Assembly: GCF_030658505.1 (NCBI RefSeq)
Contig: NZ_JAUTXR010000188.1
Coordinates: 38,126 to 102,125, forward strand
DNA from: Stenotrophomonas raiganjensis (SeqCode)
GTDB taxonomy: Bacteria > Pseudomonadota > Gammaproteobacteria > Xanthomonadales > Xanthomonadaceae
Direction: 5' to 3'
DNA: 64,000 nt
Below, piece by piece: positions 1-64,000 of this stretch. The position numbers and the translations under genes are program-made. Under the pieces are notes generated by a model. The model was not told the origin of the DNA and did no database searches. It saw nothing but the letters and a program-made list of their open reading frames with translations. Every line of letters begins with the position of its first letter. Position 1 is the first letter of the stretch.

Positions 1-428
1 GCCAGCTGTTGGATACCCAAGGCGCGCACGACTTCGATCGCGGCGCGCGCGCCGTCTTCGATCGACAGCTCGGGGAAGTCGAGACGATACGGTTGGCCGG
101 TGGCCGGGTTGAGCGAGGCCGGACCGGTCGAGCCCTTGCAGCTGCCCAGCGAGTTCACGCAGACCACGAACCAGCGGTCGGTATCGATCGCCTTGCCGGG
201 TCCGACCATGCCTTCCCACCAGCCCGCTGCCGGGTTGGCGTCGTTGGCTGCCGCGTGTGCATCCGGCGAGAGGCCGGTCACGATCAGGATCGCGTTGCTG
301 GCGTCGGCCGCCAGTGTTCCCCAGGTCTCATAGGCCACGCGCGCGCCGTGCAGGGCGCCGCCGCGCTTGAACGGGAAGGGCGAGGGCAGGGCGTGGAAGC
401 GGGTGCCGGGCGGGATGAATTCGGTCAT
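1..428 (-). CDS. metX: MetX-family homoserine/serine O-acyltransferase, 3' end outside window
   Basis: This is the N-terminal 142 codons of an alpha/beta-hydrolase acyltransferase; the rest, including the catalytic Ser-Asp-His triad, lies beyond the window edge. The start is the ATG at 428-426, giving MTEFIPPGTRFHAL. The family signatures AYETWG, NAILIVTGLSPDAHA and NSLGSCKGSTGPAS are visible. MetX enzymes acylate homoserine for methionine synthesis, but the Xanthomonas and Stenotrophomonas branch is known to include serine O-succinyltransferases that feed cysteine synthesis. The GSCKGSTGP loop and overall sequence look like that branch, which is inference. It lies 70 bp downstream of the ccm operon on the same strand and could be read through from it. 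The family is sure; the substrate is open. Confidence 0.85.
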   Translation of the reverse strand, partial: MTEFIPPGTRFHALPSPFPFKRGGALHGARVAYETWGTLAADASNAILIVTGLSPDAHAAANDANPAAGWWEGMVGPGKAIDTDRWFVVCVNSLGSCKGSTGPASLNPATGQPYRLDFPELSIEDGARAAIEVVRALGIQQL

Positions 429-498
429 GCAGGCATTCTAGCGGGGCCGCATGTGGAGCTGGCGACACGCTGGTTTCCATCGGCACTACCGCGGCGCG

Positions 499-1488
499 TT
501 ACGGGAAGCGCAGCTCCACAACACCGTCGTGGGGCAGGCTCACCTTCACCGGTACGCTCTGCAGGTCATCCTCGCTGCGGTTGGCGCTGCCGGTGCGCGA
601 GATGCGTGCCAGCACTTCCACTTCGCGATGGGCCGACAGCGGTGCGGTTGGCATCGGGCTGTCAGCGTCACTCAGCCCGACCGTGGCCGGGAATCCGGCC
701 AAGGGCAGCTTGCGTGCGGCCACCGGCATCGGCGGTCCACCCACGGCGCGGGCCAGCACGAATACCTGGGTGCTGGCCGGCCACTCGGTGCCCTTCAACG
801 CAGGCAACTGCACGCGCACCTGCAACAGCGCCGGTGGCGCCGCAACGGCTGCATCGGACGGTTGACCGGCGGCTTCACGGGCGATGGCGATCTGCGCCTG
901 CAGCGCCTGCGCGGCGCCGGGCTCAAGCCGTGGCAGCAGGCCGCTCCACACATCTGCGGCCTCGGCATTCTTTCCGCGCTGGCGCAGGGCGATCCCCAGC
1001 AGCCAGCTGGCACGCTCGGCATCGGGTGCCAGCGCACGCGCCTGCTGCAGCCAGGCCATCGCCGTGTCATCGAACTGCTTGCCGGCATCGGCCTGCGCAC
1101 GTGCCTGCGCCGCTTCCACCAGCACGCCGGGGTCTTCCGGGGCGAGAGTGGCGGCCCGCGCGAACGCGTCCGCCGCGGCAGCGGCGTTGCCCAGTTCGGC
1201 TTGCGACCGGCCAAGCAGCGCCCAGCCATCGGCCCGCTGTGGGTCACGCTTCAGTGCATCCTGCAGGGCCTGCACGCCATCGCGCAGGGTGGCTACCGAA
1301 GGCGTCGGTTGTATCTGTGCGGCACGTGGATCACCTACCAGCAGGTACAGGCAGGCACCGGCCACGCCCAGTGCGAATACGCCGACCACGAAACCGCGGC
1401 GGCCAGAGTGGCGCAGCGGCCACAGCACCAGCGCTGCCATCAACGCAGCAACCAGACCGGCCAGCATCGGCAGCCAATGGCTCACCAT
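499..1488 (-). CDS. ccmI: Cytochrome c maturation protein CcmI/CycH (TPR)
   Basis: This is the apocytochrome c chaperone of the haem ligation machinery, 329 residues. Two N-terminal membrane segments (about 5-23 and 33-52) are followed by a periplasmic region with TPR-like helices (about 70-200, for example ADGWALLGRSQAELGNAAAAADAF), then a C-terminal beta-rich domain. Known CcmI proteins hold the unfolded apocytochrome C-terminus by their TPRs and deliver it to CcmH/CcmF. Its start overlaps the end of ccmH by 7 nt, so the two are probably translationally coupled. It is the last gene of the ccm operon. Confidence 0.9.
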   Translation of the reverse strand: MVSHWLPMLAGLVAALMAALVLWPLRHSGRRGFVVGVFALGVAGACLYLLVGDPRAAQIQPTPSVATLRDGVQALQDALKRDPQRADGWALLGRSQAELGNAAAAADAFARAATLAPEDPGVLVEAAQARAQADAGKQFDDTAMAWLQQARALAPDAERASWLLGIALRQRGKNAEAADVWSGLLPRLEPGAAQALQAQIAIAREAAGQPSDAAVAAPPALLQVRVQLPALKGTEWPASTQVFVLARAVGGPPMPVAARKLPLAGFPATVGLSDADSPMPTAPLSAHREVEVLARISRTGSANRSEDDLQSVPVKVSLPHDGVVELRFP

Positions 1489-1931
1489 CCGTCTCCTTCA
1501 TCGGCCTTGCCGGCCGCTGCGGCGCCAACCGTACGGCCACGGCGGCGGACGATGCCCAGCACCACCAGAGCACCCGCACCGAGCATCAGCAGGGGACCAC
1601 CCCACAGCAACCAGGTGCCCGGCTGCAGTGGCGGTTGATAGAGCACGAAATCACCGTAACGTGCCACCAGGAACTGCTTGATCTGTGCATCGTCGTGGCC
1701 CTGCTGCATCAGCTGCAGTACCTCGCGGCGCAGGTCCTGGGCAATCTGCGCGTTGGAATCGGCCAGCGACTGGTTCTGGCATTGCACGCAGCGCAGCTGC
1801 GCGGCCAGGTCGTGGAAGCGGCGTTCTTCGGCGCCGTCGCGGAACTGCAGCGGCTGCGGGTCGTGCAGCGGCTGCTGGGCCAGCACGGCCAGCGGCAGCA
1901 TCAGGAACAGCAGCCCCAGCAGCCAGCGCAT
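1482..1931 (-). CDS. ccmH: Cytochrome c maturation thioreductase CcmH/CcmL
   Basis: This is a 149-residue membrane-anchored thiol-disulfide protein that reduces the apocytochrome haem-binding cysteines before haem attachment. A signal peptide covers about 1-18, the family motif LRCVQCQNQ has its redox pair at C48 and C51, and a C-terminal membrane anchor begins at WLLWGGPLLMLGAG. The ATG at 1931 (MRWLLGLL) was chosen because it begins the signal peptide; the upstream in-frame ATG would add 12 unlikely residues. It starts 4 bp after the end of ccmG and overlaps ccmI. Confidence 0.92.
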   Translation of the reverse strand: MRWLLGLLFLMLPLAVLAQQPLHDPQPLQFRDGAEERRFHDLAAQLRCVQCQNQSLADSNAQIAQDLRREVLQLMQQGHDDAQIKQFLVARYGDFVLYQPPLQPGTWLLWGGPLLMLGAGALVVLGIVRRRGRTVGAAAAGKADEGDGW

Positions 1932-1935
1932 GGGC

Positions 1936-2553
1936 TCAGGGTGCCGTATGCAGGGTGTTGCCGGCATTGCCCTGGGCCTTTTCGATCTTCTCCAGCGCTG
2001 GGATCAGCTTCTCGTCGACCACGCGCTGGGTCATCGCTCCACTGTACTTCCAGCGCACGATGCCACTGCCATCGACCAGGAACGTCTCCGGTGCAGCGGT
2101 CACGCCCCAGTCGATCGCGGTGCGGCCTTCGACATCGCTGAGCACGACCATGAACGGGTTGCCCAGCTGTTCCAGCCAGTGCAGTGCATCGGTGGGATCG
2201 TCCTTCCAGTTGTAGCCGATCACGCGCACGCGCTTGCTTTCGGCGAAGCGGGTCAGCACCGGGTGTTCCTCGCGGCAGGCCGCGCACCAGCTGCCCCATA
2301 CATTCAGCAGGTACGGCGCACCGCGCAGATCATCGCTGTGCACGATCATTTCCGGGTCGTGCAGCACCGGCAGTGCGAACGCCGGCGCCGGCTTGTCGAT
2401 CAGCGCCGACGGCAGCACGTCGCGCTGTGGGTCACCCGATTTCATCACCCCGTAGATCATCAGCCCGAGCAGGCCGAAGAAAAACAGCACGCCGATCACG
2501 ATGGCTACCGGCGGCAGCGGGCGGGAGGGACGCGGGGCGGGGGACTCGGACAT
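1936..2553 (-). CDS. ccmG: Thiol:disulfide interchange protein CcmG/DsbE
   Basis: This is a periplasmic thioredoxin-fold protein, 205 residues, tethered by one N-terminal membrane helix (about 16-36). The redox site is WCAAC (C90, C93) in VWGSWCAACREEHP. The proline-alanine pair is AAC rather than the more usual WCPxC. The cis-Pro loop VTAAPETFLVDG matches the family. It passes reductant, probably from DsbD/CcdA, to CcmH or the apocytochrome. The start ATG at 2553 (MSESPAP) lies just past the stop of ccmF. It is one of nine consecutive ccm genes. Confidence 0.93.
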   Translation of the reverse strand: MSESPAPRPSRPLPPVAIVIGVLFFFGLLGLMIYGVMKSGDPQRDVLPSALIDKPAPAFALPVLHDPEMIVHSDDLRGAPYLLNVWGSWCAACREEHPVLTRFAESKRVRVIGYNWKDDPTDALHWLEQLGNPFMVVLSDVEGRTAIDWGVTAAPETFLVDGSGIVRWKYSGAMTQRVVDEKLIPALEKIEKAQGNAGNTLHTAP

Positions 2554-2561
2554 GGGAACTC

Positions 2562-4481
2562 CTACGGACGACGGAAACGGCGGTCGGCGGCGGTGATGAA
2601 TCCGCCCAGGGCCATCAGCAGCGCGCCCAGCCAGATCCAGCGCACGAACGGCTTGATGTGCACCCGCACCGCCCATGCATTGTTGCCCAGCGGCTCGCCC
2701 AATGCCACGTAGACATCGCCGTCGAAGCGTGCATCGATGCCGGCCTCGGTCATCACCTGGCCGCCGCTGGCGTACTGGCGCTTCTCCGGGTGCAGCAGGG
2801 CCCGCTCGCGGCCGTTGCGGAACACCCGCAGATGGCCTCGATCAGCGATGAAATTCGGTCCTTCGCGATGGTCCACGCCCTCGAAGCGCACCTCGTAGCT
2901 GCCCACCGCCAGTTGCTGGCCGGGGGCCAGCGCCACTTCACGCTGCACGTTCAGCGCTTCGACCAGCAGTGCGCCGGCCAGGAACACCGCAATGCCGGCG
3001 TGGGCGACGATCATGCCGAGCATCTCGGCGGTGAAGCGACCATTGCCGCGCAGCCGTTGCCAGACGAAGCGCGCGGTACCGAGCCCGACCCACGCCGCTG
3101 CGGCCACGCCGATGCCGGCTTTCCAGCCATTCTGCGGTGCCCGCCACCAGGCCAGCGCGCCCAGCAGCACCGCCAGGCCCAGCCACGGTGCCAGCAACGC
3201 GAAGGCGCGCGAGGGCTGGTCGCGTTGCCACTTCACCAGCGGGCCGAACGGCAGCAGCAGCACCATCGGTGCCATCAACAGCAGGAACAGGCTGCCGAAG
3301 TAGGGCGGCCCAACCGAGATCTTGCCCAGCGACAGCGCGTCGGCCAGCAGCGGATACAGCGTGCCCAGCAGCACCATCGCGCAGGCGGTGGCCAGCAGCA
3401 GGTTGTTGGCCAGCAGCAGGGTCTCGCGCGAGGTGGCGGTGAAGCCACGGCGCGGGTCTTCGGCGTCCACGCTCAACTGGCTGGCGCGCAGTGCGTACAG
3501 CAGCAGGCTGCCGCCGACCAGTACCGACAGGAACACCAGGATGAACAGGCCGCGCGACGGATCGGCGGCGAACGAATGCACGCTGGTCAGCACGCCCGAG
3601 CGCACCAGGAAGGTGCCCAGCAGCGACAGCGCGAACGCAGCGATCGCCAGCAGCAGGGTCCAGCTGCCGAAGGTGCCGCGTTTTTCGGTGACGGCCTGCG
3701 AATGGATCAGCGCGGCGCCGACCAGCCACGGCATGAAACTGGCGTTCTCCACCGGGTCCCAGAACCACCAGCCGCCCCAGCCCAGCTCGTAGTAGGCCCA
3801 CCAGCTGCCCAGCGCGATGCCGAGGGTCAGGAAGCCCCAGGCAACGTTGGTCCAGGGCCGCGTCCAGCGCAGCCAGCGTGCGTCGACGCGGCCCTCCAGC
3901 AGCGCGGCCACTGCGAATGCGAAGGGCACCGCGAAGCCGACGTAGCCCAGGTACAGCATCGGCGGATGGATGATCAGCCCCGGGTCCTGCAGCAGCGGAT
4001 TGAGATCGCGGCCTTCCAGCGGCGCCGGGTTCAAGCGCAGGAACGGGTTGGAGGTGAAGATCAGGAAGGCGAGGAAGCCAACGCTGACCACGCCCATCAC
4101 TGCCAGCACGCGCGCCTGCACCGGTGCCGGCAGGTGCCGCGAGAACAGCGCCACCGCGCCGGTCCACAGCGCCAGCACCAGCGCCCACATCAGCAGCGAG
4201 CCCTCGTGGGCGCCCCACACCGCCGAATAGCGGTAGATCATCGGCAGCAGCGAATTGGAGTTCTCGGCCACGTAGCGCACCGAGAAGTCCTGCTGCACGA
4301 ACGCGGCGGTCAGCACCGCGAAGGCGCCGGCCAACAGCAGCAACTGTGCGAACGCGGCCGGCCGCGCCACCGCCATCCATGCCCTGTTGTCGCGATGCGC
4401 GCCGGCCAGCGGCAGGCCGGCCTGCAGCAGCGAGGCCAGCAACGCACACAACAGCAGGATCTGACCCAGTTCGGGCAGCAC
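2562..4481 (-). CDS. ccmF: Cytochrome c haem lyase subunit CcmF
   Basis: This is a 639-residue polytopic inner-membrane protein that, with CcmH and CcmI, ligates haem to apocytochrome c in the periplasm. The tryptophan-rich WWD segment, with GWGGWWFWDPVENASFMPW, covers 234-252. The conserved periplasmic and membrane histidines include H172 in IHPPMLYLGY. Length and order match CcmF. It starts with GTG (4481-4479) immediately after the ccmE stop at 4482, and the next gene ccmG begins 9 bp beyond its end. Tight packing indicates one mRNA. Confidence 0.95.
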   Translation of the reverse strand: MLPELGQILLLCALLASLLQAGLPLAGAHRDNRAWMAVARPAAFAQLLLLAGAFAVLTAAFVQQDFSVRYVAENSNSLLPMIYRYSAVWGAHEGSLLMWALVLALWTGAVALFSRHLPAPVQARVLAVMGVVSVGFLAFLIFTSNPFLRLNPAPLEGRDLNPLLQDPGLIIHPPMLYLGYVGFAVPFAFAVAALLEGRVDARWLRWTRPWTNVAWGFLTLGIALGSWWAYYELGWGGWWFWDPVENASFMPWLVGAALIHSQAVTEKRGTFGSWTLLLAIAAFALSLLGTFLVRSGVLTSVHSFAADPSRGLFILVFLSVLVGGSLLLYALRASQLSVDAEDPRRGFTATSRETLLLANNLLLATACAMVLLGTLYPLLADALSLGKISVGPPYFGSLFLLLMAPMVLLLPFGPLVKWQRDQPSRAFALLAPWLGLAVLLGALAWWRAPQNGWKAGIGVAAAAWVGLGTARFVWQRLRGNGRFTAEMLGMIVAHAGIAVFLAGALLVEALNVQREVALAPGQQLAVGSYEVRFEGVDHREGPNFIADRGHLRVFRNGRERALLHPEKRQYASGGQVMTEAGIDARFDGDVYVALGEPLGNNAWAVRVHIKPFVRWIWLGALLMALGGFITAADRRFRRP

Positions 4482-4943
4482 TCAGCGCACCTCGGGAGCC
4501 GTCACCGGCACGTCGTGCCTGCGATGGGCATCGCCCATCTTGTCGGCCACTTCCTTCGGCACGTACTTTTCATCGTGCTTGGCCAGCACCTCATCGGCGA
4601 CGAACACGCCGTCCTGCAGGCGGCCACTGGCGACCACCGCGGTGCCTTCGGCGAACATGTCCGGCAGGATCCGCGACGTGGTCACCGCCAGTTGTGCATC
4701 GCCGTCGGTCACCTCGAAACGCGCTTCCAGCGAGCCGACCGGGCGGTCGAAGGAACCTCTCACCACCATGCCGCCGAGTCGGAAGCGCGACTGTGCATCG
4801 ACATCGCCGCGCAGTACTTCCGAGGGGGTGTACAGGTAGGCGATGTTGCGCTCCAGTGCCATCGCCACCAGCGCGGTGGCCAAGCCGGAGGCGAGCAGGG
4901 CCAGCAGCACCCAGACCAGGCGGCGGCGTTGTACGGGCGTCAT
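4482..4943 (-). CDS. ccmE: Haem chaperone CcmE
   Basis: This is a 153-residue periplasmic haem chaperone anchored by one helix (about 9-29). Haem is bound covalently through a histidine, here H123 in [13 protein letters not shown], with the conserved Y127 four residues on. The [12 protein letters not shown] strand signature of the OB-fold is present at about 53-64. The ATG at 4943 (MTPVQRRR) overlaps the end of ccmD by 4 nt and fits the usual length. Longer in-frame starts lack any family similarity. It takes haem from CcmC and hands it to CcmF. Confidence 0.95.
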
Positions 4944-5128
4944 CGTTCCAGCTCCGTTGGTAGCGGCGCCGCTGCGTCCTGCCTGCCGGCGCGGGCCTGC
5001 TGCCGTTGCTGGCGTGCCAGTGCCAACCGGCGCGCCACGCGCAGGCGCAGCCACGAACCGATGGCATCGGCGCCGAGTACCAGCACGAACACGGCGTAGG
5101 CGCCGATCACATAAGGCAGATGGGTCAT
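4940..5128 (-). CDS. ccmD: Small membrane protein CcmD
   Basis: This is a 62-residue protein with one membrane helix (about 5-24, [20 protein letters not shown]) followed by a strongly basic, Gln/Arg-rich cytoplasmic tail. That shape, and the position between ccmC and ccmE, is diagnostic for CcmD. CcmD is known to help release holo-CcmE from the CcmABC complex. Four-nucleotide overlaps with both neighbours point to coupled translation. Confidence 0.9.
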
Positions 5129-5895
5129 GGCTGCGCCTCCCGGGGCGGGCGCGCGGCATCGACACGGCTACCGACCCAGGCCTTGCCGGCCTCACGGTCG
5201 AGGTTGTCGGCGCGCGCCTTGGCCAGCACCGAGCCGGCAAACCAGAACTTGGTGCCGATCACCATCCACCACAGCGGCGCGATCATTGCGCTGCTGATCG
5301 CCGATTCACCGAACACGTTGATCGACTGGCGCTGGTGCAGGCCGCCCCACCAGTCCACCGAGTAGCGGATCACCGGCAGCAGGCTGACACCGACGATGGC
5401 CAGCAGGCCGGCCGCGCGCGCGGCGCTGCGACGGTCCTCGATGGCGTGGTACAGGCCGATCACGCCCAGGTACAGGAACAGCAGTACCAGTTCGCTGGTC
5501 ATGCGCGGGTCCCAGTCCCACCAGGTGCCCCAGGTGCCCTTGCCCCAGATGCTGCCGGTCAGCAGGGTGATCAGGGTGAAACCGGCACCCATCGGTGCGC
5601 AGGCCATGGCCAGGATCTCGCAGACCTTGATCCGCCAGATCAGCGCGATGGCGGCATACAGCGCCATCAGCGCGAACACGAACAGGCTCATCCAGGCACT
5701 GGGCACGTGGATGTAGAGGATGCGGAAACTGTCCAGCTGCTTGGCTTCCGGCGGCACTACCAGCAGCGCCTGCCACATGCCGACCAGCAGCACCGGCACC
5801 GCCGCGAGGTAGAACACCCGCGACCAGCGGGCAGCGAAACGGTCGAACGTGGGAGGCGAACCGAGTTGGTGGAACCAGCGGACAATCGGATTCAT
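5125..5895 (-). CDS. ccmC: Haem handling protein CcmC
   Basis: This is a 256-residue, six-helix inner-membrane protein that presents haem to CcmE. The WWD domain [17 protein letters not shown] lies at about 120-136. The two periplasmic haem-ligand histidines are H63 (YIHVPSAW) and H187 (WWGGLHQRQ). The acidic/basic C-terminal tail is ordinary for the family. It starts 43 bp after the ccmB stop and overlaps ccmD by 4 nt. Confidence 0.95.
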
Positions 5896-5938
5896 GCGTG
5901 GCGGCTATCCAGCAGGGGTGGATTGGCTCTCAGCTCGG

Positions 5939-6634
5939 TCAACTCAGAGAAATGCGTATTGCAGCAGCAGTGGCCAGTGGTGCCAGCACCAGCGCGACCA
6001 GCAGGCCGGCGCCCAGCATCAGCAGCGCACCGACCGGATCCTGTCCGCGCCCGGCTGCCGCCAGGCTGCCTGCGCCGAACACCAGCACCGGCACATACAG
6101 CGGCAACGACAGCAACGCCACGAGAATACCAGAGCGCCGGATGCCTACGGTCAGCGCGGCGACCACGCCACCGATCAGGCTCAGCAGCGGTGTTCCCAGC
6201 AGCAACGATGCCAGCAACATCGGCAGCTGGTCATGCGGCAGATGCAGCATTTCCGCCAGCAGCGGGCTGACCACGATCAACGGCAGTGCAGTGGTGGCCC
6301 AGTGCAGCAGCACGCGCACCAGCACCAGCCAGGCCAGCGGCACCGGCGCCAGCAGCCATTGTTCCAGCGAGCCATCTTCGGCGTCGGAACGGAACAGCGA
6401 ATCCAGCGACAGCTGGCCGGCCAGCAGCACGGCCAACCACAGCACCGCACCGGCGGTGGCGGCCAGCGGCTGTGGTTCGCGGCCCTGGGCAAGGGCGAAC
6501 AGCACCACCACCAGCACCGCGAACAGCAGCGGCTGCAGCGCGTCGCCGCGGCGGCGCCAGAGCAGGCGCAGGTCACGCTTGAGCAGGGCGCCCGCGGTCT
6601 GCCACAGGCCCGGTTCGGTGCCTGGCGCGATCAT
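5939..6634 (-). CDS. ccmB: Haem exporter/CcmE-release permease CcmB
   Basis: This is a 231-residue six-helix permease subunit of the CcmABCD complex, which uses ATP to release haem-loaded CcmE from CcmC. Hydrophobic helices occupy most of the length. The early segment [20 protein letters not shown] and the loop [17 protein letters not shown] are typical CcmB features. It overlaps the end of ccmA by 4 nt (ATGA), consistent with translational coupling of ATPase and permease. Confidence 0.93.
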
Positions 6635-7260
6635 GCGGCACCGCCAAGGTCGAGCTGGCGGGTGCGCACCGGCGGTGCGGCATAGGCGCCGTGGGTGGTA
6701 ACCAGCGCCGCGCCACCGGCGCGCAGGTGCGCCGAAATCATCCGGTTGACCAGGGTGATGCCCTCCAGGTCGAGGTTGGCGTAGGGTTCGTCAAGCAGCC
6801 ACAGCGGCGCCGGCGACAGCCAGATGCGCGCCAGTGCCAGGCGCCGCTTCTGCCCGGCGGACAGATGCCGAACGAGGGTGTCCTCATAACCGGCCAGGCC
6901 GACGATGGCGAGTGCGTTGCCCGGCATCTGCCGCGCACGGCGGCCGTGCAGGCCACACAGGAAATGCAGGTTCTCCAGCGTATCCAGGTCCGGCTTCAAG
7001 GCCGGCAGGTGGCTGAGGTAGGCCACGTACCGTGCTCGCTCGGCATTGCTGGCCGGCTTGCCGTCGATCCGCACCTGGCCGGCGCCAGGCCGGGCCAGGC
7101 CGGCCAGCACGCGCAGCAGGGTGGTCTTGCCGGCGCCATTGCCACCCTGCACCAGCAGGGCTTCGCCGGCGTCCACATGGAAGTCCAGCGGGCCGAACAC
7201 CGGCTCGTCATTGCGGGAGAAGCTCAGGCCGCTGGCGGCCAGCAATGCAGGGGTGTTCAA
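6631..7260 (-). CDS. ccmA: ABC transporter ATP-binding subunit CcmA
   Basis: This is a 209-residue ATPase of the CcmAB complex. It has Walker [10 protein letters not shown] (39-47), signature [13 protein letters not shown] and Walker [12 protein letters not shown]. The start is taken as TTG at 7260-7258 ([12 protein letters not shown]). The only nearby ATG (at about 7276) is in another frame with an immediate stop, and the longer in-frame reading runs through the aminotransferase promoter. The TTG has no strong Shine-Dalgarno, so the exact start is uncertain by a few codons. It is the first gene of the ccm operon, divergent from the aminotransferase gene. Confidence 0.9.
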
Positions 7261-7318
7261 GGGGCAGGGGTCTTCATGCCGGAGTGCGGTCGCAATTGTA
7301 GCGGTGAATGCTGCCCCG

Positions 7319-7388
7319 GTAGCGCCGGGCCATGCCCGTCGGCCGCACGGCATATGCAAAAAGCCGCCGGGCATGACCCGGCGCTGCC
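7319..7388. repeat. SMAG-like GTAG palindrome pair
   Basis: Two head-to-head copies of a GTAG-type palindrome sit in the ccmA/aminotransferase intergenic region. The first, from 7319, reads GTAGCGCCGGGCCATGCCCG. The second is inverted (about 7363-7388) and ends in GCAG rather than GTAG. The pair can fold as one long hairpin and would lie between divergent promoters. Confidence 0.8.
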
Positions 7389-7456
7389 GGCTGAACCCAC
7401 AGTCGCAGCGTGGATTTCGTACACTTCTGGGCCTCGTTCCCCCAGACTCCAGGCCG

Positions 7457-8605
7457 ATGCAACCCAACACCAAGCTGCCCAAGGTCGGTACCACGATCTT
7501 CACCGTGATGTCCCAGCTCGCCGCCGAACACGGCGCGGTCAACCTGGGCCAGGGTTTTCCGGACTTTTCCGCGCCGCAGCGCCTGATCGATGAGACCGCC
7601 AGGGCGATGGCCGCCGGGCTGAACCAGTACCCGCCGATGACCGGCGTGGCGCCGCTGCGCCAGGCCATCGCGCAGAAGGCGCTGGACTGCTATGGCGCGC
7701 AGGTCGATGCGGACAGCGAGATCACTGTCACCAGCGGCGGTACCGAGGCCATCTTCAACGCCATCCACGCCGTGGTGCGTGCGGGCGAGGAAGTGATCGT
7801 GCTCGACCCGGCCTACGACTGCTACGAGCCGGCGATCGACCTGGCCGGTGCGAAGGCCGTGCATGTGTCGCTCGATCCGCAGACGTTCGCGGTCGACTGG
7901 GACCGCGTGCGTGCAGCGATCACCCCGCGCACCCGCATGCTGATCGTCAACACCCCGCACAATCCGTCCGGCGCGATGCTGTCGGCGCAGGACATGCAGG
8001 CGCTGGCCGAGCTGCTGCGCGGCACGCAGATCTACCTGATCTCCGATGAAGTGTATGAGCACATCATCTATGACGGCCGTCGCCATGAATCGGCGCTGCG
8101 CTACCCGGAACTGCGCGAGCGCGCGTTCGTCATCTCCAGCTTCGGCAAGACCTACCACTGCACCGGCTGGAAGATCGGCTATGCGATCGCGCCGCCGGCG
8201 CTGACCGCCGAGTTCCGCAAGGTGCACCAGTACAACACCTTCACCAGCTTCGGTCCGGCGCAGTATGGCTTCGCCGCGATGATCCGCGACGAGCCCGAAC
8301 ACCACCTGGAGCTGGGCGCGTTCTACCAGGCCAAGCGCGACCGCTTCCGCGAGCAGCTGGCCAGCACCCGCCTGAAGGCGCTGCCGGTGCCGGGCGGCTA
8401 CTTCCAGTTGGTCGACTACTCGGCCATCAGCGACCTGCCGGACCATGAGTTCGTGAAGTGGCTGACCATCGAGAAGGGCGTCACCGCCATCCCGCTGTCG
8501 CCGTTCTACGAAAACCCGCCGGCCGGCCAGCGCCTGGTACGCCTGTGCTTCGCCAAGAACGAAGCGACCATGGACGCGGCGATCGAACGCCTGCGCCTGC
8601 TGTGA
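7457..8605 (+). CDS. PLP-dependent aminotransferase, methionine/glutamine type (YbdL-like)
   Basis: This is a fold-type I class I/II aminotransferase, 382 residues. The PLP-binding features are DPAY (117-120), NTPHNPSG (165-172), [11 protein letters not shown] (196-206) and the Schiff-base lysine K231 in [12 protein letters not shown]. The N-terminal [12 protein letters not shown] signature places it with methionine aminotransferases, glutamine transaminase K and kynurenine aminotransferases. It is followed after 14 bp by an omega-amidase. That pairing fits transamination of a keto acid with glutamine and cleavage of the resulting ketoglutaramate. The ATG at 7457 begins the conserved [15 protein letters not shown]. 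The exact amino-acid preference is not decidable here. Confidence 0.9.
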
Positions 8606-8619
8606 GCGGAGGGGTGAAC

Positions 8620-9426
8620 ATGCAGGACCTGCGCATTTCCCTCGTCCAGGGCGACACCCGCTGGCACGACCCGGCCGGCAACCGCGCCTACTACGGCGCG
8701 CTGCTGGCACCGCTGGCCGGCACTACCGACCTGGTGATCCTGCCGGAGACCTTCACCAGTGGCTTCTCCAACGAGGCCATTGCCCAGGCCGAAGGCATGG
8801 ATGGCCCGACCGTGGCCTGGGTACGCGAGCAGGCCAAGGCCTTGGACGCCGCGGTGATCGGCAGCGTGCAGCTGCGCGACGGCGAGGGGGTCTACAACCG
8901 CCTGCTGTTCGCCACACCCGATGGCAATCTGCAGTTCTACGACAAGCGCCACCTGTTCCGCTACGGCGGCGAACACGAACGCTATGCCGCCGGCCGCGAC
9001 CGCCTGAGCGTGGAATGGAAGGGCTGGCGGATCAATCCGCAGGTCTGCTACGACCTGCGTTTCCCGGTGTTCTGCCGCAACCGCTACAACGTCGAGCGTC
9101 CGCAGCAGCTGGATTTCGACCTGCAGATCTTCGTCGCCAACTGGCCGTCGGCCCGTGCCTATGCGTGGAAGACCCTGCTGCGTGCGCGCGCGATCGAGAA
9201 CCTGTGCTTCGTGGCCGCGGTGAATCGTGTTGGCGTCGATGGCAACCAGCTGCACTACGCCGGTGACAGCGCGGTGATCGACTTCCTTGGCCAGCCTCAG
9301 GTGGAGATCCGCGAGCGCGAGCAGGTGGTGACCACCACGATTTCGGCCGAGGCGTTGGCCGCGCACCGCGCGCGCTTCCCGGCGATGCTCGATGCCGATG
9401 CCTTCCACCTGGACGAACGGGCCTGA
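8620..9426 (+). CDS. Nitrilase-superfamily omega-amidase (YafV-like)
   Basis: This is a 268-residue carbon-nitrogen hydrolase with the Glu-Lys-Cys triad clearly visible: E43 (LPETFTSGF), K109 (YDKRHLF) and C143 (QVCYDLRFP). YafV/Nit2-type omega-amidases hydrolyse 2-oxoglutaramate and 2-oxosuccinamate to ammonia and a dicarboxylate. The ATG at 8620 has AGCGGAGGGG upstream. It follows the aminotransferase gene by 14 bp, presumably in one transcript, and together they could form a glutamine transaminase/omega-amidase route such as methionine salvage repair. That pathway is inference from adjacency. Confidence 0.9.
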   Translation: MQDLRISLVQGDTRWHDPAGNRAYYGALLAPLAGTTDLVILPETFTSGFSNEAIAQAEGMDGPTVAWVREQAKALDAAVIGSVQLRDGEGVYNRLLFATPDGNLQFYDKRHLFRYGGEHERYAAGRDRLSVEWKGWRINPQVCYDLRFPVFCRNRYNVERPQQLDFDLQIFVANWPSARAYAWKTLLRARAIENLCFVAAVNRVGVDGNQLHYAGDSAVIDFLGQPQVEIREREQVVTTTISAEALAAHRARFPAMLDADAFHLDERA

Positions 9427-9528
9427 GCGACGGCCTGAACGCCGCCGCACCAGCGCGCGCGCCTGCATTCAACGTGCACGCGCCCGCTGCTAGATTCGCC
9501 GCCAGTCCGACCGAACTGGAAGTCCGCC

Positions 9529-9963
9529 ATGAACAAGTCCTTCGCCCTGCTGCTGGCCCTGTCCGCCGCATCGTTGGCCCCTGCCGCGCACGCTGCCGGC
9601 AACCTCGATTGCGAGCTGCGCTACAACCTCTCAGGCTGGTCGCTGATCTACAAGACCGCCTCCGGCAATGGCACGGTCACCTGCAGCAACGGCGCCAGCA
9701 TGCCGGTGCGCATCCAGATGAAGGGTGGCGGCCTGACGGTGGGCAAGTCGAAGATCACCAACGGGCGTGGCAGCTTCACCGGCGCGGTCAGCCTCAATGA
9801 ACTGCTGGGGACCTATGCTTCGGTGGGTGCACACGCCGGTGCGGTGAAATCCAGCAACGCGCAGGTGATGACCAAGGGGGACATCTCGCTGGCCCTGTCC
9901 GGTACCGGCAAGGGCTGGGACCTGGGCGTGGACGGCACCGCCTTCACCCTCAGCCGGCGTTGA
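9529..9963 (+). CDS. Small secreted protein, unknown function
   Basis: This is a 144-residue protein with a clean signal peptide (MNKSFALLLALSAASLAPAAHA, cleavage near residue 22). The mature part is Gly/Ser/Thr-rich and predicted beta-rich, with two cysteines (in LDCELRY and TVTCSNG) likely disulfide-linked. I do not recognise the family. It may be a small periplasmic beta-barrel or sandwich. The last 14 nt overlap the end of the convergent gene at 9950-10243. Confidence 0.7.
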   Translation: MNKSFALLLALSAASLAPAAHAAGNLDCELRYNLSGWSLIYKTASGNGTVTCSNGASMPVRIQMKGGGLTVGKSKITNGRGSFTGAVSLNELLGTYASVGAHAGAVKSSNAQVMTKGDISLALSGTGKGWDLGVDGTAFTLSRR

Positions 9964-10243
9964 GGCGGCGCGGCTCCGCAATGTCCCAGCTGATGCGGAC
10001 GTAGTGCTGGTCGGTGTCGCTCAGCAAACGTTCGACACCGAAACCATTGTTCAGTAGTTGTGCGCTCACGTCTTCGATGAGCTGTTCGCTGGCCATCACC
10101 TGGCTGAAGCCGAACACGATGTAGCGACGACCATTCTGCGAACCGGTCTGGATCGAGTTGTCGAGATCGCGGTAGAACTGTTCGATCGGGCGCTTGGCGG
10201 CAGCGGCGTTGGCGCGGGCCTGTTCGGCGGTGATGGTGATCAT
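9950..10243 (-). CDS. Conserved-looking small protein, unknown function
   Basis: This is a 97-residue cytoplasmic protein with no signal peptide or membrane segment. The N-terminus (MITITAEQARANAAAAKRPI) is helical and the middle predicted alpha/beta (GRRYIVFGFS, QHYVRISW). I do not recognise it. The reading frame has normal codon bias for this genome and an ATG at 10243. Its 3' end overlaps the convergent secreted-protein gene, so both stops fall in a shared 14-bp stretch. Confidence 0.6.
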   Translation of the reverse strand: MITITAEQARANAAAAKRPIEQFYRDLDNSIQTGSQNGRRYIVFGFSQVMASEQLIEDVSAQLLNNGFGVERLLSDTDQHYVRISWDIAEPRRLNAG

Positions 10244-10597
10244 GGGTTTCTACGTTGTGCGGGGGGAGCGCGCACGATAGCCAGCACCCGGATGTGAATT
10301 CCGGGCGTGATGCACAACACTTCCCGTTTGCAGCAATTCCTAACCCGGGGTGAGAACGTTGGGACAGGCAGGAAACGTGCTGCGCGATGGTGGACATCCT
10401 GCATCGACGTGAAGTCATCAGGAAGGGATGGGTGGCAACCCCTGTGCAGGCGTGCAACGCCCCCGCCCACAAGGGATCCCGCCGTGATCCGGGGGCTGTG
10501 GGCGCGCAGGCATTTACGTTTTCTTGATCCTGCAGTAACCCTGCAGTGAATAACAGGGACATCCCAGCGATTCTGCTGGGATCATAGGAGACGCTGA
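10244..10597. other. Divergent intergenic region, 354 bp
   Basis: No gene is supported here. The region separates the minus-strand 97-residue gene from the plus-strand secreted protein at 10598. It ends with a perfect 8-bp hairpin and an AGGAG ribosome binding site. Short frames across it have no start signal or family similarity. Promoters for both flanking genes must lie within it, but none is clear enough to name. Confidence 0.5.
10561..10582 (+). promoter_or_regulatory. Leader hairpin just before the ribosome binding site
   Basis: ATCCCAGC, a 6-nt loop GATTCT, then GCTGGGAT form a perfect 8-bp stem. It ends 3 nt before AGGAG (10586-10590) and 15 nt before the ATG at 10598. Position suggests a role in mRNA stability or translation of the secreted protein. 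Function is inference. Confidence 0.45.
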
Positions 10598-11005
10598 ATG
10601 GAGTTCAGAACGTCCGTGCTGCTCGCGGCCCTCATCGCCGCGCCCGCCATCGCCCACGCCGAAGTCTGCCTGTCCGACAGCGGAATCGTCGTGTCCTGTC
10701 CAAGCCTGTTGCCGCATCCCGTGACGTCCCGGTTCGAGATTGGGACCTTGCCGCGTGTGGCGGGCTCGCCCTCGGAGATCTACATCACAGGGGGCGGCCA
10801 GGTGGATGGAACGAGTAATTTCTCGGTGTATGCCAATGGCCAGTTCCTGTGCCGTACCAATGACAATCTCGACGGTGGCAACACCACGCCGATCCGACAT
10901 TGCACCGCGACCATCGCAACGCCTGGAACCTATGTGATCTCGGCGTCGCGCAACAATGCCGGCAACTTTTTGGCGCCGATGGACGAAGTGATCAACGTCC
11001 AGTAA
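10598..11005 (+). CDS. Small secreted protein, unknown function
   Basis: This is a 135-residue protein with a signal peptide (MEFRTSVLLAALIAAPAIAHA, cleavage about 21/22). The mature part has cysteines in EVCLSDSG, VSCPSL, FLCRTND and RHCTAT, probably forming two disulfides, and a predicted beta-sandwich (FSVYANGQFLC, GTYVISASRNN) that resembles an Ig-like or pilus-type fold. No family could be assigned. The start has an AGGAG box at 10586. Confidence 0.65.
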   Translation: MEFRTSVLLAALIAAPAIAHAEVCLSDSGIVVSCPSLLPHPVTSRFEIGTLPRVAGSPSEIYITGGGQVDGTSNFSVYANGQFLCRTNDNLDGGNTTPIRHCTATIATPGTYVISASRNNAGNFLAPMDEVINVQ

Positions 11006-11072
11006 GCGGTTGTCCGCTGATCCTGGCCCCGGGGCAGGGACCCGGGGCCGCATGGCCGCAGGAGCGGTTTCT

Positions 11073-12227
11073 TCACCGACGCGCTGGACGTCCCGGGCGT
11101 TCGCCGTCAACTGACCGACCCCGCTGCAGCCACAGCGCCAGCAGGCCACACGCGATGAGGGTCGGTGCGAGCAGCTGCAGTGCACCGACCAGCGCCATCG
11201 CCGCACCGATCAGCAGGTAGTAGAGCAGGCCGAACAGCGCGCCCGCACTGCCGAGGCAGTGTGGATAGCCGCGCAGGGCCTGGCCGAGCACGTTGGGGAT
11301 GGCGAGGCCGAACCCGGTCACCACCGGTACCATCGCCACAACCAGCGCGGGGTGATCCTGCAGCAGCGCTGCCGACAGGCCGCCGCCCAGCAGCAGTGCT
11401 GCGGCGAGGCGGATACGGATGGCGGGTGTCACGCCGGCTCGCAGCAGGCGGCCATTCACCCAGGCACCGAGCGCCGAGCCCAGCGCCAGTACCGCGCCAC
11501 TGGCACCGAACCAAGACAACGGCCAGTGCAGGCGTTCGAATACGAACGGGCCCAGCGCGTACCAGCTGTACATGGCGACGTTGAACGCCATCACCAACAG
11601 CGCCTGTGACCAGATCCAGCGGTCGCAAAGCAGTTGCCGCAGCAACGGCAGCAAGGGCGCCTGCACGGCCCGTGCAGGACGGCTCTCGTGCAGGCCTGCT
11701 GCAGTACCGGCGATCAGCAGCGCAGCGATCAGCAACAGTCCGGCCTGGACACCGGCATAGCCATTCGCGGTCACCAGCAGGCTGCCCAGTGCCAGGCCGA
11801 TGGCCGGACTCAACGCCAGCGCCATGCCGATCCAGGAAAACGCCTGTGCCAGCGCGGGGCCCTGCAGGCGGTCGCGCAGCACGGTCTGGGTCACCACTGA
11901 AGCGGCGGCCGCACCCACCGCGGCCAATGTCTGGACCAGCAGCACCTGCCCGAAACTGTTCGCCCGCAGGCCGAACAGCGCGGCGACTGAGAAGGTGGCC
12001 AGGCCGGCCAGCATGGCCGGGCGTCGGCCCAGGCGGTCCGCGAGCCGCCCCCACAGCAGCACACCCGCAGCGAAGCCGAACAGGTACAGGCTCATCGCCT
12101 GGCTGGCGGCAGCGGGCGGCAGCGCGAAGCGCTCGGCCAGATCGGCCAGTGCCGGGCTGTACAGGGTCTGCGCCAGCTGAGGGAACATCAGCAGCGCGAT
12201 GGTGAGCAACAACAGGCGACGCGACAT
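11073..12227 (-). CDS. MFS drug/metabolite exporter
   Basis: This is a 384-residue major facilitator protein with about 12 membrane helices. The motif-A loop is GRLADRLGRRPAMLAG after helix 2. The Bcr/CflA-like profile includes QTLYSPALADLAERF in helix 1 and VTQTVLRDRLQG. The ATG at 12227 (MSRRLLLL) gives a normal N-terminus; an upstream in-frame start would add 39 residues through the regulator's promoter. It is divergent from an AraC-family gene, the usual arrangement for locally regulated efflux. The substrate is unknown. Confidence 0.87.
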   Translation of the reverse strand: MSRRLLLLTIALLMFPQLAQTLYSPALADLAERFALPPAAASQAMSLYLFGFAAGVLLWGRLADRLGRRPAMLAGLATFSVAALFGLRANSFGQVLLVQTLAAVGAAAASVVTQTVLRDRLQGPALAQAFSWIGMALALSPAIGLALGSLLVTANGYAGVQAGLLLIAALLIAGTAAGLHESRPARAVQAPLLPLLRQLLCDRWIWSQALLVMAFNVAMYSWYALGPFVFERLHWPLSWFGASGAVLALGSALGAWVNGRLLRAGVTPAIRIRLAAALLLGGGLSAALLQDHPALVVAMVPVVTGFGLAIPNVLGQALRGYPHCLGSAGALFGLLYYLLIGAAMALVGALQLLAPTLIACGLLALWLQRGRSVDGERPGRPARR

Positions 12228-12317
12228 GCGGACGCTCCAGAGGCTGGGCCGCGCATTGTGGTTGCGGACGCGATGGCGCACTCTGTCTGTTCTGCCAGTA
12301 AATATCTGAAATCGGAC

Positions 12318-13106
12318 ATGGCGTGGTTGCAGCCCGATGCACATTTCGACGCCGACGCCTGGGCCGCGCCGGTACTGGGTATCGCCTCATCGCTGGCCGA
12401 CCACGATTCGGGTTGGCACCAGCATGCACGCGCGCAGCTGCTCTACACCCGGCAGGGCTGCACGCGCCTGACCTATGGAGATCGCATCAGCCTGCTGCCG
12501 CCGTCACGCGCAGCCTGGATTCCAGGTGGGCTTACTCATCGGGCACAGATGCGCCAGGCGGTCGACTACCGTTCGCTGTACTTCGACGCTGCGTTGTCGG
12601 CGCAGTTGCCGCAACAGCCGGCGATCATCAGTGTTGGTCCGCTGCTGCAGGCCTTGCTGGAGCCGATCGCGCAGGCGCCATTCGACCATGACTGGCAGGC
12701 GCCGCGCGCGCACCACCAGCTGGCGTTGTGCGTACTGGAGATCGCTGCTGCGCCGGTGGCGCCGATGGACCTACCTTTGCCTCGTGATCCGCGGATCGCA
12801 CGGTGCCTCCCGGTGGCCGAACAGCTGCCGCCCGAACTGGGGGCGCTGGCCGCGCGCACGGGCCTGAGCGTGCGTACCGTCGGCCGGTTGATGCAGCGTG
12901 ATACCGGCATGAGCTATCAGGCCTGGCGCCAGCAATGGCGCCTGATGCGGGCCATGGAGCTGCTGCTGCTTGGCCATCGCGTCGCGCATGTGGCGCAGGA
13001 CACGGGTTTCTCCGCCGAGAGTCCGTTCATCGCCTTCTTCCGCAGCATGACCGGCACCACACCCGCCGCGTTCCAGCGCCACGCAACAGGGGACGGAGGG
13101 GATTAA
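12318..13106 (+). CDS. AraC-family transcriptional regulator
   Basis: This is a 262-residue regulator: an N-terminal cupin-like sensor (HQHARAQLLYTRQGCTRLTY at about 34-53) and a C-terminal double helix-turn-helix (ALAARTGLSVRTVGRLMQRD, then HRVAHVAQDTGFSAESPFIA). I take the ATG at 12318 (MAWLQPDAHF); an earlier ATG at 12273 would add 15 residues and crowd the MFS promoter. It most likely controls the divergent MFS gene. The final codons (GDGGD) and the stop lie inside the left arm of a 26-bp inverted repeat, so the C-terminus has been shaped by that element. Confidence 0.88.
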   Translation: MAWLQPDAHFDADAWAAPVLGIASSLADHDSGWHQHARAQLLYTRQGCTRLTYGDRISLLPPSRAAWIPGGLTHRAQMRQAVDYRSLYFDAALSAQLPQQPAIISVGPLLQALLEPIAQAPFDHDWQAPRAHHQLALCVLEIAAAPVAPMDLPLPRDPRIARCLPVAEQLPPELGALAARTGLSVRTVGRLMQRDTGMSYQAWRQQWRLMRAMELLLLGHRVAHVAQDTGFSAESPFIAFFRSMTGTTPAAFQRHATGDGGD

Positions 13107-13165
13107 GTCGCTTTCGCCCTTTCGACACAGGCCGTGGCAAAAGCGACTTAATCCCCTCCGTCCCC
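13089..13165. repeat. Perfect 26-bp inverted repeat at the end of the AraC gene
   Basis: The arms 13089-13114 and 13140-13165 are exact reverse complements, separated by 25 nt. The left arm begins GGGGACGGAGGGGATTAAG and contains the TAA stop of the AraC-family gene (13104-13106). Its length and perfection are far beyond a simple terminator. It looks like a dispersed Xanthomonad intergenic palindrome, which is an impression, not a search result. Confidence 0.85.
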
Positions 13166-13174
13166 TTTTCAACG

Positions 13175-13204
13175 AAAAACCCCGGCTTGCGCCGGGGTTT
13201 TTCA
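13175..13204. terminator. Bidirectional intrinsic terminator
   Basis: AAAAACCCCGGC, loop TTGC, GCCGGGGTTTTT form a G+C-rich stem flanked by A- and T-tracts. It serves the minus-strand scpA-scpB-rluB operon (rluB stop at 13224) and can also stop plus-strand transcripts from the AraC-family gene. Confidence 0.85.
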
Positions 13205-13223
13205 TTTCAGGCGTGCCGGTGGA

Positions 13224-14873
13224 TCAGCCGCCGCGCGGGCCGCTGCGGCGCGGGCCGCCCGGACCGCGGTTGCCGCCGGGGCCACCCGGGCCACGGTTGC
13301 CACCCGGACCGCCGGGGCCGCGGTTACCGCCCGGGCCACGGTTGTTGCCACCGCCCGGACCGCGACCGCCCGGACGGGCGCCGTGTGCCGGCTTCGGGCT
13401 GCCATACGGGTTGAAGCCCGGGGTGGCGTGGTCGGACGGGAAGCTCGGGGCATTGCCCGGATGACCGTACGGGTGCTTGTTGCCCTGGCCCTGCGAGCGG
13501 TTGCCGGCACCGGCCGGACGACCCTGGCCGCCTGCGCCGCCACGGCCTTCACCGCCGAAGCCGCCACGGCCCTGGCCGCCACCGGCGCCTGCGCCCGGCC
13601 CCTTCGGCTTGCCGTACGGACGGCCCTGGCCGCCTGCGCCCGGACCACGGGCCCCCGGGCCACGTGCGCCCGGACCGGCATTGCGGTGGCCGCTCGGGCC
13701 GGTGCTCACGCCATCCGGCACGTACCAGGTGCGGAACGCGGCCGGGTTGCCTTCCGGCAGCGAACGGTCATTCTTCGGCGCGCGCTGCTTGAACGGCTTC
13801 TGCGACTGCTTTGCTGCCGCTTCACCGCTGACAGTCAGGCCGCCCTTGAAGCCGCCACCCTTGCCGCCGCGGCCACGGCCGCGGTCTTCGCGGACGTTGT
13901 CGAAGCGGCGCAGCTCGCGACCTTCATCGGCGGTGTTGTGGCCGTTGACGTAGGCGTTGCCGCGGCCACCTTCGCGCACGCGCACGGTGGTCTTGGCGGC
14001 GCGACGCTGGCCGATCACCGGCTGCAGGGTCAGTGCCGACGGTGCGCCTTCTTCCAGCTTCAGCTGTGCACGCAGGGCTTCCACCTGGGCGGTGCCCAGT
14101 TCCACCGAATGGCCACGGGCCAGTTCGCGCGGCAGGCTCACCTTGCCGTAGCGGGTGCGCTTCAGGCGGCTGACCTGGCAGCCCTGCGATTCCCACAGGC
14201 GGCGCACTTCACGGTTGCGGCCTTCCTTCACCACGACGCGGAACCAGTCGTGCGAGTCGGTGCCGCCGATGCGTTCGATCTCGTCGAACTTGGCCGGGCC
14301 ATCTTCCAGGGCAACGCCACGGGCGAGGCGGTCGACGATGGCGTCGGAGACCTTTTCCTCGCCTTCCGGCGCGCGCACGCGCACCACGTATTCGCGCTCG
14401 ACCTCGAACGACGGGTGCATCATGGCGTTGGCCAGTTCACCGTCGGTGGTGGCCAGCAGCAGGCCGGTGGTGTTGATGTCCAGGCGGCCGATCGCGATCC
14501 AGCGCGCGCCCTTCAGTGGCGGCAGCGACTCGAACACGGTCGGGCGGCCTTCGGGGTCTTCGCGGGTGGTCACTTCGCCTTCCGGCTTGTTGTAGACCAG
14601 CACGCGCGACGGCTCGGCCAGGGCGGTGGCGACGAAGCCGCGGCCGTCCAGCTCGATCCTGTCGCCGCTCTTGACCGACATGCCGGTCTGCGCGACTTCG
14701 CCATTGACCTTGACCAGGCCTTCGGCGATGCGCTGTTCCAGCGCGCGGCGCGAGCCAAGGCCGGCCTGGGCCAGCACCTTGTGCAGGCGTTCTTCCAACT
14801 TGAACTGTTCGGAGGTGGCTTCACGCTTGAGCGAGAGCTTGTTCAACGACAGCTTGCGAGGGGTGTCACTCAT
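13224..14873 (-). CDS. rluB: 23S rRNA pseudouridine synthase RluB with long Gly/Arg tail
   Basis: This is a 549-residue RluB/RsuA-family enzyme that isomerises uridine 2605 (E. coli numbering) of 23S rRNA. An S4 RNA-binding domain (about 27-75) is followed by the catalytic domain with D132 in IGRLDINTTGLLL. The C-terminal ~220 residues are low-complexity, ending in GGNRGPGGP repeats of 9 residues (27 bp) that are also visible as DNA repeats at 13230-13350. The ATG at 14873 (MSDTPRK) overlaps the scpB stop, so translation is coupled. The tail is much longer than in E. coli and may bind RNA; that role is inference. Confidence 0.9.
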   Translation of the reverse strand: MSDTPRKLSLNKLSLKREATSEQFKLEERLHKVLAQAGLGSRRALEQRIAEGLVKVNGEVAQTGMSVKSGDRIELDGRGFVATALAEPSRVLVYNKPEGEVTTREDPEGRPTVFESLPPLKGARWIAIGRLDINTTGLLLATTDGELANAMMHPSFEVEREYVVRVRAPEGEEKVSDAIVDRLARGVALEDGPAKFDEIERIGGTDSHDWFRVVVKEGRNREVRRLWESQGCQVSRLKRTRYGKVSLPRELARGHSVELGTAQVEALRAQLKLEEGAPSALTLQPVIGQRRAAKTTVRVREGGRGNAYVNGHNTADEGRELRRFDNVREDRGRGRGGKGGGFKGGLTVSGEAAAKQSQKPFKQRAPKNDRSLPEGNPAAFRTWYVPDGVSTGPSGHRNAGPGARGPGARGPGAGGQGRPYGKPKGPGAGAGGGQGRGGFGGEGRGGAGGQGRPAGAGNRSQGQGNKHPYGHPGNAPSFPSDHATPGFNPYGSPKPAHGARPGGRGPGGGNNRGPGGNRGPGGPGGNRGPGGPGGNRGPGGPRRSGPRGG

Positions 14874-15741
14874 CAGTTTTGCTCCGGCCGACGGTTTCGA
14901 GGTCGGCCTCTGGTTCGGAATCGGCTTGGTCAACAGCCACGGTCGTCATCGCGACGGCGTTGTCTTCGCGTTCGTTCACTGGCACCGCGCGCTCGCCCGG
15001 CGCGGAATCGGGGTGCCCATCATCGAAGGGCGAAGGTGCTTGCTCATCGGAGGCCGGTGCAGGGGCTGCATCGGCGGAATCGGGGGTGTCACTGCCGGCC
15101 AGGCCGGCGTCATCGTTCGCGGCAGCACCATCTGTGCCGGCCGAGATGTCCGGACCGTCGGCGCCTGCGGCGGCCGGCGCATCGCGGTCCAGCGCCAGCT
15201 GCGGTTCCAGCTCGCCCAGGTCCTTCAGTTCCGACAATGGCGGCAGCTCATCCAGCCGCTTCAGGCCGAAGTAGTCCAGGAAGCCTTTGGTGGTGCCGAA
15301 CAGGGCCGGCTTGCCGGGCACGTCGCGGTGGCCGACCACGCGGATCCATTCGCGTTCTTCCAGCGCCTGGATGATGTTGCTGCTGACCGCCACGCCGCGT
15401 ACCTGCTCGATCTCGCCGCGGGTGATCGGCTGCCGGTAGGCGATCAGTGCCAGGGTTTCCAGGGTGGCACGGGTGTAGCGGGTCTTGCGTTCGGTCCACA
15501 GCCGGCTGATCCAGCCATGCACTTCGCCGGTGACCTGGTAGCGGAAACCGGAGGCGACCTCGACCAGTTCCACGCCGCGGCCTTCGCAGGCCTCGCGCAG
15601 GCGTTCCAGCGCACGTTCGATGCTGCCCGGCGGTGCCGGTTCCTCTTCCGGGAACAGGTCCTTCAGCTGGGCCAGGGTGAGCGGCTGGCTGGAGGCCAGC
15701 AGGGCACCTTCGACAATGCGGTTGATCAGCAATTGATCCAT
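14866..15741 (-). CDS. scpB: Segregation and condensation protein ScpB
   Basis: This is a 291-residue partner of SMC and ScpA in chromosome condensation. Two winged-helix domains occupy about 1-170: ALLASSQPLTLAQLKDLFPEE, then TLETLALIAYRQPITRGEIEQVRG, the strongest family motif, followed by FGTTKGFLDYFGL. The last ~100 residues are Ala/Asp/Pro-rich and apparently disordered. It lies 13 bp after scpA and overlaps rluB, an order common in gammaproteobacteria. Confidence 0.93.
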   Translation of the reverse strand: MDQLLINRIVEGALLASSQPLTLAQLKDLFPEEEPAPPGSIERALERLREACEGRGVELVEVASGFRYQVTGEVHGWISRLWTERKTRYTRATLETLALIAYRQPITRGEIEQVRGVAVSSNIIQALEEREWIRVVGHRDVPGKPALFGTTKGFLDYFGLKRLDELPPLSELKDLGELEPQLALDRDAPAAAGADGPDISAGTDGAAANDDAGLAGSDTPDSADAAPAPASDEQAPSPFDDGHPDSAPGERAVPVNEREDNAVAMTTVAVDQADSEPEADLETVGRSKTDE

Positions 15742-15754
15742 CGGCAGTCAGCGC

Positions 15755-16660
15755 TCACTCGTCTGCATTGGCGGCGTCGTTGTCGTCGAACTCGCTGCTG
15801 AACTGCAGCGGGGCATTGGTATTGCCAGCGGCCAGTGATTTCACGTAGATCGGCGCCAGCGGCTCTTCCTGGACGATGTCCAGCAGCTGTTCCTTGGCCA
15901 GTTCCAGCACCGCCAGGAACGTGACCAGCACGCCCAGCTTGCCTTCTTCGGCGGTGAACAGCCCTTCAAAACGATAGAACTTGCCGTCCTCCAGGCGCCC
16001 CAGCACTTCGCCCATGCGTTGCCGCACGCTCAGTGCTTCACGCTTGATGGCGTGGCCGCTGAACAGCTCGGCGCGCTTGAGCACGTCGTGCAGGGCCAGC
16101 AGCATTTCCTTCAGGTCCACCGGTGGCGGCAGCTTCACCGCAGCGCGTTCGGGCATGAAGGCATGGGCCACGCTGGTGTCGCGGTCCTGGCGGGGCAGGG
16201 CGTCGATGTCCTCGGCGGCCTGCTTGAAGCGTTCGTACTCCTGCAGCCGGCGCACCAGTTCGGCGCGCGGATCGGCCTCATCGCCGTCTTCGCTGACCGG
16301 GCGCGGCAGCAGCATGCGCGACTTCACTTCGGCCAGGATCGCGGCCATCACCAGGTACTCGGCGGCCAGCTCGAAGCGCAGTTCGCGCATCACGGTGATG
16401 TATTCCACGTACTGCCGGGTGATCTCGGCCACGGGAATGTCCAGCACGTCCAGGTTCTGGCGCCGGATCAGGTACAGCAGCAGGTCCAGCGGGCCTTCGA
16501 AGGCATCCAGGATGACTTCCAGCGCGTCCGGCGGAATGTACAGGTCCTGCGGAATCTGCAGGACCGGTTGCCCATGCACCACGGCCAGCGGCATTTCCTG
16601 CTGCTGGGGGGCGGGCGGCCGGGTTGGCGGGTTCGCGTCGAGCGCGAGTTCGGAAGTCAT
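15755..16660 (-). CDS. scpA: Segregation and condensation protein ScpA
   Basis: This is a 301-residue kleisin subunit of the SMC-ScpAB condensin. The N-terminal SMC-binding segment is FEGPLDLLLYLIRRQNLDVLDI (about 53-74), followed by ITRQYVEYI and the helical AAEYLVMAAILAEVKSRMLLPR. The C-terminal winged helix includes GVLVTFLAVLELAKEQLL. It is the first gene of scpA-scpB-rluB. A short Pro/Gln-rich N-terminus precedes the conserved part; the ATG at 16660 is the first in frame. Confidence 0.93.
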   Translation of the reverse strand: MTSELALDANPPTRPPAPQQQEMPLAVVHGQPVLQIPQDLYIPPDALEVILDAFEGPLDLLLYLIRRQNLDVLDIPVAEITRQYVEYITVMRELRFELAAEYLVMAAILAEVKSRMLLPRPVSEDGDEADPRAELVRRLQEYERFKQAAEDIDALPRQDRDTSVAHAFMPERAAVKLPPPVDLKEMLLALHDVLKRAELFSGHAIKREALSVRQRMGEVLGRLEDGKFYRFEGLFTAEEGKLGVLVTFLAVLELAKEQLLDIVQEEPLAPIYVKSLAAGNTNAPLQFSSEFDDNDAANADE

Positions 16661-17029
16661 CTAATGGACATCAGGATTGCAACGGACCAGTCGCGGCACC
16701 GGGTTCGCCGGGCCAACGCCACGGCGCCCCAGGGCACCAGACACGCCGGGATCGGCGCGATTCCACACATATCAAACAGCAGGACGCGCCGCAGGAGACG
16801 GCAGCGACAAAACTACGGGGAGGTCGTCTACGTGGCCCGGCCAGGTGGTCCGGTTTGAAGCAGCGGGACGATCGTCGGGGGCTGCGTTGGCCGCAAAAAC
16901 CGACGGGCTGCTGCATCCAGCCACGTGCAATGGAGTCTAGGGTAAGCCTTTGTCGCGCCAGTGTCCAGCCGGGCCGGGGCAGGGGCCGCATTGGCTAGAA
17001 TCTGCGCACCCGACAACGCAAGTGAGGAA
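16661..17029. other. Divergent intergenic region, 369 bp
   Basis: This separates scpA (minus) from the yciI-like gene (plus). A 106-codon minus-strand frame (16671-16991) crosses it but is Arg/Trp/Cys-rich, has no recognisable domain and no ribosome site, and reads as chance. GTGAGGA at 17022-17028 is the ribosome site of the plus-strand gene. No clear promoter or repeat was seen. Confidence 0.5.
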
Positions 17030-17335
17030 ATGCCGGTGTGGTATGTGATCGAAGGCTATGACGGCCAGGATGTGCTGGCGCAGCGGCTGCAGGCGCGGCC
17101 GGAACACCTGGCGCGGCTGCACGCGCTGCGCGACGAAGGGCGCCTGCTGCTGGCCGGCCCGTGCCCGGCGGTGGACAGCGAAGACCCGGGCCCGGCCGGT
17201 TTCAGTGGTTCGGTGGTGATTGCGCAGTTCGAGTCGCTTCCACAGGCCCAGGCCTGGGCCGATGCCGACCCTTACGTGGCGGCCGGCGTCTACACCCGCG
17301 TCCAGGTGCGCCCCTTCCGCAAGGTCCTGCCGTGA
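17030..17335 (+). CDS. YciI-family protein
   Basis: This is a 101-residue protein of the dimeric alpha+beta-barrel YciI family. The family residues are the N-terminal [20 protein letters not shown], the [22 protein letters not shown] helix with its conserved His, and [13 protein letters not shown] near the end. YciI proteins resemble muconolactone isomerases; their substrates are mostly unknown. The ATG at 17030 follows a GTGAGGA box. The stop overlaps the GTG start of bolA, which indicates one transcript. Confidence 0.87.
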
Positions 17336-17607
17336 ACGCGGAGCGGATCGAGCGGATCCGTGACGCACTGCAGCAGGCGCTGGCCCCGAGCATCCTGGAG
17401 ATCGAGGATGACAGCCACCGCCACGCTGGCCATGCCGGCGCACGCGATGGTCGCGGCCATTTCAACGTCCACGTGGTCAGTGAGCGCTTCGCCGGACTGG
17501 GACAGCTGGCCCGGCACCGCGCGGTCTATGCCGCGCTGGGGTCGATGATGGACACCGATATCCACGCGTTGTCCATCCGCGCACAGACCCCGTCAGAACA
17601 GGGCTGA
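17332..17607 (+). CDS. bolA: BolA-family protein
   Basis: This is a 91-residue BolA-like protein. The family core is [16 protein letters not shown] (conserved His residues), then [22 protein letters not shown] and the C-terminal [10 protein letters not shown]. BolA proteins partner monothiol glutaredoxins in iron-sulfur handling and can act in morphology and stress responses. The GTG start at 17332 overlaps the TGA of the yciI-like gene, a pairing often seen in gamma- and betaproteobacteria. Confidence 0.92.
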
Positions 17608-17621
17608 GCCCTTGTCCCGCA

Positions 17622-17660
17622 CTGTCCTGGCGGGTCCCCTCCGGGGCGCGCCCAGGACAG
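17622..17660 (+). terminator. Hairpin after bolA
   Basis: CTGTCCTGG (17622-17630) and CCAGGACAG (17652-17660) form a 9-bp stem with a G+C-rich inner stem. No strong T-tract follows, so termination is plausible but not certain. Confidence 0.45.
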
Positions 17661-17713
17661 AATTCCATGTCCATTTCGGGACATTCGCCTAACGGACTGT
17701 TTACAAGCCCAGA

Positions 17714-17727
17714 TGGAAACGCTTACA
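17714..17727 (+). promoter_or_regulatory. LacI-type operator, first site
   Basis: TGGAAACGCTTACA fits the LacI-family operator pattern TGNAANCGNTNNCA with the central CG typical of these sites. It lies 45 bp before the regulator's GTG start. A second match to the same pattern precedes the GH144-type gene at 22132. Autoregulation plus control of the locus is inferred. Confidence 0.7.
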
Positions 17728-17771
17728 TTCCGCGCCAATGCTGGTAGGTCCAAGCCGTGGAGGGCGGCTTC

Positions 17772-18794
17772 GTGAACAAGGCAGCTATCACAATCAAAGA
17801 CGTCGCACGCGAAGCCCGGGTCTCCGTGGCCACGGTTTCCCGCGCGCTCAACGGGCATGAAAATGTCGCCGAACCGGTCCGCCAGCTTGTGCTGGAGGTG
17901 GCCGCACGGCTGCGTTACACCCCGCACGCCGCCGCCCGCAGCCTGAGCAGCCGCCGCACCAATACGGTGGGCGTGGTGCTGCCGGACCTGTACGGCGAAT
18001 TCTTCTCCGAGCTGATGCGCGGCATCGACAACGTTGCCCGCAACCGCCGCCAGCACCTGCTGGTGTCCAGCTACCACGGTGACCAGGAACAGCAGGGCGC
18101 GGCCCTGCGTGCCATGCGCGGCCGCGTTGACGGCCTGCTGGTGCTCTCGCCCTATGCGGAGAGCCCGGGCTTCCTGACCGACAACCTGCCGCAGTCGTTG
18201 CCGACGGTGTTGATCAACACCTATCTGCCCGGGCAGGACCACCCGGTGCTGAGCATCGATGACCATGCCGGTGCGATGGCGATGACCCGCCATCTGCTTG
18301 ACGCCGGTCACCGCCGTATCGCTTTCATTTCTGGCCCGGACCTCAACTTCGACGCGCGCGAGCGCCTGCGCGGCTTCCGTGACGCGCTGGTGGCTTTCGG
18401 CAGTGACGCCGAAGGCATCGAGCTGCCCGGTGATTTCGACGAAGCTTCCGGCCATCGCGCCGGTCAGGAGTTGCTGGCAGCCGGAGCGCTGCCCGATGCC
18501 GTGTTCGCCGCCAACGACATGATGGCGCTGGGTTGCCTGTATGCGTTCACGCAGGCAGGTGTCCACGTTCCGTCCGACGTCGCCCTGGCCGGTTTCGATG
18601 ACATTCCACTGGCGCGTTTCGTCCACCCGTCGCTGACCACCATGCAGGTCAGCATCGCCGAACTCGGCGATCGGGCCATGACGCGCCTGATGCAGTTGAT
18701 GGACGGCACCTCCACGGATGGGACAGGGGACAAGCAGACCCTGGTTCCCCGCTTGATAGTTCGCGATTCCACCACTCCGCCATCGGGCCGTTGA
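17772..18794 (+). CDS. LacI-family regulator of the glucan locus
   Basis: This is a 340-residue repressor: helix-turn-helix at about 6-25 (TIKDVAREARVSVATVSRAL), hinge, then a periplasmic-binding-like sugar sensor (NTVGVVLPDLYGEFF onward, GFDDIPLARFVHPSLTT near the end). Two GTG starts are possible; I use 17772 because GGAGGG (17759-17764) is well spaced for it. The other, at 17757, would add five residues. It is followed 76 bp later by the TonB receptor and preceded by an operator-like site. The effector is presumably a sugar from the locus substrate. Confidence 0.9.
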   Translation: MNKAAITIKDVAREARVSVATVSRALNGHENVAEPVRQLVLEVAARLRYTPHAAARSLSSRRTNTVGVVLPDLYGEFFSELMRGIDNVARNRRQHLLVSSYHGDQEQQGAALRAMRGRVDGLLVLSPYAESPGFLTDNLPQSLPTVLINTYLPGQDHPVLSIDDHAGAMAMTRHLLDAGHRRIAFISGPDLNFDARERLRGFRDALVAFGSDAEGIELPGDFDEASGHRAGQELLAAGALPDAVFAANDMMALGCLYAFTQAGVHVPSDVALAGFDDIPLARFVHPSLTTMQVSIAELGDRAMTRLMQLMDGTSTDGTGDKQTLVPRLIVRDSTTPPSGR

Positions 18795-18870
18795 AGCCAG
18801 AGGCGTTCCTTCTTTTTTGATTGATCGCAGGGACCGCGCGAGCGGTCACCGCCACCCGGAGATTGAGTTG

Positions 18871-21800
18871 ATGATGCACACCACCTTCCGCACGCCGGCA
18901 CGCCGGCTGCTGAGCACTGCACTGGTCAGCTGCCTGATGCTGGCCGCTGCTCCGAACGTCATGGCGCAGTCGGCCAATGCCAGCCTGCGCGGCCAGGTTT
19001 CCGGCGCCCAGGCCGGTGCCGAAGTCACCGCCACCAACGTGGCCACCGGCACCGTCCGTCGCGGCACCGTCCGTGCCGATGGCAGCTACTCGCTGATGGG
19101 CCTGGACCCGGGCACCTATGACGTGGTCGCCAACGGCCAGTCGCAGAAGGTCACCGTCACCGTCGCTTCGACCGCGACGCTGAACTTTGCCGGCGCGGCC
19201 AGCAGCACCCCGGGTGCGACCGCAGCCACCAACCTGGACACTGTCACCGTCGTCGCGCCGACCCTGCTGCAGGAAGTGCGCACGTCCGAAGTCGGCAAGA
19301 CCGTCAGCCTGCAGCAGATCCAGACCACCCCGCAGGTCTCGCGCAACTTCCTGGAGTTCGCCGACGCGGTGCCGGGCATGATCTTCACCCGCGACGCCAA
19401 GGGCAACACCTCGCTGCGCGGCGGCGCGACCAACGCTGACGGCACCAACGTCTACATCGACGGCGTGGGCCAGAAGAGCTACGTCAAGGGCGGCGGCGTG
19501 GCCGGCCAGTCCGGCAGTGCCGGTAACCCGTTCCCGCAGCTGGCCATCGGCGAGTACAAGGTCATCACCGGCAACTACAAGGCCGAGTACGGCCAGGTGT
19601 CCAGCGCCGCGATCACCGCCGCGACCAAGTCGGGTACAAACGAGTTCAAGGGCGAGACCTTCTATCGTTACACCAACGACAATATGCGTGCGATGACCCC
19701 GGCCGAACGCCAGCCGGGAAAGAGCAAGGAAGAATCGGCGGAGAAGGAATACGGCTTCGCGCTGGGCGGCCCGATCATCAAGGACAAGGCCCACTTCTTC
19801 GTGACCTACGAAGCCAAGCGTTTCGATCTGCCAGTGACCATTGCCCCGAATGGCGCGGTCACCAGCGCTGCCTCGCAGCTGCCGGCGGCGGCCGCCGCCG
19901 GCCTGGGCCCGGCCAGCCAGCCGTTCAAGCAGGACCTGATCTTCGCCAAGATCGACGTCGAGCCGACCGACAACGACCGCATCGAGTTCACAGTCCAGGA
20001 TCGTGACGAGAACCAGCAGCAGTTCAGTGACCAGACGTCCAAGGAACATGGCAAGGTCACTGACAACACAGACCGTCGTTTCGCGCTGCGCTGGAATCAC
20101 AGCGGTGAGCGCTTCTACAACGAGCTGATGGTCACCCACGAGAAATCGTTCAACAACCCGCTGCCGCTGACTCTGGGCAACGGCTACGTGTACACCGCGC
20201 CGGACGGCCGTGACATCGACGGCAACACTCCGCAGGAACGCACCATTGTGGAAATCGGTGGTGCCAGCGCCTTTGCCTCGCAGGTGAAGGGCCAGAAGGG
20301 CTGGTCGATCGAAGACAACTTGACCCTGGACGGCTTGGAGTGGGCTGGCGACCACACCATCAAGATGGGCGCCAAGTACAAGAAGATCAATCTGTACGCC
20401 TCCGACGCGCAGCAGATCAACCCGCAGTTCTACTACACCGTGGGCAACCCGGAATTCGGCATTGATACGCCGTACAAGGCGCAATTCACCAAGCCGATCA
20501 CTGGGGTCAGTGGCGTGTTGCCGGAAGTACGCTCGAAGACCACGCAGATCGGCTTGTTCATTCAGGACGACTGGCAGGTCAACGACCACCTGCAGTTGAA
20601 CCTGGGCCTGCGTTGGGACTACGAGAAGAACCCGACCTACCTGGACTTCGTGACTCCGCCGGAAGTGGTCAGCGCGCTCAATGCGCAGGATCCGCATGGC
20701 CCGGCCGGGCAGAGCTACGCGCAGACGCTCGCGTTGAGCGGCCTGAACATCAACGATTACATCAGCAACGGCCACAACCGCAAGGCATTCAAGGATGCCT
20801 GGCAGCCGCGGCTGGGCTTCTCGTATGACATCAATGCCGACGAGCAGCATGTGATCCATGGTGGCGCCGGTCGTTCCTACGACCGTGATCTTTTCGATTA
20901 CCTGGCGTTGGAAACCACCAAGCTGGCCCTGCCGCAGCCGACCGTGTACTTCCGCGACCCGCGCAGCGGAGCCTGCCTGTACGGGCAGAACCCGTGCTTC
21001 GACTGGAACCCGAACCTGCTTAATGGCATCGGCAACGTGCAGGCCCTGCTGGGCAGTACCAGCAACGAAGGCCTGGAAGTGGACCTGCTCAACAACAACT
21101 TGAAGGTGCCCTACGCGGACCAGTTCAGCCTGGGCATGAGCAACCAGATCGGGGAGTGGCTGACCGACGCCACCATCTCGCGCACGCTGACCTATGATGG
21201 CTTCGCCTACACCTTGGGCAATCGCTTCCGCAACGGCAACTTCTTCGACAACCAGATGCTGTGTGGTGCCGAAAAGCCAACCTACGGCCAACCGTGGGGT
21301 TGCAACATCCCCGGCTTCGGCAGCCTGATCATTGGCCAGCAGGGCATCAAGACCCGCGCTACCCAGATCCTGCTGTCGGCGCAGAAGCCGTACACCAAGG
21401 AAAGCGGCTGGGGTACCTCGATTGCCTATACCTGGACCACTGCGCGTCACAACCGCAACATTGACGAGCACTACTCGTTCGATCGCGGCACCATCGGCGA
21501 ATACCCATACATCAAGTCCAACGGCGCGCCGCGCCACCGTCTGGTGGTCACGGGCTCCTACGATGGCTTCTGGGGCATCACCTTCGGTGGCAAGCTGACC
21601 TTGGCCACCCCGGTGGCGGGCAACGACTGGTCCTGCGTGGCACAGGCCGGCAACCCGAACTGCCTGCCGACCCCGGCCGCCGGCTACCCGGGGGGCAATG
21701 GCCGCTTCCTGCTCGGCGGCAAGATCTTCGGCTACCGGTCGCTTGACCTGCAGGCGACCAAGACCTTCAAGCTGGCCGGCGATACCGAGTTGTATGCGCG

Positions 21801-21951
21801 TATCGACATCATCAACGTGCTCAACTTTGACAACTTCTCCAACCTGAACTACGTGAAGAGCGACGGCAAGCTGCTGGTGAGCTACAACGAGACCGGCGAC
21901 ATCGTCGGTACGCCGCGCCAGGTCAAGGCCGAAGTGGGCTTCCGCTTCTAA
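18871..21951 (+). CDS. TonB-dependent receptor, Oar-like
   Basis: This is a 1026-residue outer-membrane receptor. A signal peptide ends near residue 32 (NVMAQ). A carboxypeptidase-regulatory-like domain follows (about 36-115), typical of Oar-type receptors, then the plug (about 125-240, with SLRGGATNADGTNVYIDGVG) and a 22-strand barrel ending in the aromatic residue of VKAEVGFRF. These receptors import large oligosaccharides using TonB energy. The position between a sugar regulator and glycosidase/ABC genes suggests the locus glycan is the cargo; that is inference. The ATG at 18871 follows CGGAGATTGAG. A 13-bp hairpin lies after its stop. Confidence 0.92.
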   Translation: MMHTTFRTPARRLLSTALVSCLMLAAAPNVMAQSANASLRGQVSGAQAGAEVTATNVATGTVRRGTVRADGSYSLMGLDPGTYDVVANGQSQKVTVTVASTATLNFAGAASSTPGATAATNLDTVTVVAPTLLQEVRTSEVGKTVSLQQIQTTPQVSRNFLEFADAVPGMIFTRDAKGNTSLRGGATNADGTNVYIDGVGQKSYVKGGGVAGQSGSAGNPFPQLAIGEYKVITGNYKAEYGQVSSAAITAATKSGTNEFKGETFYRYTNDNMRAMTPAERQPGKSKEESAEKEYGFALGGPIIKDKAHFFVTYEAKRFDLPVTIAPNGAVTSAASQLPAAAAAGLGPASQPFKQDLIFAKIDVEPTDNDRIEFTVQDRDENQQQFSDQTSKEHGKVTDNTDRRFALRWNHSGERFYNELMVTHEKSFNNPLPLTLGNGYVYTAPDGRDIDGNTPQERTIVEIGGASAFASQVKGQKGWSIEDNLTLDGLEWAGDHTIKMGAKYKKINLYASDAQQINPQFYYTVGNPEFGIDTPYKAQFTKPITGVSGVLPEVRSKTTQIGLFIQDDWQVNDHLQLNLGLRWDYEKNPTYLDFVTPPEVVSALNAQDPHGPAGQSYAQTLALSGLNINDYISNGHNRKAFKDAWQPRLGFSYDINADEQHVIHGGAGRSYDRDLFDYLALETTKLALPQPTVYFRDPRSGACLYGQNPCFDWNPNLLNGIGNVQALLGSTSNEGLEVDLLNNNLKVPYADQFSLGMSNQIGEWLTDATISRTLTYDGFAYTLGNRFRNGNFFDNQMLCGAEKPTYGQPWGCNIPGFGSLIIGQQGIKTRATQILLSAQKPYTKESGWGTSIAYTWTTARHNRNIDEHYSFDRGTIGEYPYIKSNGAPRHRLVVTGSYDGFWGITFGGKLTLATPVAGNDWSCVAQAGNPNCLPTPAAGYPGGNGRFLLGGKIFGYRSLDLQATKTFKLAGDTELYARIDIINVLNFDNFSNLNYVKSDGKLLVSYNETGDIVGTPRQVKAEVGFRF

Positions 21952-21970
21952 GCCCGGATGGATGCATGAC

Positions 21971-22002
21971 CCCGATGCCGCCGCTCCGCCGGCGGCATCG
22001 GG
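21971..22002 (+). terminator. Hairpin after the TonB receptor gene
   Basis: A perfect 13-bp stem starts 19 bp after the receptor stop: arms 21971-21983 and 21990-22002, loop of 6 nt. It lacks a T-tract. Confidence 0.55.
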
Positions 22003-22038
22003 CGCGTGAAAACGGCGATGGCCGGCCCTGCGCCGGTC

Positions 22039-22084
22039 CATTGCCCATGCCGCTGCCGGTCAGGGGGCATCGGCATGGGCAATG
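22039..22084. repeat. 14-bp perfect inverted repeat with 18-nt loop
   Basis: The arms CATTGCCCATGCCG (22039-22052) and CGGCATGGGCAATG (22071-22084) are exact complements. It sits between two other hairpins in the TonB receptor/GH144 gap and may act with them in mRNA processing. Confidence 0.6.
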
Positions 22085-22095
22085 ATCGCGGTGTC

Positions 22096-22119
22096 AAACC
22101 ACGTTTTTCGTGGTTTTTT
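22096..22119 (+). terminator. Intrinsic terminator before the second operon
   Basis: AAACCACG, TTTTT loop, CGTGGTTT followed by T's form an 8-bp stem and T-tract. It ends 13 bp before the second LacI-type operator, so it insulates the downstream unit from receptor transcription. Confidence 0.75.
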
Positions 22120-22131
22120 AAGAACGCACCT

Positions 22132-22145
22132 TGTAAACGATTTCA
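22132..22145 (+). promoter_or_regulatory. LacI-type operator, second site
   Basis: TGTAAACGATTTCA fits the same TGNAANCGNTNNCA pattern as the site before the regulator. It lies 54 bp before the GH144-type start, just after a terminator, where a promoter is expected. Confidence 0.7.
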
Positions 22146-22198
22146 GATCATTGGACGGTATGCTTTCCCATCGATCAGACCACCGGAGAAATCGCGCC

Positions 22199-23803
22199 AT
22201 GCAGGCACGTCATCTGTTGTCCGCCGCAGCGTTGAGCCTGGCCGTGGCCGCCTGCCAGCCGGCCCAGCAGGAGCCTGCAAAGCCGCGGCCGCCGGTGATC
22301 CTGATCGAGGCCGATGCACCGCCGCGGCCGATGAAACCTGAGCTGCCGCCGCTGTTCGATGACATCGAGCGCCGCACCTTCCAGTTCTTCTGGGATACCA
22401 CCAACGAGATCAATGGCCTGACCCCGGACCGCTATCCGTCGCGGCCGTTCGCCAGCATCGCCTCGGTCGGCTTCGCACTGACCGCGTATCCGATCGGCAT
22501 CGAGAACGGCTGGGTCAGCCGCAACCAGGCGATCGACCGCACCCTGACTACCCTGAAATTCTTCCGCGACGTGCCGATGGGCCCGCAGCGTACCGGCAAG
22601 GCGGGTTACAAGGGCTTCTACTACCACTTCCTGGACATGCAGGAAGGCCGTCGCTACGACAGTTGGGTCGAGCTTTCCTCGGTGGATACCGCGCTGTTGA
22701 TGATGGGCGTGCTGTTCGCGCAGTCGTACTACGACGGCGACGATCCGCGCGAGAAGGAAATCCGCCAGATCGCCGATACGCTGTACAAGAAGGTCGACTG
22801 GCCGTGGCTGCAGCAGCGTGCTCCGCTGATCTCGATGGGCTGGTTCCCGGAGAGTGGCTTCATCGACCACGACTGGATGGGCTACAACGAGGCGATGATG
22901 GTCTACATCCTTGCCCTGGGTTCGCCGACGCACCCGGTCAGCCCGGACGCGTGGACGGTGTGGACGCGGACCTACGACAACGACTGGGGTGTCTACCAGG
23001 GCCAGGAATACCTGTCCTTCGGCCCGCTGTTCGGCCACCAGTACAGCCACGTCTGGATCGACTTCCGCGACATCCAGGACGCGTACATGCGCGAGCGCGG
23101 CAGCACCTACTTCCTCAACAGTCGTTCGGCTGCGCTGGCCCAGCGTGAGTACGCCATCGCCAACCCGATGCAGTGGAAGGAGTATGGCGAGAACGTGTGG
23201 GGCCTGACCGCCAGCGACGGGCCGCAGAACACTACGCAGGACTACCGCGGTGAGCAGCGCCAGTTCCGCCACTACTCTTCGCGCGGCGCCGGCCTGCGCG
23301 AGAACTTCGACGACGGCACCATCGCCCCGACCGCCGCGATCGCGTCGGTGGTGTTCGCGCCCGAGCAGGTGATTCCGGCGACGCTGGAGATGCACAAGCG
23401 CTTTGGCGACTACATCTATTCCAGCTACGGCTTCCTGGATTCGTTCAATCCCAGCTTCAACTACGACATTCCGATCAAGACCGGCCGCCTGGTGCCGGAT
23501 CGCGGCTGGGTCGCCAGCGACTACATCGCCATCGACCAGGGCCCGATCCTGACCATGATCGCCAACTACCGCGATGACTTCGTCTGGGACGTGATGAAGA
23601 AGAACCCGTACATCCGCAAGGGCCTGGAACGGGCCGGATTCAGCGGTGGCTGGCTGGCGCCGGAAGGCGCGTTCCAGCCGCTGGAACTGCAGAAAGACGA
23701 AAAGGCCGCGGCGGCACGCGCGGTGGGTATCGCCGAATCACGCGCGGCTGCCGCGCAGGAACAGAAGAACAATGCCAACCGCACCACAGGCCAGGGCAAG
23801 TAA
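22199..23803 (+). CDS. Glycoamylase-like lipoprotein, GH144 type (beta-1,2-glucanase family)
   Basis: This is a 534-residue lipoprotein (lipobox AVAAC, C19) with an (alpha/alpha)6 glucoamylase-like domain. Recognisable pieces are IERRTFQFFWDTTNEINGL (about 54-72), ASVGFALTAYPIG, WFPESGFIDHDWMGYNEAMM and GLTASDGP. This Pfam family (glucoamylase-like) includes GH144 endo-beta-1,2-glucanases and exo-acting relatives. Substrate is inferred from the family, not shown. It begins a unit with the ABC importer: stop and next start are 4 bp apart. The C-terminal ~40 residues are Ala/Gln/Lys-rich. GGAG at 22184 serves the ATG at 22199. Confidence 0.82.
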   Translation: MQARHLLSAAALSLAVAACQPAQQEPAKPRPPVILIEADAPPRPMKPELPPLFDDIERRTFQFFWDTTNEINGLTPDRYPSRPFASIASVGFALTAYPIGIENGWVSRNQAIDRTLTTLKFFRDVPMGPQRTGKAGYKGFYYHFLDMQEGRRYDSWVELSSVDTALLMMGVLFAQSYYDGDDPREKEIRQIADTLYKKVDWPWLQQRAPLISMGWFPESGFIDHDWMGYNEAMMVYILALGSPTHPVSPDAWTVWTRTYDNDWGVYQGQEYLSFGPLFGHQYSHVWIDFRDIQDAYMRERGSTYFLNSRSAALAQREYAIANPMQWKEYGENVWGLTASDGPQNTTQDYRGEQRQFRHYSSRGAGLRENFDDGTIAPTAAIASVVFAPEQVIPATLEMHKRFGDYIYSSYGFLDSFNPSFNYDIPIKTGRLVPDRGWVASDYIAIDQGPILTMIANYRDDFVWDVMKKNPYIRKGLERAGFSGGWLAPEGAFQPLELQKDEKAAAARAVGIAESRAAAAQEQKNNANRTTGQGK

Positions 23804-23807
23804 CCCG

Positions 23808-25148
23808 ATGCCGAACTGGATCGACCGCCTGCGCCGCTGGGCGCTGCCTGCCCTGGCCGCGCTGGTCGTGGCCGGCTGCGCCCGTACCGAGCCGGGCACC
23901 ACCACCGTGCGCTTCTGGGCGATGGGGCGAGAAGCCGAGGTGGTCAGTGAGCTGATCCATGAGTTCGAGGCCGAGAATCCGGGCATCAAGGTGGATGTGC
24001 AGAACATCCCGTGGACGGCTGCGCACGAGAAACTGCTGACCGCGTTTGCCGCCGATGGACTGCCGGACGTGTGCCAGCTGGGTAACACCTGGGTGCCGGA
24101 GTTCGCCGAGCTCGACGCGCTGACACCGCTGCAGCCGTTCGTCGAGCATTCGGCCGTGGTCGATGAGAAGGACTATTTCCAGGGCATCTGGGATACCAAC
24201 GTGATCCACGGCGAGCTGGTGGGCGTGCCGTGGTATGTCGACACCCGCCTGATCTACTACCGCAAGGATCTGCTGGCCAAGGCCGGCTATGACCACCCGC
24301 CGCGCACGTGGCAGGAGTGGGACGAACAGATGGCGGCGATCAAGCGCATGCAGGGCCCGAACCGCTATGCGGTGCTGATGCCGATCAACGAGTTCGAGCA
24401 GCAGCTGTCGCTGGCACTGCAGCAGCCCGATCCGCTGCTGCGCGATGATGACACCCGCGGCAACTTCGCCAGCCCCGGCTTCCGCCGAACCCTGGCGTTC
24501 TACGCCAACATGTTCGAGCAGGGCTGGGCGCCGAAGATGTCCGAGACGCAGATCTCCAACGTCTGGGACGAGTTTTTCCGCGGCTTCAACGTCTTCTACA
24601 TTTCCGGCCCATGGAACATCCGCGAGTTCAAGAAGCTGCAGCCGAAGGAACTGGAAGGGCAGTGGGGCACCGCAGCGCTGCCGGGGCCGGAGGGTCCGGG
24701 CGCGGGCATCGCCGGTGGCACCAGCCTGGTGATCTTCCGCAAGTCACAGCAGAAGGAAGCCTCCTGGAAGCTGATCGAGTTCCTGTCGCGACCGGAAATA
24801 CAGGCGCGCTTCCATTCGATCATCGGCGACCTGCCGCCACGCCGCAGTGCCTGGAATGCACCATCGCTGGCCAACGATCCGCTGGCGGCCGCGTTCCGCG
24901 ACCAGCTGGAGCGGGTCAAGCCGACACCGAAGGTGCTGGAATGGGAGCGCATCGTGCAGGAAATGCGCATCGTCACCGAGAAGGTGGTGCGTGGTGGCCT
25001 GCCACAGGACAAGGCCGTGGAAGAGCTGGACCAGCGCGTGGACAAGGTGCTGGCCAAGCGCCGCTGGATGCATGAACAACAACGCCTGCAGCAGCGCGTG
25101 CCGTCGCCGCGATCGAGCAGTGCCGTGGCCGCCGGGAGCGCGCAATGA
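23808..25148 (+). CDS. ABC sugar transporter, substrate-binding lipoprotein
   Basis: This is a 446-residue family-1 extracellular solute-binding lipoprotein (lipobox VVAGC, C24). The family features are TTVRFWAMGREAEVV, FEAENPGIKVDVQNIPW, AFAADGLPDVCQLGNTWVPE and GIAGGTSLVIFRKSQQ. It would bind oligosaccharide in the periplasm and pass it to the two permeases that follow. The ATG at 23808 is 4 bp after the GH144-type stop, and the end overlaps the first permease by 4 nt. An alternative upstream start would run inside the previous gene and is rejected. Confidence 0.92.
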   Translation: MPNWIDRLRRWALPALAALVVAGCARTEPGTTTVRFWAMGREAEVVSELIHEFEAENPGIKVDVQNIPWTAAHEKLLTAFAADGLPDVCQLGNTWVPEFAELDALTPLQPFVEHSAVVDEKDYFQGIWDTNVIHGELVGVPWYVDTRLIYYRKDLLAKAGYDHPPRTWQEWDEQMAAIKRMQGPNRYAVLMPINEFEQQLSLALQQPDPLLRDDDTRGNFASPGFRRTLAFYANMFEQGWAPKMSETQISNVWDEFFRGFNVFYISGPWNIREFKKLQPKELEGQWGTAALPGPEGPGAGIAGGTSLVIFRKSQQKEASWKLIEFLSRPEIQARFHSIIGDLPPRRSAWNAPSLANDPLAAAFRDQLERVKPTPKVLEWERIVQEMRIVTEKVVRGGLPQDKAVEELDQRVDKVLAKRRWMHEQQRLQQRVPSPRSSSAVAAGSAQ

Positions 25149-26026
25149 AACGTACTTCACTTGCCGGCTGGATCTTTGCCGGTCCCTCGCTGATCGTGCT
25201 GGGTGTGTTCTTCGGCCTGCCGGTGGCCTCGGCGCTGGCGCTGAGCGTGACCGACTTCGACCTGTACGCGCTGGCCGACAGCAGCAACCTGCGCTTCGTC
25301 GGCCTCGGCAACTACATCGACCTGCTGCAGACGCCGATGTTCTGGAAGTCGCTGTGGAACACCACCTACTTCGTGCTGATCGGCGTGCCGTTGTCGATTG
25401 GCGTGTCGCTGGGTGCGGCGATGCTGCTGAACGCGCCGGCCGCGCGCTTCAAGGCGCTGTTCCGCACTGCGCTGTTCGCGCCGGTGGTGACTACGCTGGT
25501 GGCGGTGGCGGTGATCTGGCGCTACCTGTTCCATACCAGCTATGGCCTGGTGAACTACGGGCTGGGGCATCTGGGCATCAGCCCGATCGACTGGCTGGGT
25601 GATCCCAACTGGGCGATGCCGACCATCATGCTGTTCGCGGTGTGGAAGAACTTCGGCTACAACATGGTGATCTTCCTGGCTGGCCTGCAGGCGATCCCGC
25701 ATGACCTGTACGAGGCCGCGCGCATCGACGGCGCCTCGCGCTGGAAACAGTTCCTGCACATCACCCTGCCGATGCTCGGCCCGGTGCTGCTGGTGGTCGG
25801 GGTGATCACCGTGTCCGGCTACTTCCAGCTGTTCGCCGAGCCCTACGTGATGACCCGCGGCGACCCACTGCAGAGCACCGTCAGCGTGCTGTATTTCATG
25901 TTCGAGGAAGGCTTCAAGTGGTGGAACCTGGGACGCGCCTCGGCTGTGGCGTTCCTGCTGTTCCTGATCATCCTGGCGGTGACCACCGTGATGCTGCGTT
26001 TCGGCCGCAAGAGGCAGTTGGTATGA
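25145..26026 (+). CDS. ABC sugar transporter permease, MalF/UgpA type
   Basis: This is a 293-residue inner-membrane permease with about six helices. The EAA loop, the contact site for the ATPase, is EAARIDGASRWKQFLHITLP. It overlaps the binding-protein gene (ATGA) and the next permease (ATGA), so all three are one translational block. No ATP-binding gene follows. Confidence 0.93.
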   Translation: MKRTSLAGWIFAGPSLIVLGVFFGLPVASALALSVTDFDLYALADSSNLRFVGLGNYIDLLQTPMFWKSLWNTTYFVLIGVPLSIGVSLGAAMLLNAPAARFKALFRTALFAPVVTTLVAVAVIWRYLFHTSYGLVNYGLGHLGISPIDWLGDPNWAMPTIMLFAVWKNFGYNMVIFLAGLQAIPHDLYEAARIDGASRWKQFLHITLPMLGPVLLVVGVITVSGYFQLFAEPYVMTRGDPLQSTVSVLYFMFEEGFKWWNLGRASAVAFLLFLIILAVTTVMLRFGRKRQLV

Positions 26027-26859
26027 GTCGTGAAATCGGCCAGTCGCGCTGGTACCCGTGGATGATCAATGGCGCGTTGCTGGTGCTGGCCCTGGTCAGC
26101 CTGGCGCCGCTGCTGTGGATGGTGTCGGTCTCGTTCATGCCGCAGGGCGAGGCCAGCCACTTCCCGCCACCGCTGCTGCCTTCCAGCATCACCACGCACA
26201 ACTACCATGAGCTGTTCGCGCGTACCGGCATGGGCGGCAACTTCGCCAACAGCCTGCTGGTCTCGCTGGGCATCACGGTGGGTTCGCTGCTGCTCAACAC
26301 CATGGCCGGCTATGCCTTCGCCAAGCTCAACTTCGTCGGCCGCGAGCGCCTGTTCCAGGTGCTGATGGCGGCGCTGGTGATCCCGGCGCAGGTGGCGATG
26401 CTGCCGCTGTTCCTGCTGATGAAGCAGCTGGGCCTGGTCAACAGCTTCGGTGGCGTGATCGTGCCGGCGCTGGCCAGCGTGTTCGGCATCTTCCTGGTGC
26501 GCCAGTATGCGCGCTCGATTCCGGACGAACTGCTGGAAGCAGCGCGCATCGACGGGGCAGGGGAGCTGCGCATCTTCTTCCAGATCGTGCTGCCGATGCT
26601 CAAGCCGGTGCTGGTGACGCTGGCGATCTTCACGTTCATGGGCGCATGGAACGATTTCATGTGGCCGTTGATCGTGCTGACCGACCAGGAGCACTACACT
26701 TTGCCGGTGGCGCTGGCCACCCTCTCGCGCGAGCACATCATGGACGTGGAAATGATGATGGCCGGCGCGGTGGTCACCGTGGTCCCGGTGCTGGCGCTGT
26801 TCCTGGTGCTGCAGCGGTACTACATCCAAGGTCTGTTGTTGGGGAGCGTCAAGGGATGA
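26023..26859 (+). CDS. ABC sugar transporter permease, MalG/UgpE type
   Basis: This is a 278-residue permease with six helices. The EAA motif is LLEAARIDGAGELRIFFQIV, and the conserved MGAWNDFMWPLIVL segment follows it. The ATG at 26023 overlaps the previous stop, and its stop overlaps the ATG of the large hydrolase gene. It pairs with the upstream permease. The ATPase must be shared from elsewhere in the genome, as in MsiK-type systems (inference). Confidence 0.93.
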   Translation: MSREIGQSRWYPWMINGALLVLALVSLAPLLWMVSVSFMPQGEASHFPPPLLPSSITTHNYHELFARTGMGGNFANSLLVSLGITVGSLLLNTMAGYAFAKLNFVGRERLFQVLMAALVIPAQVAMLPLFLLMKQLGLVNSFGGVIVPALASVFGIFLVRQYARSIPDELLEAARIDGAGELRIFFQIVLPMLKPVLVTLAIFTFMGAWNDFMWPLIVLTDQEHYTLPVALATLSREHIMDVEMMMAGAVVTVVPVLALFLVLQRYYIQGLLLGSVKG

Positions 26860-29800
26860 AGCGAGCGATCGCCGTTGGACTGGGCCTGTTGTGGACCTCC
26901 CTGGCGATCGCCGCACCTCCGGCGCTGCCGGCACCGAAGGTGCTGGACGACTTCGACGACGTCGCAGCCTGGAAGCTGGTGCTGTCCGACCAGGTCAGCG
27001 GTTCGCTGCGGCCGGTCAGCGGTGCCGGCGGTGGTCGCGCGCTGTGCCTGGATTACGACTTCCACGATGTCTCCGGCTACGTTGGCATCCGTCGCGGGCT
27101 GAACATCGAGTACCCGGTCAACTACCGCTTCGGCTTCCAGCTGCGCGGTGATTCACCGGGCAACGACCTGCAGTTCAAGTTGATCGACGCCAGCGGCGAC
27201 AACGTCTGGTGGGTCAACCGGCCAGGCTACAGCTTCCCCAAGGCGTGGACGCCGGTCGAGTACCGGCGTCGGCAGATCGACAAGGCATGGGGGCCATCGC
27301 CGGAGAAGGAGATGGCGCGCAGCGCCGCGGTCGAATTCACCATCTACAGCAAGGTCGGCGGCCGCGGCACGGTGTGCTTCGACAAGCTGACCCTGCAGGG
27401 CCTGCCGCCGCAGGATGATTCGGCGCTGGTGCCGTCGGTGATCGCCGATACCGCCACCGCGCTGCAGGACCGCATGATCGACGGCAAGAGCGATACGTTC
27501 TGGATCAGTGGCGGGGTCAAGCAGCAGACCATCAGCCTGGACCTGCACAAGAGCCGTGAGATCGGCGGTGCGGTGATCGACTGGCTGCCGAACCTGGAGG
27601 CGCGGCGCTACACCGTGCGCACTTCCGAGGACGGCCGTGACTGGCGCACCGTGCGTGAGGTCACCAGTGGTGCCGGTGGCCGCGATTGGCTGGCGCTGCC
27701 GGATACCGACGCACGCTATGTGCGCTTCGATCTGCAGGATGGCCCGAACTGGCGCTACGGCATCCGTGACATCGCGCTCAAGCCACTGGCCTTCGCAGCC
27801 ACGCCGAACGCATTCCTGTCCTCGGTGGCTGCTGACCTGCCGCGCGGGTCGTTGCCGCGTGCCTATGTGGGCGAGCAGCCGTACTGGACCCTGCTCGGCC
27901 TCGATGGCGGCCAGGAGCAGGCGCTGATCAGCGAGGATGGCGCGCTGGAGCCGGCCAAGGGCAGCTTCAGCATCGAGCCGTTCATCCGCCTTGATGGCAA
28001 GCTGCTGGACTGGTCCAAGGTGGCCATCACCCAGTCGTTGCAGGATCACTACCTGCCGATCGCCAACGTCGACTGGGTGCATGAGAAGGTCGGTCTGGCA
28101 GTGACCGGCTTCGTGCAGGGCACGCCTGAGCGTGCGCAGCTGATCGGCCGCTACCGGCTGAGCAATCCGGACAAGGTCGCACACGAATACACCCTGGCAC
28201 TGGCGATCCGGCCGTGGCAGGTCAATCCACCGACCCAGTTCCTCAATACCGTCGGTGGCTTCAGCCGCATCGATGCACTGGAGGTCGGCGAGCAGCTGGT
28301 GCGGGTCAACGGCGAGCCGCGCATCTATCCGTTGCAGGTGCCGGATGCGCGCTTTGCCAGTACCTTCGATGGCAAGCTTGATGCGATGCATCTGGCGGAC
28401 GGAAAGTACCCGGGCGCCACCGCGGTGAAGGACAGCACCGGCATGGCGTCGGGTGCGTTGATCTATACGATCAAGCTTGAGCCCGGGCAGAGCCGCGAGG
28501 TGGCGGTGGTGCTGCCGCAGACCGGTGGCTGGACGCCGAAAGCACTGGACGTGGCCAAGGCGCAGGCGCAGGTGGCCGAGCAGTGGCGGCAGAAGCTGGG
28601 GGTGGTCTCGCTGCAGGTACCCGCTGCAGGCCAGCCGCTGGTCGACACCCTGCGCACGGCCGTGGCGCACATGCTGATCTCGCGCGTCGGTCCGCGCCTG
28701 CAGCCGGGCACGCGTTCGTACGCGCGCAGCTGGATCCGCGATGGCGCGATGATTTCAGAAGGCCTGCTGCGCATGGGCCGCAGCGACGCGGTGCGCGACT
28801 ACATCAACTGGTATGCCCCTTATCAGTTCGAGAACGGCAAGGTGCCGTGCTGCGTCGATGCGCGCGGCAGCGATCCGGTACCGGAGAACGACAGCCACGG
28901 CGAGCTGATCTACAGCATCGCCGAATATGGGCGCTATACCGGTGACAGCACCTTCGTCGAGCTGATGTGGCCGCACGTACAGGGCGCCTATACCTACATG
29001 GAGCAGCTGCGCGCCAGCGAACGCACCGAGGAGAACCGCGCGCGCAACCCGGCCTTCTACGGCATGATGCCGGCGTCGATCAGCCACGAAGGCTATTCGG
29101 CCAAGCCGATGCATTCGTACTGGGACAACTTCTGGGCACTGCGCGGCTACAAGGATGCAGCGCTGCTGGCGACCCAGCTGGGCAAGGTCGAGGCGATGCA
29201 GATCGCTGAATCGCGCGACCAGTTCCGCGATGACCTGCAGGCCTCGCTGCTGACGGCGATGCAGCAGCACAACATCGACTACCTGCCGGGATCGGCCGAG
29301 CTGGGCGATTTCGATGCGACCTCGACCACCATCGCGCTGGCCCCGGGGGGCGAGCAGGACCGGCTGCCGCAGCAGGCGCTGGACGCGACTTTCGAGCGTT
29401 ACTGGAAGGAATTCGTGGCGCGCCGCGACGGCAAGCGGGAGTGGAAGGATTACACCCCCTACGAATGGCGCAACGTGGCCGCGTTCGTGCGCCTGGGCTG
29501 GCGCGACCGCGCCTGGCAGGCCACCGAGTTCTTCTTCAAGGACCGCGCACCACAGGCCTGGAACCAGTGGGCCGAAGTGGTTTCGCGTACGCCGCGCAAG
29601 CCGTTCTTTGTCGGCGACCTGCCGCATGCGTGGGTCGCCTCGGACTTCGTGCGTTCGGCGCTGGACATGTTCGCCTACCACCGTGACATGGACGATGCGC
29701 TGGTGCTGGCAGCGGGTGTGCCGGCCGCGTGGCTGCAGGGCGAGGGTATCGCCGTGCAGGGACTACGCACGCCGCAGGGCCAGTTGAACTACCGCTTGCA

Positions 29801-30023
29801 GCGCAGCGACAAGCAGCTGGTGCTGGAGGTGCAGCCAGGCTTGGTGCCACCGGTCGGTGGCGTTGTGCTGCCGTGGCCGTATGCCGGTGATCCGGGTGAG
29901 GCGACCATCAACGGCGAAGCGGCCGAATGGATCAACAAGGAACTGCACGTGCACCAGCTGCCGGCGCGGGTCGAGATCGATGTACCGAGCGCGGTGCGCC
30001 GCGCCGAGCGCAAGGGGCAGTAA
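26856..30023 (+). CDS. Multidomain secreted (alpha/alpha)6 glycosidase-like protein with CBM and F5/8-type domain
   Basis: This is a 1055-residue exported protein; the signal peptide ends near residue 20 (SLAIAA). Domains in order are a jelly-roll carbohydrate-binding-like module (about 24-190, starting VLDDFDDVAAW), an F5/8 type C discoidin-like domain (about 205-315, DGKSDTFWISGG to IRDIALKP), a beta-sandwich (about 330-590) and an (alpha/alpha)6 barrel (about 600-960, with RSYARSWIRDGAMISEGLLR, ENDSHGELIYSIAEYGRY and HSYWDNFWALRGYKDAA). No named glycoside hydrolase family is recognised. Acidic residues in RDGAM and ENDSHGE are candidate catalytic groups. The start overlaps the permease stop. 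It probably acts on the same glycan before import. Confidence 0.78.
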   Translation: MKRAIAVGLGLLWTSLAIAAPPALPAPKVLDDFDDVAAWKLVLSDQVSGSLRPVSGAGGGRALCLDYDFHDVSGYVGIRRGLNIEYPVNYRFGFQLRGDSPGNDLQFKLIDASGDNVWWVNRPGYSFPKAWTPVEYRRRQIDKAWGPSPEKEMARSAAVEFTIYSKVGGRGTVCFDKLTLQGLPPQDDSALVPSVIADTATALQDRMIDGKSDTFWISGGVKQQTISLDLHKSREIGGAVIDWLPNLEARRYTVRTSEDGRDWRTVREVTSGAGGRDWLALPDTDARYVRFDLQDGPNWRYGIRDIALKPLAFAATPNAFLSSVAADLPRGSLPRAYVGEQPYWTLLGLDGGQEQALISEDGALEPAKGSFSIEPFIRLDGKLLDWSKVAITQSLQDHYLPIANVDWVHEKVGLAVTGFVQGTPERAQLIGRYRLSNPDKVAHEYTLALAIRPWQVNPPTQFLNTVGGFSRIDALEVGEQLVRVNGEPRIYPLQVPDARFASTFDGKLDAMHLADGKYPGATAVKDSTGMASGALIYTIKLEPGQSREVAVVLPQTGGWTPKALDVAKAQAQVAEQWRQKLGVVSLQVPAAGQPLVDTLRTAVAHMLISRVGPRLQPGTRSYARSWIRDGAMISEGLLRMGRSDAVRDYINWYAPYQFENGKVPCCVDARGSDPVPENDSHGELIYSIAEYGRYTGDSTFVELMWPHVQGAYTYMEQLRASERTEENRARNPAFYGMMPASISHEGYSAKPMHSYWDNFWALRGYKDAALLATQLGKVEAMQIAESRDQFRDDLQASLLTAMQQHNIDYLPGSAELGDFDATSTTIALAPGGEQDRLPQQALDATFERYWKEFVARRDGKREWKDYTPYEWRNVAAFVRLGWRDRAWQATEFFFKDRAPQAWNQWAEVVSRTPRKPFFVGDLPHAWVASDFVRSALDMFAYHRDMDDALVLAAGVPAAWLQGEGIAVQGLRTPQGQLNYRLQRSDKQLVLEVQPGLVPPVGGVVLPWPYAGDPGEATINGEAAEWINKELHVHQLPARVEIDVPSAVRRAERKGQ

Positions 30024-30025
30024 CA

Positions 30026-30910
30026 ATGAAGCAGCAGGGGGCAAGGGCACGCACGTTGGTGCGCGCTCTGGGGCTGGCAATTGCATTGGCGTTGCCGGGC
30101 GCCGTGATGGCGGCCGAGCCGGCCGCTGCGGCAGCGGCTGATGTCGCCACCGCGCCAGGCATGAGCATGGTCACCTTCAACCTGCATCATGACCGCGAGG
30201 ACTGGCCAAGCCGCCGCCGCACCATCCTGGCCGAACTCAAGCGCCTGCAGCCGGATGCGGTTGCCCTGCAGGAGGTGATCCAGCGCCGCAACGTGCGCAA
30301 CCAGGCGCAATGGCTGGCCAGCCAACTCGGCTACGCCTACGTGTTCGTGTCCACCGATCCGGTCGGTGCGCCCAAGCGCTACGGCAATGCCGTGCTGACC
30401 CGGCGCCCGGTTCTCGCCCAGGGGGATCATCTGCTGCAGCCGCTGGACGACTACCGCACGGTTGCGCACCTGCGCATCGATGTCGATGGCACGCCGGTGA
30501 ACGTCTACGCCACGCACCTCAACGAGCGCAGCGACGAGCATGGCCAGCGCATCCGCCGCAGCCAGGTCGAGGACCTGCTGCGCTTCATCAGCACGACGTC
30601 GGCGGGCGCGCCGGTGGTGATCGCGGGCGACTTCAATGCCCTGGTCGATGCCGGTGACCTGAGCGAGCTGCGCAGCCATTACGGTGACAGCTACGGCAGC
30701 GTGCACGTCAACACCGACCTGGCCGGGGTCAGCACGCTCAACCGCCACTACTACCAGGCACCGTCGCGGATTGATCACATCTTCTTCCAGCAGGACGCGA
30801 TGGTTGCGCGCGAGGCGAAGATCCTGTTCGACCAGCCCGACGACAGCGGTCGCTGGGCCTCCGATCACTACGGCGTGTGGACCCGCCTGCAGTTCGCGCC
30901 GAAACCCTGA
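30026..30910 (+). CDS. Secreted endonuclease/exonuclease/phosphatase-fold protein
   Basis: This is a 294-residue EEP-superfamily protein with a signal peptide (ending near VMAAE). The full catalytic set is present: N in TFNLHH, E in ALQEVI, H in THLNER, GDFNAL, and the C-terminal IDHIFF and ASDHYGVW. EEP enzymes hydrolyse phosphodiesters of nucleic acids, lipids or small molecules, so its place at the end of a glycan operon is unexpected; it might remove phosphorylated substituents, which is speculation. The ATG at 30026 is 2 bp after the hydrolase stop. A degenerate relative lies at 42319. Confidence 0.85.
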   Translation: MKQQGARARTLVRALGLAIALALPGAVMAAEPAAAAAADVATAPGMSMVTFNLHHDREDWPSRRRTILAELKRLQPDAVALQEVIQRRNVRNQAQWLASQLGYAYVFVSTDPVGAPKRYGNAVLTRRPVLAQGDHLLQPLDDYRTVAHLRIDVDGTPVNVYATHLNERSDEHGQRIRRSQVEDLLRFISTTSAGAPVVIAGDFNALVDAGDLSELRSHYGDSYGSVHVNTDLAGVSTLNRHYYQAPSRIDHIFFQQDAMVAREAKILFDQPDDSGRWASDHYGVWTRLQFAPKP

Positions 30911-30924
30911 GCACACCTGCTTCG

Positions 30925-30980
30925 GTAGGTGCCAACCCTGGTTGGCGCGAACAACAGCACCGGCCAAGGTCGGCAACTAC
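30925..30980. repeat. SMAG-like pair after the glucan operon
   Basis: GTAGGTGCCAACCCTGGTTGG (first 20 nt of the left unit shown in part) and an inverted partner ending CAACTAC face each other with GTAG at both outer ends (30925-30928; CTAC at 30977-30980). The pair follows the EEP stop by 14 bp and probably folds in the 3' end of the operon mRNA. Confidence 0.8.
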
Positions 30981-30999
30981 CACGGCACGGCACAAACAG

Positions 31000-31030
31000 A
31001 AACGGCGGGGATCATCGATCCCCGCCGTTT
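31000..31030. terminator. Intrinsic terminator of rne
   Basis: A perfect 13-bp stem (31000-31012 and 31018-31030, loop CATCG) lies 23 bp past the rne stop. Its A-rich and T-rich ends allow use in either direction, so it can also close the glucan operon. Confidence 0.85.
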
Positions 31031-31053
31031 CGTTTCACGCGATCAACGATTGA

Positions 31054-34000
31054 TCAGTTCGCCGGCGGCGTGCGCTTGGCCGCCTCTTCATCTTCTTCGT
31101 CGGCCTTGGCTTCGGCGGCCTGGGTGGCAGCGTCGGTGTGGCCATCGGCGACCGGGTCGATCGACGGCGTCACCACCGCCTCGGCGACCGGGGCAGCGGC
31201 TTCGACCGGAGCGGCTTCCACCACTACCGGGGCGACCGGCTGTTCGGCGACCACGACGGGCTCCACGACCGGCTTGGCTTCAACCACCGGAGCAGCCTCG
31301 GTAACGGCGGGCTTGGCTTCAGCCACGGGTGCAGCCTCGACTGCCGCCGGCTTCGCTTCGATCACCGGAGCGACCTCAATCACCGGGGCTGCTTCAACCG
31401 CGACCGCCTTTGCTTCGATCGCCGGAGCAGCAGCGGCCACCGGCTGCGCCGGGGTTGCTGCGTCGATGGCGTCGAGCATGCTGGTCTGCACCGGCGAGGA
31501 CACCGGCTCTGCCTTGGCTGCGGTTTCGACCGGCGCCGGCACTTCGGCGGTGATCGGTGCGGCAGCCTCGACCACGGCGCTGCTCACCACCGCGACCGGC
31601 GCGGCGACAACAGCGGCGGCAGCGCGGGCCGGCTTCTCGGCTTCGACAGCGACCGGCTCGGCTTCGTCATCGAAGTCGAACTCCGGCTGCGAACGGGCCG
31701 GCTGTGCAGCAGCGACCGGCGCAGTGCCGGCAGTGCTGTCGATGTTCGGCTCGGCGCCATCGGCGTCATCACCGTCATCACCATCGTCCTGGTCATCACC
31801 CAGGGAATCGCTGCCGGCGGCGTTCTCGGCGCCACCGCGACGACGACGACGGCCACCACGACGGCCGCGGCGACGGCGGGTCGCGCCTTCGCCTGCCAGC
31901 TCGCCATTGGCGTCGGTTGCAGCCTCTTCACCGGCAACCGCAATCACCTCGGCCTCGCTGGCAGCGGTCTCGACCGGTGCTGCGGCGTCCACCGAAGCGG
32001 CGGCCAGCGGCGCGACCGGGGCAGTGGCTTCCTGCGCGGTCACCACATTGGCGGCGACGGCGGTGGCGGCCACGGCTGCTGCCGCGGTCACGGCTTCGGC
32101 CGGTGCCTCGGCGGCGTTGCGCTGCGGCTTCTCGGCCGGCTTGTCACTGTCCTGCTGCGGACGTGGCTGCTTCGGCTGCTTCAGCTTCGGCTGGTTCTGG
32201 CCCTGCTGCTCGTTGCGCGGCTTGTTCTGCTGCTGCGGCTGCTGGCCGTCCTTCTGCTGCGGCTCCTTCTGCTTGCCCTGCTGCGGCTGCTGCTGGGCAT
32301 TGCCGTTGTTGCCGTTGCGGCCGTCCTTGCGCTGCTCGCCGCGATCCTTGCGGTTGCCGCCATCCTTCTGCTGCTGCGCGTTGCCGTTGCCACCGTTGCC
32401 ACGGTTGTCATCGCGACGGTCCTTGCGGTCCTTGTTGCGATCCTTGTTGCGGTCCTTGCGGCCGCCGTCCTGCTGCTGGCGGGCAGTTGGAGCCGTCGGT
32501 GCCGGCGCCGGTGCCGGTTCGCCACCGAACACGCGCTTGAGCCAACCGATCACGCCGCCGCTCGGTGCCGGCGCCACCGGCGCTGCAGCGATCGGAGCCG
32601 GGGCCACTGCGGCCGGTTCCACTTCCGCGCGCACCGGGGCGGGGGAGGTGTGCTTGACCTGGGTCACCGCCGGCGGCGGGATGTTCAGCTGGCCCTTGGT
32701 CAGCGCGTGCACCGGCAGCTTGCGCGGGGTGCCGCGCTGGTAGCTGGGCTTGTTGCTCTCTTCACCCAGCTCGTTCTCGCGCAGGCGGGTGACGGTGTAG
32801 TGCGGGGTGTGCAGCTGTTCGTCGGCGACGATCACGATCGGCGCTTCGTGACGCTGTTCGATCTCGCGCAGGGCGCTGCGCTTCTCGTTCAGCAGGTAAT
32901 TGGCGATCTCCACCGGAGCCTGCACCAGCACCTGCCCGGTGTTCTCCTTCATCGCATGCTCTTCGGCGACGCGGATGATCGACAGCGACAGCGACTCGAC
33001 GCTGCGCATGCGGCCGTGGCCGTCGCAGCGCGGGCAGACGATCTGGCTGGATTCACCCAGGCTCGGGCGCAGGCGCTGGCGACTCATTTCCAGCAGGCCG
33101 AAGCGCGAGATGCGGCCGACCTGGACGCGGGCGCGGTCGTACTTCAGTGCGTTGGCCAGGCGGTTCTCGACTTCGCGCTGGTGCTTGTTGGAGGCCATGT
33201 CGATGAAATCGATCACCACCAGGCCGCCCAGGTCGCGCAGGCGCAGCTGGCGGGCCACTTCTTCGGCCGCTTCCAGGTTGGTCTGGAACGCGGTGTCCTC
33301 GATGTCGCTGCCCTTGGTGGCGCGCGAGGAGTTCACGTCGACCGCGGTCAGCGCTTCGGTCTGGTCGACCACGATCGAGCCGCCCGACGGCAGGCGCACG
33401 TTGCGCTCGTAGGCGCCTTCGATCTGCGACTCGATCTGGAAGCGGTTGAACAGCGGGATGTCGTCCTTGTAGTGCTTGAGCTTGCGCAGGGTCTGCGGCA
33501 TCACCTGCTGCATGAACTCGCGGGCGTGCTCGTACATCTCCTCGGTGTCCACCAGGATCTCGCCGATGTCGGCGCGCAGGTAGTCACGCAGGGCGCGCAC
33601 GATCAGGCGCGATTCCTGGTAGATCAGGAACGGGGCCGGCTTGCTCAGCGCCGCTTCGGCGATGGCGCGCCAGACGTTGAGCAGGTAGTCCAGGTCCCAC
33701 TGCAGCTCTTCGGCATCGCGGCCGACGCCGGCGGTGCGGATGATCACGCCCATGTCGTCGGGGATGTTGAGCTTGTCCAGCGCGTCCTTCAGGGCAGCAC
33801 GGTCTTCGCCCTCGATGCGACGGGAAACACCGCCGGCGCTGGGCGAGTTCGGCATCAGCACCATGTAACGGCCGGCCAGCGAGATGAACGTGGTCAGGGC
33901 GGCGCCCTTGTTGCCGCGTTCTTCCTTGTCGACCTGGACAACGATCTCCTGGCCTTCCTTCAGCAGCTCGCGGATGCCGGCCTTGTTGTGGTCGACGCCG

Positions 34001-34239
34001 GCCTGGAAGTAATCGCGGGAGATTTCCTTCAGCGGCAGGAAGCCATGGCGGCCACCGCCGTACTCGACGAAGGCGGCTTCCAGCGAGGGCTCGATGCGGA
34101 AGATCCGGCCCTTGTAGATGTTGGACTTCTTCTGTTCCTTCGACGGCTGTTCGATGTCGATGTCATACAACGACTGGCCATCCACGATGGCAACACGCAG
34201 CTCTTCAGCCTGCGTGGCGTTGATCAGCATTCGCTTCAT
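31054..34239 (-). CDS. rne: Ribonuclease E
   Basis: This is the main mRNA-decay and rRNA-processing endonuclease, 1061 residues. The S1 domain (about 36-120), 5'-sensor and catalytic core hold [13 protein letters not shown] (catalytic Asp ~303), [19 protein letters not shown] (second Asp ~346) and the zinc link [10 protein letters not shown] (~404). From about residue 500 the protein is low-complexity: Gln/Lys/Asn-rich, an Arg-rich [13 protein letters not shown] patch, then Ala/Pro/Val/Glu repeats such as [12 protein letters not shown]. The last part would be the scaffold for the degradosome. It is divergent from rluC as in E. coli, with a long leader that could mediate autoregulation. Confidence 0.96.
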
Positions 34240-34646
34240 TGTTGCGTTCCTCGCAAGCGGCTACCGCGCGGAACGCCATGGGGTTTCGCCTCTGGACACG
34301 GCTCGCCGCCCATTCGCGCAAGCGCGGGGAGGGCAGCTTGGGTTTCCAGCGCTACGACACCACGGCAGGCCGCGGGAGCGCTTCACTCTTATGGTTTTTG
34401 GGTGTTGCAGGGCCGCAGGCAGCTGTCAGCCAGGCTGGAGCGCCACGCGGGACATGTTCAGCACGGTTGCGTGTCAGGCATCCGGCGATGGCCGGGAAGG
34501 CCGGTGAGCCGCTAACATGGCCGCCCCGCGGGCGGTGGTCGCGCACTGTGCCGGATTCGTCGGAAGCTGGGCTTCTGGCCCTGAGTAACTTCCAACGAAA
34601 TCAATCCCTTATCTCGCCCCCCGAGTGTAACAGAATAAACAGCCTG
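34240..34646. other. rne/rluC divergent regulatory region, 407 bp
   Basis: No protein gene is supported. In E. coli the rne leader is long and mediates RNase E feedback on its own mRNA; this region could do the same, but I could not fold it. In-frame extension of the rluC frame through it (to 34239) is translated chance sequence without S4-domain similarity. The rluC leader is AT-richer near 34600-34640. Confidence 0.5.
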
Positions 34647-35621
34647 ATGACCGCCCAAGACCCGACCAAACCCGCTGGCGACAAGCCTTCCGTGCGCATG
34701 ATCACCGTTCCCGCCGACCGCGCCGGCCAGCGCCTGGACAACTTCCTGCTCGGCCAGCTGAAAGGCGCCCCGCGCAGCCTGGTCTACAAGCTGGTGCGCA
34801 GTGGCCAGGTGCGGGTGAACGGCGGCCGTGCCAAGGCCGAGCGCAAGCTGGAGGCGGGCGATGAAGTGCGCGTGCCGCCGGTCCGTCTCACCGAAGAGGG
34901 AGACAAGGCCGGTCCCCCGGAGGCCTTCATGCGTCGCCTGGAGCAGGCCATCGTCTTCGAGGATGCCCGCCTGCTGGCCCTGAACAAGCCGACCGGTGTG
35001 GCCAGCCACGGCGGCAGCGGCATCAGCTTCGGCGCCATCGAGACCCTGCGCGCCCTGCGCCCGGGGCAGACCCTGGAGCTGGTCCACCGGTTGGATCGCG
35101 ACACCTCGGGCCTGCTGATCGTGGCCAAGAAGCGCTCGGCGCTGAGCGAGCTGCAGGCGCTGCTGCGTGAAGACCACGGCGCCGGCATCCGCAAGCGCTA
35201 CCTGACCCTGTTGTCCGGGCGCATGCCCGACGGGGTGATGACGGTCGATGCGCCGCTGCATGTCGGCCTGCGCCAGGGCGGCGAGCGCCATGTGCAGGTC
35301 AACGCGATCGGCAAGGAATCGATCAGCCACTTCCGGGTGCTGGAGCGCCGCGGCGGCCATTCCTATTGCGAGGTGCGCATCGAGACCGGCCGTACCCACC
35401 AGATCCGCGTGCATGCCCAGCACCTGGGGCATCCGGTGGCCGGCGACGACAAGTACGGCGATCCGGCGGTCAACAAGCGGCTTCGTGAGCAGATCGGGCT
35501 GAAGCGCCTGTTCCTGCACGCGGCCTCGCTGGAGTTCGCGCTGGACGACGGCAAGAGCCCGTATGTGCTGAACGCGCCGCTGGCCGATGAGCTGGTCGAG
35601 GCGCTGGATCGCCTGCGCTGA
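34647..35621 (+). CDS. rluC: 23S rRNA pseudouridine synthase RluC
   Basis: This is a 324-residue RluA-family enzyme for pseudouridines 955/2504/2580 (E. coli numbering). The S4 domain (about 28-80, SLVYKLVRSGQVRVNGGR) precedes the catalytic domain with D150 in HRLDRDTSGLL and the family block ETGRTHQIRVHAQHLGHPV. The ATG at 34647 was chosen at the start of the conserved region. It is divergent from rne, matching the conserved rne-rluC neighbourhood. Confidence 0.93.
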   Translation: MTAQDPTKPAGDKPSVRMITVPADRAGQRLDNFLLGQLKGAPRSLVYKLVRSGQVRVNGGRAKAERKLEAGDEVRVPPVRLTEEGDKAGPPEAFMRRLEQAIVFEDARLLALNKPTGVASHGGSGISFGAIETLRALRPGQTLELVHRLDRDTSGLLIVAKKRSALSELQALLREDHGAGIRKRYLTLLSGRMPDGVMTVDAPLHVGLRQGGERHVQVNAIGKESISHFRVLERRGGHSYCEVRIETGRTHQIRVHAQHLGHPVAGDDKYGDPAVNKRLREQIGLKRLFLHAASLEFALDDGKSPYVLNAPLADELVEALDRLR

Positions 35622-35686
35622 CGGCAGTTCGGCGGCGCCGGGTGCTTGGTCGGCGCCGTCGCTTCCCTGCGATGAGTGGGCTTGTC

Positions 35687-35712
35687 ACTTTCTTTGCTCG
35701 TGCAAAGAAAGT
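35687..35712. repeat. 11-bp perfect hairpin
   Basis: ACTTTCTTTGC, loop TCGT, GCAAAGAAAGT. It produces the VTFFARAKKVT peptide seen as spurious ORFs in many genomes. Confidence 0.75.
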
Positions 35713-35911
35713 AACCAAAGGAACACGCCGCCATCCGCGAGCCGGCGCTGCGCGCCGGTGCCCTGCGCTCCTCGGTCCGCCGAGGGGCGGCGCGGAACTC
35801 GCTGCGCTCAGACACCCGCGCCTCTTCGCCCTCACCGGACCTGCGGTGCTCGGCTCGCTACAAGGCGGACCTGCCAGCCGCAGCGTAGACCCATACCCGC
35901 ACGCAGCCCTT

Positions 35912-35935
35912 GTAGAGTCGAGCGACGCTCGACTC
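35912..35935. repeat. SMAG-like single palindrome
   Basis: Begins GTAGAGTCGAGC and folds as GAGTCGAGC-GAC-GCTCGACTC. One GTAG end is present, the other is not. Confidence 0.75.
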
Positions 35936-36003
35936 ACGCGCACAGCGCGGGCTTCGCTTTTCATTCTTTCATTGCGCGGCTGGCGCGCCTATAGCCTGTC
36001 AGA

Positions 36004-36107
36004 GGCCGGGCGAGGTGGGTTTGCGGGGGTGCAAGCGCCATGGATGGCGCGCCCAAGCCCCCATGGACGGGTTTACGGCGTCCCCCGCAAACCCGTCTCG
36101 CCCGGCC
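36004..36107. repeat. Long nested inverted repeat
   Basis: The outer arms 36004-36029 and 36082-36107 match at 24 of 26 positions. The loop contains a second perfect 7-bp palindrome, GCGCCATGGATGGCGC (36035-36050). The whole can form a branched structure in DNA or RNA. Confidence 0.75.
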
Positions 36108-36167
36108 CAACCCCGGAATCTCGCTCCGCCAGCCGCGAGGGGGCTCAGCCCGTTGGCCGGGAACCCC

Positions 36168-36977
36168 TCACCACTTGAACAACACCAGGCTGATCGCCAG
36201 CGTGCCCATGCCCGCCACCAGGCCGTACACGGTTTCGTGGCCCTTGGCATAGCGCTTCGCGGCGGGTAGCAGTTCGTCCAGGGCCAGGAACACCATCACG
36301 CCGGCAATCAGCCCGAACACCCAGCCGAACGTGGCGTGCGACAGCGACCCCGACAGCAGCCAGTAGCCCAGCACTGCGCCCACCGGCTCGGCCAGGCCGG
36401 ACAGCAGGCTGGCGCTGAACGCATAGAACTTGTTCTGGGTGGCGAAGTACACCGGCACCGCAATCGCGATGCCCTCCGGGATGTTATGGATGGCGATGGC
36501 GAAGGCCAGCGGCATGCCCACCGACGGGCTTTCCAGCGTGGCGAAGAAGGTCGCCAACCCCTCCGGGAAATTGTGCGCGGTGATCGCGACCGAGGTCAGC
36601 AGCGCAACCCGCTTCAGGTATTCGCGGCTGTTCTCGCGGAACGCGGGGTCCTGCTTATCCAGGCTGTCATGTGGATTCGGAATGAAGTGGTCGATCAGTA
36701 CGATCACGATCACGCCCAGCAGGAACGCCAGGGTGCCGTAGGTGAAGCCGGTGCGCTCGCCATAGGCCAGTGCGAACGAGGCAATGGACTTGTTGAGGAT
36801 TTCCGACAGCGACACATAGACCATCGCGCCGCCGGCGAAAGCCAGGCCGAATGCCAGCAGGCGCGGATTGGGCCGGCGCGAGAACAGCACCAGCAGACTG
36901 CCAATGGCGGTGGCCAGGCCGGCCGCGAGGGTGACCGCCAGTGCGATCCAGACGTTTTCGGGGGGAATGTGCAGCAT
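36168..36977 (-). CDS. zupT: ZIP-family zinc/metal transporter ZupT
   Basis: This is a 269-residue, eight-helix ZIP transporter. The two metal-binding helices carry AHNFPEGLATFF and IHNIPEGIAIAV, the defining family motifs. A His/Asp cytoplasmic loop (DHFIPNPHDSLDKQD) lies between helices 3 and 4. It imports Zn2+ and probably other divalent metals. It is alone on its strand, bounded by repeats downstream and a hairpin upstream. No Zur-box is obvious. Confidence 0.93.
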   Translation of the reverse strand: MLHIPPENVWIALAVTLAAGLATAIGSLLVLFSRRPNPRLLAFGLAFAGGAMVYVSLSEILNKSIASFALAYGERTGFTYGTLAFLLGVIVIVLIDHFIPNPHDSLDKQDPAFRENSREYLKRVALLTSVAITAHNFPEGLATFFATLESPSVGMPLAFAIAIHNIPEGIAIAVPVYFATQNKFYAFSASLLSGLAEPVGAVLGYWLLSGSLSHATFGWVFGLIAGVMVFLALDELLPAAKRYAKGHETVYGLVAGMGTLAISLVLFKW

Positions 36978-37006
36978 CTACCGACGCGGTCCTGGTCAAC
37001 AGACAA

Positions 37007-37030
37007 CCGCCCCGGGCACGGCCGGGGCGG
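37007..37030. terminator. G+C-rich hairpin between zupT and the TonB-domain gene
   Basis: CCGCCCCGG (37007-37015) and CCGGGGCGG (37022-37030) form a 9-bp stem downstream of the minus-strand lipoprotein gene. It lacks a T-tract. Confidence 0.5.
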
Positions 37031-37075
37031 TAGGGGCGAGGCGGGCGTCGGCTGGCCTCGTCGAGGTGCGCGTGA

Positions 37076-37492
37076 TCAGCCGCCGCGGCGCAGGCGCTCT
37101 TCGATGGCGAAGCACTGGTCCGGCTTCGGCTGCGGTGGGTTGAAGCTGACCGGCACCTGGATCGTGGCTGGCACCGGCTGGCCGTTGCGGGTGGCGGCAT
37201 TGAACTGCCAGCCCTGCACGGCGGTCCTGGCCAGTTCGTCCAGCTGCGGGTTGCCGGCACCGGTCAGCAGGGCCACGTCGCTTGGCTTGCCGTCGGTGCC
37301 AATGGTGACCTTGAAGGTGCTGGTGCCACCCACGCCCATGCACGCCAGCTCAAGCGGGTACTGCGGCGGTGGCGTCTTCACCGCGGCCACTTCGGTCGGC
37401 GGCGGCGGCGGCGGGGCGGGGGGCTCGGACGCGCCACAGCCGGCCAGGCCGGTCGCAGCGATCAGGGACAGGCTCAGCAAGCGTACGTTCAT
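37076..37492 (-). CDS. Lipoprotein with TonB C-terminal-like domain
   Basis: This is a 138-residue lipoprotein (lipobox GLAGC, C19). A Pro-rich spacer ([12 protein letters not shown]) precedes a TonB-C-like domain (about 44-120: [34 protein letters not shown]). TonB-C domains contact the TonB box of receptors, but as a lipoprotein without the N-terminal anchor helix this one cannot be a normal energy transducer. It overlaps the pterin dehydratase gene by 4 nt (ATGA). Confidence 0.82.
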
Positions 37493-37839
37493 GGCAGTTG
37501 CTCCGTCAGGGCCGAAGTCTTTGCAGCGCAGATGAAGTCGTTCTCGCTCAGGCCACCCACGTCATGGGTGGAGAAGCGCACGACCGCGCGGTCGTAGTGC
37601 ACGCCCAGGTCCGGATGGTGGTCTTCGCGGTGGGCGATCCAGGCCAGCGCGTTCACGAAGGCCATGGTGGCGTAGTAATCCTTGAAGCGGAAGGTGCGCG
37701 TCAGGGCCTGGCCGCCCTCGCTCAGCTCCCAGCCGGGAATCTGCGGCAGCAGTTCGGCCAGGCGGGCCTCGCCAAGCTTGTGGTCGCTGCCTTTGCGCGG
37801 CACGCAACGGGCCTGGGCCAGTGGAATCAGGTCGGCCAT
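37489..37839 (-). CDS. phhB: Pterin-4a-carbinolamine dehydratase
   Basis: This is a 116-residue PCD/DCoH protein that dehydrates 4a-hydroxytetrahydrobiopterin in the phenylalanine hydroxylase cycle. The catalytic motif is [19 protein letters not shown], with HHPD conserved, after [18 protein letters not shown]. The ATG at 37839 (MADLIPL) was preferred over one 10 codons upstream. It is co-transcribed with the TonB-domain lipoprotein. Confidence 0.92.
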
Positions 37840-37929
37840 GGGAATCTCCACCTCGTGTTGACTGAACAATGCGCCGGACGGTGTATAAATCGAATGAGCG
37901 GCTGACGCTTACTTGGCTAGAATAGCCTG

Positions 37930-38529
37930 ATGATCCAGATCTCCGACACTGCCCAGACCCATTTCCGCAAGCTGATCGAACGCGAGGGCGTGCCCGGCAT
38001 GGGCGTGCGCTTGAGCGCGGTCGATCCCGGCACCCCGCGCGCCGACGCCCGGCTGGAGTTCGCCGAACCGACCGACCTGCTCGGCGACGAGTGGGCGGTG
38101 GACTGCGATGGATTCACGCTCTACGTTGATGCTGGCAGCGTCGGTTGGCTCGATGGCGCCGAGATCGACATCGTCGCCGGCAGTGCCGGTACCCAGCAGC
38201 TGACCATCAAGGCGCCGCGCATCAAGGGCGAAGCGCCCGGCGATGCCGCCTCGCTGGTCGAGCGCGTGCACTGGGTGGTGGAAAACGAAATCAATCCGCA
38301 GCTGGCCTCGCATGGTGGCAAGGTGGCCGTGCAGGAAGTCTCCGCCGAAGGCGTGGTGCTGCTGCGCTTCGGTGGCGGTTGCCAGGGCTGCGGCATGGCC
38401 GACGTGACCCTCAAGCAGGGCATTGAGAAGACCCTGATGGGCCGCGTGCCGGGCGTGACCGCCGTGCGCGACGCGACCGACCACGACAGTGGCCACGCGC
38501 CCTATATCCCTCGCGGCAACGCCGCCTGA
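37930..38529 (+). CDS. nfuA: Fe-S biogenesis protein NfuA
   Basis: This is a 199-residue carrier that delivers 4Fe-4S clusters. The N-terminal A-type-like domain (about 1-95) lacks the usual cysteine triplet, as in other NfuA proteins. The C-terminal Nfu domain has [15 protein letters not shown] (C151, C154), which binds the cluster at the dimer interface. It is divergent from the phhB unit. The next gene begins 10 bp after its stop. Confidence 0.95.
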
Positions 38530-38539
38530 TCGCTGACGC

Positions 38540-40303
38540 GTGCCTCTGACCCGGGCCGAGCAATTCATCAACCTGCTGCTGGCCCGCCAGCAGCCCAGCG
38601 CCGTCCTCGAGAAAACCACGCGCCTGCCGTATGGCTGGGCGTTGTGGCTGCGCTCGCTAGGCCCATTGCCGCGGCCCTTGCATGCCCGCGACATCATTGA
38701 AGTGCTGTTGCCGCGCCCGTTGCCAGGGCCACCGGGTCAGGTGCCGCGTCTGTCGCCCTGGCAGGCGCTGCGCCGGTTGTTCTGGCAGGACTGGGACGCT
38801 GCTCCGCGTGACCAGCGCTGGATGCGCTGGACGTCGGCCCTGGCCAGTGCGCTGCTGCATCTGCTGTTCTTCATGCTGCTGCTATGGGTGGCGGTGATCC
38901 GTACCACGGCGCCGGAAGAGGAGGGCGCTGAAGGCGAGCGCGTGCAGGTGGAGTTCGTCGGTCGCGCCACCCAGGAGGGCGGCGGCGATCAGCCAGGTGC
39001 CGAAGTGGCGGCGGCTGCACCGTCGGGCCAGGTTGCAGCTGGCCAGGACGCAGGGGCCGCAACGGCGCCTGAGCCGCGTCCGGCGTCCGCGTCGGCAGCG
39101 GCGTCCGCATCCGCTCCGGCGGTGACGGCCAGCGTGCCACCGCCACCCGCCGAATCCGAGCCGGCGCCCGTCGCGGCACCGCCACCGTCACCGGTGCAGG
39201 CCACCGAAGTGGCCGAGGCCAGTACGGATTTCGTGGTGCCACCGGTCAGCGTGCCGCGCACTGAGGTCAGCATCGTGCCGCGCGACACCACACCGACGGT
39301 GCGCGAGCGCAGCGTACAGCCGGTGCAGGCGCCGCCGAGCCCAGCCACACTGCGCGCGCCGAAGATCGCGGTGCGGGCACCGCAGCTGCGTGACATTCCG
39401 GTGCAGGAGCGCGAAGTCAGTACGGTCGATGCACCGGCGGTGTCGCAGCCGCTGCGCACGGCTGATGTACAGGTCCGTGTGCCGCAGCGCGACGTGCAGG
39501 TGCGCGAGCGCGAAGTGCAGACCGTGGTCGATCCGCAGGTACGGATGGCTGCTGTGGCCGGGCGTGAGCCGACCGTGCGTGCGCCTGCCGGCCGTGACGT
39601 GCAGGTACGCGAGCGCGAAGTTGCGTCGGCACCCGCGGCGTCGCCTTCAACGTCCAGCGGCAGCGCGCCAGCGGCAACGGCGGCGCCTGCGGCCGGCACT
39701 GCAAGCCAGGCCGGCAGCAGCACGCCACGGTCGTCCGCCTCCAGCACGACACCGGCCCAGGCCGGCGCGCGTCCGGCTCCCACCCCGGGCAACTGGGCCA
39801 CGCCTGCCAAGGGCGACGACTGGGGCGCGTCGAGCCGCAACCTCGACGGCGCCAGCAGGGGTGCAAGCCAGGCCAGTGCCGCCGGCAAGGGCAATGGCCT
39901 GTTCAATGCCGATGGCAGCGTGCGCGTGCCGGGGCAGCAGGGTGACGGTCACGCCGAGCGTGGCGCCCCCGGTGGCGCCAATGATGGCTGGAGCAAGGAG
40001 CGCATCGCGCAGTCCGGCACCTGGTTGAAGCGGCCACCGTACGATTACACGCCGACCTCGTTCGACAAGTACTGGGTGCCGCAGGAATCACTGCTGGCCG
40101 AATGGGTGCGCAAAGGCATCAAGTCGATGGAGATTCCGTTGCCGGGCACCGGGACGAAGATCTCCTGCGTGATCTCGATCCTGCAGGCCGGTGGCGGCTG
40201 TGGCCTTACCAATCCGAACATGCAGGACCAGCCGGCGGTGGCGCGGCCGCCACCGGACATTCCATTCAAGAAGGAACTGCAGGAAGACAACGGCAGCCGC
40301 TAG
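38540..40303 (+). CDS. Transmembrane repetitive protein
   Basis: This is a 587-residue protein with a cytoplasmic N-terminus, one membrane helix (about 97-117, SALASALLHLLFFMLLLWVAVI) and a long Pro/Ala/Val-rich, presumably periplasmic region. The unit RDVQVREREV and its variants (RDIPVQEREV) recur at least three times between about 285 and 370. The C-terminus is compact with two cysteines (KISCVISILQAGGGCGLTNP). Xanthomonad annotation calls such proteins 'transmembrane repetitive protein'; their function is unknown. GTG start at 38540. The stop lies in the loop of a 15-bp palindrome. The TonB-like topology suggests an envelope-spanning link. Confidence 0.75.
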   Translation: MPLTRAEQFINLLLARQQPSAVLEKTTRLPYGWALWLRSLGPLPRPLHARDIIEVLLPRPLPGPPGQVPRLSPWQALRRLFWQDWDAAPRDQRWMRWTSALASALLHLLFFMLLLWVAVIRTTAPEEEGAEGERVQVEFVGRATQEGGGDQPGAEVAAAAPSGQVAAGQDAGAATAPEPRPASASAAASASAPAVTASVPPPPAESEPAPVAAPPPSPVQATEVAEASTDFVVPPVSVPRTEVSIVPRDTTPTVRERSVQPVQAPPSPATLRAPKIAVRAPQLRDIPVQEREVSTVDAPAVSQPLRTADVQVRVPQRDVQVREREVQTVVDPQVRMAAVAGREPTVRAPAGRDVQVREREVASAPAASPSTSSGSAPAATAAPAAGTASQAGSSTPRSSASSTTPAQAGARPAPTPGNWATPAKGDDWGASSRNLDGASRGASQASAAGKGNGLFNADGSVRVPGQQGDGHAERGAPGGANDGWSKERIAQSGTWLKRPPYDYTPTSFDKYWVPQESLLAEWVRKGIKSMEIPLPGTGTKISCVISILQAGGGCGLTNPNMQDQPAVARPPPDIPFKKELQEDNGSR

Positions 40304-40317
40304 CGGCTGCCGTTGTC
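40286..40317 (+). terminator. Perfect 15-bp hairpin enclosing the stop codon
   Basis: Arms 40286-40300 and 40303-40317 with a 2-nt loop; the TAG stop of the repetitive protein gene (40301-40303) falls at the apex. A terminator or mRNA-end stabiliser. Confidence 0.7.
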
Positions 40318-40422
40318 CACGCATGTTCCCTTATCCCCGCGCCGTTGGCGCGCGCCCTTGAACAACAAGGGGGCTTTTCGCTGGACCCACAGCGGGATGT
40401 GGCGGTCGTGCTGGCGTGCTTT

Positions 40423-40474
40423 GGTGGGTGCCGACCTTGGTTGGCACAGAAGCGCCGACCAAGGTCGGACTGTA
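40423..40474. repeat. SMAG-like pair, variant ends
   Basis: GTGGGTGCCGACCTTGGTTGG-type unit (from about 40423) faces an inverted unit ending GGACTGTAC (40474). The termini read GTGG and GTAC, so this is a diverged copy. It lies just downstream of the barstar-like gene. Confidence 0.65.
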
Positions 40475-40488
40475 CCAGGGCGTTGCCC

Positions 40489-40902
40489 TTACGCGCTCTG
40501 TGACAGGAACACCCAGAACGGCACGTCGCGACCGACCCAGTCACGGCTGGCCTCATCCATCACATCCAGCAGGGTGTCGAAGTCCTTCTGGGTGGCGGCA
40601 CGCAGCGCATCCACGTCGGCCAGGAACAACGCGTAGCCGTTCGCCGGCAGCCACTGCAGGTCGCGCAGGTTGTCCGACAGTGCATCCCAGTTGCCGCCGA
40701 AACCCGCCGGGAAATCCAGCTGCGCGGCCAGCCGGGCCAGCAGGGTGCGCTTGTCGGCCACGCTTTCCAGATCGATGCGGATCACCTTCAGTCCGGCGTC
40801 GCGCATTGCAGCAGCGAGTGCGCCGATGTCCCCGCTGTCGATGGCGTAGACGCCAGCGTTGTTGATGTCATGCAGGCCGAGGCCGAAATCATCGTGGCTC
40901 AT
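40489..40902 (-). CDS. Barstar-family ribonuclease inhibitor
   Basis: This is a 137-residue barstar-like protein. The family core is LKVIRIDLESVADKRTLLARLAAQL (helix 1 region), then FGGNWDALSDNLRDLQWL, where the Trp-Asp pair that plugs the RNase site is found. It should neutralise the RNase of the upstream gene in the cytoplasm. The ATG at 40902 overlaps the RNase stop by 4 nt (ATGA), so toxin and inhibitor are translationally coupled. The larger frame upstream of that ATG is not used. Confidence 0.92.
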   Translation of the reverse strand: MSHDDFGLGLHDINNAGVYAIDSGDIGALAAAMRDAGLKVIRIDLESVADKRTLLARLAAQLDFPAGFGGNWDALSDNLRDLQWLPANGYALFLADVDALRAATQKDFDTLLDVMDEASRDWVGRDVPFWVFLSQSA

Positions 40903-41354
40903 TGCTGCGCTCCCTGGGCCGGGACGGTGAAGCTGCGGAATGATTCGTAGTGGTCGTCGGTGTAGTACCACGCCTCCGGCGGATCGCCGCCGGTGACGAT
41001 GCGGCGCGTGCCACGCGTGCGTGCGCCGGGGGTGTCGACGGTGTATTCGCGGTAATAGCCACGCGGACGCTGCGGCAACTGCTGTTCGCGGTTGCCGAAG
41101 GTGCTGCCGTCCTGGCGGTGCGGGAACGGCCCGCCGCGCTGGATCAGGGTGATGGTCTGGCGTGCTTCGGTGGGCAGGAACGCGGGCAGGCCGTTGTCCC
41201 GGCCGGGCGTGGCCGTGGCAGGCGCCCGCGCGGTCGGTGTTCCCTGCAGGTCCGGTGCGAACTGTGGCGCCGGAGGACGCTGCATGAAATGGTTGGCGAC
41301 CAGGCCGAGCAGCAGCAGGGCGATGGCGGTGATCAGCAGCCGGGGGTTGCGCAT
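40899..41354 (-). CDS. Secreted/anchored guanyl-specific RNase (barnase/N1 family)
   Basis: This is a 151-residue protein: an N-terminal hydrophobic helix (about 6-24, LLITAIALLLLGLVANHFM) acting as signal or anchor, a Pro/Ala linker, and a barnase-like domain (about 55-145). The active-site residues are visible: Glu in YYREYTVDTP, Arg in GTRRIVTGG and His in YYTDDHYESFRSF. Such RNases cleave after guanosine. The barstar gene follows with a 4-nt overlap. The ATG at 41354 is chosen because it starts the hydrophobic helix. Confidence 0.88.
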   Translation of the reverse strand: MRNPRLLITAIALLLLGLVANHFMQRPPAPQFAPDLQGTPTARAPATATPGRDNGLPAFLPTEARQTITLIQRGGPFPHRQDGSTFGNREQQLPQRPRGYYREYTVDTPGARTRGTRRIVTGGDPPEAWYYTDDHYESFRSFTVPAQGAQQ

Positions 41355-41574
41355 GGGCAGGGACGGGCAGAGGTGGTGGCAGGCACTGTAGCGCTCCCGC
41401 GCTGCACGGTGCATGAGGATGCCGGCGCGTCACCGGTGCGTAACAATTGCCGTCACGCTCACTGGCAGGACGCAATTTCCTTTACATCCCCCTTGGTAAT
41501 CTGGCGGTCTGTCCCCATCATTCACCGCGCAACGCCCGACACCGTCGGGTGCCCTCGCAATCAGGAGATGCATC

Positions 41575-42186
41575 ATGGCCTATACCCTGCCCAAGCTGTC
41601 CTACGCCTACGACGCGCTGGAACCGCATATCGATGCGGCGACGATGGAAATCCATCACACCAAGCATCACCAGACCTACATCAACAACGTCAACGCGGCG
41701 CTGGAAGGCACCGAGTACGCTGACCTGCCGGTCGAAGAACTGGTGAAGAAGCTCAAGTCGCTGCCGGAGAACCTGCAGGGCCCGGTGCGCAACAACGGTG
41801 GCGGCCATGCCAACCACTCGCTGTTCTGGACCGTGATGGCACCGAACGCGGGCGGCAACCCGGTGGGCGACGTGGCCAAGGCCATCGACAAGGACCTGGG
41901 CGGCTTCGACAAGTTCAAGGACGCCTTCACCAAGGCGGCGCTGACCCGTTTCGGCAGTGGCTGGGCGTGGCTGAGCGTGACCCCGGACAAGAAGGTCGTG
42001 GTCGAGAGCACCGGCAACCAGGACAGTCCGCTGATGGAAGGCAATACCCCCATCCTCGGCCTGGACGTGTGGGAACACGCGTACTACCTGAAGTACCAGA
42101 ACCGTCGTCCGGAATACATCGGCGCGTTCTTCAACGTCATCGACTGGAACGAAGTCGAGCGTCGTTACCAGGAAGCGATCGCCTGA
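41575..42186 (+). CDS. sodA: Superoxide dismutase, Mn type
   Basis: This is a 203-residue cytoplasmic Fe/Mn superoxide dismutase. The metal ligands are H27 (MEIHHTKHH), H82 (HANHSLFW), D165 and H169 ([11 protein letters not shown]). [11 protein letters not shown], with Gly at 77-78, favours manganese. It converts superoxide to peroxide and oxygen. It stands alone, with an 11-bp intrinsic terminator after the stop. Confidence 0.95.
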
Positions 42187-42208
42187 TCGCGGTGACTGGA
42201 TGAACTGG

Positions 42209-42235
42209 AAAGGCCGGGGGAAACCCCGGCCTTTT
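42209..42235 (+). terminator. Intrinsic terminator of sodA
   Basis: AAAGGCCGGGG, GAAA loop, CCCCGGCCTTTT: a perfect 11-bp stem with a stable GNRA-type tetraloop and T-run. Confidence 0.9.
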
Positions 42236-42254
42236 CTGTTGCAGGAGTCATCCG

Positions 42255-42318
42255 GTAGTGCAGGCCGCTGGCCGGCAATCGTGTGGTACCCGCGGAGCCG
42301 GCCAGCGGCCGGCACTAC
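42255..42318. repeat. SMAG-like pair after sodA
   Basis: GTAGTGCAGGCCGCTGGCCG (from 42255) and an inverted partner ending GGCACTAC (42318) face each other with GTAG at both outer ends. It abuts the stop of the minus-strand EEP-like gene at 42319. Confidence 0.85.
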
Positions 42319-43167
42319 CTATTCTGCCGTGGCCGTATCGCCCTGCAGGCGCAGGGTGGCCATTACGCCCAGACGCAGGCCCGGCAGGTCACCGTCGGCC
42401 GGCAGCAGGATCGGCTGCTGGCGGATGCCGCCGAAGTGCTTGACCTGGAACAGCACGTCCAGGCCATGACCACTGGCGCCACCGCCGCTGGCCGCCGGCG
42501 GCTCGGGGCGGCCGCCCGGATTGCGCCGGGCCGGCTGGAACCCCGGGGTACTGCGCACGAGCTCGACGGTGGTTGCCGAGAAATCACCGGCGATCAGGCT
42601 GGGCATGCCCTCGGCGGTGGCGCCGATCCAGGTCATCAGGTCGCTGGTCTGGTGCTGGCGCGCAGTGGCCTCGTCCGGGTCCGGGCGCAGCCGTGCCACA
42701 TAGATGTTGACCAGCGCCTGGCCCAGCTTCAGCCGCATCATGCCGGCGGCGCTGAAGGTTCCGGGTGGGTGCAGCAGGGTCACGCCATCCTCGCTGACCG
42801 GCAGCCGGGTCAGCATCGCGTTGCCATGCCGCAACGGCTGGCTGGGCGGATCGGCGGTAACGAAGTCGCAGCTGTAGCGCAGCCGGCTGGCCAGCCAGCA
42901 GGCCGGATTGCGGCCCTGCTGCTGCAGCACCTGCTGTACGGAGATCACGTCCGGCTGCAGCTCGGTGAGCAGGTGCGCCACCTGTTCGCGGCGCTGCTTC
43001 CACTGCGCATCATCGCGGCTGGGCAGTTCCAGCGCGGCCACGGTCAGCTGCCGGGGCTCGGCCTCACCGCTGGCGGCGGCCGGTGCCTGCGGCCGCGCCT
43101 GTGCCTGCAACGCCAGCAGCAGCACGAGACAGCTGAGCAGGAGACGGGCGTGGGCGAGGGGGCGCAT
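42319..43167 (-). CDS. Degenerate EEP-superfamily protein
   Basis: This is a 282-residue exported protein (signal peptide to about residue 24, ALQAQA) of the endonuclease/exonuclease/phosphatase fold, related to the gene at 30026. The fold is kept but catalytic residues are lost: VISVQQV in place of ALQEV, GDFSATT in place of GDFNAL, LDVLFQ in place of IDHIFF, and LPGLRLGVMATL in place of ASDHYGVW. It is therefore probably not an enzyme. It may bind the old substrate. The ATG at 43167 begins the signal peptide. It is convergent with sodA across a SMAG pair. Confidence 0.8.
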   Translation of the reverse strand: MRPLAHARLLLSCLVLLLALQAQARPQAPAAASGEAEPRQLTVAALELPSRDDAQWKQRREQVAHLLTELQPDVISVQQVLQQQGRNPACWLASRLRYSCDFVTADPPSQPLRHGNAMLTRLPVSEDGVTLLHPPGTFSAAGMMRLKLGQALVNIYVARLRPDPDEATARQHQTSDLMTWIGATAEGMPSLIAGDFSATTVELVRSTPGFQPARRNPGGRPEPPAASGGGASGHGLDVLFQVKHFGGIRQQPILLPADGDLPGLRLGVMATLRLQGDTATAE

Positions 43168-43330
43168 AACGATAAGTTTACGCTTTTGTCGTGCAGGTGC
43201 CGTGACTTCCGGCATGTAGTGACGTTGCCTGCCATGGATTGGCAACGTTGTCATGCAGCCCTGCAGCGTGCTTCGCAAGCCCCGCTTCCGGTAACCTTGC
43301 GCCTTTCGCTTTGCAGGATTGCCTTACAGG

Positions 43331-44896
43331 ATGAGCCACGACGCAGTTGCCCCCATCGCCGGCCAGGGAAAGATGCCGCGCCAGATCCCGTACATCATCG
43401 GCAATGAGGCCTGCGAGCGGTTCAGTTTCTACGGGATGCGCAACATCCTGGTGCAGTTCCTGATCACCTCGCTGCTGCTGCAGGAAATCACTGCGGAAGG
43501 CCGTGCCGGTGAAGCCAAGGACATCATGCACAGCTTCATGATCGGCGTGTATTTCTTCCCGCTGCTCGGAGGCTGGCTGGCCGACAGGTTCTTCGGCAAG
43601 TACCACACCATTCTCTGGTTCAGCCTGGTCTACTGTGCCGGCCATCTGTGCCTGGCGCTGTTCGAGAACAGCCGCGAGGGCTTCTTCCTCGGCCTGGGCC
43701 TGATCGCGCTGGGTGCCGGTGGCATCAAGCCGCTGGTGGCCTCGTTCATGGGCGACCAGTTCGACCAGAGCAACAAGCACCTGGCCAAGATCGTTTTCGA
43801 CGCCTTCTACTGGATCATCAACTTCGGCTCGCTGTTCGCCTCGCTGCTGATCCCGCTGGTGCTGAAGAACTGGGGCCCGCAGTGGGCGTTCGGCATCCCG
43901 GGCATCCTGATGTTCATCGCCACCTTCGTGTTCTGGCTGGGCCGCAAGCGCTACGTGCTGGTGCCGCTGCCGCCGAAGGACCCGCATTCGTTCGCCAACG
44001 TGGTGCGTACCGCGCTGACCACGCGCGTGGCCGGCCAGGGCCGTCCGGGCCTGGTGATCGCCGTACTCGGCCTGGTGCTGGCAGTGGCCTCGTTCGGCCT
44101 GGTTGGCTCGCTGGGCATCGTCATCTGCCTGTGCCTGGCGCTGGTGTCGATCCTGGCCGGTATTGGCGGTGGCACCTGGATGCAGCTCGATCGCGCCCGT
44201 GGCCAGCATCCGGCCGAAGCGGTTGAAGGCGTGCGCTCGGTGCTGCGCGTGCTGGTGATCTTCGCCCTGACCACGCCGTTCTTCTCGCTGTTCGACCAGA
44301 AGGCCTCGACCTGGGTCCTGCAGGGCCAGCAGATGCAGATGCCGAGCTGGTTCACCGCCTCGCAGATGCAGGCGCTGAACCCGCTGCTGGTAATGATCCT
44401 GATTCCGTTCAACAACCTGGTGCTGTACCCGGCCCTGCGCCGCTTCGGCTTCGAGCCGACCGCGCTGCGCCGCATGACCGCCGGCATCGCCTTCAGCGGC
44501 CTGGCCTGGATCGTGGTCGGCGGCATCCAGGTGGTGATGGACGGTGGCAATGCCATGTCGATCTTCTGGCAGATGCTGCCGTATGCGCTGCTCACCTTCG
44601 GTGAGGTGCTGGTCTCGGCCACCGGCCTGGAGTTCGCCTACAGCCAGGCGCCGCAGGCGATGAAGGGCGTGGTAATGAGCTTCTGGAACCTGACCACCAC
44701 CATCGGCAACCTGTGGGTGCTGCTGTCCAACGCTGCTGTGCGCAACGATGCGGTGACCCACAAGATCGCCAGTACGGGCCTGAGCGAGGCGGCATTCCTG
44801 ATGTTCTTCTTCGCCGGTTTCGCCTTCGTCGCGGCGTTGGCCTTCGGTTGGTACGCGAAACGCTATCGTATGGTCGACAACTACCGTAGCGCCTGA
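43331..44896 (+). CDS. POT/PTR2-family proton-coupled oligopeptide transporter
   Basis: This is a 521-residue proton-coupled peptide transporter with about 14 membrane helices. The signature in helix 1 is GNEACERFSFYGMRNIL (ExxERFxYYG motif), and the PTR2 loop is GGWLADRFFGKYHTILW. The helix-10 FYAxNxG-like region appears as LTFGEVLVSATGLEFAYSQAP. It imports di- and tripeptides. The rhomboid gene follows after 7 bp. Confidence 0.92.
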   Translation: MSHDAVAPIAGQGKMPRQIPYIIGNEACERFSFYGMRNILVQFLITSLLLQEITAEGRAGEAKDIMHSFMIGVYFFPLLGGWLADRFFGKYHTILWFSLVYCAGHLCLALFENSREGFFLGLGLIALGAGGIKPLVASFMGDQFDQSNKHLAKIVFDAFYWIINFGSLFASLLIPLVLKNWGPQWAFGIPGILMFIATFVFWLGRKRYVLVPLPPKDPHSFANVVRTALTTRVAGQGRPGLVIAVLGLVLAVASFGLVGSLGIVICLCLALVSILAGIGGGTWMQLDRARGQHPAEAVEGVRSVLRVLVIFALTTPFFSLFDQKASTWVLQGQQMQMPSWFTASQMQALNPLLVMILIPFNNLVLYPALRRFGFEPTALRRMTAGIAFSGLAWIVVGGIQVVMDGGNAMSIFWQMLPYALLTFGEVLVSATGLEFAYSQAPQAMKGVVMSFWNLTTTIGNLWVLLSNAAVRNDAVTHKIASTGLSEAAFLMFFFAGFAFVAALAFGWYAKRYRMVDNYRSA

Positions 44897-44903
44897 GCCT
44901 GAC

Positions 44904-45530
44904 ATGACCCCTGTCAATCTGCTGTTGATCGCCATCACCGCCCTCCTGTCGTGGATGGCGTTCAACAACCGCAAGCTGGCCGACCGCCTGATCCTGTGGC
45001 CGCCGGCCATCGACCGTCACCGCCAGTACGACCGGCTGGTGACCTATGGCTTCATCCACGCCGACTGGTCGCACCTGATCTTCAACATGATCACCCTGTT
45101 CTTCTTCGGGGGATTCATCGAGAGCGTGATGGTGCAGCTGACCGGCAGCTACCTGACCTACCCGGCGTTCTACATCGGTGCGCTGCTGGTCTCGATCCTG
45201 CCCAGCTACCTGAAGAACCAGAAGAACCCGAACTACCTCAGCCTCGGTGCGTCCGGGGCGGTGTCGGCGGTGCTGTTCGCCTTCATCCTGATCAAGCCGT
45301 GGTCGATCATCCTGGTGTTCTTCATCCCGGCACCGGCGATCATCTATGCCGCGTTCTATGTCGGCTACAGCATCTGGATGGACAAGCGCGGTGGTGACCG
45401 CATCAACCACAGCGCCCACCTGGCAGGTGCCGCGTTCGGCGTGATCTTCATGCTGGCCATGCAGCCGAGCATCTTCAACCACTTCCTGCGCGAACTCTCC
45501 AACCCGACCTTCCGCCTCGGCGGCGGTTGA
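44904..45530 (+). CDS. Rhomboid-family intramembrane serine protease
   Basis: This is a 208-residue protein with six helices. The catalytic Ser is in LSLGASGAVSAVL and the His in NHSAHLAGAAFGVIF. HADWSHLIFNMITLFFFG, in the loop-1 region, is the third family block. It cleaves membrane-protein substrates in the bilayer. It is 7 bp after the peptide transporter and probably co-transcribed. Confidence 0.92.
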   Translation: MTPVNLLLIAITALLSWMAFNNRKLADRLILWPPAIDRHRQYDRLVTYGFIHADWSHLIFNMITLFFFGGFIESVMVQLTGSYLTYPAFYIGALLVSILPSYLKNQKNPNYLSLGASGAVSAVLFAFILIKPWSIILVFFIPAPAIIYAAFYVGYSIWMDKRGGDRINHSAHLAGAAFGVIFMLAMQPSIFNHFLRELSNPTFRLGGG

Positions 45531-45540
45531 TGGCGGGAGC

Positions 45541-45566
45541 GGGGCGGATCGGCAGCGATCCGCCCC
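45541..45566. terminator. Hairpin between convergent genes
   Basis: GGGGCGGATC and GATCCGCCCC with loop GGCAGC form a 10-bp stem between the rhomboid stop and the end of the small minus-strand gene. No T-tract is seen. Confidence 0.55.
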
Positions 45567-45573
45567 GGTGGGG

Positions 45574-45735
45574 TCAGGTTGCGGTCTGCTGGCCGTAGGT
45601 GTCCAGCAGGCGGGCGAACACTTCCTCGCCGATGCGCTGGAAATCCTGCTCTTCGGTCTGCCCTTCCACCGCCAGTTGCAGCAGGCCCTCCAGCAGGGCG
45701 CGGTCGGTATCGGAATGGGGATCGCTGGGGTGCAT
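45574..45735 (-). CDS. Small acidic protein, unknown function
   Basis: This is a 53-residue cytoplasmic protein (MHPSDPHSDTDRALLEGLLQ...). It is acidic and mainly helical. The ATG at 45735 was chosen for its GGAGG box 5 nt upstream; an alternative ATG at 45759 adds eight residues. No family is recognised. It is convergent with the rhomboid gene. Confidence 0.55.
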   Translation of the reverse strand: MHPSDPHSDTDRALLEGLLQLAVEGQTEEQDFQRIGEEVFARLLDTYGQQTAT

Positions 45736-45944
45736 CGGGGCCTCCACGGTGGTGCGCATGATCAACGGTCGCAAGGGCCGTGCCAGCCTGGCTGGACCCC
45801 TCCACAGGCGATAGCGGCCGCCGGCCCTCCAGCTTGAGGGTCGGAAACTGACGTGAACGGACTGGACTTGCCCCTGTTCAGGCTTCACGCGATCATGGCG
45901 CCCGGCTGCGCACCATCCACGCAGTCGCCGCAGGAGACAGTTCC

Positions 45945-46247
45945 ATGGCTTCGGTCACGCCCCCCGGTCTGGCCTATGAGGTCGAACACGACCTGGCCAA
46001 CCACCGCTTCACCGCCCGTGTGCGTGGACAGTTGGCGGTGCTTGATTACCAGATCAAGCGCAGGCGCATGGTCATCACCCACACCGAAGTGCCCGAGCCG
46101 ATTGCCGGCCGTGGCATTGCCGGCGAGCTGACCCGTGTGGCACTGCGTTTTGCCCGCGAGCAGAAATACAAGGTGGTGCCGGCGTGCTCGTACGCCGAGG
46201 CCTTCCTGCAGCGGCATGAGGAGTATCACGACCTGCTCGTTGGCTGA
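45945..46247 (+). CDS. GNAT-like N-acetyltransferase, YjdJ type
   Basis: This is a 100-residue minimal acetyltransferase. The acetyl-CoA binding region is EVPEPIAGRGIAGELTRVAL and ends with the family signature VVPACSYAEAFLQRHEEY. The N-terminal half (FTARVRGQLAVLDYQIKRRR) forms the strands. Its targets are unknown. The ATG is at 45945. Confidence 0.85.
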   Translation: MASVTPPGLAYEVEHDLANHRFTARVRGQLAVLDYQIKRRRMVITHTEVPEPIAGRGIAGELTRVALRFAREQKYKVVPACSYAEAFLQRHEEYHDLLVG

Positions 46248-46311
46248 GCACCAGCGGGCCACGCTTCAGCCACCGCGGGCGATGATGTACAAACATGAAC
46301 AGGGGATCCCG

Positions 46312-47166
46312 ATGAAGATTGGAAACAACCGGCCACTGCACGGCAGCGTGCTGGCCGGCGTGGTGGGCGTGCTGTTGCTGGCCGGTTGCCAGCGTGAGAG
46401 CGAGCCGGCACCGGCGACCGACGCGGCACCCGCTGCCGAGGCGACCGCCGCAGGCGAAACGCCAGCCACGGAAGCGCCGCTGGACCTGCGTGACGTGATC
46501 GAGAACAACGAGCGCGAAGTGGTGGGCATCAGCTACCCGGCCGGTATCGACCGCTACCCCGGCCTGGCGCGCGCGCTGCAGGACTATGCCACCAGCGCAC
46601 GCAGCGACCTGCAGCAGGCGCTGGACGGGCTCGGCAACGACAAGCCGACCATGCCCTACGAGCTGTCGCTGAGCTTCGAGAAGCTGTTGGAAACGCCGCA
46701 GCTGGTGGTGGTCAGTGCCGATGGCAGCCGCTATACCGGTGGTGCCCACGGCGAACCGCTGGTGGCCCGCTTCGTATGGCTGCCGCAGCATCAGCAGATG
46801 CTCAGCGCCGAAAAGCTGGTGGCCGATGCCAAGGGCTGGAAGGCGATCAGCGATTTCGTCGCCGACCAGCTGCGCGAACGCGTGGCCACCCGCCTCAGCG
46901 GCGAAGACATGGACCCGGCCCAGCTGCAGGAATCACTGCGCAACGCATCACGCATGATCGTCGACGGTACCGGCCCGCAGGCCGACAATTTCAGCCAGTT
47001 CCAGCCGCTGACCGACGACAAGGGGCAGATCACCGCACTGCGCTTTGTTTTCCCGCCGTACCAGGTGGGTCCATACTCGGACGGCACCCAGACCGCCGAT
47101 GTACCGGCGGCAGTGCTGTTGCCGCACGTGGCCAAGGACTACGTGGAGCTGTTCGCACGCGGTTGA
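46312..47166 (+). CDS. Lipoprotein with DUF3298/RsiV-like domain
   Basis: This is a 284-residue lipoprotein (lipobox LLAGC, about C24). An Ala/Glu-rich linker precedes a DUF4163-like part and the DUF3298 domain with YTGGAHGEPLVARFVW and PPYQVGPYSDG. This fold is shared with the anti-sigma RsiV, which binds lysozyme, but no sigma gene is adjacent. Function is not known. The cfa-like gene follows after 19 bp. Confidence 0.85.
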   Translation: MKIGNNRPLHGSVLAGVVGVLLLAGCQRESEPAPATDAAPAAEATAAGETPATEAPLDLRDVIENNEREVVGISYPAGIDRYPGLARALQDYATSARSDLQQALDGLGNDKPTMPYELSLSFEKLLETPQLVVVSADGSRYTGGAHGEPLVARFVWLPQHQQMLSAEKLVADAKGWKAISDFVADQLRERVATRLSGEDMDPAQLQESLRNASRMIVDGTGPQADNFSQFQPLTDDKGQITALRFVFPPYQVGPYSDGTQTADVPAAVLLPHVAKDYVELFARG

Positions 47167-47185
47167 CCGCAGTCGAGGAGGTGGC

Positions 47186-48301
47186 GTGGATACAGGGTTG
47201 CAGGAGCGGGTCGCCGGCCTGCTGCAGGAAGCCGGGGTCCGCATCGGCGGTACCCAGCCACAGGACATCCAGGTGCATGACCCGCGCTTCTTCGCGCGGG
47301 TCATGGGCCACGGCTCGCTCGGCCTTGGCGAGAGCTACATGGAGGGCTGGTGGGATGCCAACGTCCTTGATGAGTTCCTTGTCCACCTGATGCAGGCGCA
47401 CCTGGACGAACGGGTGCACGGCTGGCGCGAAGTGGCCGATGCGCTGAAGGCGCGGCTGTTCAACCTGCAGGCCGGGCAGGGCAGCTACGAAGTCGGCCGC
47501 CGCCACTATGACCTCGGCAACGATCTCTACCAGGCCATGCTCGGCCAACGCCTGGTGTACAGCTGCGGCTACTGGCGCAACGCCGGTGATCTCGACGCTG
47601 CCCAGGAAGCCAAGCTGGACCTGGTCTGCCGCAAGCTGGGCCTGCGCCCGGGCCAGCGCGTGCTGGACATCGGTTGTGGCTGGGGGGAGGCACTGAAGTT
47701 CGCCGCCGAACGCTATGGCGTCAGCGGCGTCGGCGTGACCATCTCGCAGGAGCAGGCTGAGTTCGCGCGCGAACTGTGTGCCGGGCTGCCGATCGAGATC
47801 CGCCTGCAGGACTACCGCGAACTGGACGAGCCATTCGATGCGATCTTCTCGATCGGCATGTTCGAGCATGTCGGCGACAAGAACTACGCCAGCTTCTTCG
47901 AGGTGGCCCGGCGTTGCCTGTCGCCGCGCGGGTTGCTGCTGCTGCACACCATCGGCACCAACATCTCGCGGCACCGTACCGATCCGTGGATCGCGCGCTA
48001 CATTTTCCCCAATTCGATGCTGCCGTCGGCGGTGCAGATCAGCAAGGCGCTCGAAGGGCGTTTCGTGCTGGAGGACTGGCACAACTTCGGTACCGACTAC
48101 GATCTGACCCTGCAGGCCTGGCGACGCAACGTGGAAGCTGCATGGCCACGGCTGGATACGCGCTACGACGAACACTTCCGGCGGATGTGGCGGTTCTACC
48201 TGGCCGGATCGATGGCGACCTTCCGCTGCCGCCATGCGCAGCTGTGGCAGCTGGTGCTGTCGCCGGACGGCGTACCGGGCGGCTACGTGGCGCCGCGATG
48301 A
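47186..48301 (+). CDS. cfa: Cyclopropane-fatty-acyl-phospholipid synthase
   Basis: This is a 371-residue S-adenosylmethionine-dependent enzyme that adds a methylene to cis double bonds of membrane lipids. The motifs are HYDLGNDLYQAML, the SAM site VLDIGCGWGEALKFAAERYG and SIGMFEHVGDKNY, and the C-terminal YDLTLQAW and RRMWRFYLAGSMATFR. The GTG at 47186 is preceded by a perfect GAGGAGG, and it lies 19 bp after the lipoprotein gene. It is followed by a strong bidirectional terminator. Confidence 0.93.
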   Translation: MDTGLQERVAGLLQEAGVRIGGTQPQDIQVHDPRFFARVMGHGSLGLGESYMEGWWDANVLDEFLVHLMQAHLDERVHGWREVADALKARLFNLQAGQGSYEVGRRHYDLGNDLYQAMLGQRLVYSCGYWRNAGDLDAAQEAKLDLVCRKLGLRPGQRVLDIGCGWGEALKFAAERYGVSGVGVTISQEQAEFARELCAGLPIEIRLQDYRELDEPFDAIFSIGMFEHVGDKNYASFFEVARRCLSPRGLLLLHTIGTNISRHRTDPWIARYIFPNSMLPSAVQISKALEGRFVLEDWHNFGTDYDLTLQAWRRNVEAAWPRLDTRYDEHFRRMWRFYLAGSMATFRCRHAQLWQLVLSPDGVPGGYVAPR

Positions 48302-48337
48302 CGGTCGGCAAATGGGCTCTGACCCCGGCCACAACAA

Positions 48338-48365
48338 AAAACCGCCCGGTCTCCCGGGCGGTTTT
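48338..48365. terminator. Bidirectional intrinsic terminator
   Basis: AAAACCGCCCGG and CCGGGCGGTTTT flank a TCTC loop, 37 bp past the cfa stop and 25 bp past the M3 peptidase stop. It closes both convergent genes. Confidence 0.9.
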
Positions 48366-48389
48366 CGTTTCAGGCGACTGCGCTGGCGA

Positions 48390-50558
48390 TCAGTTGCCCG
48401 CGCCGGTCAGGCCGCGCTTTTCCAGCAGCGGTTCGATCTGCGGCTCGTGGCCGGCGAAATCGCGGAACAGCTGCATCGCGTCCACGCTGCCGCCCTTGGA
48501 CAGCAGGGTGGCACGGAAGTGGTCGCCGTTCTTGCGGCTCAGGCCGCCGTTGTCCTTGAACCACTTCTGGGTGTTGGCGTCGAGCACTTCCGACCAGATG
48601 TAGGCGTAGTAGCCGGCCGAGTAGCCGCCCATGATGTGGCTGAAGTACGGGGTCTTGTAACGCGGCGGAACCGGCGCGTAGTAGATGCCGTCCTTCTCCA
48701 GCGCGGCGCGCTCGAAGGCCATCACGTCCTTGGCCGCCGGCACCTGGTCCGGGCCGATCTGGTGCCAGTTCTGGTCCAGCATGGCCGCACCCAGGTATTC
48801 GGTGGTTGCAAAGCCCTGGTTGAACTTGGCCGCAGCCAGCACCTTGTCCAGCAGCGCCTGCGGCATGGCCGAACCGTTCTGGTAGTGCTTGGCGTAGTTC
48901 TTCAGGATGGCCGGGTTGTCCGACCACATCTCGTTGACCTGCGAGGGGAACTCGACGAAGTCACGCGGCACCGAGGTGCCCGAGAAGTACGGGTACTTCA
49001 CGTTGGAGAACATGCCGTGCAGGGCATGGCCGAACTCGTGGAACGTGGTGTTCACCTCGTCCCAGGTCAGCAGGGTCGGCTGGCCGGCCGGCGGCTTCGG
49101 GATGTTCAGGTGGTTGGCGACCACCGGCTTGAAGCCGGTCAGCTTGGACTGCGAGACGTAGGAATTCATCCATGCACCACCGCGCTTGGAGGCACGTGCA
49201 TACGGGTCGAAGATGAAGATCGCCAGCTGGCTGCCGTCGGCGTCGAACACGTCGTAGACGGTGACGTCATCGTGGTAGACCGGCAGGTCGGTGCGCTGCT
49301 TGAAGGTCAGGCCGAATTCCTGGCCGGCGGCGTAGAACACGCCGTTCTCCAGCACGTTCTTCAGTTCGAAGTACGGCTTCAGCTGCGACTCGTCGAAGTT
49401 GTACTTGGCCTGGCGCACCTTCTCGCTGTAGAAGGCCCAGTCCCACGGCTCCAGCTGGAAGGTCGGTTTGCCCGCGGCCTTCTGTTCCTTGTCGATCATC
49501 GCCTGCAGGTCGGCGGCTTCGCGCTTGGCGTTGGCCACCGCGGCCGGGGCCAGCTTGCCCAGCATCGCGTTGACCGCTTCGGGCGTCTTGGCGGTCTGGT
49601 TGGTCAGGTTGTAGGCGGCGAAGTTCGGGAAGCCCATCAGCTTGGCCTTGTCGGCACGCAGCTGCATGATGCGCGAGACCAGCGCAGTGTTGTCGAACTC
49701 GCCACCGCGGCTGCCGCGGGTGGTCGAGGCTTCGTAGATCTTCTGGCGCAGGGCGCGGTTGGCCAGGTTGGTCAGCGGCGGCTGGCCGGTGGTGTTGAGC
49801 AGGGTGATCACGTACTTGCCCTCCTGGCCGCGGGCCTTGGCGGCTTCGGCGGCGGCGGCGATCTGCTCCTTGGACAGCCCGGCCAGTTCCTTGACGTCGT
49901 CGACGGTGATCGCCGAAGCGTTCACTTCCGACTGCACGTTCTGGCTGAACTTGGTGCCCAGGTTGGCCAGCTCGGCGTTCATCTCCTTCAGCTTGGCCTT
50001 GTCGGCCTCGGACAGCTTGGCTCCGGCGCGCACGTAGTTGTCGTAGTACTTCTCGACCAGGCGCACGCCTTCGGCGTCCAGGCCCAGCTGGCTGCGGGTG
50101 TCATACAGCGCCTGGATGCGGGCGAACAGCTTGCCGTTCAGCGCGATCGCATCGCTGTGCGCGGCGAACTTCGCCGAGTAGTCGGCCTGCAGCTTCTTGC
50201 GGGTGTCGTTGGTGTCGGCACCGACCAGGCTGAAGAATACGGTGGTCGCACGATCGAGGATGTCACCGCTCTTTTCCAGGGCGATGATGGTGTTGTCGAA
50301 GGTCGGCTTGGCCTTGTTGTTGGCGATGGCCTCCACTTCCTTCAGCTGCTGCGCCATGCCGGCGTCGAAGGCCGGGGCGAAGTCGCTGTCCTTGATCTTG
50401 TCGAACTGCGGGAAGTGCAGCGGCAGCGGGCTTTCGGCGAAGAACGGATTGGCCTGCTGGGCGGTGCTGCTGGCGGCCGGGGTGGCGGCGCCGGCCGAGA
50501 AGGCGGGCAGGGCAAGGCCGAGGGACATGGCCACGGCAAGGGCAAGGCGGGTGGTCAA
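48390..50558 (-). CDS. dcp: Periplasmic peptidyl-dipeptidase (M3 family, Dcp-like)
   Basis: This is a 722-residue zinc metallopeptidase with a signal peptide (MTTRLALAVAMSLGLALPAF... cleavage near residue 25). The zinc site is TTFHEFGHALHGM (HEFGH), with a downstream Glu in the WDEVN/FVEFPSQVNEMW region. Dcp removes C-terminal dipeptides and has a role in peptide recycling. The start is TTG at 50558-50556 with GGAG upstream; an ATG at residue 11 would shorten the signal peptide. Confidence 0.9.
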   Translation of the reverse strand: MTTRLALAVAMSLGLALPAFSAGAATPAASSTAQQANPFFAESPLPLHFPQFDKIKDSDFAPAFDAGMAQQLKEVEAIANNKAKPTFDNTIIALEKSGDILDRATTVFFSLVGADTNDTRKKLQADYSAKFAAHSDAIALNGKLFARIQALYDTRSQLGLDAEGVRLVEKYYDNYVRAGAKLSEADKAKLKEMNAELANLGTKFSQNVQSEVNASAITVDDVKELAGLSKEQIAAAAEAAKARGQEGKYVITLLNTTGQPPLTNLANRALRQKIYEASTTRGSRGGEFDNTALVSRIMQLRADKAKLMGFPNFAAYNLTNQTAKTPEAVNAMLGKLAPAAVANAKREAADLQAMIDKEQKAAGKPTFQLEPWDWAFYSEKVRQAKYNFDESQLKPYFELKNVLENGVFYAAGQEFGLTFKQRTDLPVYHDDVTVYDVFDADGSQLAIFIFDPYARASKRGGAWMNSYVSQSKLTGFKPVVANHLNIPKPPAGQPTLLTWDEVNTTFHEFGHALHGMFSNVKYPYFSGTSVPRDFVEFPSQVNEMWSDNPAILKNYAKHYQNGSAMPQALLDKVLAAAKFNQGFATTEYLGAAMLDQNWHQIGPDQVPAAKDVMAFERAALEKDGIYYAPVPPRYKTPYFSHIMGGYSAGYYAYIWSEVLDANTQKWFKDNGGLSRKNGDHFRATLLSKGGSVDAMQLFRDFAGHEPQIEPLLEKRGLTGAGN

Positions 50559-50688
50559 GGCAGGAACTCCGGTAAGGCAAACAAGGGCCCGAGGGTAACC
50601 CGGCCGGCGGCGCCCGCACTTGTGTCAAAAGGCATGTTGCCGCGGCCGGGCGCGGGTACCATGCATTCACCGCCCACGGTTCACCGCC

Positions 50689-51168
50689 ATGACCACTGCC
50701 TACGATTTCAGCTTCCGCGACCTCGACGGCCAGCCACAGGCCCTCGCCGGGTACCGGGGTCACCCGCTGTTGCTGGTCAATGTCGCCAGCCGCTGTGGCT
50801 TCACCCCGCAGTACACGGGGCTGGAGCAGCTGTGGCAGGACTACCGCGAGCGCGGCCTGGTGGTGATCGGCTTCCCGTGCAACCAGTTCGGCGCGCAGGA
50901 ACCCGGTGACGCCGCGCAGATCCGCCAGTTCTGTTCGCTGGACTATCCGGTCAGCTTTCCGCTGTCGGAGAAGATCGAGGTCAACGGCGAGGGGGCTGAT
51001 CCGTTGTGGGCATGGCTGTCACGCGAGAAGCGCGGCCTGCTGGGTAGCGCCCGCATCAAGTGGAATTTCAGCAAGTTCCTGGTCGACCGCCAGGGTCGAG
51101 TGGTGTCGCGGCATGCGCCCACCACCAGGCCGGAGCAGTTGCGCAGCGCGATCGAAGCGCTGTTGTAG
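50689..51168 (+). CDS. Glutathione peroxidase family protein
   Basis: This is a 159-residue thioredoxin-fold peroxidase. The peroxidatic Cys is C36 in NVASRCGFTPQYTGLE, with the tetrad Gln and Trp in FPCNQFGAQEP and IKWNFSKFLVDRQG. It reduces peroxides with thioredoxin or glutathione. The ATG is at 50689. Unusually, its TAG stop (51166-51168) is part of the GTAG of the adjacent SMAG-like repeat. Confidence 0.92.
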   Translation: MTTAYDFSFRDLDGQPQALAGYRGHPLLLVNVASRCGFTPQYTGLEQLWQDYRERGLVVIGFPCNQFGAQEPGDAAQIRQFCSLDYPVSFPLSEKIEVNGEGADPLWAWLSREKRGLLGSARIKWNFSKFLVDRQGRVVSRHAPTTRPEQLRSAIEALL

Positions 51169-51250
51169 AGCCGAGCCCACGCTCGGCTGCTTTTCCGGCT
51201 GACTCCGAGGGCGCGCGCTGCACGCAAGCCGAGCGCGGGCTCGGCTCTAC
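51165..51250. repeat. SMAG-like pair overlapping a stop codon
   Basis: GTAGAGCCGAGCCCACGCTC (from 51165) and the inverted partner ending GGCTCTAC (51250) are separated by about 35 nt. The first GTAG includes the TAG stop of the glutathione peroxidase gene. Confidence 0.88.
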
Positions 51251-51262
51251 AGATGCAATGGG

Positions 51263-52042
51263 TTACTTCTCGACGAACGCGCGTTCGAACACGTAGTGGC
51301 CCGGCTGGCCGATGCGCGGCGAAACCTGGAAACCGCGTGCGTCGAGCACGCTGCGAAGGTCGGCCAGCATCTGCGGGCTGCCGCAGATCATCGCGCGGTC
51401 GTTCTCCGGGCTCAGTTCCGGCAGGCCGAGGGAGCGCTGCATCTCGCCGCTTTCCATCAGCTGGGTCAGGCGGCCCTGGTTGGCGAACGGCTCGCGGGTG
51501 ACGGCCGGGTAGTACAGCAGCTTGTCGCCGATCATCTCGCCCAGGAATTCGTGCTCACGCAGTTCCTTCTCGAAGTAATCGCGGTAGGCCAGGTCCTTTT
51601 CGTAGCGCACGCCGTGGCACAGGATCACCTTCTCGAAACGCTCGTAGGTTTCCGGGTCCTTGATGACCGACAGCCACGGTGCCATGCCGGTACCGGTGCC
51701 CAGCAGGTACAGGTTCCTGCCCGGGTGCAGGTCGCTGATCAGCAGGGTGCCGGTGGGCTTCTTGCCGACCAGCACCTTGTCGCCCGGCTTGATGTGCTGC
51801 AGGCGCGAGGTCAGCGGGCCGTCCTGCACCTTGATGCTGAAGAACTCCAGGTGCTCTTCCCAGTTGGCGCTGGCGATGGAATAGGCGCGCAGCAGCGGCC
51901 GTGCCTCGGTTTCCAGGCCGATCATCACGAACTGGCCGTTCTCGAAGCGGAAGCCGCTGTCGCGGGTAGTGGTGAAACTGAAGTAGGCATCGGTCCAGTG
52001 ACGGACCTCAAGCACCGTTTCGGCGCCGAAAGCGGAGGACAT
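51263..52042 (-). CDS. fpr: Ferredoxin/flavodoxin-NADP reductase
   Basis: This is a 259-residue FAD enzyme moving electrons between NADPH and ferredoxin or flavodoxin. The FAD motif is RAYSIASANWEEHLEFFSI, the NADP site is LLGTGTGMAPWLSVIKD and CHGVRYEKDLAY, and the C-terminal FVEK is typical of bacterial subclass Fpr. A palindrome resembling a Fur box (52084-52102) lies 42 bp upstream of the ATG at 52042, so iron-responsive control is likely. Confidence 0.93.
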   Translation of the reverse strand: MSSAFGAETVLEVRHWTDAYFSFTTTRDSGFRFENGQFVMIGLETEARPLLRAYSIASANWEEHLEFFSIKVQDGPLTSRLQHIKPGDKVLVGKKPTGTLLISDLHPGRNLYLLGTGTGMAPWLSVIKDPETYERFEKVILCHGVRYEKDLAYRDYFEKELREHEFLGEMIGDKLLYYPAVTREPFANQGRLTQLMESGEMQRSLGLPELSPENDRAMICGSPQMLADLRSVLDARGFQVSPRIGQPGHYVFERAFVEK

Positions 52043-52083
52043 GGGCGTATCTATCGAAAGTCGTCAGGGGTGATTCTATCTCA

Positions 52084-52102
52084 AATGAGACAAGTTCTCA
52101 TT
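52084..52102. promoter_or_regulatory. Fur-box-like palindrome upstream of fpr
   Basis: AATGAGACAAGTTCTCATT is a perfect 7-5-7 palindrome with the AATGAGA/TCTCATT half-sites common in Fur boxes. It is 42-60 bp upstream of the fpr start and downstream of the ABC transporter gene's stop, so fpr is the natural target. Fur binding is inferred from resemblance. Confidence 0.65.
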
Positions 52103-52122
52103 GGGCGGAACGAGAGGCGTTC

Positions 52123-53994
52123 TCAGCGGTAACCCGCCGCCTGCAGCTCGAACAGCTCGGCGTAGCGGCCGCCCTGCGCCATCAGCTGCGCATGGGTGCC
52201 GCTGGCCTCGATCCGGCCATCGGCCAGCACCAGGATGCGGTCGGCCATGCGTACCGAGGAAAAGCGGTGGGAAATCAGTACTGCCGTACGATTATCCGCC
52301 AGCTCCCTGAACCGCTGGAACACCTCGAACTCACTGCGGGCATCCAGCGCCGCGGTTGGCTCATCCAGGATCATCACCTGCGCATTGCGCATCCATGCGC
52401 GGGCAATGGCGATCTTCTGCCACTGGCCACCGGACAGGTCCACGCCCTGCTTGAAGCGGCGCCCGATCAGCTGGTCGTAGCCGCCGGGCAGGTCGTCGAT
52501 CACTTCCTCGGCCATGCCTCGTCGCGCGGCATCGGCGATGCGTGCCTGGTCGTCCATCGCCTCGACCTGGCCGACGCCGATGTTCTCGCCGGCGCTGAGG
52601 TTGTAGCGCACGAAGTCCTGGAAGATCACCCCGAGGTTGGCGCGCAGGTCGTCCAGGTCGTAGTCGCGCAGGTCGCGGCCGTCGAGCAGGATGCGGCCTT
52701 CGTCCGGTTCGTACAGCCGTGCCAGCAGTTTCACCAGCGTGGTCTTGCCCGCGCCGTTCTCGCCGACCAGGGCCAGCACTTCGCCGGCCTGCAGCTGGAA
52801 ATCGAGGTGGCGCACCGCCCACTGTTCGGCATCGGGATAGCGGAAGCCGACGTTCTCGAACACGAAGCCCTGGCGGATCGGCTGCGGCACGCGTATGGCG
52901 CCTTCACGCGAATGGATTTCCGGCTCGATCTGGAAGAACGAGAACAGGTCGTCCAGGTACAGCGCCTGGCTGGCCACCTGCGAGAAGCCGATCAGCAAGC
53001 CTTCCAGCAGCTGGCGCAGGCGCAGGAAGCTGCCAGCAAGGAAGGTCAGGTCGCCAATCGAGAAATCGCCGCGCACCGTGCGCCAGGCAATGTAGGCGTA
53101 GGCGGTGTAATACCCCAGCGTGCCCAGCGCAGCCAGCAGCGTGCCCCAGAACGCGCGGCGCCGGGCCAGTGCACGGTTGGCTTGGAACAGCGCCACCGAC
53201 AGGCGCCGGTAGCGTTCCACCAGGAAGCGGTGCAGGTTGTAGATCTTCACTTCCTTGGCCGTTTCCACGCTGGCACCGAGCTGGCGCAGGTAGTCGAGCT
53301 GGCGGCGCTCGGGCGTCCACTGGAAGTTGAGGCTGTAACCGGCCGCGTTGAAGTGCGATTCACCGATGAAGGCCGGCACCAGCGCCAGCGCCAGCAGCAG
53401 GATCAGCCACGGCGCATACACCAGCAGGCCGACGGCGAGGCTGGCCACGGTGATTGCGTCCTGGACCTGGCCGAACAGCTGGCTCATCAGGTTCATCCGG
53501 CCCATGGTCTGGCGCCGCGCACGGTCCAGCTTGTCCTGCAGGTCCGGGTCCTCGAAGTCCTCCAGATCCAGCGTTGCCGCGTGTTCCATCAGCCGGATGC
53601 TGGTGACGTTGGCGAACAGCTCGGAGAGCAGGGCATCGGCGTAGCTGACCAGCCGGCCGAGCAGGTCCGAGGCGATGGCCAGGCCGAATTCCAGCGCCAG
53701 CAGGCCCAGCAGCGGATTCAGCACGCCGCTGGACAGCGCTTCGCCCAGCGGCGGGAAGCCCGCGTCGTGCTGGCTCAGGTGCAGGGCGCTGTCGATGATC
53801 AGCTTGCCGACGTACAGCATCGCCACCGGCAGCAGCGCGCGGATCAGGCGCAGCCCCAGGCTGGCCAGGGTGAGCGCGGGACTGGTCTTCCAGACCATGC
53901 GCAGGAACGGCGGCAGGTTGCGCATCGCCCTGAAGCGCTGGCGCAGGCTGGGTTTCTTCGCGGCGGCAGCGCCAGCGGTGGGGGGAGCAGGCAT
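52123..53994 (-). CDS. ABC exporter, fused permease and ATP-binding domains
   Basis: This is a 623-residue half-transporter: six membrane helices in the first ~330 residues and an ATPase with [19 protein letters not shown] (Walker A), LSGGQWQKIAIARAW (signature) and VMILDEPTAALDARS (Walker B). Closest in type to lipid or peptide exporters. It would work as a homodimer. Substrate is unknown. The ATG is at 53994; the stop is 20 bp from the Fur-box-like site of fpr. Confidence 0.9.
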   Translation of the reverse strand: MPAPPTAGAAAAKKPSLRQRFRAMRNLPPFLRMVWKTSPALTLASLGLRLIRALLPVAMLYVGKLIIDSALHLSQHDAGFPPLGEALSSGVLNPLLGLLALEFGLAIASDLLGRLVSYADALLSELFANVTSIRLMEHAATLDLEDFEDPDLQDKLDRARRQTMGRMNLMSQLFGQVQDAITVASLAVGLLVYAPWLILLLALALVPAFIGESHFNAAGYSLNFQWTPERRQLDYLRQLGASVETAKEVKIYNLHRFLVERYRRLSVALFQANRALARRRAFWGTLLAALGTLGYYTAYAYIAWRTVRGDFSIGDLTFLAGSFLRLRQLLEGLLIGFSQVASQALYLDDLFSFFQIEPEIHSREGAIRVPQPIRQGFVFENVGFRYPDAEQWAVRHLDFQLQAGEVLALVGENGAGKTTLVKLLARLYEPDEGRILLDGRDLRDYDLDDLRANLGVIFQDFVRYNLSAGENIGVGQVEAMDDQARIADAARRGMAEEVIDDLPGGYDQLIGRRFKQGVDLSGGQWQKIAIARAWMRNAQVMILDEPTAALDARSEFEVFQRFRELADNRTAVLISHRFSSVRMADRILVLADGRIEASGTHAQLMAQGGRYAELFELQAAGYR

Positions 53995-54090
53995 GTGCGT
54001 ATTGTGCGCGCCCTGCGCGTGGCGGAGGCATGAACGGGGCGCATGCCTGCCATGCGCCGGCAGGGCAGCGCGTCGGCGCCGCCTGCGCGC

Positions 54091-54912
54091 TCAGTCCAGC
54101 GCAGCCAGCAGCGCAGGATGGTGAGCGAACCAGAAGCGCAGGGCCCCGCTGTCGATGCCGTAGGCGCCTTTCCAGAAATCGACGGGATAGCTCCAGTCCG
54201 AAGAGCGCGAGGTGCGCGGTGCCAGGCCGACCCGGGTGAAGCGTTGCGCCAGGCCAGGATGCTCGGGGGTCTGCAGCAGCCCGGCATGGCCCAGGGCATC
54301 CAGCAGGTGACGCGCCTGCTCGACGGACAGTTTCAGGCCCGGCAGCGCGCGCACGCGTTTGACGATGGTCGACGGGGTGTCCTTGGCGTCGCTCTCGTGG
54401 TGCAGCAGCCGCAGCAGTGCCACCAGTGTGCTCATGTCGCCGGGCGCCCGTCTGGGCGTCAGATTGTGTTGTTCCAACAGGAAGGTGATGGCGTTTACGC
54501 TTCCACCGAGCACGACCCCGATGTTGTGGCGGACGCGCGCCCAGCTGGTCGGGTCGAATCTGCCTTCGCGGACCTGGCCGCAGACCGCACAGGCCAGGCT
54601 GGGGTGTGGCTGCTCCTGATGCCTGGGGAAGTTCACCATGAACGCATACGCCGACAGCCCGGCGCGCAGGTCGCTGCGGTTCTCCTGCACACCGAGGATG
54701 AAGTTGTCTGCCACATGCTGGCGGTCGGCGCGGGCATAGGCGGCGAACATCCGCACCTGGAGGGCCTCATGGCCCGGATGTTCGACGGGCCACAACAGTC
54801 CATGCTGTTCAAGTGTCGACAGGAGTTCGGGCGACGCGGTGTCCCGCTCCCGGTACTGGGTCAGCGCCTTCAGCGCCTCCTTGCTGGGCGTGTCGGGGGC
54901 TTCGTCGGCCAT
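54091..54912 (-). CDS. Uncharacterised protein
   Basis: This is a 273-residue cytoplasmic protein with no signal peptide or membrane helix and mostly helical character. One CxxC is present (SLACAVCGQV, about residue 109). Short segments look like winged-helix DNA-binding elements (LSVEQARHLLDALGHAGLL, about 194-212). I do not recognise a family. The ATG is at 54912, and the gene has normal codon use. It lies between the ABC exporter and the ECF41 module. Confidence 0.65.
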   Translation of the reverse strand: MADEAPDTPSKEALKALTQYRERDTASPELLSTLEQHGLLWPVEHPGHEALQVRMFAAYARADRQHVADNFILGVQENRSDLRAGLSAYAFMVNFPRHQEQPHPSLACAVCGQVREGRFDPTSWARVRHNIGVVLGGSVNAITFLLEQHNLTPRRAPGDMSTLVALLRLLHHESDAKDTPSTIVKRVRALPGLKLSVEQARHLLDALGHAGLLQTPEHPGLAQRFTRVGLAPRTSRSSDWSYPVDFWKGAYGIDSGALRFWFAHHPALLAALD

Positions 54913-54978
54913 GACGTTCGGATGCTTCCTGCGGGGCAGGTACAGTGCCCGGCGGTCCAGGCACTGTCAACGAAGCGC

Positions 54979-55428
54979 TCAGGGCAGTGGCGGCAGCAGC
55001 CCGGCGCCCAGCCGGTTCCAGGCATTGATCACCGCGATGCCCATGCTCAGGTCGCTGATGCCCTTCTCATCGAAGTGCGGTGCCAGTGCATCGAACGCCG
55101 CCTGCGACGGCGCGCCGTCGGTCAGCCGGGTCAGTGCCTCGGCCCAGCCCAGCGCCGCGCGCTCGCGTTCGTCGAAGAAGCGGCTCTCGTGCCATGCCGG
55201 CAGGGTGTCCAGCTTGCGCGGCTCGATGCCGCCCTTGCGCAGCGCCGTGCCGTGCATGTCCATGCAGTAGCCGCAGCCGTTGAGCTGCGACACGCGCAGG
55301 AACACCAGTTCCATCAGGGTCGGATCGATCGAGCTGTCATGCACCGCCTGGCTGGTGGCCAGCAGGCCCTTGAAGGCTTCGGCGGCCAGGCGGGTGTAAG
55401 GGACGCGGGGAGAGGCGTGGTCGGACAT
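54979..55428 (-). CDS. Carboxymuconolactone decarboxylase-family protein, ECF41 partner
   Basis: This is a 149-residue AhpD-like protein. The redox motif is QLNGCGYCMDMHG (C52, C55, H59), followed by ERERAALGWAEALTRLTDG. CMD-family proteins are alkylhydroperoxidase-type antioxidants, and a CMD gene beside the sigma factor is a known feature of group ECF41. A TGTCACG-N16-CGTC promoter lies 44-70 bp upstream, inside the 3' end of the sigma gene. The ATG at 55428 is chosen over one seven codons upstream. Confidence 0.9.
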   Translation of the reverse strand: MSDHASPRVPYTRLAAEAFKGLLATSQAVHDSSIDPTLMELVFLRVSQLNGCGYCMDMHGTALRKGGIEPRKLDTLPAWHESRFFDERERAALGWAEALTRLTDGAPSQAAFDALAPHFDEKGISDLSMGIAVINAWNRLGAGLLPPLP

Positions 55429-55464
55429 TTTCGGCTCCACGGCGGCCACGATGGCCGCCTTTCA

Positions 55465-56361
55465 CTACAAGGACGCCGCACCGTCACCGCGCGTGACAAC
55501 GTCCGGCAACTTTTCCGGATTCAACACGCTGTACACGTTGGCGATGCGGCCATCGACCACTTCGATGGTGGTGATCGAGTGCAGGCGATCGCCCTGGAAG
55601 CGCAGGATTGCCGGCTCGCCGTTGACGTAGCCCAGCTGCGCCGGATGCACCGCGCCACGGCGGGCGATGGCCCAGAACAGGCGGCCGATGCGTTCGGCGC
55701 CCAGCAGGGGCCGCACCGCCGCGGTAACCACGCCACCGCCGTCGGAGACCAGCAGCGCGTTGGCGTGCAGCAGGGCCTGGATCGCCTCGCTGTCGCCGCG
55801 CTGGGAAGCGTCCATGAAGCGCGCCAGCAGCTGCCGATGCTGGCTGGCGTCGGCGTTGAAGCGCGGTCGTCCGGCCTGCAGGCGCTGCCGGGCACGGTGC
55901 ACCAGCTGGCGGCAGTTGGCCTCGCTGTGGCCGATCAGCTCGGCGATCTCACGGTAATCGTGGTCGAAGGCTTCCTTCAGCAGGAAGGCGGCGCGTTCGT
56001 CGGGGCCGAGCTGTTCAAGCAGGGTCAGGAAAGCCACCGAGACATCGTCGGCAAACGCATGCAGCTGGGCGGGGCCGGGCGCTGGGTCGGGCTCCAGGGT
56101 GACCGCCAGTGGCTCGGCCAGCCACGGGCCGACGTAATGCACGCGCTCGCGCTTGGCTGCGCGCAGCCGGTCCAGGCCGAGCCGGGTGGTGGTGGTGACC
56201 AGCCAGGCTTCGGGGTCGCGGACGGCCGCCGGGTCGGCGCCGGACCGGCGCAACCAGGCATCCTGGACCACGTCTTCGGCGTCGGCGCGACTGCCGAGCA
56301 GGCGGTAGGCCAGCGCCATCAGGCGCGGACGGTGGGTCTGGAAAGCGGTTTCAGCGTTCAT
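55465..56361 (-). CDS. ECF41-type sigma factor with SnoaL-like C-terminal extension
   Basis: This is a 298-residue sigma factor. Region 2 holds ALAYRLLGSRADAEDVVQDAWLR (about 17-39), region 4 holds YREIAELIGHSEANCRQLVHRARQR (136-160), and a C-terminal SnoaL-like domain (about 175-298) replaces the usual anti-sigma control. ECF41 signature elements are present in variant form: WLAEP (80-84, usually WLPEP), DGGG (207-210) and NPEKL (281-285, usually NPDKL). In known ECF41 proteins this extension regulates activity in cis. The ATG at 56361 lies only ~10 bp beyond its own ECF41-type promoter, so the mRNA may be nearly leaderless. Confidence 0.93.
   Translation of the reverse strand: MNAETAFQTHRPRLMALAYRLLGSRADAEDVVQDAWLRRSGADPAAVRDPEAWLVTTTTRLGLDRLRAAKRERVHYVGPWLAEPLAVTLEPDPAPGPAQLHAFADDVSVAFLTLLEQLGPDERAAFLLKEAFDHDYREIAELIGHSEANCRQLVHRARQRLQAGRPRFNADASQHRQLLARFMDASQRGDSEAIQALLHANALLVSDGGGVVTAAVRPLLGAERIGRLFWAIARRGAVHPAQLGYVNGEPAILRFQGDRLHSITTIEVVDGRIANVYSVLNPEKLPDVVTRGDGAASL
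55472..55498 (-). promoter_or_regulatory. ECF41-type promoter of the CMD gene
   Basis: On the minus strand, TGTCACG (55498-55492), a spacer of exactly 16 nt, then CGTC (55475-55472) match the TGTCACA-N16-CGTC promoter of ECF41 sigma factors at all but one position. It lies within the last codons of the sigma gene and points into the CMD gene. Confidence 0.8.
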
Positions 56362-56370
56362 GTGGGCAAG

Positions 56371-56397
56371 GACGCCGCAGTGGCGCGTGGCGTGACA
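56371..56397 (-). promoter_or_regulatory. ECF41-type promoter of the sigma gene
   Basis: TGTCACG (56397-56391), 16-nt spacer and CGTC (56374-56371) repeat the exact layout of the CMD promoter, including TGCGG before the CGTC and CCTTG after it. This indicates autoregulation. Transcription would start within a few bases of the ATG at 56361. Confidence 0.8.
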
Positions 56398-56411
56398 GAG
56401 GGTGTGCGTGG

Positions 56412-56438
56412 ATAGTGCAGGCCAGCGGCCGGCACTAC
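56412..56438. repeat. SMAG-like palindrome before the sigma gene
   Basis: ATAGTGCAGGCCAGCGGCCG leads into GCACTAC, so one end is GTAG on the minus strand and the other is ATAG. It lies between the divergent sigma and fumarase genes. Confidence 0.8.
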
Positions 56439-56508
56439 CACCCTGCGGCCGGGGGAGGGGGTAAAATGCGGGGATTACCCCCGCCAGCCTCCAGCAAGCG
56501 AGCAAGTC

Positions 56509-58026
56509 GTGACATCGATCAAGCAGGAAGACCTCATCCAGTCCATCGCCGACGCGCTGCAGTACATCTCGTACTACCACCCGGTCGACTACATCAAGAA
56601 CCTTGCCGCCGCCTACGAGCGCGAGGAGTCGCCGGCCGCGAAGGAAGCGATGGCGCAGATCCTGATCAACTCGCGGATGTGCGCCGAAGGCCACCGCCCG
56701 ATCTGCCAGGACACCGGCATCGTTACCGTGTTCCTGGAAATCGGCATGGACGTGCGTTGGGACGACGCCACCATGGGCGTGGAAGACATGGCCAACGAAG
56801 GCGTGCGCCGCGCTTACATGCACCCGGACAACAAGCTGCGTGCCTCGGTGCTGGCTGATCCGGCCGGCAAGCGCATCAACACCAAGGACAACACCCCGGG
56901 CGTGGTCAACGTCAAGGTGGTGCCGGGCAACACGGTCGACGTGATCGTCGCCGCCAAGGGCGGTGGTTCGGAAGCCAAGACCAAGTTCGCCATGCTCAAC
57001 CCGTCCGACTCGATCGTCGACTGGGTGCTGAAGACCGTGCCGACCATGGGCGCCGGCTGGTGCCCGCCGGGCATGCTCGGCATCGGCATCGGTGGCACCG
57101 CCGAGAAGGCGATGCTGCTGGCCAAGGAAGCGCTGATGGAGCCGATCGACATCACCGAGCTGCAGGCCCGTGGAGCGTCCAACCGCATCGAAGAGCTGCG
57201 CCTGGAGCTGTACGAGAAGGTCAACGCGCTGGGTATTGGCGCGCAGGGCCTGGGTGGCCTGACCACCGTGCTCGACATCAAGATCAACGATTACCCGACC
57301 CACGCGGCCAACCTGCCGGTGGCGATGATCCCGAACTGCGCGGCCACCCGCCATGCGCACTTCACCCTGGATGGCAGCGGCCCGGTGATGCTGGACCCGC
57401 CGTCGCTGGAAGACTGGCCGAAGCTGACCTACGACGCGTCCAAGGGCATCCGCGTGGACCTGGATACGATCACCCCGGAAGACGTGGCCAACTGGAAGCC
57501 GGGCCAGACCCTGCTGCTGAACGGCAAGCTGCTGACCGGCCGCGACGCTGCACACAAGCGCATTGTCGACATGCTCAACAAGGGCGAGGAGCTTCCGGTC
57601 GATCTGAAGGGCCGCTTCATCTACTACGTCGGCCCGGTCGATCCGGTGCGTGACGAAGTGGTGGGCCCGGCCGGCCCGACCACCGCCACCCGCATGGACA
57701 AGTTCACCGAGCAGGTGCTGGCACAGACCGGCCTGCTGGGCATGGTTGGCAAGGCCGAGCGTGGCCCGGCCGCGATCGAAGCGATCAAGAAGCACAAGTC
57801 GGCCTACCTGATGGCGGTCGGTGGTTCGGCGTACCTGGTGTCCAAGGCGATCAAGGCCGCCAAGGTGGTCGGTTTCGCCGACCTGGGCATGGAAGCGATC
57901 TACGAGTTCACCGTGCAGGACATGCCGGTGACCGTGGCGGTGGATTCCACCGGCGAGTCGGTGCACAAGACCGGCCCGCGCGAATGGCAGGCCCGCATCG
58001 GCAAGATTCCGGTGGTGGTGGAGTAA
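56509..58026 (+). CDS. Class I fumarate hydratase
   Basis: This is a 505-residue 4Fe-4S fumarase (FumA/FumB type) that interconverts fumarate and malate in the TCA cycle. The iron-sulfur ligands fall in ICQDTG (C66), GAGWCPPGML and PNCAATRHAHF; the C-terminal beta domain includes GPTTATRMDKF. It is oxygen-sensitive, unlike FumC. The GTG at 56509 opens MTSIKQEDLIQS. It is divergent from the ECF41 gene, and a terminator hairpin follows. Confidence 0.95.
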   Translation: MTSIKQEDLIQSIADALQYISYYHPVDYIKNLAAAYEREESPAAKEAMAQILINSRMCAEGHRPICQDTGIVTVFLEIGMDVRWDDATMGVEDMANEGVRRAYMHPDNKLRASVLADPAGKRINTKDNTPGVVNVKVVPGNTVDVIVAAKGGGSEAKTKFAMLNPSDSIVDWVLKTVPTMGAGWCPPGMLGIGIGGTAEKAMLLAKEALMEPIDITELQARGASNRIEELRLELYEKVNALGIGAQGLGGLTTVLDIKINDYPTHAANLPVAMIPNCAATRHAHFTLDGSGPVMLDPPSLEDWPKLTYDASKGIRVDLDTITPEDVANWKPGQTLLLNGKLLTGRDAAHKRIVDMLNKGEELPVDLKGRFIYYVGPVDPVRDEVVGPAGPTTATRMDKFTEQVLAQTGLLGMVGKAERGPAAIEAIKKHKSAYLMAVGGSAYLVSKAIKAAKVVGFADLGMEAIYEFTVQDMPVTVAVDSTGESVHKTGPREWQARIGKIPVVVE

Positions 58027-58045
58027 GCCCTCCATCCCGGACCAG

Positions 58046-58072
58046 ACAACGGCGCCTCTGTGGCGCCGTTGT
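58046..58072 (+). terminator. Hairpin after fumarase gene
   Basis: ACAACGGCGCC, loop TCTGT, GGCGCCGTTGT: a perfect 11-bp stem 20 bp past the stop, followed by a G/T-rich tail. Confidence 0.75.
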
Positions 58073-58149
58073 TGTGTGGGCAAAAAATACTGATGTTCCG
58101 GTAGCGGTCGTTCTGCTACCGTCGGAACACCCTCGCACAGGACGTGTCC

Positions 58150-58488
58150 ATGGCCCTGCATCGGTTCATCGTGGTAGGCGTGCTGCTGGCCCTGGCCGGT
58201 TGCAGCACCCCGGCATCGTACGAAGGCGCGGATTTCCCCGCCTCCGCGCAGTGCCGTGTGCAGTGCCAGGCCGGCTATCGCAGCTGCATGGCGCAGAATG
58301 GCTCCCTCGGCAGCCGCCAGAGCAACTGCGAGCAGCAGGTGGTGCCGGCGCCGGACAAGCGCTGCAAGGACGTGGACAACCCCGACCTGCGCCGTGCCTG
58401 CGAACTGAAGGCGCATGACTGCACGATGCGCGCGCCGATGATGTCCTGTGGCGAACGCCGGGATTCCTGCATGAGCAGCTGCGGCTGA
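58150..58488 (+). CDS. Small Cys-rich lipoprotein
   Basis: This is a 112-residue lipoprotein (lipobox ALAGC, C18). The mature part has ten further cysteines at 35, 39, 46, 60, 72, 84, 91, 100, 107 and 111. Their spacing is mirrored: C-x3-C-x6-C at the start and C-x6-C-x3-C at the end, which suggests a pair of disulfide-linked helices. No family is recognised. The ATG at 58150 was preferred over a GTG two codons upstream. It sits between fumarase and GST genes. Confidence 0.7.
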   Translation: MALHRFIVVGVLLALAGCSTPASYEGADFPASAQCRVQCQAGYRSCMAQNGSLGSRQSNCEQQVVPAPDKRCKDVDNPDLRRACELKAHDCTMRAPMMSCGERRDSCMSSCG

Positions 58489-58546
58489 GCAACGATTGCG
58501 CGCGTGGGCGCATAATCGGCTGATCCACCTGCACAGGATCTTCCGC

Positions 58547-59182
58547 ATGAGCACCACGCTGTATGGTTCAACCAGTACCGCCGCGCTGGTGGTGCACTGG
58601 CTGCTGATCGAGCTGGGCATCGAGCACGATCTGGTGCTGCTGGATTTCGACGCGCGCGAGCATAAGTCGGCGCAGTACCTGGCGCTGAATCCGGCCGGTG
58701 TGGTGCCGACGCTGCTGATCGATGGCCTGGTACTGACCGAAGCGGCGGCGATCGCACTGTATCTGGCTGACCGCCATCCGGAGGCCAACCTGCTGCCCGC
58801 ACTGGGGACGCCGCAGCGCGCCGATGCCTACCGCTGGATGTTCTGGTGTGCCAATACGCTGCAGCCGGCCTACCGTGCCTGGTTCTATCCGCACGAGGTG
58901 GCGGGCGAGGCGAACGTCGAGGCCAGCCGCGAAATGGCGCGGCAGCGCCTGGAGGCCGCCTGGCAGCATGTCGCCACGCACCTGCAGGCGCATGGCCCCT
59001 ACCTGCTGGGCACCACGCCCTGCGTGGTCGACTACATGCTGGTGATGCTGATGCGCTGGTCGCGCAACATGCCCAAACCCAGCGACACCTGGCCGGTACT
59101 GAAGGCGCACGCCACGTCGATGAAGGCGCACCCAGCGTTCGCCGAGGTGTACCGCCGCGAAGGCATTACCGACTGGCGGTAG
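58547..59182 (+). CDS. Glutathione S-transferase family protein
   Basis: This is a 211-residue soluble GST. The N-terminal thioredoxin-like domain holds TLYGSTSTAALVVHWLL and the cis-Pro motif GVVPTLLIDGLVLTEAAAIALYL. The C-terminal helical domain holds PYLLGTTPCVVDYMLVML, the family N-capping segment. The catalytic residue is probably a Ser in GSTSTAA. Substrate is unknown. The ATG is at 58547. Confidence 0.9.
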   Translation: MSTTLYGSTSTAALVVHWLLIELGIEHDLVLLDFDAREHKSAQYLALNPAGVVPTLLIDGLVLTEAAAIALYLADRHPEANLLPALGTPQRADAYRWMFWCANTLQPAYRAWFYPHEVAGEANVEASREMARQRLEAAWQHVATHLQAHGPYLLGTTPCVVDYMLVMLMRWSRNMPKPSDTWPVLKAHATSMKAHPAFAEVYRREGITDWR

Positions 59183-59190
59183 TCTGTTTT

Positions 59191-59217
59191 GTAGAGCCGA
59201 GCCATGCTCGGCTCTAC
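59191..59217. repeat. SMAG-like perfect palindrome
   Basis: GTAGAGCCGAGC, loop CAT, GCTCGGCTCTAC: a perfect 12-3-12 palindrome carrying GTAG at both ends. It lies 8 bp after the GST stop and 15 bp before the arsC stop. Confidence 0.88.
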
Positions 59218-59231
59218 CAGAGCGGTGCGGG

Positions 59232-59573
59232 TTACAGGATCTCCAGCACCGTTTCCGGTGGGCGGCACAGCCGTGTGCCCTTGGCGGTGCGCACCACCGG
59301 GCGATTGATCAACCGTGGGTGTTCAGCCATCGCCGCCAGCAGGGTGGCCTCGTCGGCGCCTGCCAGGTCCAGTTCGGTGAACGGTGCTTCCTTGCTGCGC
59401 ACCAGGTCATGCGCGCTCAATCCGGACTCGGCCAGCACCTGGCGCAGTGTGGTCACATCGGGTGGATTGCCCAGGTACTCGATCACCTCCGGATCGAAGC
59501 CCGCATCGCGGATCAGCTTCAATGCGCCGCGCGAGTTGCTGCAGGCCGGGTTGTGCCAGATCGTCACGTCCAT
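59232..59573 (-). CDS. Arsenate reductase-like protein (ArsC/Spx family)
   Basis: This is a 113-residue ArsC-family protein. The catalytic Cys is C11 in IWHNPACSNSRGAL, and the RPVVRTAKGTRLCRPPE block follows the GLSAHDLVRSKE region. It is glutaredoxin-dependent if it is a true arsenate reductase, but no ars operon is present, so a YffB-like role is also possible. The ATG at 59573 overlaps the TGA of pldA (TGATG), so it is translated from the same mRNA. Confidence 0.85.
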   Translation of the reverse strand: MDVTIWHNPACSNSRGALKLIRDAGFDPEVIEYLGNPPDVTTLRQVLAESGLSAHDLVRSKEAPFTELDLAGADEATLLAAMAEHPRLINRPVVRTAKGTRLCRPPETVLEIL

Positions 59574-60727
59574 CAGAACCACTCCAGCAGGGACACGCCC
59601 ACGCCCACGTAGGTGGCCTTGTGGTTGTAGTCGATCAGGCTTTCGCCATAGCCGTCGAAGACTTGCACATGGCCGCGCAGCAGGTTGCTGATCGGGAAGC
59701 CGTAATCCAGCTGCAGCGCGCCGTGCGAGCGGCTGCCGGTGCGCAGCGAATGGCGCGCCATCAGCGAGACTTCGTGGCCGTTGCGGTTCCAGGTCAGGGT
59801 CGCATCACCGCGGCCCATGTAATCCTCGATGTCCGGGTTGTTGTCGTCGCTGCGGGTCTCGGGAATGCGGTACCAGGGGCGCAGTACCAGCGCCCAGTTC
59901 TCGCGGTCCAGGCCGATGTTGAGCATCACCCGGTTCCAGCTGCGCGAAAGCGGGTCGGCGCGGCCGTTGGATTGGTGGTTCAGCGCGATGCCGGTCATGC
60001 GCCCGCGCCAGCCACCGATCGAGTAGCCGTTGCGGAACACCATCATCACTTCCGGCTCGTAATTGGTTTCGCGGAACGGGCGCGAATCCTCGCCGTTGTA
60101 GGCCTGCCAGCGCGAGCTCTGGGTGTAGCCGGCCCAGATGTCGCCGTTGTCGCCGAACAGGTTCTCGGCGATCTTGGTCTTGAAACTGATCTGGAACTTC
60201 AGCTCGGCACTGTCCAGCACCTGCGGCGTGGTGACCGTGTTGGCCGGGTTCGGCGAATGCGGCGTGGTGTTGCGATCGCTGGTCCAGAACGCCGGCAGCA
60301 GGTACACCGGCTTGTAGGCGCGCAGCTGGAACGGACCGAGCTTGGAGTCCTCGGCCAGTTCCCAGCGGCTGTCCAGCAGCGAACCGCGGCCAGCATTGGC
60401 CAGTGCGCTGTCAGGGGCTGCTGGACGGAACAGATCGCTGACCCGCTCGCGCAGCTTCTCTTCGCCCTGGCTCACGCGTGCAGTCTGGCGTTCTTCGCGA
60501 CGGGCCTGCGCGGCCGCCTCGGCCGCAGCGTCGGCCTCGGCAGTGGCCTGCGGGGTACGGCCGAACTGGCGGTCATAACAGGCCAGGCGGGCAGCATCGG
60601 TGGTAATCGCCGCGCACGCGGCCGGCGAGGCTTCGGCGCTGGGCGCGAACTCCTGCGCGGCCAGCGGCGCACTGGCCAGGGCCAGCGCCAGCGGCGCGAG
60701 ACGGGGAAGCAGCGGAGACAGGGTCAT
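59573..60727 (-). CDS. pldA: Outer-membrane phospholipase A
   Basis: This is a 384-residue outer-membrane phospholipase with a signal peptide (to about residue 24, LAAQ). The catalytic triad of OMPLA is N265, H251 and S253 in ALNHQSNGR plus WNRV, with the same 14-residue spacing as E. coli H142/S144/N156. Between about 60 and 95 an Ala/Glu/Arg-rich helix is inserted before the barrel. It hydrolyses misplaced phospholipids when the outer membrane is perturbed. It overlaps arsC. Confidence 0.93.
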   Translation of the reverse strand: MTLSPLLPRLAPLALALASAPLAAQEFAPSAEASPAACAAITTDAARLACYDRQFGRTPQATAEADAAAEAAAQARREERQTARVSQGEEKLRERVSDLFRPAAPDSALANAGRGSLLDSRWELAEDSKLGPFQLRAYKPVYLLPAFWTSDRNTTPHSPNPANTVTTPQVLDSAELKFQISFKTKIAENLFGDNGDIWAGYTQSSRWQAYNGEDSRPFRETNYEPEVMMVFRNGYSIGGWRGRMTGIALNHQSNGRADPLSRSWNRVMLNIGLDRENWALVLRPWYRIPETRSDDNNPDIEDYMGRGDATLTWNRNGHEVSLMARHSLRTGSRSHGALQLDYGFPISNLLRGHVQVFDGYGESLIDYNHKATYVGVGVSLLEWF

Positions 60728-60846
60728 TGCAGCAGGCCCTTAGGTGAATACGGGAATCGCACAGTGTGGCGGCTGCACCGGTTCACGGCCAGCCCCCACG
60801 GTTTATGCACGGGCACCGCGTGCGCGCGGCGTGAAGGCAGTGCGGG

Positions 60847-61332
60847 TTACAGGAACCAGGCGAAGGCGAACAGGCCGAGCATCGCGATCACCACGGCCAG
60901 TTTCAGCGCCAGGCCGAGCAGGATACCGAGCCAGGTGGCCAGGCCTACCTTGGTCGAGCGGCCCAGTTCGCGGGTGTGCCAGTACTCGCCGGCCAGGGCG
61001 CCGATCAGGGGGCCTGCAAAGAGGCCGATCGGCATGAAGAACAGGCCGACGATGCTGCCGACGAACGTACCCCACAGTGCCTTGCGGCTGGCACCGACCC
61101 GCTGCGCACCCACCACCGTGGCCAGCACGTCCACCAGCAGCGAGAGGACGGTCAGTACGCCCAGCGCGACCAGGGTCGGCCAGCCGACGTGGGTGAAGCC
61201 GTCCGCCCAGGCCGCCAGCAGCAGTCCGATGAACACCAGCGGGATGCCGGGCAGGGCCGGCAGGATGATTCCGGCGATGCCGACAAGGACAAAAATGACC
61301 GCTAGCAGATATAAGATGAATGAGAGTCCCAT
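60847..61332 (-). CDS. DUF456 membrane protein
   Basis: This is a 161-residue inner-membrane protein with about five to six helices. The DUF456 features are GIILPALPGIPLVFIGLL near the N-terminus and FFMPIGLFAGPLIGALAGEYW in the middle. No function is established for the family. The ATG is at 61332 and there is no obvious partner gene. Confidence 0.88.
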   Translation of the reverse strand: MGLSFILYLLAVIFVLVGIAGIILPALPGIPLVFIGLLLAAWADGFTHVGWPTLVALGVLTVLSLLVDVLATVVGAQRVGASRKALWGTFVGSIVGLFFMPIGLFAGPLIGALAGEYWHTRELGRSTKVGLATWLGILLGLALKLAVVIAMLGLFAFAWFL

Positions 61333-61568
61333 GCTGTCCCGTATGGTCGCCGTTTTGGGGTTGACAGTGAAAGATTTTGCCAGTTGCTTTTTCGTTTTGG
61401 GCGGGTTAAGTTGCAGTCGCTGAGCTTGGCAAGGTCACCGTGGATCGTGGCCTGATGAAGCAAGATCTTCCCGATCCGCTGCATCGATGCACCTCGCTTC
61501 CCCCTTGCTTGTCAGCCGCCCACCAGGCGTTTCCAACAACAAGAGAGAGTCACCAGGGAGTTAGTGAG

Positions 61569-61778
61569 ATGTCTGATCGCGAGACCGGTACCGTCAAGTG
61601 GTTCAACGATGCAAAGGGCTTCGGCTTCATCAGCCGTGAAAACGGCGAAGACGTGTTCGTGCACTTCCGTGCCATCCAGACCCAGGGCTTCAAGAGCCTG
61701 AAGGAAGGCCAGAAGGTCACCTTCACCGTCGTGCAGGGCCAGAAGGGCCTGCAGGCCGACGCCGTGCAGCCGACCTGA
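61569..61778 (+). CDS. cspA: Cold-shock protein, CspA family
   Basis: This is a 69-residue single-domain RNA chaperone. RNP1 is KGFGFIS and RNP2 is VFVHF. The start was taken at [20 protein letters not shown] (ATG 61569), not the long in-frame extension from 61440. A leader of up to about 200 nt precedes it, as for thermosensing cspA mRNAs. A strong intrinsic terminator follows at 61801. Confidence 0.95.
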
Positions 61779-61800
61779 TCGCGCTGCAAGCCGTCACATG

Positions 61801-61828
61801 AAAAAGGCCCGCGCAAGCGGGCCTTTTT
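61801..61828. terminator. Bidirectional intrinsic terminator
   Basis: AAAAAGGCCCGC, GCAA loop, GCGGGCCTTTTT: a perfect 12-bp stem with A- and T-tracts, closing cspA and the convergent lipoprotein gene. Confidence 0.92.
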
Positions 61829-61851
61829 CTTTGCCGCCGGCCCGGCGCAGG

Positions 61852-62346
61852 TCAGCGCAGGATGACCTTGCCGTTGACCACGCGCACGTAGGTGTTTTCG
61901 CGGATGCCGCCGAGGTCGCGCTGGTTGACCACGATGGTGCGGCCATCGTCCATGCGCACGCTGATGTCGTAGGTATCGCTGGTGACGTTCTTCTGGATCT
62001 GGTTGCCGGCCAGCGCGCCACCGACCGCGCCCGCGGCGGCGGCGATGTTCTTGTTGCCGCGGCTGCCACCGGTGTGGTCGGAGATCTCATGGCCGGCCAC
62101 GGCACCCACGATGCCGCCGAGGATCGCGCCGGTCGCGCTGGGGGCGGTGCGGCCCGACGGCACGGTGTTGATGCGGGTGACGATGCCGCAGTCAGCGCAG
62201 CGGCCCTGGTTGTAACCGCCGTTGTTGCCGTAGCCGCCATTGTTGTAGCCGTTGTTGTAACCACCACCGCCATATCCGGGCGAGGTGGCACAGCCAGCCA
62301 GGGCGAGGGTAGCGATGGCGCTGGCAGCGATGAGCTGGATCTTCAT
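61852..62346 (-). CDS. Glycine-zipper lipoprotein (SlyB/OsmB-like)
   Basis: This is a 164-residue lipoprotein (lipobox LALAGC, about C18). A Gly/Tyr/Asn-rich stretch (YGGGGYNNGYNNGGYGNN) is followed by the glycine-zipper double helix GAILGGIVGAVAGHEISDHT and AGAVGGALAGNQIQKN, then a beta region (YDISVRMDDGRTIVVNQ). SlyB-type proteins coat outer-membrane porins under stress. The ATG at 62346 is the natural start. Confidence 0.9.
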   Translation of the reverse strand: MKIQLIAASAIATLALAGCATSPGYGGGGYNNGYNNGGYGNNGGYNQGRCADCGIVTRINTVPSGRTAPSATGAILGGIVGAVAGHEISDHTGGSRGNKNIAAAAGAVGGALAGNQIQKNVTSDTYDISVRMDDGRTIVVNQRDLGGIRENTYVRVVNGKVILR

Positions 62347-62482
62347 GGGGCGTCTCCTGGCCGTGAAGGCGGGTGTCTGGGGTGGTACTGCGTCATGCAG
62401 CAGGGTGGACGAATCCTCTCCTTTCGAACGTGAACGACGCGCCAACCATGCGTGCCTTGCCCGGCTGCAGGATGAATGCGGC

Positions 62483-62917
62483 TCAGCGGAAGTCCTGGTG
62501 GCAGGCACGGCAGTCGGCCTGCAGCGTCTCCACCACCTGGGCCAGCGCCTTGCAGTCACTGGGCGGGGCGGCCAGTGCGGCGTTGAGGTTGCCGCGCAGC
62601 TGGCTGGCGTGCTGCTGGAACTGCGCGCTGTCCTTCAGCCCGGGAAAGGCCAGGTCCAGGTCATTGGACAACAGGCGCAGCGCCTGCAGCCGCGGCATGC
62701 TGTCAGCCAGGCTGCAGCGGTTCTGCTGCTGGGCCTGCTGCAGCAGCTGCGACTGCCGCTGCATCACCTGCATCAGGCTGTCCGGAAATGGGTCGCGGCG
62801 CGCCTGCAGGGCGCGGCCCACCATCACCGTGGCGATCAGGCCGATCAGCAGGCCCAGGCACAGCACGAACAGGTAGCGATGGGCAGTGGACAGGCGGCGG
62901 GGCGGGCTGGCGTTCAT
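62483..62917 (-). CDS. Membrane-anchored protein with C-terminal CXXCH haem motif
   Basis: This is a 144-residue protein with one N-terminal membrane helix (about 14-34), a helical Gln-rich body and a C-terminal haem-binding motif CRACH (136-140). A CXXCH at the end of a four-helix protein is the signature of class II c-type cytochromes such as cytochrome c'. This copy is smaller than usual and may be a simplified relative. Haem attachment would need the ccm operon at 499-7260. The ATG at 62917 is chosen to begin before the membrane helix. Confidence 0.78.
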   Translation of the reverse strand: MNASPPRRLSTAHRYLFVLCLGLLIGLIATVMVGRALQARRDPFPDSLMQVMQRQSQLLQQAQQQNRCSLADSMPRLQALRLLSNDLDLAFPGLKDSAQFQQHASQLRGNLNAALAAPPSDCKALAQVVETLQADCRACHQDFR

Positions 62918-62997
62918 GGCGGGCTCTCCGGGCGTGCAACGGTGGGTTCGATGCCGGCGCGCTGCAGGTGCCGGCAGGTGCACGTTAAAATAGCCGC

Positions 62998-63825
62998 ATG
63001 AACGAACAGGTCAAACAACGCTTCGCCGGCATCGAACGGCTGTATGGCGTGGGTGCGCTCGAGCGCCTGCAGGGCAGCCGCGTGGCGGTGGTGGGCATGG
63101 GCGGCGTCGGCTCGTGGGTGGTGGAAGCGCTGGCCCGCTCTGCGGTCGGTCACCTGACCCTGATCGATGCTGACGACATCTGCGTGTCCAACACCAACCG
63201 GCAGCTGCCGGCGATGGAAGGCAACTACGGCCGCAACAAGGCCGAGGCGATGGCGGAGCGCTGCCGTGCGATCAACCCGGACATCGAGGTCGATGCCGTG
63301 CAAGCGTTCCTGACTGTGTCCAACATGGCCGAGCTGCTGGACCGGAGGTTCGATCTGGTGGTCGATGCCTGTGACAGCTTCCGGGTCAAGGTCGAGACGA
63401 TTGCCTGGTGCCGTCGCCGCAAGCTGCCGCTGCTGACCGTCGGCGCCGCCGGTGGCCGTACTGATCCCACCCTGGTGCGCATCCGCGATGTTTCGCGCAC
63501 CGAGCACGACGCCATGCTGGCGCTGATCCGCAAGAAGCTGCGCAGTGAGTTCAACTTCCCGAAGAACGCCAAGCGCTATTTCGGCGTGCCAGCGGTGTAC
63601 TCACTGGAGAACGTGAAGTATCCGCAGGCCGATGGCAGCGTCTGTGGCATTCGCCCGAACCTGGGTGCGGATGCGGCGTTGAAGCTGGACTGCGGCGCCG
63701 GCCTGGGTGCGGCGACCCACATTACCGGTGCCTTCGCCTTCGCCGCGGTGGGCAAGGCGTTGGAAATGCTGCTGGAGCCGAAGAAGGTGAAGGCCGATGT
63801 GGTTGAAGCCAACGCCGACGCATGA
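62998..63825 (+). CDS. tcdA: tRNA threonylcarbamoyladenosine dehydratase TcdA
   Basis: This is a 275-residue E1-like (ThiF/MoeB-fold) enzyme that cyclises t6A in tRNA to ct6A. The ATP site is VVGMGGVGSWVVEALARS, followed by DDICVSNTNRQLPA and LVVDACDSFRVK. The C-terminal half includes RYFGVPAVYSLENVKYP and a CGAGLGAATHITGAFAF helix. The ATG is at 62998. Its last ~140 bp recur inverted just beyond the stop, see the palindrome entry. Confidence 0.95.
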   Translation: MNEQVKQRFAGIERLYGVGALERLQGSRVAVVGMGGVGSWVVEALARSAVGHLTLIDADDICVSNTNRQLPAMEGNYGRNKAEAMAERCRAINPDIEVDAVQAFLTVSNMAELLDRRFDLVVDACDSFRVKVETIAWCRRRKLPLLTVGAAGGRTDPTLVRIRDVSRTEHDAMLALIRKKLRSEFNFPKNAKRYFGVPAVYSLENVKYPQADGSVCGIRPNLGADAALKLDCGAGLGAATHITGAFAFAAVGKALEMLLEPKKVKADVVEANADA

Positions 63826-64000
63826 TGGTCGTGGGGGGCCCAGGCCGGCCGCCACGCCCATCCTGCGGCGGCGTTGGCCTCCCCCACCTCGGCCTTCACC
63901 TTCTTCGGCTCCAGCAGCATTTCCACCGCCTTGCCCACCGCGGCGAAGGCGACGGCACCGGTCATGTGGGTCGCCGCACCCAGGCCGGCGCCGCAGTCCA
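63686..64000. repeat. Imperfect gapless palindrome covering the end of tcdA
   Basis: The DNA from 63686 forward and from 64000 backward is complementary without insertions or deletions, centred at 63843. The centre lies just beyond the tcdA stop. Outside the centre about ten positions differ; on the inverted copy's coding sense eight are T to G, one A to G and one A to C. It may continue past the window. See findings. Confidence 0.85.
63861..64000 (-). pseudogene. Inverted partial copy of the tcdA 3' end, stop lost
   Basis: On the minus strand the sequence re-encodes the last ~46 codons of tcdA (DCGAGLGAATHMTGAVAFAA...). Substitutions cause I to M, F to V, L to V, D to E, V to G and D to A, and the stop becomes Gly, so the frame runs on through antisense tcdA. 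Nearly all changes alter protein, which argues against a maintained gene. It could be an artefact. Confidence 0.6.

Follow-up and report, generated by a model that had tools for sequence, protein, structure and literature searches.

The minus strand of positions 56400-54979 of the window, as we call the 64,000 nucleotides of Stenotrophomonas raiganjensis DNA analyzed here, carries a gene for an ECF sigma factor of 298 amino acids (56361-55465), followed by a gene for a CMD/AhpD-like protein of 149 amino acids (55428-54979). The nearest named relatives that we found belong to Stenotrophomonas maltophilia, with identities of up to 98% for the sigma protein. This protein contains the two canonical modules, sigma2 (PF04542, Sigma70_r2; 6.6e-15) and sigma4 (PF08281, Sigma70_r4_2; 1e-14), both above the Pfam cut-offs, and also exceeds the cut-offs of the NCBIfam models TIGR02937 (sigma70-ECF) and SigX4 (TIGR02957; score 324.6 against 323.25) and of the SigJ model PRK09636 (315.7 against 271). 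Its residues 6-285 match Mycobacterium tuberculosis SigJ (PDB 5xe7; E=1.4e-50) inclusive of the C-terminal extension, which ends in the string NPEKL (residues 281-285), and the match stops before a short tail that is discussed below as encoded by a promoter. A SnoaL-like extension of about 100 residues therefore appears to be present on the strength of the NCBIfam and SigJ matches, with the Pfam SnoaL-like family DUF4440 scoring 22.1, under its cut-off of 25.2. The agreement of the Pfam, NCBIfam and SigJ matches bears out the earlier assignment of the gene to the ECF41 group. Judged from its sequence, the locus appears to be an ECF41 member in each testable feature except the linker between sigma2 and sigma4, which reads WLAEP (HYVGPWLAEPL), one substitution away from the WLPEP motif described in ECF41 sigma factors (PMC3426412).

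The CMD protein, the presumed target of the sigma factor, is recovered by Pfam PF02627 (4.9e-17) and by NCBIfam TIGR00778 (ahpD_dom; 52.7 against a cut-off of 27.8), and matches PDB 2o4d (PA0269) at 2.7e-36; PADLOC returns no match for its gene. The CxxC signature of the AhpD core is seen as CGYC in the string NGCGYCMDMH, and this signature and the AhpD core make chemistry on peroxides or thiols a reasonable guess for its activity. On the same strand, 66 nt downstream of the CMD gene, lies a gene for a protein of 273 amino acids (54091-54912), to which no Pfam, NCBIfam or PADLOC family could be assigned; it could be part of the CMD transcript.

Two copies of the motif TGTCACG-N16-CGTC occur on the minus strand exactly where they had been described, each with a spacer of precisely 16 nt. 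The first, hereafter P1 (56371-56397; TGTCACG-CCACGCGCCACTGCGG-CGTC), is the candidate promoter of the sigma gene, with the -35 element at 56397-56391 and the -10 element CGTC at 56374-56371. The second, P2 (55472-55498; TGTCACG-CGCGGTGACGGTGCGG-CGTC), is the candidate promoter of the CMD gene and lies within the final codons of the sigma ORF, whose stop codon TAG occupies 55467-55465. Both sites read TGCGG-CGTC-CTTG, so that the shared flanks stand as originally described save for a first C in the claimed CCTTG, which counts the final C of CGTC twice. Measured from CGTC, the sigma ATG at 56361 is 9 nt and the CMD ATG at 55428 is 43 nt away, close to the values of about 10 and 44 given before. 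In shuffles of the window a loose form of the pattern (spacer 15-17) has a mean of 0.57 matches and two were reached in 8 of 100, whereas GTCACR-N16-CGTCC has a mean of 0.12 and two were reached in 1 of 100. The pair is thus moderately improbable within the window alone, which is suggestive only, and for this reason the loci were compared across genomes; it is this comparison that decides for the promoter pair.

The loci were drawn from three sources: 121 genomes (115 of them with some match at E<=0.001, other ECF sigma factors included), a named collection that contributed 32 loci, and a set of 297 genomes from the same family. Among these last, 124 have a match at E<=1e-40, and 80 of the 144 listed places were used; 12 more were already in the set, and of the 52 unused ones two are partial genes, 49 have at most 48% identity and one has 92%. 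The resulting pool holds 149 loci, among them 145 distinct sigma coding sequences, close relatives included; ten paralogous loci (L081-L090) and one partial locus (L122) were kept out of the pooled counts. The pattern GTCAC[AGT]-N16-CGTC occurs in the 150 nt upstream of the sigma gene (P1) in 142 of the 145 distinct loci and near the sigma 3' end or before the CMD gene (P2) in 132, as against 0-3 loci for each spacer of 10-15 or 17-22 and 0-6 for the reversed pattern. Among the first 69 distinct genes the strict form [TC]GTCAC[AG] has the 16-nt spacer at 69 of 69 P2 and 66 of 66 P1 sites, and its seventh -35 base is G or A, G being found in both copies in the window; values of 1.00 for the core motif bases follow from the construction of the base tally. 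Genes with at least 58% identity (n=126) have P1 without exception and P2 in 118, leaving eight with no pattern-defined P2. The 19 genes at 52% identity or less have P1 in 16, P2 in 14 and an 8-9 nt gap between P1 and the ATG in one, and thereby include all three P1 misses and five of the 13 P2 misses. Of the ten paralogous loci (38-47% identity), four have P1 and none has P2; the twin sites are therefore not general to the ECF41-like genes of these genomes, and their layout is a property of this orthologous group and some of its relatives.

The comparison across loci thus supports the proposal of twin promoters, serving autoregulation and a CMD target. The idea itself is already published, and twin ECF41 promoters are a known pattern, because among loci of the order ECF-then-COE Wecke et al. 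(2012) found promoters of the ECF gene in fewer than 30%, of the COE gene in almost 50% and of both in 20% (PMC3426412). Both the promoter and the role of CMD genes as ECF41 targets have been established experimentally in other bacteria (PMC3426412; PMC6180224), and in Bacillus licheniformis and Rhodobacter sphaeroides transcription of the target depends on the sigma factor (PMC3426412). One could nevertheless propose that the promoters are genuine and are transcribed by a different ECF sigma factor of the same genome. ECF promoters can overlap in their use. Moreover, 16 ECF sigma genes are annotated in S. maltophilia K279a (PMC9769791), and two genomes in which this sigma factor has no full-length match (G029 and G055) also carry a match to the motif ahead of a LysR-type gene. 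Against this, TGTCACA is the group-specific -35 element found beside ECF41 genes and responds to them in two bacteria (PMC3426412), both sites flank this very gene in nearly all orthologous loci, and the LysR site falls in an upstream region that is conserved throughout in five loci that were compared. We accordingly regard transcription by another sigma factor as highly improbable, and consider it likely that the ECF41 factor itself would use both sites.

A scan of the genome with TGTCACR-N16-CGTCC, as the original prediction had proposed, returned four sites versus one for a control pattern, which we identify as P1, P2, one before the LysR-type gene and one on a further contig (C82) whose context was viewed by eye. 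The LysR site (TGTCACGATTGTCCCATCCCCGACGTCC; L015, G000:C176:22292-22319) has its CGTC 13 nt before the gene. Its pattern is matched in 35 of the 121 genomes, a second match in one of them (G009) being its P1. As the whole upstream region of the LysR gene is conserved, with the flanks preserved too in the five compared loci, this site was rejected as a target and is probably unrelated to the sigma factor. A complete, self-contained regulon, as had been suggested, is plausible. Separately, a second family of ECF41-like sigma factors with about 45% identity (L086, L088 and L089) has GTCACA-N16-CGTC 9 nt before the presumed start, no downstream copy of the motif and a CMD-like match upstream; these represent a separate ECF41 locus, whose message is possibly leaderless as well.

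The position of P1 relative to the sigma gene is conserved in most loci. Of 142 distinct loci, 121 have their first in-frame ATG 8-9 nt after CGTC; one has it at 4 nt and the other 20 at 19-33 nt. The 8-9 nt gap holds for 120 of the 126 closer genes (at least 58% identity) and for 66 of 66 strict P1 sites of the first set. In the ECF41 operon of Sinorhizobium meliloti the mapped transcription start is 9 nt after CGTC (PMC3616915). Given this start and the 8-9 nt gap, transcription of the sigma gene is predicted to begin at C56362 or at A56361 of the AUG itself, that is, one base before the start codon or at it. Such a message would have no Shine-Dalgarno element, and its translation would then have to be leaderless. 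The published distance also moves the transcript ends: 56364 and 55465 had been claimed, and 56362/56361 and 55463 are now predicted for the sigma and CMD messages respectively. The near-leaderless sigma message of the original prediction is itself supported by the conserved gap.

The distribution of ribosome-binding sequences is consistent with this picture. One of GGAG, GAGG, AGGA or AAGG is found within 20 nt before the sigma ATG in 3 of the 69 genes of the first set, exactly those with leaders of 26-29 nt, and in the larger set a slightly looser string is found at 5 of the 122 loci with a short gap and at 10 of the 20 with a long one. The remaining 10 of these 20 longer-leader loci are without such a string, and include five members of a clade of six (L142, L149, L155, L156, L171 and L172; 61-65% identity) in which the gap is 30-33 nt. 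This clade is unlike both main classes and argues against a universal leaderless rule.

P2 covers sigma codons 288-297, and its burial in coding DNA was expected to constrain the last codons of the gene. In 63 aligned sigma genes with P2 inside the ORF, counts from which are weighted by close relatives, Val289 is GTC in 62 of 62, Ala296 is GCG in 56 of 56 alanines and Ser297 is TCC in 62 of 63, while the codon of Thr290 is ACG or ACA in 62 of 63. Elsewhere in the same genes ACC makes up 85% of threonine codons and GCC 63% of alanine codons. The residues between Val289/Thr290 and Ala296/Ser297 vary widely. Conserved columns with at least four available codons rarely have an invariant codon (4 of 113 in the 63 genes, 8 of 120 in the 60 nearer genes). 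Loci in which promoter and tail have come apart provide the stronger test. When the tail is described by the signature [VA]T-x5-[ATPGSVC]-S within the last 16 residues, it occurs in all 98 distinct proteins whose ORF contains P2, in none of the 31 whose P2 lies past the stop codon, in none of three with a gene inserted and in one of 13 with no P2 found; the short-gap loci, duplicates included, give 86 of 86 buried versus 0 of 31. P2 lies in coding DNA in the window and in most loci, as had been noted for the window, but 34 of the 132 distinct P2 loci have it outside that ORF. Three of these (L037, L043 and L048), from genomes of the Stenotrophomonas group, have a gene of about 160 codons between sigma and CMD (L037:2422-2907, L043:2422-2901, L048:2431-2907), which is Imm26-like by Pfam in two of the three; in them P2 and the hairpin described below remain intact beside the CMD gene and the sigma tail is different. 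A FastTree phylogeny was built from the sigma proteins after removal of the tail, and support is weak for 59 of its 142 inner branches. On it, at least 7 changes between buried and outside P2 are required (insertion loci counted), and 5 between leaderless and leader-bearing sigma genes.

These observations bear on whether P2 is a promoter at all, as the VT...AS tail might instead be a conserved feature of the protein, with the match in DNA merely following from it. At the amino-acid level Val289, Thr290 and Ser297 are indeed conserved, being found in 62, 63 and 63 of the 63 genes. However, the 31 distinct loci with P2 past the stop codon keep the DNA motif and have no residue signature, the three insertion loci keep it far downstream next to CMD with a different sigma tail, the third positions of the codons are held constant contrary to the codon usage of these genes, and the match to SigJ stops at residue 285. 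We therefore give a protein-level origin of the motif almost no credence. The fixed codons and the tail signature that tracks buried P2 bear out the anticipated constraint, and support, at the level of sequence comparison, the conclusion that P2 dictates the tail residues. The sigma tail beyond NPEKL is probably dispensable for activity.

A different objection grants P2 promoter status and makes it a minor one, with sigma and CMD being expressed mainly as one operon from a housekeeping promoter or from P1. The genes are adjacent and on the same strand, no T-run terminator is seen between them by eye, and bicistronic ECF41/CMD transcripts have been proposed in R. sphaeroides (PMC3426412). Yet P2 is retained in 132 of the 145 distinct loci, even where another gene separates sigma from CMD, and this arrangement is in our estimate rather unlikely to be the main one. 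We favor expression of the CMD gene predominantly from its own promoter P2.

The predicted product of P2 differs from that of P1 at its 5' end. The ninth base after the P2 CGTC is G in 124 of 132 sites, and G is also the mapped start in both B. licheniformis and R. sphaeroides (PMC3426412), suggesting that the CMD message would begin with G at 55463. A few nucleotides further is a stem-loop, GGCGGCCA-TCG-TGGCCGCC (55441-55459), recognized from its fold and inverted repeat, and directly after it a Shine-Dalgarno-like GGAG (55435-55438). The CMD leader in the window folds with -16.9 kcal/mol (z -2.39; 4 of 200 shuffles equally good). A perfect inverted repeat with arms of at least 6 nt, beginning 2-6 nt past the ninth base, is present in 93 of 132 P2 leaders; the 142 P1 leaders all lack it, and among 2900 control segments taken from sigma ORFs 117 have one. 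Of the 93 repeats, 82 start 3-4 nt past the predicted start, and many of those listed among the 39 P2 leaders with no perfect hairpin are off by one or two bases. A Shine-Dalgarno-like string is present in 67 of 69 CMD leaders, when sought in a loose window around an ATG chosen by script; in one Stenotrophomonas clade (7 of 69) the ATG lies 30-31 nt from CGTC, where the script probably picked the wrong ATG. Searching 54000-58200 with Rfam gave no match at gathering scores. These comparisons predict a hairpin only 3-4 nt away from the 5' end of the CMD message, a feature absent after P1. The hairpin was also considered as a terminator of the sigma message, a role that was not adopted because no T-run follows it by eye.

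The palindrome after P2 could alternatively be a DNA operator that overlaps the start region and binds a separate regulator, rather than a stem-loop in the mRNA. Pairing was assessed in an alignment of 43 leaders that we chose from 62 distinct ones. As might be expected of an operator, two inner pairs are almost fixed (43 of 43 and 42 of 43), and 16 of the 43 leaders do not form the innermost A-U pair. On the other side, 92.2% of the cells of the eight-pair stem are paired, versus 26-60% when the arms are slid, and three outer pairs of the eight show changes on both sides with pairing kept (12, 4 and 1 of 43), giving 17 cells, a value reached by 0 of 500 shuffles. In the same 43 leaders covariation is modest: three pairs changed on both sides were reached by 110 of 500 shuffles and the observed pair types by 388 of 500, and the RNAalifold covariation term is only -0.28, the CCGG core being nearly invariant. 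The consistent place of the palindrome just past the predicted start, never after P1, also argues against an operator. We thus view the operator as the less probable reading, though one that deserves serious consideration, and prefer the stem-loop, which would stabilize the CMD message by shielding its 5' end.

Stem-loops at the 5' terminus are known to protect mRNAs, the leader of Escherichia coli ompA being an example. The CMD leader resembles the ompA type in having a stem-loop a few nucleotides from the predicted 5' end and ahead of the ribosome-binding site, a likeness that we take as a lead only. Closer to hand, the ECF41 loci of B. licheniformis (ydfG) and R. sphaeroides (RSP_0606) share with the present one a sigma factor with a C-terminal extension, no anti-sigma factor, a CMD target, the promoter TGTCACA-N16-CGTC and a start at G, which is predicted here (PMC3426412). 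They differ in that their CMD leaders are of 22 and 23 nt with a ribosome-binding site, whereas the leader here carries a stem-loop, and in that a bicistronic arrangement was proposed for R. sphaeroides, whereas each gene here has its own promoter (PMC3426412). Further differences of the present locus are a P1 of the leaderless type, a P2 buried in coding DNA and G rather than A as the seventh -35 base. The S. meliloti pair SMb20029-rpoE9 is likewise an ECF41 system with the same promoter motif and spacer, and the CMD gene is the only target found in it; there, in contrast, CMD precedes the sigma gene, likely in one operon with a single mapped start (PMC6180224, PMC3616915).

In the main text of Wecke et al. 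(2012) the word "leaderless" has no occurrences (PMC3426412), and no leaderless ECF41 message emerged from the titles and opening abstract lines of open-licence papers, exclusive of supplements, though Table S1 of Wecke et al. may already list Stenotrophomonas promoters. Nor did a hairpin leader of ECF41 targets emerge from the ECF41 literature searched. Thus the split between leaderless and hairpin messages and the promoter-coded tail with its natural uncouplings appear to be new here, as far as open-licence papers without their supplements extend. In the sections covered, studies of sigma-P and sigma-N in S. maltophilia concern other genes and do not name this sigma gene; it may be among the low-expressed ECF genes that they tabulate.

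Taken together, it is likely that the locus is an ECF41 module in which P1 provides autoregulation and P2 drives the CMD gene, with a leaderless sigma message, a CMD message bearing a hairpin and GGAG, and a sigma tail dictated by P2. The sigma factor would be kept inactive by its own C-terminal extension and not by an anti-sigma factor; in the ECF41 proteins of B. licheniformis and R. sphaeroides partial truncation of this extension raised promoter activation and full truncation abolished it (PMC3426412). A signal would relieve the extension, upon which the sigma factor would transcribe its own gene from P1, in positive autoregulation, and the adjacent CMD/AhpD-like gene from P2. Wecke et al. 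observed neither sensitivity to oxidants nor a reproducible ECF41 growth phenotype in the two species tested (PMC3426412). The P1 message would be translated as a leaderless mRNA, and the P2 message, with its G start, 5' stem-loop and GGAG before the AUG, should be stable and well translated.

More tentatively, and at somewhat under even odds in our judgment, one sigma factor and one promoter sequence would feed two opposite mRNA designs fixed by evolution, a leaderless one for the sigma factor and a Shine-Dalgarno-led one for the target protected by a 5' hairpin, with P2 at the same time writing the sigma tail. If this is true, the split between the messages would set the ratio of sigma factor to target post-transcriptionally, and synthesis of the sigma factor could depend on conditions that favor leaderless translation. 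The set of loci, with at least seven switches between buried and outside P2, offers a clean case in which protein sequence is dictated by a promoter. For the widespread ECF41 sigma factors, the predicted message ends, the natural replacement of the tail in the insertion loci and the codon-level footprint of the promoter give sharp predictions that are cheap to examine.
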